A stretch of DNA of 28,880 nucleotides, taken from positions 1-28,880 of IMG/VR virus record IMGVR_UViG_3300025671_000370; one strand, 5' to 3'. Below the pieces are notes generated by a model. The model was given only the letters and a program-made list of their open reading frames with translations. It ran no database searches and was not told where the DNA came from. Source of the stretch: a virus. This document shows, piece after piece, positions 1 through 28,880 of this stretch (its first letter is position 1; each line of letters starts with the position of its first letter). A program made the translations under genes and the position numbers.

Positions 1-1268
1 TTATCCATTGTCTCAATAGACGCTGAAGATGCCGCAATCCAGACAGAGCCATCATAGATACGCATCTCGCCTTCAGTAGAGTTGAAGTAGAGCGCACCGG
101 TGATAAGGGCATTGCCATCGTTGTCGACAGTAGGATCAGAGGCTTTAGAGCCTAGGTAGCGATCATCAAAGCTATCGTATGATGAAGCCGCATTAGCCGC
201 TGAAGCCGCCGCCGCAGTCGCACTGCTAGCCGCAGAGGTTGCGGAGTTTGCAGAGGATGTTGCTGATGAAGCTGATGCAGTGGCTGAAGTGGCCGCATTA
301 GTTGCAGAGGTAGATGCCGCAGACGCAGAAGCCGCCGCATTAGTTTCTGATGTGCTTGCGGCTGAGGCTGAGTTAGCCGCCGCTGTAGCCGATGCCGCCG
401 CCGCTGTAGCTGATGTAGCCGCATCAGTGGCAGAGCCAAGAATAGAGTCTACATAGCCCTTACGGGTGAGTGTGTCGTCTGTTGTAGGGGTGGCAGTAGA
501 AGTGGCTTTGTTAGCACCTAGTGTAATGTCACCGGTCATAGTACCACCGCTGAGATTCAGCTTAGTGGCATCCTGTGTGTCTACATAGCCCTTGCGTGTC
601 AGTGTGTCATCAGTGGCAGGAGTGGCTGTTGATGTTGCCTTGTTCGCTCCTAGCGTGATGTCACCTGTCATTGTACCACCGGCTAACGGTAGCTTGGTGG
701 CAATAGAATTAGTGACGGTAGTGGCAAAGTTAGCATCGTCATTGATAGCCGCCGCTAGCTCATTAAGTGTGTCAAGAGCACCCGGAGCAGAGTCAATAAC
801 TGCGGTAACTTGTGCGTCAACGTAGCCCTTTGTAGCGGCATCAGTGGAAGCTGTTGGAGTACCAAGACCAGTAATCTTGTTTGTACCCATAGCAAGATCA
901 CCAGACATGGTGTCTCCTGCCTTGTTCACCTTCAATGCGTCAGCAGTGTCTACATAGCCCTTAGAGGCCGCATCTGTGGAATTTGAAGGTGTAGCAACAG
1001 TGAGTGTGCCAGTGACTGTCCAGTTGCCTGTAACAGTGCCTGAAGCTAACGTAGAAGCCCCTGTAACGCCTAGCGTACCACCTACGGTAGTGTTACCCGT
1101 TACAGCTAAAGAAGTGGGAGTAGTACCGATCTCAACGATAGTACCTGAGTTGTTTGTAAAGAGTCGCTTGTCAACAGTGTTGATGGCAAGTTCGCCAGTA
1201 GACAAGTCGCTTGTGGTAGGTACGGCTCCAGTAGTGGTGGAGCGTTTAATGAGGATGTCGGTAGCCAT
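1..1268 (-). CDS. Repeat-rich tail fibre-like protein, C-terminus cut by window edge
   Basis: The frame is open from ATG at 1268 to the left edge (422 codons). It starts MATDILIKRSTTTGAVPTTS, followed by GELAINTVDKRLFTNNSG, an N-terminal pattern common in phage tail fibres. Next come KGYVD-ended repeats of about 36 residues with GGTMTGDITLGANK, two of them nearly identical. An Ala/Ser/Thr-rich stretch of about 80 residues follows, then DDRYLGSKASDPTVDNDG and GALYFNSTEGEMRIYDGSVW, typical of fibre-type virion proteins. GGAATGGAAG upstream can serve as the ribosome site. The gene follows the capsid gene across a terminator. It probably forms a fibrous appendage; receptor binding is inferred, not shown. 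The C-terminus is not in this window unless the ends are joined. Confidence 0.8.
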   Translation of the reverse strand, partial: MATDILIKRSTTTGAVPTTSDLSTGELAINTVDKRLFTNNSGTIVEIGTTPTSLAVTGNTTVGGTLGVTGASTLASGTVTGNWTVTGTLTVATPSNSTDAASKGYVDTADALKVNKAGDTMSGDLAMGTNKITGLGTPTASTDAATKGYVDAQVTAVIDSAPGALDTLNELAAAINDDANFATTVTNSIATKLPLAGGTMTGDITLGANKATSTATPATDDTLTRKGYVDTQDATKLNLSGGTMTGDITLGANKATSTATPTTDDTLTRKGYVDSILGSATDAATSATAAAASATAAANSASAASTSETNAAASASAASTSATNAATSATASASSATSSANSATSAASSATAAAASAANAASSYDSFDDRYLGSKASDPTVDNDGNALITGALYFNSTEGEMRIYDGSVWIAASSASIETMD

Positions 1269-1295
1269 CTTCCATTCCTGTATTGGTGGGGAACA

Positions 1296-1324
1296 ATGAA
1301 AAGAGGAAAGCCCCCGAAGGGGCT
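1296..1324 (-). terminator. Intrinsic terminator after the capsid gene
   Basis: On the minus strand the sequence reads AGCCCC, loop TTCG, GGGGCT, then TTCCTCTTTT. It begins 14 bases after the capsid stop and lies just before the tail-fibre start. The interrupted T-run suggests partial termination, like the T7 terminator after gene 10, which gives more capsid than tail transcript. Confidence 0.75.
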
Positions 1325-1337
1325 AACCAAGACTAGA

Positions 1338-2333
1338 TTAGGATGGCAATGCCAATACAAATCCAGTTTCAGGACGCAGTACCTGTACACCGTACAGAGT
1401 GTCTGCAGTGTATAGGTTAGCAAGGTATTCTTGCTTGTACTGAGTCTGTGAACGAACAGCCATCTGCTCTGCAAGTACCATTGTGTCACGGTGTGCTAAG
1501 ATAGCACCACGAGTGTCTTGTACTGAAGTAGTAGCAGTGTTCTGAGTAGCTGTTTCGATGACAGGTACGTTTGTAGACACATAGATGTCAACACCGTACA
1601 GGTTACCGATCAAGCCGTTCTGTACGCCTTGCTGATTAGTGAAATCAGAAGAAACGTAGCGATCAATGCCGAGCATTGTCTGACGGGCTGAAGGAGGAAT
1701 GACGAAGAAACGTCCGTCCATTGGTGCATCAGCATCGTCCATCAACTTGATGAGTTGGCGGAAAGCAAGATCAGTAAATGCATCTGTGTCTTCCATTGTG
1801 TCATCAGCGTATGTAGCAATACCTGAAGAGGCATTCACGTAGTAGGCGTTTGAGTTTTCCCAAGCGTCTGGAGTGAATGTGCCGTCGATTTCAGCTTCTG
1901 TTGCAGAGCCATCACCGAAACGTAGACCAAGGTTGAACAAGTTAGAGTCAACTTGCTTAGCCAATGCGTAACCAGCATCGTCTGTGTAGAAACGACGAAG
2001 GCTATCGAGAGCCTGAACTTCTACGATGTCCTCGATCAAACGAGAGTATTCGTAGTGCTTGTTAACTGCAATCTGAACTTCTGATTCAGTGTTTGCAATG
2101 ATGGTTACCGCAGTGTCAGCCGCTTTCGCATTTGCATCGCCACGAGTAGGCTTAGGAATGTGAAGAGTGTCACCCTTCTTGCCTGACATAGGCATTTTGT
2201 TAACGAGGTTCGCAAGAACCAAGTTCTTTTTGTAGGCCGCAACGATTTCGTCGGACCAAAGTTCTGGGATAAAGGTTGCCGCTTCAGTTTTAGCGGTAAA
2301 GCCTCCTGCTCCCGGATAAGTTGCAGTTGCCAT
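1338..2333 (-). CDS. Major capsid protein
   Basis: 331 residues. The N-terminal part contains FIPELWSDEIVAAYKKNLV and ANLVNKMPMSGKKGDTLHIP, a pattern typical of podovirus major capsid proteins of the HK97 fold found in marine T7-like phages. The middle contains SRLIEDIVEVQALDSLRRFY, and the C-terminal half has ARQTMLGIDRYVSSDF and LYGVDIYVSTNVPV, also typical of this family. Start ATG at 2333 has the ribosome site AGGAGACTACTC upstream. It directly follows the scaffold gene and is followed by a terminator, the usual head-gene order. Assembly into the icosahedral shell is family knowledge; no catalytic function is expected. Confidence 0.92.
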   Translation of the reverse strand: MATATYPGAGGFTAKTEAATFIPELWSDEIVAAYKKNLVLANLVNKMPMSGKKGDTLHIPKPTRGDANAKAADTAVTIIANTESEVQIAVNKHYEYSRLIEDIVEVQALDSLRRFYTDDAGYALAKQVDSNLFNLGLRFGDGSATEAEIDGTFTPDAWENSNAYYVNASSGIATYADDTMEDTDAFTDLAFRQLIKLMDDADAPMDGRFFVIPPSARQTMLGIDRYVSSDFTNQQGVQNGLIGNLYGVDIYVSTNVPVIETATQNTATTSVQDTRGAILAHRDTMVLAEQMAVRSQTQYKQEYLANLYTADTLYGVQVLRPETGFVLALPS

Positions 2334-2354
2334 GAGTAGTCTCCTATAAGGCTA

Positions 2355-3155
2355 TTAGCGAACCCTTCCCTCTGCATAGGCACTGCGAATTTCTTCTGCT
2401 AATGACATGTATCGGTCTGGGTCAGTTTGCATGAGTTTAATAATATCAGCACGGCGATAAATCTTTCGACTTGGTGCTTCTGCAGACCCTTTTGTATTCC
2501 CGGTTGATGCCTTCTTTACTGAATCTTTACGAGCTTTCGTTTCTGTGTTAGCGGCTTCAGTCACCATATTCTGGCGTTCTTTCCAGCTACTCAGAAGCTC
2601 GTCAGCGGCTTCAAAATCATACTCTTTGTCCGCTTTTCGAAGCATTTCGATGCGAAACTTAGATTTTGTAACCCAATCAACAAATCCTTGATCACGAGCA
2701 ATGTTTTCGAAATCAGGGTGTGCGGATTTCAGTTTAGCTAATGCTTCCTGTTGACGTAGTTGCTGAGTGATGGTTTCAGCTTCTTTAATCTTAGGATGAT
2801 TTGCAATAGCGTGAGCAACAGCCTTTTCAGGGTCTTCGAAGAAATCTACAGATTCTTCAACTGTGCTAGTGTGGGCTTGTTCTTCTTTTGCGAGTTGTGT
2901 CTTAACGAAGTCGTCTACAATCTTTCGTAGCTCACCGACTTCTGAAGATTGTCGTCCAAGTAACTTTTCAGCTTCTTGATGCATTCTGACAACCTCTGAA
3001 ATGTCTTTCCCTTGATATTTATCGGGGATAGCATCTTCTGAGGGTTCACTGGCTTCTTGAGTTTCCTGTTGAGTTTCCTCTTCAGGCTCTTCGAAGTTGT
3101 GTACTTCTTCGTCGTTCAGTTCTTCGTCTTGGCTTTCGCTTATAAATTTTGCCAT
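2355..3155 (-). CDS. Scaffolding protein
   Basis: 266 residues and strongly acidic at the N-terminus (runs of EE, EPEEET and QETQEASEPSED over residues 8-45). Charged helical segments with coiled-coil character follow (about 50-200), and the C-terminal third is basic (KKASTGN, SRKIYRRADI). An acidic, helical protein with a basic tail located between portal and capsid genes is the normal profile of a T7 gp9-like scaffold. Its basic C-terminus would bind capsid subunits. GGAGTAATA precedes the ATG. The call rests on position and composition rather than a conserved motif. Confidence 0.85.
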   Translation of the reverse strand: MAKFISESQDEELNDEEVHNFEEPEEETQQETQEASEPSEDAIPDKYQGKDISEVVRMHQEAEKLLGRQSSEVGELRKIVDDFVKTQLAKEEQAHTSTVEESVDFFEDPEKAVAHAIANHPKIKEAETITQQLRQQEALAKLKSAHPDFENIARDQGFVDWVTKSKFRIEMLRKADKEYDFEAADELLSSWKERQNMVTEAANTETKARKDSVKKASTGNTKGSAEAPSRKIYRRADIIKLMQTDPDRYMSLAEEIRSAYAEGRVR

Positions 3156-3191
3156 ATTATTACTCCGTGCTATAATAGCATTATGGATATG

Positions 3192-3401
3192 TTACTTTCT
3201 AGCGGCTCTTTCGTGATCCCTTGCCCACTTATCGTCTGCATCCGGCCAACCGAATCCATTAAATTTCGTAGAGATCGGAGAGATTATCCGCTGTGCTGTG
3301 TCGCCGCATTCAGGGCAAGTAGCGAACTCATCAGAGTTATCTACCCATTGTTCCTCAATGTGGCTACATTTATTACACTTGAAGTCGAAACGTCTAATCA
3401 T
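3192..3401 (-). CDS. Small zinc-ribbon protein
   Basis: 69 residues from the ATG at 3401; a longer in-frame start at 3431 is possible. I prefer 3401 because GGAG lies 7 bases upstream and the ATG overlaps the end of the upstream gene by 8 bases. The sequence MIRRFDFKCNKC then CPECG gives two CxxC pairs about 20 residues apart, an FmdB/rubredoxin-like zinc ribbon. A basic tail follows (KWARDHERAARK). Such ribbons occur beside portal and scaffold genes in several T7-like marine phages. The function is unknown; metal binding is inferred from the cysteines. Confidence 0.75.
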   Translation of the reverse strand: MIRRFDFKCNKCSHIEEQWVDNSDEFATCPECGDTAQRIISPISTKFNGFGWPDADDKWARDHERAARK

Positions 3402-3633
3402 CGTCTGACTCCAAGATTGAATCATAAGCACTACGTATTGCTGTTTCGAAGTTAATTAGTCTACGTAGTGCTAAGCGTTGACCTTTGACTAAGTCAAGCT
3501 CTTGCTGATCTTTAATGTCTTCTATACGGAAGGCGTCAAAGCTCTCAGTAAGTTCTTCAATTAGTTGCTTCCAACCTTTTGAAGAGAACAGAGAGAAATA
3601 TGTTTCATAATATTCTTCTGTTTCTTTATCCAA
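3394..3633 (-). CDS. Small acidic protein of unknown function (TTG start)
   Basis: 79 residues, starting at TTG (3633) with the very strong ribosome site AAAGGAGG nine bases upstream. There is no ATG in the first part of the frame. It is rich in Glu and Asp and predicted helical (DKETEEYYETYFSLFSSKGW, LIEELTESFDAF, LDLVKGQRLALRRLI). It is the first gene after an internal sigma-70 promoter and overlaps the next gene by 8 bases. I do not recognise a family. Its position between portal and scaffold suggests a head-assembly or packaging accessory role, which is inference only. Confidence 0.75.
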   Translation of the reverse strand: MDKETEEYYETYFSLFSSKGWKQLIEELTESFDAFRIEDIKDQQELDLVKGQRLALRRLINFETAIRSAYDSILESDDD

Positions 3634-3677
3634 AAGAATTATCCTCCTTTCTGTGAGGTTCTCTGAACTATATAGTT

Positions 3678-3706
3678 AGTATAGCATACTTTTTTGTAAA
3701 AGTCAA
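3678..3706 (-). promoter_or_regulatory. Sigma-70 promoter for the head-gene group
   Basis: Minus-strand TTGACT (3706-3701), a 17-bp spacer, and TATACT (3683-3678). It lies between the portal stop and the TTG start at 3633. It shares the CTTGACTTTT -35 context with the late promoter at 7943. It would raise expression of scaffold and capsid relative to portal. Confidence 0.8.
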
Positions 3707-3724
3707 GAGCTTTCAGCAACTTTT

Positions 3725-5800
3725 TTACTGTTGGCGGTTCTCTTGGGCTTGCATAGCTCGTCTAATTGCTTCTGCATTTCCTGCATTTGCTTGTTGACTA
3801 GGCTGAGCTTCTGGTCTATTGTTTGGTATAGACTCTCCCATTCTTTGTTGGTTAGCATTTGTCACTCCTTGTGATGCTTTCTGGTTAATCTCTTGCTCCT
3901 TAAGATAGAGCTCTGCTACTTTGGCTCTACGCTGGAACTCTTTATCGTCTTCTTCACCGGGCTTCAGATTTGAAGATAATACTTTCAAACGATCTGTCTG
4001 AGCTTCGTATTCGCCTAATGGGATTTCTGAAGCAATCTTCTGAGCTCTGGCTTGAGACTCTTGTGCTTGACCATTGAATGCGTTGATCTGTGCTTGCAAC
4101 TGTGCCTGTTGTAGCTGAGCTTGCGCTTGTGCGGCTTGCTGTTGCTCTGGGCTAGGTTGTTGTGATTGACGCAGAGACTGGATCAAATCTTCACGGTTTG
4201 ATAAGTTCATGTGGTCAATAATGGCTTCTAGTAATTTAGAGTACATCGGTGAACTCTTGTCCATTGTTTGTAGCAACTGAACCAATTGAGTGACTTCATA
4301 CTCACGGGCAATGATGCCTAATGAGCTTGAAGGAACAAACTTGAAGTCATTAACAGGGTAAATCTCAGGGGTGTACTGCATGTAACGCCAAGCAGACTTC
4401 TCAATGAAAGGTACTAAGAAAGACTCTTGGAAGTTAATCAGTGTTCGCTTATGACGCTTAATAATTGCACCTAAGCCCATTGAGATACCGGCGGCAGTCG
4501 ATTGTGAATTAATTGAGCCCGGAATCCCTGCGGCATCGATAGCTCCGGTAGCCTGTTGTACCATCTGCATCAAATCTTTTGCTTGTGCAAATGAGAGTTG
4601 GTCTAGTTGACCAAACTGGAAAGGCTTGAGGATCTCTGACGGGTTACCGTTGGTTAAAATCGCTTTACCGGGTCTTACTTCCATTTTAGCGCCACGAGGG
4701 AGCCTAGAAGCGTCTACAGCAAGCATTGGGTGCACTGTCAATGCCAAAGCATCAATACGAGCACGGAGCTCAGTATCAAGGGCTTTCTGAGAGTTGAATC
4801 CTTTTTCACAGATTCCTCGTCCCCAAAAACGTCCGGGAACAGTATCCCAAGAAAACGCAACAATCGGACGATCTTGCATCATGTAGGGATTTTCTTCAAT
4901 CTTCAGTAGTTGACCGCCATTCGCCATGACGCAAACAACTTCGATGTATTCTTCGTTCTTACGATCTGATTCTGACTCATCCTCTAAGATATCAGCAATC
5001 TCTTCATTGTCGTCTTCTACCATCGCCATGTCAAACATGTAACGAGGAACTAGACCGTAATACTTAGTCAGTCTTACCTTGTCGTCTGAATAGATTGTTA
5101 AGTCTTGATCAGGCTCTAGGTCAGTGTCTTCAAATGTAGATTCAAGCAATACATCACGATAAACACCATCATTGATTAACATCTCTACCTGATGCTTAGG
5201 AACAAACTCATCAACCGCAACACCTAATGCAGACTCAATATCCGTGGCTACAGGGTCAATTAAGAAGTTCTGAGGCAAGATAGGCTTCAGTTTGACAACG
5301 AAGCGCTCACGTGTCTCAACACCGACTGCAGTGAGGTCACCGCCCATTGCAGGGCGTGTTGCAGGTTTCATCTCCCGCATTTCTTCAACAACCAATTCAG
5401 CAATACCAGTGCCAAAGACTGCAGAGTTTAAGATTGCTTCAGAGACTGACTTACGTACCTTAGTCCGTGAAAAGTCTTCGTCAAGTTGTTTTTGCAACAG
5501 TGCGATGTCTTGTGGTTGTTGATCTTGTACGTCATCCTTAATAGAGAAGAATCGTCCTCTACCGAATGTCGCTTCTTCCACTTCAGCAACAGCGGACTCA
5601 ACAGCTTGTTGCAGTGCAGGAGAAATGATCTTAGAGCGTTCTGATTGACGCATTACATCTTCTTGTGCCCAAATACCACGCCATAAGCGATAGTATTCAT
5701 CGAACTTCTCAGCGTAGTTAGACTCGTAATGGTCTCTCCACTGATCACACTTCGACATAATCCAACCGACTAGGGCTTGGTCATTCTTAGCATATTCCAT
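3725..5800 (-). CDS. Portal (head-tail connector) protein
   Basis: 691 residues. The N-terminal region contains YRLWRGIWAQEDVMRQSERS and SPALQQAVESAVAEVEEATF. The centre has VSEAILNSAVFGTGIAELVV, FLIDPVATDIESALGVAVDE, PIVAFSWDTVPGRFWGRGIC and FNSQKALDTELRARIDAL, all typical of podovirus portals. The region ATGAIDAAGIPGSINSQSTA matches the family's conserved stretch before the crown. The last about 140 residues are Gln/Ala-rich and helical (QQQAAQAQAQLQQAQLQAQ). The start is 1 base after the large-terminase stop, so the two are probably coupled. The portal forms the dodecameric DNA channel to which the tail adaptor binds. Confidence 0.9.
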   Translation of the reverse strand: MEYAKNDQALVGWIMSKCDQWRDHYESNYAEKFDEYYRLWRGIWAQEDVMRQSERSKIISPALQQAVESAVAEVEEATFGRGRFFSIKDDVQDQQPQDIALLQKQLDEDFSRTKVRKSVSEAILNSAVFGTGIAELVVEEMREMKPATRPAMGGDLTAVGVETRERFVVKLKPILPQNFLIDPVATDIESALGVAVDEFVPKHQVEMLINDGVYRDVLLESTFEDTDLEPDQDLTIYSDDKVRLTKYYGLVPRYMFDMAMVEDDNEEIADILEDESESDRKNEEYIEVVCVMANGGQLLKIEENPYMMQDRPIVAFSWDTVPGRFWGRGICEKGFNSQKALDTELRARIDALALTVHPMLAVDASRLPRGAKMEVRPGKAILTNGNPSEILKPFQFGQLDQLSFAQAKDLMQMVQQATGAIDAAGIPGSINSQSTAAGISMGLGAIIKRHKRTLINFQESFLVPFIEKSAWRYMQYTPEIYPVNDFKFVPSSSLGIIAREYEVTQLVQLLQTMDKSSPMYSKLLEAIIDHMNLSNREDLIQSLRQSQQPSPEQQQAAQAQAQLQQAQLQAQINAFNGQAQESQARAQKIASEIPLGEYEAQTDRLKVLSSNLKPGEEDDKEFQRRAKVAELYLKEQEINQKASQGVTNANQQRMGESIPNNRPEAQPSQQANAGNAEAIRRAMQAQENRQQ

Positions 5801-5801
5801 A

Positions 5802-7055
5802 TTAATATCCTGCTATAGGGTCTATGATTTCAAATTCCTCTTCCTCAAAGTCAACATAGTAGCTAACTTTGGCAAGCTGATCGACATACGCTAATGCATC
5901 AACTAAGTCATCATGCACTAACGGGTTTGGAAACTGAAATAGCTCATCCAAGAACTCAGTATTCCATTCACCCTCAGAGAGAGTGATTTGTCCATGTTCG
6001 AAGCGTCCTTGCAGAGCCCAAACAATTCTGTCTACCTTCTTTTTATTCCCGTGTGTTAGTTCTTCCACACGAAAGTAACGATTACCGCTTTTCATCAAGT
6101 CGGTGAGATAAGGGATTACTGCGTTCCTCAAAGCCCCTCGTTCAATCCCTACTGCAACCGGTTGATAATGGTCTACAGCCTCAAAGATCTTTCTGGCAGT
6201 CTTTTTAATATCCCATCGCCCTGAAATGATATCAGCAATCCACCAACCATTCATTCCAGCCTTCACAATCGCTATTGCTGTTTTGTCCAGTCTTTTCCCT
6301 TTACCGGTGGCGTTTGAAGCAACGTCAGCAAAGCCAGCTAAATCCACAGCAATATAATACTCACCGTCATCTGGTTCTTCGTTGCTGAATTGTATCCAGT
6401 CTTCTTTGAAGATCTCAGAACCCAATGCCTCAAAGCTCGCCATAAACTCCTGACGGAAGGCGTAGGATGACATTGACTTCTTAGCTGTGTTAATCTCTTC
6501 CGGGTCAAGCAACGGATTATCGTAGCTGGTAAAGTGCCATGCTTGATACGTAGGATCATCACTAAGCTCCGCATACTTAAACAAGTCATAGAAATGATTT
6601 CGTCCAAGCGGAGTTCCAATGAACAACGCATGACCCTTCTGGTCAGCAAGTGCAGGTCTCAGTACGGTCTCCCACACAGACGGTTTCATGTCTGCGTATT
6701 CATCCAATACCAAGAACTTCAGAGAGACCCCACGCATCGTCTCTGGTCTATCCGCACCCTTTAAACTAATCGTCGCACCGTTGATCAGTTTAATTTGCAT
6801 ATTATTCACATGGCTTCCTGAGATCACAGGATTACCAAGCTCAAGCAATGTATTCCACATAATGTCCCTAGCCTGACCCTGTGTCGGGGCTACGTAGAAT
6901 ACATGTCCTCGTTCAGTCTGCAACGCATTGATGATTAACATCCATGCCGCTAATCGAGACTTACCAGTTCGTCGCCCAGCGGCAACAATCTTAAAGCGAA
7001 CAGCAGATTCAAATACGTTTTGTTGCCACGGTAGTAGCTCAACATTAAGATCCAC
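5802..7055 (-). CDS. terL: Terminase large subunit
   Basis: 417 residues. The N-terminal ATPase has Walker A AAGRRTGKS (residues about 25-33) and Walker B FLVLDEYAD (D118, E119), with a coupling-type motif FIGTPLGRN near 145. The C-terminal RNase H-like nuclease has YYIAVDLAG (D238) and GIERGALRN, ending with HDDLVDALAY, the usual metal-binding acids. It is shorter than many terminases but has both domains. It overlaps the lysozyme gene by 11 bases. It cuts concatemers and drives DNA packaging through the portal. Confidence 0.96.
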   Translation of the reverse strand: MDLNVELLPWQQNVFESAVRFKIVAAGRRTGKSRLAAWMLIINALQTERGHVFYVAPTQGQARDIMWNTLLELGNPVISGSHVNNMQIKLINGATISLKGADRPETMRGVSLKFLVLDEYADMKPSVWETVLRPALADQKGHALFIGTPLGRNHFYDLFKYAELSDDPTYQAWHFTSYDNPLLDPEEINTAKKSMSSYAFRQEFMASFEALGSEIFKEDWIQFSNEEPDDGEYYIAVDLAGFADVASNATGKGKRLDKTAIAIVKAGMNGWWIADIISGRWDIKKTARKIFEAVDHYQPVAVGIERGALRNAVIPYLTDLMKSGNRYFRVEELTHGNKKKVDRIVWALQGRFEHGQITLSEGEWNTEFLDELFQFPNPLVHDDLVDALAYVDQLAKVSYYVDFEEEEFEIIDPIAGY

Positions 7056-7497
7056 GCATGATCTCTACAAGTTCTTCACCACGCCGTTTTACCTGACGAT
7101 ACCACTTCGAATCTACCATCTCATCAGCGGCTTTCGAGTAGTTTCCTTCATTGACAGCAGTAATCATATTCTTAAACTTACTTAAACGATTCCTTCCTAG
7201 ATTAAACGCCATGTTAACAAGCACACGTTGTACATTCTCAGGATGTGAACTAAAGTTCAAGAATAACGCACAAGCGTCTTCACAAGCGGCATTACAATCG
7301 ATATGGAAGACATCTAAGATTCTTTCATCAGTCACTGGAGATCCTACAGGCCAAGTAAACTCAGGATCAGCTTCAGTCACCAAGTGTCCGATACCAAATG
7401 TTGGTAAATGTTCTGAGTCTAAGTAAATCTCAGCAACATAGCCCTCATGCCGTATCAGGTCTTCCTTAATCAAGTCAATCAGATTCTGGGGTAACAT
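7045..7497 (-). CDS. Endolysin, GH24 (T4 lysozyme family)
   Basis: 150 residues. The catalytic spacing E18-x8-D27-x5-T33, within RHEGYVAEIYLDSEHLPTFG, equals T4 lysozyme E11-D20-T26. GIGH follows, and VLVNMAFNLGRNRLSKFKNM is the conserved C-lobe helix of the family. MADEMVDSKW-like and QVKRRGEELVEIM helices end the protein. There is no signal peptide, so export through a holin would be needed, and no certain holin is seen. It lies between the two terminase genes, overlapping the small subunit by 23 bases and the large one by 11, an unusual place for a lysin. It hydrolyses peptidoglycan at lysis. Confidence 0.93.
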   Translation of the reverse strand: MLPQNLIDLIKEDLIRHEGYVAEIYLDSEHLPTFGIGHLVTEADPEFTWPVGSPVTDERILDVFHIDCNAACEDACALFLNFSSHPENVQRVLVNMAFNLGRNRLSKFKNMITAVNEGNYSKAADEMVDSKWYRQVKRRGEELVEIMRGS

Positions 7498-7891
7498 CTA
7501 TTACTTCTCCTTCTTCAGAGTCATTTCCGGTGATTACAGTGTCTCCATTGACTCCAGTGATCGTAATAGACACAGAACTCTTACCATTAGACATCTTATC
7601 CTTCTCAAAGTAAGACAATGGCAAGACTCTGTCCATGCACATCTTCAATGCGGCCATCTGACCGGGATGTTCATCGTTCTGTGCAATATTAATTATTTTT
7701 GTAATTACAGCATCGCCTGAAGTTGCAAGTAATCGAGCTTTAAACTCGTTAATCCTAGCGGCATCGCCGGGAGGTCTGCCACGAACACCTCTATTACCGG
7801 CCTTCTTAGCCTCAATATCGGTTTTTCTTGGTCTACCTCGCCCTCGTTTCTTTGTAGGCTCTGCTGTTGTTAATTCTGTCTTCTCGGTCAT
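7475..7891 (-). CDS. Putative terminase small subunit with AT-hook-like N-terminus
   Basis: 138 residues. Residues 14-45 are very basic, with KKRGRGRPRKTD and GVRGRPPGD, two AT-hook-like GRP cores suited to minor-groove DNA binding. A helical part follows (FKARLLATSGDAVITKIINI, MAALKMCMDRVLPLSYFEKD), then an acidic beta-rich tail. It is the first gene of the leftward late operon, two genes from terL, and is of normal length for a small terminase. The role, recognising phage DNA for packaging, is inferred from position and DNA-binding composition. GGAG precedes ATG 7891. Confidence 0.75.
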   Translation of the reverse strand: MTEKTELTTAEPTKKRGRGRPRKTDIEAKKAGNRGVRGRPPGDAARINEFKARLLATSGDAVITKIINIAQNDEHPGQMAALKMCMDRVLPLSYFEKDKMSNGKSSVSITITGVNGDTVITGNDSEEGEVIDVTPESD

Positions 7892-7914
7892 TTAAGATTC
7901 TCCGTAATATCTAT

Positions 7915-7943
7915 ATGATAACACACTCAAAAGCAAAAGTCAA
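7915..7943 (-). promoter_or_regulatory. Sigma-70 promoter for the leftward late operon
   Basis: Minus-strand TTGACT (7943-7938), a 17-bp spacer, and TATCAT (7920-7915). Transcription would start about 15-20 bases before the small-terminase ATG at 7891. The -35 context CTTGACTTTT is shared with the 3706 promoter. Confidence 0.8.
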
Positions 7944-8030
7944 GCAATATTTATGCCAATTCTATTAAAATTGTCTTCAGTTGAATTTCTTTTTAGATTT
8001 TAGAGACTTATTAGTTCTCCGAAGATCGTG

Positions 8031-8069
8031 CATTTTAGCGTATTTTAGCGCTTTTTTGCTATTTTGGCC
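8031..8069. repeat. T-rich tandem 10-mer repeat (four units)
   Basis: CATTTTAGCG at 8031, TATTTTAGCG at 8041, CTTTTTTGCT at 8051 and ATTTTGGC at 8061 follow each other at about one helical turn. This makes a phased T-tract block beside the other repeats. Such blocks can bend or unwind DNA. Confidence 0.65.
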
Positions 8070-8071
8070 TC

Positions 8072-8306
8072 TTGCAAGTCTAGGTAGGTACTATAAAAAT
8101 AATTGCAAGTCAAAAGACGCCCCCGCAGTGCAACAAAGGGCTGGCATGATCTTTGCAGGGCAATCGAGATCAATGTTGGCATGATAGTTGCATAGCTATG
8201 GTGGCATGACAATTGCAGGGCTATATTGGCATGATAGTTGCAAGGGGCTAAATAGGCGCTGGCATGATCTTTGCAGGGACTAAATTGATTACCTAGGCTT
8301 GCAAGT
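8072..8306. repeat. TTGCAAGT direct repeats (three copies)
   Basis: TTGCAAGTC occurs at 8072-8080 and 8103-8111, and TTGCAAGT again at 8299-8306. The copies flank the five-element array on both sides, and the TTGCA core is the same as the -12 half of those elements. This suggests that one DNA-binding protein may see the whole set. Confidence 0.6.
8142..8275 (+). repeat. Array of five sigma-54-like (-24/-12) elements
   Basis: The copies start at 8142, 8177, 8202, 8227 and 8260. Each is 16 bases: TGGCATGATCTTTGCA (first and fifth), TGGCATGATAGTTGCA (second and fourth) and TGGCATGACAATTGCA (third). All match the sigma-54 consensus TGGCACG-N4-TTGCW except for C to T at one position, with the GG-to-GC distance exactly right. 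The most variable bases fall in the N4 spacer. The copies are followed by GGG or GCTA. No plus-strand gene lies just downstream, so they may instead be iterons for a replication initiator. The repeats are certain; the promoter reading is not. Confidence 0.85.
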
Positions 8307-8332
8307 GTGAGGGACTATGTAGCACCCAATAG

Positions 8333-8399
8333 AGCCCGATAGCCTATCCAGCCTGTTCAGCCTGTAAAGCCCTGTAAAGCCCTGTAACAGCCTAGAATG
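8333..8399. repeat. AGCCTGTAA-type tandem repeat (six full units plus a weak one)
   Basis: Units are AGCCTATCC (8341), AGCCTGTTC (8350), AGCCTGTAA (8359), AGCCCTGTAA (8368), AGCCCTGTAAC (8378) and AGCCTAGAATG (8389), with a degenerate AGCCCGAT at 8333. The period of 9-11 bases is close to one helical turn, which places protein-binding sites on one DNA face. Confidence 0.8.
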
Positions 8400-8420
8400 A
8401 CTTGAGCGCTGGGATAGTAT

Positions 8421-8460
8421 TCAGAACAGCATAGAATCGCTCAGAACGGCTTAGAATGCG
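8421..8460. repeat. Pair of adjacent 20-base repeats
   Basis: TCAGAACAGCATAGAATCGC (8421-8440) is followed at once by a copy at 8441-8460 with 15 of 20 bases the same. The core AGCCTAGAATG in the preceding array (8389-8399) resembles the AGCATAGAAT part, so the two families may be related. Confidence 0.7.
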
Positions 8461-8530
8461 TTCTATCCATATGCTGCTTAAGGTTTTAAGAGCTCGCATC
8501 GTATGTGGTGCGGTAGATTTAGACAGGCAT

Positions 8531-8554
8531 AAAAAAGCCCTGACTAGCAGGGCT
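8531..8554 (-). terminator. Intrinsic terminator of the accessory operon
   Basis: On the minus strand: AGCCCTG (8554-8548), loop CTAGT, CAGGGCT (8542-8536), then TTTTT. A perfect 7-bp stem and T-run end the 10401-8579 operon. The plus-strand side has no T-run, so it works leftward only. Confidence 0.9.
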
Positions 8555-8578
8555 CTGAAGGTTTATGGTTTCAGGCTA

Positions 8579-8641
8579 TTAAAGATCGAGTGTCTTCCAC
8601 AATAACCAACCAATAATTGCTATTTCGATTACTTCAATCAT
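8579..8641 (-). CDS. Very small hydrophobic ORF (20 aa), possible membrane peptide
   Basis: ATG at 8641 lies inside the overlap ATGATTGA with the stop of the upstream 32-residue gene. The peptide begins MIEVIEIAIIGWLLWKT and is one short membrane-spanning helix with charged ends. The stop is followed after about 25 bases by the operon terminator. Coupled translation is likely; GGGGAA lies 11 bases upstream. The ORF is too short for the case to be strong. Small membrane peptides of phages can act as holins or membrane effectors, but nothing here shows which. Confidence 0.4.
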   Translation of the reverse strand: MIEVIEIAIIGWLLWKTLDL

Positions 8642-8732
8642 CGAGAAATGTTTCCCCGATCCAAGCGCCGAAGCCTAAGACCAGCGCAAAAGATGCGATA
8701 GCCGAAACAGTAAAAAATACTTCTGGATTCAT
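8634..8732 (-). CDS. Small single-span membrane protein (32 aa)
   Basis: The ATG at 8732 starts 1 base after the stop of the Gp88-like gene (TAACATG), with AGGAG 10 bases upstream inside that gene's last codons. The peptide reads MNPEVFFTVSAIASFALVLG, then FGAWIGETFLDD: one membrane helix (about residues 6-27) with an acidic C-end. The next tiny ORF overlaps its stop. The good ribosome site and operon position support a real gene. Function is unknown; a holin-like or membrane-docking role is possible but unproved. Confidence 0.55.
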   Translation of the reverse strand: MNPEVFFTVSAIASFALVLGFGAWIGETFLDD

Positions 8733-8733
8733 G

Positions 8734-9429
8734 TTAGTGAGCTCCTATCAGTTCAGGATTGCGGATAACGAAATCAGAATCGGATTGTTTCGCCGATCCT
8801 TTGGCCTTTAAGCCGATTACGATCCCTTTAGGATCATCGATTCGAATATCGTGAATGTCCCCGTCGATAACCTTTCGATTCATAAACCGGCTAGGCAATC
8901 CACCGCTAAAGACCACCGCAATATTCGCACCATGATCTAGCGCTTGTTTCACGTGTTTCTGATACCGATCAGCGCCGGAATAGCTAAAGGTTAGATAATA
9001 GTTATCAGGCAAAACCTGAATAAACCGATCTGATCGCTTCGAATAGTCGTAAAACCTGATAGCAGGGAATGATTGTGGAATCCCGTAGTCTTCCCATGCG
9101 ATATCTGAAATGACATTCAACCGAACCACCGGCTGTTTACCGGCTTTTTCGGCTTTGCGCTGGAATGCGTGAAGATCCTTTCTCAATTGATCCAAGAAGC
9201 CGTCACGATCTGAATGCCACCAATTCGATTTTGACTGTCGGGCTTTAATGACATTCGAAAACCGGCCACGGCCAGCGCTCTTTAGACAGTCATCAAAACA
9301 GCCAGCAATCTTCGAAGCCGGACAAATCACGTTATCGGGATATAACGACAAACCAGCGAACAAATATTTCGATGTCGCTTTATTGGTTTTAGCCAATTTC
9401 GAATTGGCGTCGATTGATAAGAGTTTCAT
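8734..9429 (-). CDS. Gp88-like phage/plasmid protein with a conserved Cys cluster
   Basis: 231 residues. It starts MKLLSIDANSKLAKTNKATS, then ICPASKIAGCFDDCLKSAGR (C36, C44, C48), GRGRFSNVIKARQSKSNWWH, VRLNVISDIAWEDYGIPQSF and FPAIRFYDYSKRSDRF. I recognise this pattern from the gene-product-88-type family found in many phages and plasmids, whose function is not established. The Cys cluster and the FYDYSKR segment recall Gp37/Gp68-type proteins with a metal or Fe-S site, which is inference. TAATG couples it to the gene before, with the strong ribosome site GGAGGGGG. The reading frame is CpG-rich compared with the late genes. Confidence 0.75.
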   Translation of the reverse strand: MKLLSIDANSKLAKTNKATSKYLFAGLSLYPDNVICPASKIAGCFDDCLKSAGRGRFSNVIKARQSKSNWWHSDRDGFLDQLRKDLHAFQRKAEKAGKQPVVRLNVISDIAWEDYGIPQSFPAIRFYDYSKRSDRFIQVLPDNYYLTFSYSGADRYQKHVKQALDHGANIAVVFSGGLPSRFMNRKVIDGDIHDIRIDDPKGIVIGLKAKGSAKQSDSDFVIRNPELIGAH

Positions 9430-9722
9430 TAGTAGTCCCCCTCCATGCTGTTGATGATCGCCGCCGCTAGTTCGGCTTCGTTTTCGGTTTCGAAGAAATA
9501 TCGAAGCGTGTTCCCGTCCCTTGGATAGTCCGCAATAGTCTGAAATCCATCCAAACCAGCGACAATAAACTGGGAATCTATTTGGCGCTTGTTTCGATAG
9601 CTAGGCTGATCCCCGTCCATGCAAGGGATCATTTCAAGCCCTGAAATCTCATTCGGGATTTGAATCGTATGTTGATGCGATTCTTTAAAAGAACCATAAG
9701 GATTTGGTTTAACTGTGATCAT
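9429..9722 (-). CDS. Hypothetical protein, accessory operon
   Basis: 97 residues, starting MITVKPNPYGSFKESHQHTI with LEMIPCMDGDQPSYRN, QFIVAGLDGFQTIADYPRDG and a C-terminal helix ENEAELAAAIINSMEGDY. It is mixed alpha/beta and soluble. ATG at 9722 overlaps the previous stop as ATGA, and GGAG lies 9 bases upstream. Its stop overlaps the Gp88-like start as TAATG. I do not recognise a family. The tight coupling suggests that it works with the Gp88-like protein. Confidence 0.7.
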   Translation of the reverse strand: MITVKPNPYGSFKESHQHTIQIPNEISGLEMIPCMDGDQPSYRNKRQIDSQFIVAGLDGFQTIADYPRDGNTLRYFFETENEAELAAAIINSMEGDY

Positions 9723-10078
9723 GATTGTTTACTCCGATAATTTGCTAAAACAGAACTATTCCAATCGGCCATTGACATAATGCCGCTAGGCGCTGGTTTG
9801 GGTTCCTGAAGATTGGCCGAAATAGACTCAATTTCAGATTCACGATGAACAGCGACAAGAATCGTAAATGGATCGGAATCGCTAAATTGCCATTCGGAAT
9901 CCTCACCGTCCCATTGACTAGCGACAAAATCGGCCACGTGTTCTTTGGTGGTCCCGTAACTGAACAGTTTATCGATAGTCCATTCGAGATCCCCGATCGA
10001 ATCAACCACACGCCTCGAAGGGAGCTCGTAATTTGATACGTACACTTCGAACAGTGTTTTCATATATTGGTCAGTCAT
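9719..10078 (-). CDS. Hypothetical protein, accessory operon
   Basis: 119 residues from ATG 10078, beginning MTDQYMKTLFEVYVSNYELP. An upstream ATG at 10105 is in frame, but 10078 forms an ATGA overlap with the previous stop and has AGGGGAT 7 bases upstream. It is acidic and Trp-containing (DLEWTIDKLFSYGTTKEHVA, SQWDGEDSEWQFSDSDPF), with a Pro-rich segment (EPKPAPSGIM) near the end. No family is recognised. It is the second gene of a four-gene coupled operon. Confidence 0.7.
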   Translation of the reverse strand: MTDQYMKTLFEVYVSNYELPSRRVVDSIGDLEWTIDKLFSYGTTKEHVADFVASQWDGEDSEWQFSDSDPFTILVAVHRESEIESISANLQEPKPAPSGIMSMADWNSSVLANYRSKQS

Positions 10079-10401
10079 GCGAGATCCCCTTTTGAGAAAT
10101 TCCATAAAGCTTTTCCGCTAGGGCGCTTTTCTACGGCTATCGTTATTTTACCCACGTGGATTTGATCGAAGCTTGTTTCGTGATTCGCACCCAATCCCCG
10201 ATCCTTCAATTTGCGAACACGGTAGAAACCTTCAGCCCAATATTTAGAAACAGCGAAACGAACCGTCCCGTTAGATTCTTTACAGAAAAGAATTTTCGAT
10301 TCGGGAAAATATGATTTCACCAATTCACGGGCTAGCCGGTGATTACGCTCCATTTCTGATTCGAGACCAAAAATCATTTTGAAAGTTTGCTTGATAGTCA
10401 T
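10075..10401 (-). CDS. Hypothetical protein, first gene of the accessory operon
   Basis: 108 residues starting MTIKQTFKMIFGLESEMERN, followed by HRLARELVKSYFPESKILFC and a likely beta-rich middle (GTVRFAVSKYWAEGFYRVRK, VGKITIAVEKRP). It is basic overall. AGGA lies 9 bases before the ATG. It is the first gene downstream of the control region with Fur-box-like dyads. Not recognised. A regulatory role would fit a promoter-proximal gene of a divergent switch, but I see no helix-turn-helix. Confidence 0.7.
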   Translation of the reverse strand: MTIKQTFKMIFGLESEMERNHRLARELVKSYFPESKILFCKESNGTVRFAVSKYWAEGFYRVRKLKDRGLGANHETSFDQIHVGKITIAVEKRPSGKALWNFSKGDLA

Positions 10402-10453
10402 TTTGAGTATTCCTATTCAGATTGAAAAAAACCGGTTTTTGTCCGGCGATCGC

Positions 10454-10484
10454 ATTATAAACACGAAACAACAACAAATCGCAA
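10454..10484 (-). promoter_or_regulatory. Probable promoter of the accessory operon
   Basis: The minus strand shows a perfect TATAAT (10459-10454) and TTGCGA (10484-10479) with a long 19-bp spacer, about 50 bases before the ATG at 10401. The weak -35 and long spacer suggest a promoter that needs activation. The Fur-like dyads lie 85-170 bases upstream of it. Confidence 0.5.
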
Positions 10485-10544
10485 AATTATTTGAAACGGG
10501 CGCATGTAGCATAAACCATGCCAAAAATATTTTCATTCGGTAAA

Positions 10545-10624
10545 TGAGAATCATTCGCAGAATAATGAGAATCATTTGTATTTGAGAATCGTTCGCATCT
10601 AGGGTGTAATAAGAATCATTCGCA
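10545..10624. repeat. Four Fur-box-like 15-bp dyads
   Basis: Copies are TGAGAATCATTCGCA (10545), TGAGAATCATTTGTA (10566), TGAGAATCGTTCGCA (10583) and TAAGAATCATTCGCA (10610). The first is a 7-1-7 palindrome with one mismatched pair, of form TGNGAATNATTCNCA. Eleven of its 14 arm bases match the Fur model TGATAATNATTATCA. They lie between two divergent promoters. The array is a clear operator-like structure; binding by host Fur, or by a phage protein, is inference. Confidence 0.8.
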
Positions 10625-10681
10625 TTAAGAAAAATTTTAAAAATCCCGTTCAGCCAGCGGTTGCTAGTCAAACAAGCTATT

Positions 10682-10759
10682 GGGACAGTGAACCCCTTGG
10701 GACAGCAAACCCCTTGACAGGGACACAGAACCCTGATACACTCTGGGACTATCAACCCC
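10682..10759. repeat. Four GGGAC-N5-AACCCC repeats over the early promoter
   Basis: GGGACAGTGAACCCC (10682), GGGACAGCAAACCCC (10699), GGGACACAGAACCCT (10720) and GGGACTATCAACCCC (10745). The third fills the spacer between the -35 and -10 boxes of the early promoter, the fourth covers the start point, and the first two lie just upstream. This layout is typical of operators for a repressor or activator. Confidence 0.8.
10714..10742 (+). promoter_or_regulatory. Main rightward (early) sigma-70 promoter
   Basis: TTGACA (10714-10719), a 17-bp spacer, and TACACT (10737-10742), with TG one base before the -10 (extended -10). The start point near 10749 gives a leader of about 27 bases to the ATG at 10776. 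Repeats overlap every promoter element, so strict control is likely. Confidence 0.85.
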
Positions 10760-10775
10760 CGAATGGAGTAAGTAT

Positions 10776-10961
10776 ATGAGATGTATCGCATGTAATTCTG
10801 AGCTCACTGACTACGAAGCAACAAGGAAATCAAGTGCAACTGGAGAGTTCTTAGATCTCTGCAACACTTGTTACAACAGTATCACAGAAGATGTTCAAGC
10901 AATTGATAATAAAGACTTAATTACTTTTCAAGACTACATTGACATCTCAGAAGATTTATGA
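10776..10961 (+). CDS. Small zinc-finger-like early protein
   Basis: 61 residues, MRCIACNSELTDYEATRKSS then LDLCNTCYNSITEDV. Two CxxC pairs (C3/C6 and about C29/C32) suggest one zinc site; the rest is acidic. Similar small CxxC-CxxC proteins occur in the early regions of many T7-like phages without a known role. It is the first gene of the rightward operon, with GGAG 8 bases upstream of the ATG. A host-takeover role is possible but not shown. Confidence 0.75.
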   Translation: MRCIACNSELTDYEATRKSSATGEFLDLCNTCYNSITEDVQAIDNKDLITFQDYIDISEDL

Positions 10962-11128
10962 TACCCTCTTCTACATAGACTCTATAGAGCTCTACAGAGC
11001 TTCTCAGTACACAGTATATATTTATATATTACTAATTACTTACTGAGTATCTATATAGCTTCACTAGAGTTTAAATGTAGTTTATGTATACTTACTGAGT
11101 TCAACATAGATGACTAGAGGTAATATAG
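10962..11128 (+). other. AT-rich gene-free leader with direct repeats
   Basis: 167 bases with no gene. ACTTACTGAGT occurs at 11038-11048 and 11090-11100, each followed after about 14-16 bases by ACTAGAG (11063-11069 and 11113-11119). An inverted CTCAGTA lies near 11014. AGAGCTCTACAGAGCT near 10987 can fold locally. No clear promoter or terminator is seen; it may be a control or replication site. Confidence 0.5.
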
Positions 11129-11389
11129 ATGGCGAATGGTAAACTTCCTTCAGTGGAACGCAGTAGACTCTCTGGTGGCTTAACAGGTGATTGTGCGTAC
11201 AAATGGGCGATGTTTCTTTCTGAGAATTACTTGTTTGACAACGATGACCCTTTGCTGTATGATCGCTTCAGATCAATTGCTGAGTCACTTGAGCCTAAGC
11301 CGGGTAAACCAGTGGTTGCATCGTTTCATTGTAAAGACCTTGAGAAGGAAATTGAGAAATGGACAATATCTCAACAATCATCATCCTGA
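11129..11389 (+). CDS. Hypothetical early protein
   Basis: 86 residues starting MANGKLPSVERSRLSGGLTG, then DCAYKWAMFLSENYLFDNDD and a C-terminal helix CKDLEKEIEKWTI. GAGGT lies 8 bases before the ATG. It overlaps the next gene by 31 bases. Not recognised. Small soluble proteins of this size are normal between the early promoter and the primase-helicase gene in T7-like phages. Confidence 0.7.
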   Translation: MANGKLPSVERSRLSGGLTGDCAYKWAMFLSENYLFDNDDPLLYDRFRSIAESLEPKPGKPVVASFHCKDLEKEIEKWTISQQSSS

Positions 11390-11577
11390 GAGAGCTTGAT
11401 AAGCGTGTTCACATGTACAAACAAGGGGATATCGATTCTTTCCTCAGCTTGATGTGTGATATCGATGAAGAGTCTGTGGTACAGCTTGACAAGGCGTTAG
11501 AGTCTGTGCTACATTCCTACGCTGAATACCAAGTGAATAATGTCATGAAGAACTTAGAGGAGTTTGCAAATGATTGA
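11359..11577 (+). CDS. Hypothetical early protein, helical
   Basis: 72 residues starting MDNISTIIILRELDKRVHMY. It is mostly helical and acidic (KQGDIDSFLSLMCDIDEES, QLDKALESVLHSYAEYQVNN). Its start lies inside the preceding gene, with GAAGGAAATTGAGAA upstream as a ribosome site. It overlaps the next gene by 8 bases. No family recognised. Confidence 0.65.
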   Translation: MDNISTIIILRELDKRVHMYKQGDIDSFLSLMCDIDEESVVQLDKALESVLHSYAEYQVNNVMKNLEEFAND

Positions 11578-11767
11578 TCCTCAAACAGGATGCGATGACG
11601 ACTATGATGCGGCATTGAAATTCTGCATCGAAGAGATCATCGAAGAGATCCACCGTGTCAAAGAGCTTGACCGACTTGCAGTGGAGTCAGTTTATTATTC
11701 GATCTTCGGTAAAGAGATTGAACAACGATATCAAGAATATTTGAATGAGCTAAAGGAGCCCTCATGA
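11570..11767 (+). CDS. Hypothetical early protein, acidic
   Basis: 65 residues from ATG 11570 (MIDPQTGCDDDYDAALKFCI). A TTG at 11564 is in frame, but the ATG has GAGGAG at the better distance and overlaps the previous stop. The remainder is a charged helix (EEIIEEIHRVKELDRLAVES, KEIEQRYQEYLNELKEPS). The stop overlaps the next ATG as ATGA. Function unknown. Confidence 0.65.
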   Translation: MIDPQTGCDDDYDAALKFCIEEIIEEIHRVKELDRLAVESVYYSIFGKEIEQRYQEYLNELKEPS

Positions 11768-11946
11768 CTGATATTAGAGTGCGGAGAGCAATGGAGTCTT
11801 TATTAACAGAAGCTCTGAAGCATTTAGAGTCTGCCAATGAACTGATCAACGACACCGGTGATACAGAATCTGAAGAACTTGATCAGATCTCGCTTTCGGT
11901 GTCTCATGCCCATACTAAATTGGAATATTACTTAGGGAGCCTGTGA
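11764..11946 (+). CDS. Hypothetical early protein, helical
   Basis: 60 residues, MTDIRVRRAMESLLTEALKH then LESANELINDTGDTESEELD. It is a short helical protein coupled by ATGA overlap to the gene before, with its stop overlapping the primase-helicase start. GGAG lies 6 bases upstream of the ATG. No family recognised. Tight coupling to the helicase may mean shared expression only. Confidence 0.65.
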   Translation: MTDIRVRRAMESLLTEALKHLESANELINDTGDTESEELDQISLSVSHAHTKLEYYLGSL

Positions 11947-13547
11947 TGGCCTTTGTTAAATACAACATGGAGTGTCCAGAGTGTCACAGTAGTCGAGGTT
12001 ATGGCATCGATGACGGTGGATTTGGTCACTGCTTTAAATGCGGTCATAGAGCCAAAGAAGAGGGTAATGGTAGGGTGATACCACTGAATACTAGATCGTC
12101 GCATACAGAGGCTCCTGTGAGCTCTCAGGGCTATTCCCTACCTAATTTACTCTACAGGGATCTACGTGATCGTAAGATTTCTGTTCAGGTTTGTGAGAAG
12201 TATGGTGTAGGCTTTAGAGGGGAAGATTTAGTCTTTCCTATTGGTACATCTGCAAAGGTTCGTATCAGAGGTGAGAAGAACTTTGCGATTGAAGGAGACT
12301 GGAAAGACAATACTCAATTGTTTGGACAAGAGAGATTTAATTCCGGAGGGAAGTATGTACTTGTTACTGAGGGTGAACTTGATACCTTAGCCGCCTATCA
12401 GATGCTTGGGAATGACAAGTATCCGATTGCTGTGGTCTCAGTAAGAAATGGTGCACAGTCAGCCCTGAAGGATTGTAAGGCCAACTTTGACTGGCTAGAT
12501 ACATTTGAGTATGTGGTCTTTAACTTTGACAACGATCCTGTGGGCTTAGAAGCTCAGTCGCATTGTGCTGAACTTTTCAGTCATAAAGCGAAGTGCATGG
12601 TGGCTGTCAATGGCCTGAAGGATGCTTCAGATTACTTGATGGATAATCGTGCCGGTGAATACACCAATAACTTCTGGCGAGCAGAGCGTTGGACTCCAGA
12701 CGGAATTATTGCAGGTGCGTCATTGTATGATGCTGTGATGAAGCCGATTGAGAAGTCTGATGTGGAGTATCCATTTGATGGACTGAATAGTCTGACGTAT
12801 GGGATACGTAAAGGTGAGCTAGTCACAGTGACAGCAGGGTCTGGTCTTGGGAAATCTCAGTTTCTCAGGGAGATTATTTGGCATATCATTCAGCATACTG
12901 AGAGCAACATCGGATTGATGTTTTTAGAAGAGTCCACCAGACGCACTGGGTTGTCTTTAATGTCGTTAGCGGCTGACAAGCCTCTGCATTTGCCGGACAC
13001 TGTAGCCACGCAACAGGAGAAAGATGATGCGTTCAATAAGACACTTGGCACAGATCGTGTGTATCTCTTTGACCATTTTGGTTCCACTGACGTTGATAAT
13101 ATCGTCAATCGTGTACGCTACCTTGCCAAGGTGGTGGGATGTGATTATGTGTTTGTCGATCACATTAGCATTATTGTCAGCGCACAATCTAATGGTGATG
13201 AGCGAAAAGCAATCGACGAAATCATGACAAAGCTAAGGATGCTGGTGCAGGAGACCGGCATCAGTTTAGTCTGCGTCAGTCATTTGAAGCGTCCAGAGAA
13301 CCGTGGCCACGAAGAAGGTGCGGCGACATCTCTGGCTCAACTACGTGGCTCTGGAGCGATTGCACAGCTTTCTGACATGGTGCTTGGGCTTGAGCGTAAC
13401 GGACAGGCTGATGATGCCACAGAACGTAATACAACACGGGTACGTGTACTAAAGAACCGCTTCAGTGGTATTACCGGCAAAGCCTGTGCATTGCTATATT
13501 CTCATAACTCTGGTAGAATGGTAGAGATTGATGAGGAAGCTTTGTGA
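11946..13547 (+). CDS. Primase-helicase (T7 gp4-like)
   Basis: 533 residues from ATG 11946; GTG at 11943 is also possible. The N-terminal zinc site has C10/C13 and C29/C32 (CPECHSS, CFKCGH). The TOPRIM primase core shows VLVTEGELDTLAA (about 138-150) and FNFDND (D195). The helicase domain has Walker A TAGSGLGKS (about 296-304), LMFLEESTRR, Walker B YVFVDHISIIV and VSHLKRPENRG, then the arginine-finger region VLKNRFSGITG. Both domains look intact. It unwinds the fork and primes lagging-strand synthesis as a ring. GGGAG is the ribosome site. Its stop overlaps the next gene's GTG. Confidence 0.95.
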   Translation: MAFVKYNMECPECHSSRGYGIDDGGFGHCFKCGHRAKEEGNGRVIPLNTRSSHTEAPVSSQGYSLPNLLYRDLRDRKISVQVCEKYGVGFRGEDLVFPIGTSAKVRIRGEKNFAIEGDWKDNTQLFGQERFNSGGKYVLVTEGELDTLAAYQMLGNDKYPIAVVSVRNGAQSALKDCKANFDWLDTFEYVVFNFDNDPVGLEAQSHCAELFSHKAKCMVAVNGLKDASDYLMDNRAGEYTNNFWRAERWTPDGIIAGASLYDAVMKPIEKSDVEYPFDGLNSLTYGIRKGELVTVTAGSGLGKSQFLREIIWHIIQHTESNIGLMFLEESTRRTGLSLMSLAADKPLHLPDTVATQQEKDDAFNKTLGTDRVYLFDHFGSTDVDNIVNRVRYLAKVVGCDYVFVDHISIIVSAQSNGDERKAIDEIMTKLRMLVQETGISLVCVSHLKRPENRGHEEGAATSLAQLRGSGAIAQLSDMVLGLERNGQADDATERNTTRVRVLKNRFSGITGKACALLYSHNSGRMVEIDEEAL

Positions 13548-13969
13548 ATCAGGAAGAACTGTTTAAACAATCTGTCGTTACCGTAAAAAACGGCAGGGTG
13601 TGTAATAAATGCGGGGTCAAAAAACCTCTGGATCACTTTAGTATACATAGCGCCTCAAATTACTTTAGGCCAGAATGTAAACAGTGTAACAATCATTTGG
13701 CAAAAATTAGAGCCGAATTAAAGAAAATTTACGGCACTGCACCAGAAGGATACCGTTGTCCAATTTGTAATCTCACCACAGAGGAAGTTGAAGGCAAGGG
13801 TGGAAGAGCCGGGGCATGGGTTTTAGATCATTGCCATGAAACCAATACGTTTAGAGGATGGCTATGCCACACTTGTAATCGTGCTATCGGTTGCTTCGGA
13901 GACAGTGTCGATAAATTACGTAAGGGAATTCAATATTTAGAGGCTCATCGTGAAAAAATTAATTCTTGA
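13544..13969 (+). CDS. Recombination endonuclease VII family HNH nuclease
   Basis: 141 residues with GTG start overlapping the helicase stop. A first zinc finger is CNKCGVKKPLDHFSIH with CKQCNN. The nuclease core has CPICNLT, then VLDHCHETNTFRGWLCHTCN and AIGCFGDSVDKLRKGIQYLE, the conserved Endo VII (DHCH...GWLC..CN) pattern. In T4, Endo VII resolves branched DNA; T7-like relatives are often free-standing homing-type HNH enzymes. Its place between helicase and polymerase genes, with a PD-(D/E)XK resolvase also present, makes a homing or mobile origin possible. It overlaps the polymerase by 20 bases. Confidence 0.9.
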   Translation: MNQEELFKQSVVTVKNGRVCNKCGVKKPLDHFSIHSASNYFRPECKQCNNHLAKIRAELKKIYGTAPEGYRCPICNLTTEEVEGKGGRAGAWVLDHCHETNTFRGWLCHTCNRAIGCFGDSVDKLRKGIQYLEAHREKINS

Positions 13970-15599
13970 CATCGAGACGAACACAGCCCTCAGTACGATA
14001 TGGTGCTGTCTCACTCAGGATGTTGAAACAGGAGAATCAATATGTCATACAGAACCAGCCACACTAGCTCCACTGGTAAAGGAGTACGATCAAATCATCG
14101 GGCACAATATCATTGGTTTCGATGCTCCAGTCCTTCGGAGGCTATGGAACATTGGGATACCGAAATCGAAAGCGGTAGACACATTAATTCTTTCAAGACT
14201 TTTGAATCCACAGCTAGAAGGCGGACACAGCTTGAAGGCTTGGGGTTTACGGCTGAAGAATTCTAAGATTGAATTTGAAGATTATGATGGTGGGTTGACC
14301 GATGAAATGGTGGAGTATTGTAGGCAAGATGTGGCGCTTACCGCTGATTTGTATGGCGTTCTTATGGCTGGCCTTAACGAATGGAAAGACCCTAGTCAGG
14401 CGATTAAGATCGAACATGACATTGCAGTCATCTGTAAGAAACAAGAAGAGAATGGTTTCAAACTGGATATCCCTTCAGCTTCAATTCTTAAAGCTACGCT
14501 GTCAGATCGCATGGGTGTACTGGAAGACACTGTTCAGGCTGTATTCCCGCCGATTGTTGAGGAGCGTTGGTCTGAGAAGACAGGAAAGCAACTGAAGGAT
14601 AAGGTGACTGTCTTTAACTTAGCCAGTCGTAAGCAGATCGGAGAACGCTTGATTAATTTAGGCTGGAAGCCAAGTAAACATACTGAGAAAGGACAGCCTA
14701 TCGTTGATGAAGGGACACTAGACTCTGTGGACATCCCAGAGGCTCAGATGATCGCAGAATACTTGATGATACAGAAACGTGTCGCTATGATCGACTCATG
14801 GTTAAAACATGTCGATGAAAAGACATCTCGTGTACATGGAGGCATCATCACCAATGGTGCAGTGACAGGCAGGATGACTCATCGCAATCCCAATATGGGA
14901 CAGGTTCCTTCAGTGAACAAACCATACGGGCAGGAGATACGTTCATTATGGACTGTCGATGATGGTAATGTGTTAGTTGGCACGGATCTTGCAGGGATTG
15001 AGTTACGTTGCCTTGCACACTACATGCAGGATGATGAATGGACAGAGGAGTTACTGAATGGGGACATCCATCAGAAGAACGCTGAAGCCGCCGGTCTCAC
15101 AAGGCCACAAGCTAAAACATTGCAGTATGCAGTTCTTTACGGGGCCGGTCCAAGAAAAGTTGGCAGTATTGTTGGAGGTGGGGCGAAAGAAGGGAATGAA
15201 ATTCTATTTCGTTTTTATCGTAACACCCCTAAGTTACAACAACTTATGGAGAAGGTTGCGAAAGTGGCGGCAAAAGGGTATGTACCGGGCTTGGATGGTA
15301 GAAGAATACTGGTCAGATATGACCACGCCGCACTCAACAGCCTCCTTCAAGGATGCGGTGCTATTATTGCCAAGCAATGGTGTATCGAAGCGCACAAAGT
15401 ATTTAGGCAAAGACAGATCCCTGTCAAGCAAGTTGCGTTTGTGCATGACGAAATACAAATTGAAACAGCGGAGAAACATGGTGAAGAAGTTGCACAAATC
15501 ATGTGCGATGCGGCCTCACAAGCCGGGATTACCTTGGGCTTTCGATGCCCAGTAGACGCAGAAAGTAAAATAGGTCAAAATTGGTTTGACACTCACTAA
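13950..15599 (+). CDS. DNA polymerase, family A with 3'-5' exonuclease
   Basis: 549 residues with GTG start (MKKLILDIETN; GAGG 6 bases upstream). Exonuclease motifs: D7/E9, HNIIGFD (D58), YCRQD (Y123, D127). Polymerase motifs: A at GTDLAGIELR (D346, E351), B at RPQAKTLQYAVLYG (R385, K389, Y397), C at VHDEIQIE (H499, D500, E501). All catalytic residues are present, so it should be proofreading and active. It is shorter than T7 gp5 (704 residues). I see no obvious thioredoxin-binding insertion. It is part of the replication operon, and its last codons hold the promoter for the ssDNA-binding protein. Confidence 0.95.
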   Translation: MKKLILDIETNTALSTIWCCLTQDVETGESICHTEPATLAPLVKEYDQIIGHNIIGFDAPVLRRLWNIGIPKSKAVDTLILSRLLNPQLEGGHSLKAWGLRLKNSKIEFEDYDGGLTDEMVEYCRQDVALTADLYGVLMAGLNEWKDPSQAIKIEHDIAVICKKQEENGFKLDIPSASILKATLSDRMGVLEDTVQAVFPPIVEERWSEKTGKQLKDKVTVFNLASRKQIGERLINLGWKPSKHTEKGQPIVDEGTLDSVDIPEAQMIAEYLMIQKRVAMIDSWLKHVDEKTSRVHGGIITNGAVTGRMTHRNPNMGQVPSVNKPYGQEIRSLWTVDDGNVLVGTDLAGIELRCLAHYMQDDEWTEELLNGDIHQKNAEAAGLTRPQAKTLQYAVLYGAGPRKVGSIVGGGAKEGNEILFRFYRNTPKLQQLMEKVAKVAAKGYVPGLDGRRILVRYDHAALNSLLQGCGAIIAKQWCIEAHKVFRQRQIPVKQVAFVHDEIQIETAEKHGEEVAQIMCDAASQAGITLGFRCPVDAESKIGQNWFDTH

Positions 15600-15613
15600 A
15601 ATTCGTGTATAAT
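15586..15613 (+). promoter_or_regulatory. Strong internal sigma-70 promoter
   Basis: TTGACA (15586-15591), a 16-bp spacer, and TATAAT (15608-15613): both boxes are perfect. The -35 is inside the last codons of the DNA polymerase gene. The leader is about 25 bases to the ATG at 15645. It would raise the level of the ssDNA-binding protein over the polymerase. Confidence 0.88.
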
Positions 15614-15644
15614 ATTAGTATACCACCAACAAAAGGAGAATGGT

Positions 15645-16058
15645 ATGGAAAATACTCAGCGTGTAAAAGTCAAAGCCGACATCATGTGGGCTTATCTGGA
15701 CAAGCCTAACGACATGTCAGGCAAGTATCAGGTTGATCTTTGCAACCTCTCAGACCCTGCAGTCCAAGCTCTTGAAGACATGGGCTTAGCTGTACGGCAG
15801 AAGGAAGACAAGGGGTATTTTATCACTTGTAAGTCCACTAACCCTATCCGTGCTTATGACCGTGATGGTGATGCCATTGAAGGCATCTCTATCGGCAATG
15901 GCTCTAAAGCGATTGCAATGGTAGGTTCCTATGCTTGGAACTTTAAGAATAAGGAAGGGTTATCACCTTCACTGAAGAAGCTCGTTGTTGAAGAGCTCGT
16001 AGCCTATGAAGGCGAAGGTGTCTCTGATGATCTGGATGACGATTCAGAAGTTTTATAA
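15645..16058 (+). CDS. Single-stranded DNA-binding protein (T7 gp2.5-like)
   Basis: 137 residues. It starts MENTQRVKVKADIMWAYLDK, then KYQVDLCNLSDPAVQALEDM, GYFITCKSTNPIRAYDRDGD and GSYAWNFKNKEGLSPSLKKL, the OB-fold pattern of gp2.5-like proteins. The tail is highly acidic (SDDLDDDSEVL), as needed to contact polymerase and helicase. A dedicated strong promoter and the ribosome site AAAGGAGAATGGT fit an abundant protein. Its TAA overlaps the exonuclease ATG (TAATG). Confidence 0.85.
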   Translation: MENTQRVKVKADIMWAYLDKPNDMSGKYQVDLCNLSDPAVQALEDMGLAVRQKEDKGYFITCKSTNPIRAYDRDGDAIEGISIGNGSKAIAMVGSYAWNFKNKEGLSPSLKKLVVEELVAYEGEGVSDDLDDDSEVL

Positions 16059-16741
16059 TGAATCACGCCCTGATTGATGCTGACATTCTTAACTATCGTA
16101 TTGGTTTTGCCACCAACAACGAACCTGAGAGTGTCGCCATCACTACAATGGCAGGGTTTCTAGAGGATTTACTTCTTCTAGACCTGCCACAGGTGCAAAC
16201 GTGGGAACTGCATTTGACCGGGAAGACAAACTTCCGTAATGATTATGCTGTCACAACACCGTATAAGGGCAATAGGAAAGGAACAGAGAAGCCTGTTCAT
16301 TATCAGTTACTGAGAGAATATTTGTGCACTGCATGGAGCGCCACTGTCAATGAAGGGATCGAAGCAGATGATATGCTTGCAATCCGACAGACTGAATTAG
16401 GTGACGGTTCTATTATTGTGACGCTTGACAAAGACCTGAATCAGGTTGCAGGATGGCATTACAATTTCGTGAAGAAAGACAAATACTACGTGACTGAAGA
16501 AGACGGGCTTCTGAGTTTCTATAAACAATTTCTTACCGGGGACTCTGTAGATAACATTATCGGTGTTAGAGGGATCGGGGAGAAGAAAGCAGACAAACTT
16601 CTGAGAGGCAAAACAGAAGCAGAGATGTGGGCTATTATCGTAGAAGAGCTTGGTGAAGACCGGGCGATGGAAAATGGACACTTACTGTATATGTTAAGGA
16701 CTCAAGATGACTGCTTCACACCACCGGAACTTGGTAGCTAA
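16058..16741 (+). CDS. 5'-3' exonuclease (FEN / T7 gp6-like)
   Basis: 227 residues. MNHALIDADILNYRIGFA carries the first metal-binding acid. VNEGIEADDMLAIRQ and SIIVTLDKDLNQVAGW carry the central acids. LTGDSVDNIIGVRGIGEKKA is the helix-hairpin-helix DNA-binding and last acidic motif. It is coupled to the SSB gene. It removes RNA primers and degrades host or recombination DNA ends, as in T7 gp6. A second ORF (16707) starts inside its last codons. Confidence 0.92.
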   Translation: MNHALIDADILNYRIGFATNNEPESVAITTMAGFLEDLLLLDLPQVQTWELHLTGKTNFRNDYAVTTPYKGNRKGTEKPVHYQLLREYLCTAWSATVNEGIEADDMLAIRQTELGDGSIIVTLDKDLNQVAGWHYNFVKKDKYYVTEEDGLLSFYKQFLTGDSVDNIIGVRGIGEKKADKLLRGKTEAEMWAIIVEELGEDRAMENGHLLYMLRTQDDCFTPPELGS

Positions 16742-16907
16742 ACATAGTGGCAAGTTCAACAAAAGCAAGGTCTACAAAGACCGCAAGAAAGCGTACAAGC
16801 GGGGCTACGAAAAGCACCGGTATCAGACCTCAGTCAGCCAAGGCGAAAGGGAGAAGACTCCAGCAAGCTGTCAGAGACTCGATACTGGATGCTTTCCCCT
16901 CACTTGA
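16707..16907 (+). CDS. Possible small basic protein overlapping the nuclease gene
   Basis: 66 codons with ATG 16707 and AAGGA 6 bases upstream, overlapping the exonuclease end by 35 bases. The first 40 residues are natural-looking and basic (AKHSGKFNKSKVYKDRKKAY, KRGYEKHRY). The last 25 look less so. Most of it overlaps, in another frame, the low-complexity N-terminus of the 16747 ORF. One of the two frames may be a shadow here, or both may be used. Function unknown; possibly nucleic-acid binding. Confidence 0.45.
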   Translation: MTASHHRNLVAKHSGKFNKSKVYKDRKKAYKRGYEKHRYQTSVSQGEREKTPASCQRLDTGCFPLT

Positions 16908-17154
16908 ACCTGATGATGTCAGAAGTACATCGATGGGCGCTGGTGGTGAGGACGTTCAACTGAGTCCTGCGGCTAGACGATTATTTCCGTATTCTGTGGA
17001 ATGTAAGAATCTAGCAAAGATTGCAGTATACAATTATTATGTCCAAGCAACTGGACACAGTAACCATGAGCCTTTAGTTGTGATCAAACAAGATAGGGCA
17101 AAGCCGTTGGCTGTTGTAGACTTAGAACACTTTATGGAGCTTGTAAAGAAATGA
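16747..17154 (+). CDS. PD-(D/E)XK nuclease, probable Holliday-junction resolvase
   Basis: 135 codons from GTG 16747. The first 30 residues are a Ser/Thr/Lys/Arg tail that may not be translated; the conserved part begins at AKAKGRRLQQAVRDSIL. Then come LEPDDVRSTSMGAGGEDVQL and SPAARRLFPYSVECKN, with GGED and the ECK pair as likely metal ligands, and PLVVIKQDRAKPLAVVDLEH. This is a known phage nuclease-like family, probably the T7 endonuclease I counterpart that resolves branched DNA before packaging. No certain start is seen for the core alone. Its stop overlaps the next ATG (ATGA). Confidence 0.8.
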   Translation: MASSTKARSTKTARKRTSGATKSTGIRPQSAKAKGRRLQQAVRDSILDAFPSLEPDDVRSTSMGAGGEDVQLSPAARRLFPYSVECKNLAKIAVYNYYVQATGHSNHEPLVVIKQDRAKPLAVVDLEHFMELVKK

Positions 17155-17405
17155 TCGATCTTAATGAGATGGCTGAAGAATTTGACTGCAATTTTGCCAA
17201 GAATAGGCAAGTTGGCGGAGACCATTACGTCTCCAAAGACATTCAGCCTTGGAGTGCAATGGAGTCTTGGATGTCTGAGGAGGCATTCAAGGGATTTATA
17301 TGGGGTAATGTTATCAAATACATTGCTCGATGGGAGGATAAAGGCGGCAAACATGACTTAGAAAAAGCCCGTCATTATCTTGACAAATTAATAGAAATCG
17401 TGTAA
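17151..17405 (+). CDS. DUF3310 family protein
   Basis: 84 residues. The conserved part reads VGGDHYVSKDIQPWSAMESW, then FKGFIWGNVIKYIARWEDKG and GKHDLEKARHYLDKLIEIV, the recognised DUF3310 pattern (GGDHY, KYI.R...K.G..DL.KA..YL). It is common in phages next to nucleotide-metabolism genes; its activity is unknown. It sits just before the ribonucleotide reductase genes. Its last codons contain a sigma-70 promoter. Confidence 0.9.
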   Translation: MIDLNEMAEEFDCNFAKNRQVGGDHYVSKDIQPWSAMESWMSEEAFKGFIWGNVIKYIARWEDKGGKHDLEKARHYLDKLIEIV

Positions 17406-17408
17406 ACT
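17380..17408 (+). promoter_or_regulatory. Sigma-70 promoter before the ribonucleotide reductase genes
   Basis: TTGACA (17380-17385), a 17-bp spacer, and TAAACT (17403-17408), with TG directly before the -10. It lies in the end of the DUF3310 gene. The start point near 17415 leaves a leader of only about 6 bases before ATG 17421. Confidence 0.75.
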
Positions 17409-17420
17409 AATAGGTTCGGT

Positions 17421-17594
17421 ATGACACTTGTAGACCTGATGGAAAAACTAAAACGTGTCGAGGAAGTGACTCTGATGGAGTTACTTGAGATCACTTCAGA
17501 AGACCTTGTCAACCGTTTTGTAGATAAGATTGAAAATAACTTCGATGCACTGGAGACAGAATTAGATGACGAAATATCTTGGGATAACGATTGA
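17421..17594 (+). CDS. Small acidic helical protein
   Basis: 57 residues, MTLVDLMEKLKRVEEVTLME, then LLEITSEDLVNRFVDKIENN and an acidic end. Only a weak AGG lies upstream, and the predicted transcript start is about 6 bases before the ATG, so translation may be nearly leaderless. It overlaps the reductase start by 29 bases. Proteins of this pattern occur in other T7-like phages; the role is unknown. Confidence 0.7.
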   Translation: MTLVDLMEKLKRVEEVTLMELLEITSEDLVNRFVDKIENNFDALETELDDEISWDND

Positions 17595-19323
17595 TTATGA
17601 AAGAGACCTTAGACTTAGTGATCAAGCGATTAAACTCATGCAGGACTACTATATGTTTGAGCATGAAGACAGTCCTCAGCAAGCCTTTGCACGTGCTTCA
17701 GTGGCTTATTGCAATGATGACCTTGACTTGGCACAACGTATCTACGACTATGCTTCAAAAGGTTGGTTTATGTTTGCGTCACCTGTGTTGTCGAACGCAC
17801 CTGACGATGTACGAAACAATAGGGGCTTGCCTATTAGTTGTTTCCTTACTTACGTGGGGGACAATCTTGATAGCCTTATTGAGCATAATGGTGAAGTAGC
17901 ATGGCTTTCCGTAAAGGGCGGCGGTGTGGGTGGGCACTGGTCAGATGTGAGAGGGATCAGCGACAAAGCTCCGGGACCAATCCCATTCATGAAAGTGGTG
18001 GACGCTCAGATGACAGCGTACAAACAAGGGAAGACAAGGAAGGGAAGTTACGCCGCATACCTAGACGTAAGCCATCCTGACATAGAGGAGTTTATTAGTT
18101 TTAAAGTGGCGACTGGTGGGGACATCAATCGCAAGTGTTTCAATTTATTTAATGCTGTGAACATCACAGATGAATTTATGGAGAGTGTAATTAATGACAG
18201 AGAATTCAATCTTACAGACCCGCATACAGGAATTGTCAGAGATACAGTCAAGGCTCGCAGACTATGGCAACGAATCCTTGAAGCTCGCTTCAGAACTGGC
18301 AGTCCATACCTTAACTTTATCGACACAGCCAGAAAAGGCTTACCGGAAGCTCAAAGAAAGCTTGGATTGTCAATTAATGGCTCTAACCTCTGCAACGAAA
18401 TCCATCTCGCAACAAGTGAAGAACGCACAGCAGTCTGTTGCCTTAGCTCAGTCAACCTCGAAAAATACGACGAATGGAAATCAAGCGGCATGGTTGGAGA
18501 CCTTATCCGATTCTTGGACAACGTGCTTCAATACTTTATTGACCACGCACCAGAAGAACTTGGAAAAGCTGTATACTCAGCATACAGAGAGCGTTCAGTC
18601 GGTCTTGGAGCAATGGGCTTCCACGGTTATCTCCAAGGAAAAGGCATAGCATGGGAGTCTTGGCAAGCGGCTAGTGAGAACTATGCAATCTTCAGAGAGA
18701 TTAAAGCCCAGTCTGTTGAGGCCACCTACTCGCTCGCTGTGGAGCGTGGCGAATGTCCTGATGGAGTGGGTTATGGTGTTAGAAATATGCATCTGTTGGC
18801 TATTGCTCCTAACGCTAATTCTAGTATCCTATGTGGGTGCTCTGCTAGCATTGAACCACGTATTAGCAACTGCTTTGTCCATCGTACTCGTGCCGGTAGT
18901 CATACTGTTCGCAATCCGTACTTGGAGGAACTTCTAGATGAGAAAGGGCAGAACACCAAGAAGGTGTGGCAAAGCATTCTTGAGAATGAAGGCTCTGTTC
19001 AGCACTTGGAGTTCTTATCGGATGACGAGAGGGATGTATTTAAAACAGCGTTTGAACTGGATCAGACATGGGTTGTCGAACACGCCGCCAAAAGGCAAGA
19101 GTTCATTTGTCAAGGACAATCGGTTAATGTGTTCTTCCCGGCGGGTACTGACAAAGCTATTGTTAATCAGGCACATCTCAAGGCATGGAAGGAAGGACTG
19201 AAAGGATTATACTATCTACGGACGACTGCAGGTGTTACAGCAGAGAAGGTTGGGACTAAAGTGGACCGTAATGCACTGAAGGACTTTGAGGATGATGAAG
19301 TCTGTGTGAGTTGTCAGGGATAA
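17566..19323 (+). CDS. nrdA: Class I ribonucleotide reductase, large (alpha) subunit
   Basis: 585 residues, with no N-terminal ATP-cone. Active-site residues: LPISCFLT (C92), GSNLCNEIHL (N274, C276, E278) and AVCCLSSVNL (C291), matching the redox pair, the thiyl-radical Cys and the Asn/Glu pair. PNANSSILCGCSASIEP is the phosphate-binding loop. LKGLYYLRTT holds the two radical-path tyrosines, and the C-terminus ends CVSCQG, a reducible Cys pair. It reduces ribonucleotides to dNTP precursors together with the beta subunit at 19959. Lack of the ATP-cone suggests no dATP shut-off. A second open frame overlaps 18194-18649. Confidence 0.96.
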   Translation: MTKYLGITIDYERDLRLSDQAIKLMQDYYMFEHEDSPQQAFARASVAYCNDDLDLAQRIYDYASKGWFMFASPVLSNAPDDVRNNRGLPISCFLTYVGDNLDSLIEHNGEVAWLSVKGGGVGGHWSDVRGISDKAPGPIPFMKVVDAQMTAYKQGKTRKGSYAAYLDVSHPDIEEFISFKVATGGDINRKCFNLFNAVNITDEFMESVINDREFNLTDPHTGIVRDTVKARRLWQRILEARFRTGSPYLNFIDTARKGLPEAQRKLGLSINGSNLCNEIHLATSEERTAVCCLSSVNLEKYDEWKSSGMVGDLIRFLDNVLQYFIDHAPEELGKAVYSAYRERSVGLGAMGFHGYLQGKGIAWESWQAASENYAIFREIKAQSVEATYSLAVERGECPDGVGYGVRNMHLLAIAPNANSSILCGCSASIEPRISNCFVHRTRAGSHTVRNPYLEELLDEKGQNTKKVWQSILENEGSVQHLEFLSDDERDVFKTAFELDQTWVVEHAAKRQEFICQGQSVNVFFPAGTDKAIVNQAHLKAWKEGLKGLYYLRTTAGVTAEKVGTKVDRNALKDFEDDEVCVSCQG

Positions 19324-19485
19324 CATATTGTCTATAACGTGTTAAGAAAACGCTAAATAGATAACATAGTATACACAGATGATGCTTTTATGGGTCATTC
19401 GTGTAGACCTATCCGCAAAGAAATAGGGATAGATTACATAAAATGTAATTATCTATGCATAGGAATACTATGCAAAGGAGAGAAT
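19324..19485 (+). other. Structured gene-free leader between reductase genes
   Basis: 162 bases. ATTACAT-AAA-ATGTAAT is a perfect hairpin (19433-19449). CTATCC (19409-19414) pairs with GGATAG (19427-19432). CTATGCATAG near 19453 is a palindrome. No T-run follows, so it is not an ordinary terminator. It may control translation of the downstream genes or processing between the two reductase genes. Confidence 0.45.
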
Positions 19486-19761
19486 ATGCAAACCGGAATG
19501 ATTCAAGTGACACGCTTGGAAGAGAATGAAGATGGCTCTGCCAACCTAACGATTGACACAGACGTAGAAGCGACACGGCTGTTGGTTGAGGTTGGACTGA
19601 CACGACTGTTGGAGATGGCAATAGATAAGGAGGAAGGTTATGAGCTTAAACACACGGATAAAGAAGGCGTGGCTGAAATTATTGAAAGCTCAATGCAACA
19701 GGAAGTGGGAGAAGGCTCGCAAGTTACATGCGAAGATCATCGGGTTGGAACTGGAGATTAA
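19486..19761 (+). CDS. Small hypothetical protein between nrdA and nrdB
   Basis: 91 residues from ATG 19486, chosen because AAAGGAGAGAAT lies just before it; a longer in-frame ATG at 19390 has no good site. It starts MQTGMIQVTRLEENEDGSAN, then LTIDTDVEATRLLVEVGLTR and LLEMAIDKEEGYE, a pattern seen in small proteins of T7-like marine phages. The last 40 residues overlap another gene in a different frame and are less typical. Function unknown. Confidence 0.65.
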   Translation: MQTGMIQVTRLEENEDGSANLTIDTDVEATRLLVEVGLTRLLEMAIDKEEGYELKHTDKEGVAEIIESSMQQEVGEGSQVTCEDHRVGTGD

Positions 19762-19795
19762 AGTTCTTGAAAAATCAGACGGAAAATCTAATTAA
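19640..19795 (+). CDS. Small basic protein overlapping its neighbours
   Basis: 51 residues, starting MSLNTRIKKAWLKLLKAQCN and very rich in Lys/Arg, predicted helical (RKWEKARKLHAKIIGLELEI). The ribosome site AAGGAGG, 6 bases before ATG 19640, is one of the best in the window. It overlaps the preceding frame by 122 bases and the next by 29. The strong site supports a real gene; the function is unknown. Confidence 0.6.
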   Translation: MSLNTRIKKAWLKLLKAQCNRKWEKARKLHAKIIGLELEIKVLEKSDGKSN

Positions 19796-19958
19796 GAGAT
19801 TGGAGTTGATCAAGGACTCCGATCCGTTTAACAAGCGGATACTAAATGACTGCTACGATCACTTTAAAGCTTTACAAGATGAAGTAGATAGGTTAATCTA
19901 TCATAACAACAACCTAATGAATGTAATCTATCAGAATCAATCAGAACTGGAGAAATAA
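19767..19958 (+). CDS. Small coiled-coil-like protein before nrdB
   Basis: 63 residues from TTG 19767 (GGAG 10 bases upstream); an in-frame ATG at 19728 has no ribosome site. The sequence contains LIKRLELIKDSDPFNKRILN, YDHFKALQDEVDRLIYHNNN and ends LMNVIYQNQSELEK, a charged helix with heptad-like Leu/Ile spacing. Its stop is directly followed by the nrdB ATG. No family recognised. Confidence 0.6.
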   Translation: MKNQTENLIKRLELIKDSDPFNKRILNDCYDHFKALQDEVDRLIYHNNNLMNVIYQNQSELEK

Positions 19959-20912
19959 ATGAGTATACTGGAGAGTAACACAACATACAAGCCATTCAAG
20001 TATCCGTGGGCTGTGACCTATGCCACTGAGCATGAGCGCATCCACTGGATTGAAGATGAGCTAGAGCTACAAACAGATGTTAATCACTGGAAATCAGATG
20101 TCTTATCACAAGCAGAGAAAAATCATATCACCCAAATCCTGCGGTTATTTACGCAGACTGACGTTGCAGTGGGAACAAACTACTTGGAGTATTACATTCC
20201 CAAGTTCAAGAACAATGAAATCAGAGCAATGCTCACAGCTTTTGCGAGTCGAGAATTTATCCACCAAAGAGCTTACGCTTTGCTCAATGACACTTTGGGA
20301 CTACCTGAAGAGGAATTTACCACCTTCTTAGAATATCAGCAAATGTCTGCAAAACTGGAGTTCATGTCCGGATTAGACGTAAATTCTATCAGCGGTACAG
20401 CCCTTGCAATTGCACGTTCTGTGCTAAACGAAGGAATGTCACTGTTTAGTGCATTTGCAATGCTCTTGAACTACCAGCGTTATGGCAAGATGCCGGGTAT
20501 GTGCACAGTTGTTGAATGGAGTGTACGAGATGAATCACAACATGCTGAAGGAATGGCTAAACTATTTAGGGAGTTCTGTAATGAGCACCCACGGATTGTG
20601 AATGATGATTTTAAGAAAGATATTTACGAAATGTTCCGTACTGCAGTCAAACTGGAGGACAAAGTTATCGATCTTGCGTATGAGATGGGTGACTTGGAAG
20701 GTCTGTCATCAGGAGATGTCAAACAGTACATCCGTTACTTGGCAGACCGCAGACTACTCCAGCTTGGTCTCAAGACGAACTGGAAGGTTAAAGAGAACCC
20801 TCTACCGTGGATGGAAGAATTGTTGGGCGGTAGTTCTCTTTCTAACTTCTTTGAGAAGAGAGTGACAGACTATAATGCACATGGCTTGGAAGGAGATGAT
20901 TGGGGATGGTAA
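19959..20912 (+). CDS. nrdB: Class I ribonucleotide reductase, small (beta) subunit
   Basis: 317 residues. Metal ligands are all visible: D68 (FTQTDVAV), E99 and H102 (SREFIHQRAY), E158 (LNEGMSLFSAF), and E192 and H195 (RDESQHAEGM). The radical Tyr is Y106, four residues after H102 as in E. coli NrdB. The C-terminus ends GDDWGW, a likely alpha-binding tail. It makes the tyrosyl radical used by the alpha subunit. It starts 1 base after the previous stop, with CTGGAG upstream. Four small genes or leader elements separate it from nrdA. Confidence 0.96.
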   Translation: MSILESNTTYKPFKYPWAVTYATEHERIHWIEDELELQTDVNHWKSDVLSQAEKNHITQILRLFTQTDVAVGTNYLEYYIPKFKNNEIRAMLTAFASREFIHQRAYALLNDTLGLPEEEFTTFLEYQQMSAKLEFMSGLDVNSISGTALAIARSVLNEGMSLFSAFAMLLNYQRYGKMPGMCTVVEWSVRDESQHAEGMAKLFREFCNEHPRIVNDDFKKDIYEMFRTAVKLEDKVIDLAYEMGDLEGLSSGDVKQYIRYLADRRLLQLGLKTNWKVKENPLPWMEELLGGSSLSNFFEKRVTDYNAHGLEGDDWGW

Positions 20913-21064
20913 AGATGTATGAAGTATATTGTGGACAGCGTTACATCGGGATCTACAGAGCTTTCAGTGAGACAGATGCAATTGAACAGGCTTACATGAA
21001 AACAGGATCAGCCTCTGCCTATACAGGCAATGCTATACATATGTATAGAGCACAGGAGAAATAG
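20906..21064 (+). CDS. Small hypothetical protein
   Basis: 52 residues from ATG 20906, which overlaps the nrdB stop and has AAGGAG 10 bases upstream; ATG 20915 in frame is an alternative. It contains MYEVYCGQRYIGIYRAFSET, then DAIEQAYMKTGSASAYTGNA. The YxGxRYIGxYRA...TGSAS pattern is familiar from small proteins of other T7-like phages. Function unknown. Confidence 0.65.
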   Translation: MVKMYEVYCGQRYIGIYRAFSETDAIEQAYMKTGSASAYTGNAIHMYRAQEK

Positions 21065-21065
21065 T

Positions 21066-21251
21066 ATGGTTAGTTTTAAATTTCATCATGTATTCGGGTT
21101 ATCTGCTGAGACTGTTCAGTCTCAACCAGTGCTAGGATGGAAACAAGATGAGAACATTGAAGATGCCCAAGTGTACTTCTTCGATGGGTACGTGATTAAT
21201 ATTCCGTTTATGAAAATTATGATCGGAGAAATATTTGACTTTTTTGAGTAG
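21066..21251 (+). CDS. Small hypothetical protein, last gene of the rightward operon
   Basis: 61 residues from ATG 21066, with GGAG 9 bases upstream; an earlier in-frame ATG at 21030 lies inside the preceding gene and has no ribosome site. It starts MVSFKFHHVFGLSAETVQSQ and ends with a hydrophobic stretch (YVINIPFMKIMIGEIFDFFE). A strong terminator follows 24 bases later. No family recognised. Confidence 0.65.
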   Translation: MVSFKFHHVFGLSAETVQSQPVLGWKQDENIEDAQVYFFDGYVINIPFMKIMIGEIFDFFE

Positions 21252-21274
21252 CTTGATCCTCCAGTGAAAGCGTT

Positions 21275-21298
21275 GCCCCTCTTCGGAGGGGCTTTTTT
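21275..21298 (+). terminator. Intrinsic terminator of the rightward operon
   Basis: GCCCCTC, loop TTCG, GAGGGGC, then six T. It is a perfect 7-bp GC-rich stem with the stable TTCG loop. The T-run overlaps the stop codon (21297-21299) of the opposing internal virion gene. No T-run exists on the minus side. Confidence 0.95.
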
Positions 21299-23591
21299 AT
21301 TCTTCTTCTCTTGATACTTCCGCACGAATGTCTTGGATTAGTTGCAATCTATACGCAGTTGCCCAAGCATCAAATCTTTTAATTTCCTCTTTAGTCATTG
21401 GAGTTTTATTCAATGCTTTCTTAAGAACTTTAGCTATTCTTGGGCTAACAGCCGCTTCCGCTAGTTTTCGTGGATCACGCATAGCAGATCTAACAACTTC
21501 AGCAAAACTTGCTAGTGTCTGCGCTGGATATCGCCCAGCAGTACCAAAGAAAACACCCTGAGCATCAGAGTTGATATTGGCTAAATCCTTGATCATGTCT
21601 CCACGAGGTGGTGCACCTTTAACACCGTATTGTTTAATGATACGATCAACACTTGGTATGAAGTCTTTCATGTTTTTAATAACTTCAAAAGACTGTCTAC
21701 CTTTAAAAAATTGGTTTTCTTTAATCAATTGATTCATTTCAGACATAAAATCTTGTACGTCTAAAAACTTTTCATTCACTGTTCTACCGGGTGTTGAATT
21801 TTTAGCTATGACATCTTCAATAATAGATTTACGGATCATAGGGATTAATTCTGGACGATCTGCTTGTAGCAATGCTTTAACAATCGGAATTTCTTTATTC
21901 CCTACTTGTTTTACCGTTGCTATAATATCCTCTGAATTTAAGGCGTGAATGTTTTTATCCATAAATTTGATGAAAGGAATATCAGCCCAAGTTTTCATAT
22001 CCTTTAATGAGCGATTATAAAAATCCCTTGCTTCTTTTAATTGACCTGCGGCAATATCTCCGCTAGAAGCGGCATCATCAATGATTTGCTTCATAGCAGA
22101 GCCAAGCTCTCTTCCAATAGCTCTGGTTGTTCCCGGATTGACATCACCAAACTTTGCATGTGATCCTGTAAAAGCCATTTCTCCAATATCTTGAAGATGT
22201 TTTTGGAGCTCTGAAGGACTTAAATTACGCACATCCCCACGTATCTTAGTTTTAGTCTCTATACGCTCCATACCACCGCCGGGTTTACGCTTCATTTGGG
22301 ATAACGACTCAACCTTAGTGCCGGTCAGGGACTCTTCTAATCGAGTTAACGCTTGAGCAATAGGATCTGCTGTGATCGTTGTTTCATCTGTGATGTATTT
22401 GGTACGAAGCTCATCAATCTTTGCTAAAATAGGGGACATGTTAAATGTAGCATCTGTTTCCTCAAGTTTGTTAAACTTCGCTCGTGTTTCCGCTTTAAAC
22501 TTATTTTGCCTTGCGGTTTTAAAAGCATCGTAGTTAGCAACTAATGCGTCTTCTAACTCAGGACCACGTAGCGCTTTTGTCTCTACAAGGTCATACTGCT
22601 TCATAAAAAACTTAGGTACAGCTTGAGCGTTATTAACATCCAAATCGATAATAATGCTACCTTCTGGTGAGTTTCGTAGCGTGTTTTCTAATACTAGCTG
22701 AGCGCTATCCCCTGTCGCCTGACCACGTGTCAGATTAAATCCGTATTTCTCTCCGGCTTCAATTGCTTGTAAAGCCGCTTCCCCTTTACCGGTGGTTACG
22801 CCGCCTAGCTCTTTAGATTGTTCTTGCCTTAATCGTTGCGCTACCTTTATTCTTTCGGCATCAGAACTAGCCCTTGTTAAACTAGGGGTGGCCGATACTC
22901 CGGGGACTGTGGTAGTAATAGCCGAAACTTCAGGACCAGCCATCGGTATCGCTTCTAATACCAATGCCGTTGTAGGACTTGCTGGGCGTATCACATCAGC
23001 CGCTTGTTTTCGGATTAATTCTGCTGTTACTGCCGCTGTATACACTGCAGGGCCAGCCGCTAATGCTGGTAAAGTTTCAACAGCCGCCTCACCAATATTT
23101 TCAACAGCTTGACCAAGAGTTGACCTAGCTTCTCTTTCACCCCATTCCCCAGCTAAAAATTTATATGCGTCACCGGGCTGTAACCATTCAGGTGTAAAAT
23201 CTGCTTCATATCCTAGCTTCTGTGCGGCTGATTCAGCACCAGAGGCGATAAGGGCTGGTATTTCATAAGGGAGCGAAAGAATTCCAGACGCTCCTTTGAC
23301 TAACCCGCCAACAACATCAGCGGCTAAACTATCTCCACGAGCAAACTCTTTGACGCCTAGCACATCTGATGTAGATTTTACAATCGGACTCACTGTTTGG
23401 CTGGCTGTCTGTAAAGCCTGTGTTACCATACTTCGTCCAGAAGAAGAAGGAGTTGCTCTAGCTGTTTCAATTGCTTCAATAGCTTCATTAGCTATAGCTG
23501 TATACTTAGCTTTCTCAGCTTCAGTTGTTGCCCGTTGCATTTGTTGAATAGCGTCTTGTGCAATTTGGTTTAACTGAGTGACATTAGCCAT
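21297..23591 (-). CDS. Large putative internal virion (ejection) protein
   Basis: 764 residues. N-terminal Ala/Thr-rich helices (MANVTQLNQIAQDAIQQMQR, TEAEKAKYTAIANEAIEAIE) and a hydrophobic Ala/Gly stretch near 150-200 (ALAAGPAVYTAAVTAELIRK) could contact membranes. The middle is charged and helical (FKTARQNKFKAETRAKFNKL, PSELQKHLQDIGEMAFTGSH). The C-terminus is basic (RIAKVLKKALNKTPMTKEEI). It is the last gene of the structural operon, where T7 has gp16. I see no transglycosylase motif. Ejection with the DNA is inferred from order and size. Confidence 0.7.
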   Translation of the reverse strand: MANVTQLNQIAQDAIQQMQRATTEAEKAKYTAIANEAIEAIETARATPSSSGRSMVTQALQTASQTVSPIVKSTSDVLGVKEFARGDSLAADVVGGLVKGASGILSLPYEIPALIASGAESAAQKLGYEADFTPEWLQPGDAYKFLAGEWGEREARSTLGQAVENIGEAAVETLPALAAGPAVYTAAVTAELIRKQAADVIRPASPTTALVLEAIPMAGPEVSAITTTVPGVSATPSLTRASSDAERIKVAQRLRQEQSKELGGVTTGKGEAALQAIEAGEKYGFNLTRGQATGDSAQLVLENTLRNSPEGSIIIDLDVNNAQAVPKFFMKQYDLVETKALRGPELEDALVANYDAFKTARQNKFKAETRAKFNKLEETDATFNMSPILAKIDELRTKYITDETTITADPIAQALTRLEESLTGTKVESLSQMKRKPGGGMERIETKTKIRGDVRNLSPSELQKHLQDIGEMAFTGSHAKFGDVNPGTTRAIGRELGSAMKQIIDDAASSGDIAAGQLKEARDFYNRSLKDMKTWADIPFIKFMDKNIHALNSEDIIATVKQVGNKEIPIVKALLQADRPELIPMIRKSIIEDVIAKNSTPGRTVNEKFLDVQDFMSEMNQLIKENQFFKGRQSFEVIKNMKDFIPSVDRIIKQYGVKGAPPRGDMIKDLANINSDAQGVFFGTAGRYPAQTLASFAEVVRSAMRDPRKLAEAAVSPRIAKVLKKALNKTPMTKEEIKRFDAWATAYRLQLIQDIRAEVSREEE

Positions 23592-25243
23592 TATCGTTTA
23601 GCCTCTTCTAATCTCTTTTTCATATTTTCGGGAGAATTAGGGTCATTAGTTTTAAGCTGACTCACTTTTCTAGCAAACGCTAATTGATCTAAGGATAGCT
23701 CCCTCATCTCTTCTTCAGTTAAACGATCTGAATAGTTCTGTTGCATATAATCATAGCGTTCCACAATTTTCTTTTCTTGGAATTGTTTTGCAAACCCTGA
23801 AGGATTATTCATATTTGCTGGATCGTCAAAATAAGCCAACAACGCTGAGTTGTATTCTTTTTCAGCTTGTGCAATTTTAGCAATACCATTTAAGTATTGT
23901 AACATTTCTTCAGGGTTTGCTGTGGCCGAAATTGTTCCTTCTAATACTAAAGCAACATCTTTATCAGAAGCGACACCCGGAGGAAGCGCACTAAGAATTG
24001 ACAAGTTTTTAATACGACTGTATTTTGCACGAATAGATGAAATCGGGTCTTCTTTACCAAAGAATGATTTAAGCATTTCTTGAGTAACAGCCGAAGCACC
24101 TGCTGGCATTTCTGCCGCCTTACTTTCAATCTGAAGAATTAAATCTGTTACCTCAGCATTAAGTAAATTAGCGTCTCCAGTTGATTTAATAGAATCTGCA
24201 ACGACTCTTTCATACGCAGGAGAATTAGAAATCCCAAATCTTTGACCTTCAGTTGCTACTTTTACTTTAGCGGCTCGCACATCTTTAGGATCAGCATTTG
24301 GATCATCTCGTAAATTGAGATAATTTTGCATGGACTCCAAATACTGTGTTGCTTCTTGTTGTCCAGCAGTCGCTTCTTTACCTTCTTTGTCAAGTTTAGC
24401 AAGTTCTGTTAACTGGGTTGAAATAGCCTCAACAAATCCTGCTTTATTTTGCGAATTTGAAATCACGGTGGCAATGCTTTCCGAAAAACCAATGTCTTTC
24501 AGAGCTTGCTTATCACCCGCTAACGATAGAATAGAATCTAATTTGTCTTTTTCAGTTTTAGCGGCATCGATCTTTCGACGTTCTTCAGCGGCTCGACGCC
24601 TTTCTTCTTTTTCGTTTCTAACACGGCTTAACAAACGATCTTTGTTGCTTTCCATCCATGTTTCAACATCTCGTTTTTCTCTTTGGACAATTCGCAATTC
24701 TTCCGCAACTTTTCGCTCTTCTTGTTGGTTTAGTCGAACTTCTTGAGCCGCCGCACGAGCCTCTGCAGTATCTTGCAAGCCTCTAGCACGTAAGCGATCT
24801 ACAATTCCCTCAGCACGTTCTGACAATTGAGTAGCCGCACCAGTCAAACCGATAGCCGCTAACTGCTTGGCCGCTTCTTTCATTGCGGCAGGGTCATTAG
24901 TATCTAACCCTTTCATAATCGACTGAGCCTGACCAGCTTGACGCTCTTCAGGGCTCACAAACGCCTGTGACAAGGCTTGTTGTGCATCCCCGTACCCTAG
25001 CATACCTGCAACGCTACCAGCCGCTGTAGAGGCTCTACGTGCGATCTGGTTCATATCTACGCCCTGCTGAGCCATCTCTCCAGCCGCAAACGAGCGAAGT
25101 AAGCCCGGTAAAGCTGTGGTGGCTGAGACAGGTGCACCAAGTAACTGAGCCTGTGATGTGGAGCGCTGACGAAGCTTAGCAAGCTGTTCTTCACGAACTT
25201 GCTGAGGAGTCTTAAGCATATCTAGAATCATTGACTGTGCCAT
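23591..25243 (-). CDS. Putative internal virion protein, coiled-coil
   Basis: 550 residues. There is a long charged coiled-coil in the first half (NQQEERKVAEELRIVQREKR, LSRVRNEKEERRRAAEERRK) and helical repeats throughout. The C-terminal part has LTEEEMRELSLDQLAFARKV. It begins MAQSMILDMLKTPQQVREEQ. AGGAG lies before the ATG, and TAATG links it to the following gene. By position, between two other putative core proteins, it corresponds to T7 gp14/gp15-type internal proteins. No enzymatic motif is seen. Confidence 0.7.
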   Translation of the reverse strand: MAQSMILDMLKTPQQVREEQLAKLRQRSTSQAQLLGAPVSATTALPGLLRSFAAGEMAQQGVDMNQIARRASTAAGSVAGMLGYGDAQQALSQAFVSPEERQAGQAQSIMKGLDTNDPAAMKEAAKQLAAIGLTGAATQLSERAEGIVDRLRARGLQDTAEARAAAQEVRLNQQEERKVAEELRIVQREKRDVETWMESNKDRLLSRVRNEKEERRRAAEERRKIDAAKTEKDKLDSILSLAGDKQALKDIGFSESIATVISNSQNKAGFVEAISTQLTELAKLDKEGKEATAGQQEATQYLESMQNYLNLRDDPNADPKDVRAAKVKVATEGQRFGISNSPAYERVVADSIKSTGDANLLNAEVTDLILQIESKAAEMPAGASAVTQEMLKSFFGKEDPISSIRAKYSRIKNLSILSALPPGVASDKDVALVLEGTISATANPEEMLQYLNGIAKIAQAEKEYNSALLAYFDDPANMNNPSGFAKQFQEKKIVERYDYMQQNYSDRLTEEEMRELSLDQLAFARKVSQLKTNDPNSPENMKKRLEEAKR

Positions 25244-25252
25244 TATAGCTCC

Positions 25253-26197
25253 TTAATCGAAATAGTTGCCTTCATCGTCTTGAACAGAGTTGCCTGAAGC
25301 ATACTCTAATGCCGCATTAACTGCATCAGAAGTAGCGCTACTACCTCCACTGCCAATTCCTAATGCATCAAGTAACGATTGATAAGGTGATGTTTGACCT
25401 GCTGTGGCTTCAGCACCGAAGTACGCCGCCAATGCATCTGCCAAGCCACGGACACGCTGACCCTCAAGAGCCGCCGCCGCTGTACCAGCACCTGTCTGCG
25501 CTTCAAGACCAGCAATACCGCCTTTGTAAAGTGCTTCAGACTGACCAAGACCTGCGGACTGTGCGATGTTGGCTAGGTTGACTGCTGGAGTCAATGCCGC
25601 CAGAGCTTGTGTCTCTGGAGCAAATGCCGCACCTAACATTCCTGAGATATTCTGGATGTTTTGCCCGGTTAGTGCACCTGCCTGAGACAATGCAGAAAGA
25701 ATGTCAGCAGATTCTTGCTCTCTGAGGGATTGTTCAAGTGCTAATTGCTCTGGTGTAGCTCCGCCATACAACATTGAGCTTGTGCCGCCTCGCCCTTGAG
25801 CGTATAGACGTTGCTCCAGAGCTTGACGCTGACGCTCAATACCGGGTGCTCGCATTGTTTGTAGCTGGCTGTATAGCTGATCAGGAGTGACCTGAGTTGC
25901 TGGAACAGCACCCAATGCCTGACTCAGTAAGCCTTGTTGAATAGCGGCTGGAGTCTCTCCAAGTTGCTGTGTTAACTGACCGCCAGCGCCGACTTGAGTA
26001 GTACCGGTTCCTGTTGTTACAGTGAACGGAGTAAACTCAGCCGCCTGTGCCGCAGTCTGCCCAAGCTGTGTAGCCTGTCCAGATAAGTCAGTCCCTAAAC
26101 TTTTAAGATAATCAATTTGATCCCCTGAGAGCTCATATGGCAAGACAGCCGATGCTAGCTGACCACCTGCTCCAATTAAATCTGCTAAACCCGGCAT
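25253..26197 (-). CDS. Putative internal virion protein, Ala/Gly/Gln-rich
   Basis: 314 residues, starting MPGLADLIGAGGQLASAVLP. It is rich in Ala, Gly and Gln with amphipathic helices (ERQRQALEQRLYAQGRGGTS, LALEQSLREQESADILSALS) and ends acidic (SVQDDEGNYFD). This resembles small ejection proteins of podoviruses, which cross or line the periplasm. TAATG couples it to the mini tail-fibre gene, with GGAGG upstream. No motif gives an exact function. Confidence 0.65.
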   Translation of the reverse strand: MPGLADLIGAGGQLASAVLPYELSGDQIDYLKSLGTDLSGQATQLGQTAAQAAEFTPFTVTTGTGTTQVGAGGQLTQQLGETPAAIQQGLLSQALGAVPATQVTPDQLYSQLQTMRAPGIERQRQALEQRLYAQGRGGTSSMLYGGATPEQLALEQSLREQESADILSALSQAGALTGQNIQNISGMLGAAFAPETQALAALTPAVNLANIAQSAGLGQSEALYKGGIAGLEAQTGAGTAAAALEGQRVRGLADALAAYFGAEATAGQTSPYQSLLDALGIGSGGSSATSDAVNAALEYASGNSVQDDEGNYFD

Positions 26198-26430
26198 TAG
26201 TATGTTCCTCCGTCAATAGTACCGGCTGTTAAAGTTCCCGTGACGTTGACTGTGGGGGCTGTCAATGTGCCAGTAAATGTAGGGGATGCCGCATCCGACT
26301 TAGTTGCTACCGCAGTTTGAATAGCATCGAATTCGTCATCAATTTCTGAGCCTTTAATGATTTTGGCTGGATTGCCTGATGCCAAGCTATCCTTTACCGT
26401 AAAGTTCGTTGTCTTCGTATAGTTTGACAT
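26197..26430 (-). CDS. Mini tail-fibre-like protein
   Basis: 77 residues. MSNYTKTTNFTVKDSLASGN, then PAKIIKGSEIDDEFDAIQTA, is the usual N-terminus of long podovirus tail fibres. It is followed by SPTFTGTLTAPTVNVTGTL and stops after GTIDGGTY. The protein therefore has the attachment-type start but almost no shaft. It is coupled by TAATG on both sides. It may be a trimmed fibre, a fibre-base adaptor or a remnant; the intact ribosome site AGGAAGGA favours expression. Confidence 0.8.
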   Translation of the reverse strand: MSNYTKTTNFTVKDSLASGNPAKIIKGSEIDDEFDAIQTAVATKSDAASPTFTGTLTAPTVNVTGTLTAGTIDGGTY

Positions 26431-27929
26431 TAGATCGTCCTTCCTATAATAGCTTGTGCTGTTAATCGTTGAATCGAAACTTGAGCTCCATTGACCTCAG
26501 CTTCAATACCAAGCTGTACTACTTGACCGCCGCCAGATGCGTTGACATTTGGACGGTTAACAAGAACACCGGCATTAAATTCACCGATGTTATATTCTGC
26601 AATGTTATACTCTGCAATGACTTGTGTTGATAATGTAAAGCGCTTTTTCTTATAAGCATATGAATAATCATAGCCCCAGTTCAGCGTTACATCAGTCGCA
26701 GATCCACCAATAATTGTGATCTTTAAATTCTTTAATAGCTTTAGATTTGATGGAGCCCCGAAGTCAATGTAGTTGGTAAAGTACGACATTTGGTATGCTA
26801 CACCGTTGTCAGTAAACCCATCGTACTTAGCAATCCCCGCAGACTTACCTAGTAACAAGTCACCTCCACGTGTTCTACAAAATGCCTGTGGAGCGATTGT
26901 ATCCCATTGTGTCGAGCGATGAGAACCATCTTGTAACGGAGCTCTCATGTCAAAACAATAGGTAATGTTGGTTGTTGGTAAGTGAAGTAAGTAAAACGCT
27001 TCTTCAGGAGAATAAACTGAAAAGATGTTTCCTGTTTCAGTTTGTAAAAAGTTAGTTAGCTCAGTACGAATGTTTTTAGAAATATCAGTCATCGGTGCTG
27101 ACTTTTCTTGAATAGTACGTTTTAAACTACGCACTCCTGAGTCAGAAAGAAATATAAGATCTGTTCCTGTGACCTGCACTGAGTCTCTAGCAATACAACC
27201 GATACCAACAATAGTATCCGCAATTTTCATGGTAGCAGGGTCTTCAGCGCCAACGTACAAAAGAATCTGACGCTTTCCAAAGATAGCCAATACCCCATTA
27301 TGCACCGCAAGCGCAGTAATCTCATCCGCACCGTCAGGCCAGACTTTGGAGATATCTATAGAACCAGAACTTCCCGTGTCCCAAGCGGCTCCAATGAGTA
27401 AATCGCTCCAGTAGACAGTGGTGTTATTGGTTGACGTTTTGGCAACCCAGAGTCTACCAAAGCCAGACTGAACAATATCACCAGCAGGTACAGTACCGGA
27501 GTAATCCGGGTGTGCGCTAACTTCATCACAAGTGGTCCCATCATAGTAAATAGGATCAGACCCCTCACGGAACAAGTAATGTATACCGTTTAAAGTAGCG
27601 TGATCGTATAGACCATCGGACACTGTATGTGATGCCGGTGTAATATCAGTAAGTGTTGTTGTGCCTTTGTAGATAGCTGTAGAGCTACTTGAAATAACTT
27701 CAGTAGTTCCATCAGCCTTAATAAATTCTCCGATAGAGACTATCGAGTCTCCGCCAGATGTCGTTTCGTATGTCCATCCTTTGCGAGCACCGATACGTCC
27801 AAACTGGTCAATGACGCAATTGTCAGCAACCAATGCAAACTGTTCAGGCAATGAAGTTGGAGAGTCTTGGGTGTTAAGCCCGTAGAATCCCGGAGCCTGA
27901 ATTGCAATACTTTGTAGCTGTTTAGCCAT
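26430..27929 (-). CDS. Tail nozzle / tail tubular B-like (stabilization) protein
   Basis: 499 residues. MAKQLQSIAIQAPGFYGLNT, then DSPTSLPEQFALVADNCVID and GRIGARKGWTYET, is the conserved start of podovirus nozzle or stabilization proteins. Beta-propeller-like segments follow (IHYLFREGSDPIYYDGTT, LAVHNGVLAIFGKRQILLYV, GIGCIARDSVQVTGTDLIFL). It directly overlaps the adaptor gene (TAATG), matching the T7 gp11-gp12 pair. It forms the lower tail tube. Confidence 0.88.
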   Translation of the reverse strand: MAKQLQSIAIQAPGFYGLNTQDSPTSLPEQFALVADNCVIDQFGRIGARKGWTYETTSGGDSIVSIGEFIKADGTTEVISSSSTAIYKGTTTLTDITPASHTVSDGLYDHATLNGIHYLFREGSDPIYYDGTTCDEVSAHPDYSGTVPAGDIVQSGFGRLWVAKTSTNNTTVYWSDLLIGAAWDTGSSGSIDISKVWPDGADEITALAVHNGVLAIFGKRQILLYVGAEDPATMKIADTIVGIGCIARDSVQVTGTDLIFLSDSGVRSLKRTIQEKSAPMTDISKNIRTELTNFLQTETGNIFSVYSPEEAFYLLHLPTTNITYCFDMRAPLQDGSHRSTQWDTIAPQAFCRTRGGDLLLGKSAGIAKYDGFTDNGVAYQMSYFTNYIDFGAPSNLKLLKNLKITIIGGSATDVTLNWGYDYSYAYKKKRFTLSTQVIAEYNIAEYNIGEFNAGVLVNRPNVNASGGGQVVQLGIEAEVNGAQVSIQRLTAQAIIGRTI

Positions 27930-28576
27930 TAGACTGTTGTCCAGATAGTTTCGTCAGGACTTAACCCGGCATCAAATGCCACTGCGTTAGAAAGTTCTTG
28001 TTGTGCAAAGATTGCTTGCTCAGCCGCTGATTGACCACCGGTTTCACCTCGTTCACGTAGAGCATATGAATACGCCCATTGAACAATAGGGAATGTTGGG
28101 ACGGATACTGTGTCCGTGTCTGAGGTCAAATCTGATGGACGTTTGACTGCATATACACTGATTGATTTAACAGCATCTGGTGTCCGGTAGAAGCGAAGTT
28201 GTGCATCACCGTTACCATCTAAGCCGTCAATAGCGTAATATGATATTGGTCCTTGTGCAGATTCTGATTGCAGATTCAGTTTACGAATACGTTGTAAAGA
28301 CTCTTGTAATACTTCGACATTCTCAGTCTCATTATGTACATACAGAATCTTAGAACGAACACCAAAGTCCGTTAAAGAATATTGGGCAGTCCCTGCAACC
28401 GTTGTGATGTCGTAAGTATACCTAAGACCTGTCCAGTCCCAAGTGTCTTCAACCAATCTCTTGGCATCATTGACAAAATCACCGATGAGTTTGGAATAAT
28501 CCGATTCATCGATGGTAGTAACTTCTTCTTCACGAAGTTTACGCAGAACTGCGTTGACAAGCTGTAAGTAAGTCAT
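27929..28576 (-). CDS. Tail adaptor (tail tubular A / T7 gp11-like)
   Basis: 215 residues. MTYLQLVNAVLRKLREEEVT, then DYSKLIGDFVNDAKRLVEDT and WDWTGLRYTYDITT, is the conserved N-terminal helix bundle of gp11-type adaptors. VPTFPIVQWAYSYALRERGE and SAAEQAIFAQQELSNAVAFD are also typical. It connects portal and nozzle. There is no clear ribosome site, and the upstream promoter would start transcription at or next to the ATG, so the mRNA may be leaderless. Confidence 0.9.
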   Translation of the reverse strand: MTYLQLVNAVLRKLREEEVTTIDESDYSKLIGDFVNDAKRLVEDTWDWTGLRYTYDITTVAGTAQYSLTDFGVRSKILYVHNETENVEVLQESLQRIRKLNLQSESAQGPISYYAIDGLDGNGDAQLRFYRTPDAVKSISVYAVKRPSDLTSDTDTVSVPTFPIVQWAYSYALRERGETGGQSAAEQAIFAQQELSNAVAFDAGLSPDETIWTTV

Positions 28577-28582
28577 AACTAT

Positions 28583-28611
28583 ATGTTACCATAAAAGTTG
28601 TTAAATGTCAA
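28583..28611 (-). promoter_or_regulatory. Sigma-70 promoter for tail genes
   Basis: Minus-strand TTGACA (28611-28606), a 17-bp spacer, and TAACAT (28588-28583). The -35 overlaps the stop codon of the preceding ORF. The expected start point is about 28576, the A of the adaptor ATG. Confidence 0.8.
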
Positions 28612-28880
28612 GAAAAACTTCTTCCTAATACTTCACGTGAGAACAATGGTTCTTCATTCTGAGCTAGGTCAAACTCTGATTGTAAAGAAGCGACTTCTTC
28701 ATCCTCTTTAGTCGGGATATCAGGCTGACCACCTTCAAGCAATTGAGCTAAACCAATCATTTGAAACTCAGGATTAAGATCAAGCGTATTGACATCAATA
28801 CCCATGTCTCCTAGTTCTTTGAGATTGTAGTCTCCAATGTCTGAAGTTTTGTAGCCGCTGAAATCTACTTTAGGAATGTT
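28608..28880 (-). CDS. C-terminal part of a small acidic protein, cut by window edge
   Basis: The frame is open from the right edge for 90 residues: NIPKVDFSGYKTSDIGDYNL, KELGDMGIDVNTLDLNPEFQ, then an acidic stretch (KEDEEVASLQSEFDLAQNEE) ending GRSFS. The first ATG inside is at 28805 (65 residues, AGGAG only 2 bases upstream). It may be a free small protein, or the end of the tail-fibre-like protein if the window is circular. It lies just before the tail adaptor. No family recognised. Confidence 0.6.
   Translation of the reverse strand, partial: NIPKVDFSGYKTSDIGDYNLKELGDMGIDVNTLDLNPEFQMIGLAQLLEGGQPDIPTKEDEEVASLQSEFDLAQNEEPLFSREVLGRSFS

Follow-up and report, generated by a model that had tools for sequence, protein, structure and literature searches.

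In bacteriophage T7, short repeats (SRL and SRR) are located beside the terminal repeats, and tandem promoters make the primer at an end-proximal origin. SRL and SRR are gene-free repeat arrays at a genome end, as is the array described here, and they are not known as sites for host regulators. The datA locus of Escherichia coli, which titrates DnaA, is likewise a non-coding cluster of sites that binds a host regulator, but it is chromosomal, concerns DnaA and is part of the host's own control.

T7-type direct terminal repeats of 159–173 bp have been read from PacBio data in the cobavirus ICBM1, and cobavirus repeats have a conserved G+C-rich end (PMC6775973). The locus analyzed here lies in a window of 28,880 bases (the whole stretch of DNA examined, which is one IMG/VR record). 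It has in common with the ICBM1 repeat its place between the terminase side and the early genes, a G+C-rich end and a similar boundary: its conserved element A (see below) is similar in sequence to the boundary annotated for the 172-bp direct terminal repeat in ICBM1. However, the inferred repeats of the window's phage group are filled with sigma-54 sites or DnaA boxes, whereas no array was found in ICBM1 or any other cobavirus checked.

The other isolate of interest is Vibrio phage VpV262 (NC_003907.2, L434), whose annotated terminal repeat covers positions 1–138 (138 bp). Six sigma-54-like sites were found at 173–346, which represent all matches to TGGCAYRN5TGCW in this genome. Unlike the array of the window, they lie just inside the terminal repeat and not within it, and each departs from the strict pattern at one or two positions. 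No earlier description of these sites was found in the literature searched. RpoN of the host, V. parahaemolyticus, binds the flgB promoter at the site TTGGCACGCTAATTGCTTT, as observed by gel shift in vitro (PMC9817140). Sixteen other isolate records, including cobaviruses, RIO-1, ICP2 and other VpV262 relatives, contained no arrays and at most one site each, and a BLAST search for the array among phage isolates detected nothing real.

Five sites in a gene-free stretch

The record represents a podovirus-like genome, with PHROG matches to a T7-type polymerase, primase-helicase and exonuclease as well as a ribonucleotide reductase. Its replication genes are T7-like, and neither an RNA polymerase nor a Rep-type initiator was found among the PHROG matches. 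Late genes run leftward from 7891 and early genes rightward from 10776, and a leftward accessory operon is located in between. The features of this region are as follows.

5802–7055, minus strand: terminase large subunit, TerL (phrog_2, E 8.8e-49)
7475–7891, minus strand: 138-aa protein at the small-terminase (terS) position, first gene of the leftward late operon; assigned by position and conserved neighbourhood in relatives, with no PHROG match
7915–7943, minus strand: sigma-70-like promoter of the late operon, TTGACT-N17-TATCAT (consensus scan only)
8073–8112, unstranded: conserved element A, inferred outer boundary of the terminal repeat (terminase cut region, ~8080–8089); in 92 of 98 nonredundant relatives
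8089–8323, unstranded: inferred direct terminal repeat with the array, ~235 bp (common core and co-variation of A and B; boundaries ± ~10 nt)
8118–8126, unstranded: C-rich tract adjoining element A (CCCCTCCCCCG(C)CCC tract in relatives)
8142–8157, plus strand: sigma-54-type site 1, TGGCATGATCTTTGCA, exact match
8177–8192, plus strand: sigma-54-type site 2, TGGCATGATAGTTGCA, exact match
8202–8217, plus strand: sigma-54-type site 3, TGGCATGACAATTGCA, exact match
8227–8242, plus strand: sigma-54-type site 4, TGGCATGATAGTTGCA, exact match
8260–8275, plus strand: sigma-54-type site 5, TGGCATGATCTTTGCA, exact match
8295–8334, unstranded: conserved element B (85 of 98 relatives), inferred inner boundary; the contigs of four relatives end at the equivalent of 8323
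8341–8393, unstranded: short AGCCTGTAA / CCTGTAAAG tandem repeats just outside element B
10545–10624, plus strand: four Fur-box-like sites in tandem (10545, 10566, 10583 and 10610), with 10–11 of 12 matches to TGANAATNATTNTCA
10714–10742, plus strand: sigma-70-like early promoter, TTGACA-N17-TACACT (consensus scan only)

A pattern scan of the 28,880-base record revealed exactly five matches to TGGCATGANNNTTGCA, all on the plus strand between 8142 and 8275, with start-to-start spacings of 35, 25, 25 and 33 bp; the same pattern read backwards, which served as a control, gave no match in the record. Based on the pattern length, only ~0.014 perfect sites are expected by chance per window. When up to two mismatches to TGGCAYGNNNNTTGCW were allowed, 18 matches were found in the window, compared with 8.65 ± 2.66 after dinucleotide shuffling, where none of 100 shuffled sequences reached 18. 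Five perfect sites within 134 bp are far beyond chance. The initial annotation, which had described five tandem TGGCACG-N4-TTGCW-type elements with −24/−12 spacing, was exact in this respect. The constant C-to-T change that it pointed out is present as well, but is an ordinary feature, as T occupies this position in 52% of 668 sites of other arrays. In addition, a perfect single sigma-54 site is present at 14978–14993 within the DNA polymerase gene, probably by chance.

That no plus-strand ORF follows the array for more than 2 kb was also confirmed: no convincing one precedes 10776, and the genes at 8734–10401 run leftward. Rightward ORFs start 0.1–0.6 kb after the array in many relatives, and the long gene-empty stretch of the window is explained by the leftward accessory operon that sits there. 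We rejected the array as the promoter of the flanking operons, since both have their own sigma-70-like promoters. Around the early one, three copies of a 17-bp repeat (TTGGGACAGTGAACCCC-like) were observed at 10680–10759, which are possible operators.

A structured non-coding RNA, which had been proposed as one option, found no support. An Rfam scan of the window returned nothing, and an RNA hairpin could be rejected, because the four-base spacers of 77 opposed site pairs match each other less than permuted ones (0.91 vs. 1.32 of 4), so that each pair is two DNA sites and not a stem.

Sigma-54 character and distribution of the arrays

As a test of spacing, pairs of TGGCAYG-N4-TTGCW sites located 3–33 nt apart were searched in IMG/VR. 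At least 120 stretches contained such pairs (the N4 count is a lower bound), compared with two for N5 spacing and none for N3. One-mismatch sites inside arrays were much more frequent than expected (77 vs. 2.8); their changes fall at positions 7, 1, 16 and 12, with GG and GC nearly always intact, and sigma-54 sites are known to tolerate mismatches outside GG/GC. We also analyzed base composition in 668 sites from 224 nonredundant arrays. At positions outside the search pattern, A/C reached 0.67 at −5, A/G 0.68 at −4, C/T 0.87 just before TGG and A/G 0.81 after TGGCAYG. The sigma-54 consensus compiled from 186 promoters, as it is quoted in PMC2725144, is mrNrYTGGCACG-N4-TTGCWNNw, and the unselected flanks of the 668 sites, taken over all arrays and not the window alone, match its mrNrY and the R after TGGCACG.

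The array sites thus share with −24/−12 promoters every defined base (one tolerated position has T in place of C), the N4 spacing that separates GG from GC and the flank preferences. They differ from ordinary sigma-54 promoters in that 2 to 11 copies are clustered, in some cases on opposite strands, that no gene lies at promoter distance (the first plus-strand gene of the window starts at 10776) and that the phages encode almost no activator. The sigma-54 identity is strongly supported by three independent tests with concordant results (the spacing controls, the flank consensus and the mismatches that spare GG/GC) and by the recurrence in unrelated phages, and the sites of the window are very probably genuine binding sites of the RpoN holoenzyme. 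The same evidence makes it unlikely that they are iterons which resemble sigma-54 sites by chance, another option of the initial annotation. Relatives that keep the repeats and lose the GG/GC spacing would have spoken against a sigma-54 reading, and the comparison of relatives did not overturn it. Convergence of unrelated phages on one motif argues for a common host factor and not for a phage protein.

Sigma-54 promoters had been assumed to be rare in phages. For arrays this proved wrong: triple sites were detected in at least 119 viral stretches, compared with five matches in 257 Gb of bacterial genomes. Grouped by shared proteins, the 157 loci that have three or more perfect sites comprise a group of 69 members (that of the window phage), ten smaller groups and ~43 singletons. 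The arrays span about 50 phage groups with G+C contents from 0.30 to 0.64 and contain up to 11 sites; start-to-start spacing is as low as 17–19 bp in some arrays, and in 37 of 119 arrays both strands carry sites. Of 53 relatives sampled without bias by means of terL, 17 had a perfect sigma-54 site within 1 kb upstream. We found no report of sigma-54 arrays in phages in the literature searched, which covers few subscription journals.

Two of the five bacterial matches (Devosia, L244; Gracilibacillus, L247) were rejected as other repeats. The third belongs to an Oceanicoccus bin and lies on a phage-like contig that has terminase and portal genes; the fourth, from a Methylococcaceae bin, lies in an integrated element that has an integrase and a primase; and the fifth is in an island of a Chitinophagales bin, with its sites placed before genes. 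The Methylococcaceae element (L248/L426), which lies beside chromosomal genes and consists of an integrase, a primase, two small ORFs and six sigma-54-type sites, resembles a phage satellite. The Chitinophagales contig (L427) has about twenty sigma-54-type sites; almost all share one strand, and most lie 77–284 nt ahead of genes. These are apparently ordinary sigma-54 promoters. All three bacterial bins whose contigs carry sigma-54-type arrays contain rpoN.

An inferred terminal repeat with exchangeable contents

The array was found 5' of terL in 94 of 96 loci with a recognised large terminase, at a distance of 0.3–5.7 kb. Elements A and B are located upstream of the terS-position gene and lie 103–421 nt apart in all relatives but one. 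They have a common core (CTAAGTAGGTACC) and co-vary within genomes (0 of 2,000 permutations). The contigs of four relatives (L075, L211, L379 and L401) end at the same base of element B, and left-hand contig starts lie near element A but at no single exact base. The segment sits between the terminase end and the early genes, as a T7-type direct terminal repeat requires. From these features we strongly infer that A–B is such a repeat. This setting, next to the terminase genes and with DnaA boxes taking the place of the array in relatives, had been overlooked when the array was first described. A contig with arrays at both ends (L115/L250) was not accepted as proof of a terminal repeat, since its two ends are 94% identical over 443 nt, which makes it a strain-mixed circle.

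Sigma-54-like sites occur at 12.3/kb between A and B and at 0.48/kb outside; choosing loci by their arrays inflates the former density but not the contrast in place. The arrays adjoin the terminase genes and in the window's group lie between the inferred cut sites, and could in principle be packaging sites (pac- or cosB-like) for the small terminase subunit whose likeness to sigma-54 sites is accidental. We consider this highly improbable. A packaging motif would be specific to one terminase family, whereas the same 12-base signature occurs with many unrelated terminases; flanks and mismatch tolerance fit sigma-54, and a near relative with an identical TerL lacks the array.

The contents of the slot are exchangeable. 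DnaA boxes (TTATCCACA) occur at 4.3/kb inside A–B and at 0.03/kb outside. Among 79 genomes, 18 have at least two DnaA boxes in the A–B slot and 16 have neither the DnaA nor the sigma-54 kind. Dense TTATCCACA arrays (3 to 7 or more copies) replace the sigma-54 array in the inferred repeat, upstream of the terS-position gene, in L224, L242, L171, L166, L183 and L179. Mapped on the terL tree, the sigma-54 label must change 12 times, and supported branches force at least nine of these changes. The window's own terL clade holds both kinds, and TerL is identical in L054, with two sigma-54 sites, and L224, with seven DnaA boxes. Near arrays, enrichment is 8.9-fold for Fur-like boxes (TGANAATNATTNTCA-like sites at most 600 nt from a sigma-54 array) and 12- to 25-fold for DnaA boxes, compared with 0- to 2.5-fold for permuted controls, in loci that are partly dereplicated. 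Such Fur-box-like sites were observed near the arrays of L054, L064, L072, L093, L320 and others. Two further contents were noted. In L168, the terminal-repeat slot upstream of the terS-position gene holds three GCACC-N5-GGTGC-like palindromes that look like NtrC boxes (strict NtrC-like boxes occur in two relatives only), and in L204 the same slot holds a repeated CTAATGTAGC.

Considering that the slot lies in the inferred terminal repeat and accepts either of two tightly bound host proteins, bound sigma-54 polymerase or DnaA might act as a roadblock or marker at the concatemer junction, aiding processing or end protection. Such a role seems improbable, slightly less so than a packaging function, and some arrays of other families lie up to 5.7 kb from terL.

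Capture of host RpoN or inward transcription

We favour the possibility that the array captures host RpoN holoenzyme at the genome end and benefits the phage by titration, and is not the promoter of a gene; on the sequence evidence, this proposal stands about evenly between right and wrong. Host RNA polymerase–RpoN holoenzyme would bind the five sites, which would be kept by selection within the terminal repeat, and it would rest on near-consensus sites in a closed complex that is stable and silent. With entry and multiplication of the genome, these sites would compete with host sigma-54 promoters, and the RpoN response would be weakened. Most binding of E. coli sigma-54 is silent (PMC4591121), and tight near-consensus sites that may hold the holoenzyme without firing are discussed in PMC2725144. 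Capture and titration are favoured because sigma-54 sites, DnaA boxes and Fur boxes all bind host regulators. A decoy that titrates RpoN holoenzyme was among the three readings of the initial annotation and is the one preferred here, with primer or entry transcription also retained.

The main rival is a working promoter cluster, from which sigma-54 transcription would run inward on entering DNA and aid entry, boost early genes under stress or make a replication primer. It owes this place to the uniform orientation in the window's group, where all 62 tested arrays point away from terL and towards the early genes, and in VpV262, where four of the six sites, just past the terminal repeat, face inward. 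An origin would also agree with DnaA boxes occupying the slot in relatives, and the similar sites of the Chitinophagales contig stand before genes like ordinary promoters. On the other hand, orientation differs between the other families, and a phage-encoded activator was represented by one weak match in 49 records and by none in the window. Two polymerases could not occupy both of two sites that are 17–28 bp apart, given the size of their footprint. An ordinary promoter role is disfavoured because of the lack of a gene at promoter distance, the separate sigma-70-like promoters of both operons, the scarcity of activators, the two-strand arrays, these short spacings and the exchange with DnaA boxes. 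Overall, we regard inward transcription as unlikely, but much less so than either packaging sites or a roadblock.

Several observations also count against titration, a benefit to the phage that we can only infer. The uniform orientation in the group is not needed by a sponge, although it may simply be inherited. Five sites per genome would titrate nothing until the genome has multiplied, and sites 25 bp apart are probably not all filled at once, which would lower the capacity. Finally, a perfect site was present in only a minority of the unbiased terL sample.

The sigma-54 binding site is textbook knowledge and titration by DNA is a known principle. With DnaA boxes in relatives and Fur-like boxes nearby, the slot looks like a sponge for host regulators in general. 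A broader reading would go further: many phages would use non-coding arrays for RpoN holoenzyme, DnaA and Fur, located at or close to the genome ends and swapped like cassettes between relatives, as protein-free DNA sponges that reprogram the cell. We put this broader reading forward tentatively, with somewhat more doubt than confidence.

It is known that phages take over host transcription by means of proteins. The present arrays, shared by dozens of phage groups and almost missing from bacterial genomes, suggest a protein-free control of host transcription, and in dozens of unrelated phages such clusters may serve to trap host control proteins or offer them a landing pad. The question is directly testable, with the isolate VpV262, which has a weaker version of the array, and ordinary sigma-54 biochemistry. 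Unexplained repeats at phage genome ends would thereby gain a testable purpose.
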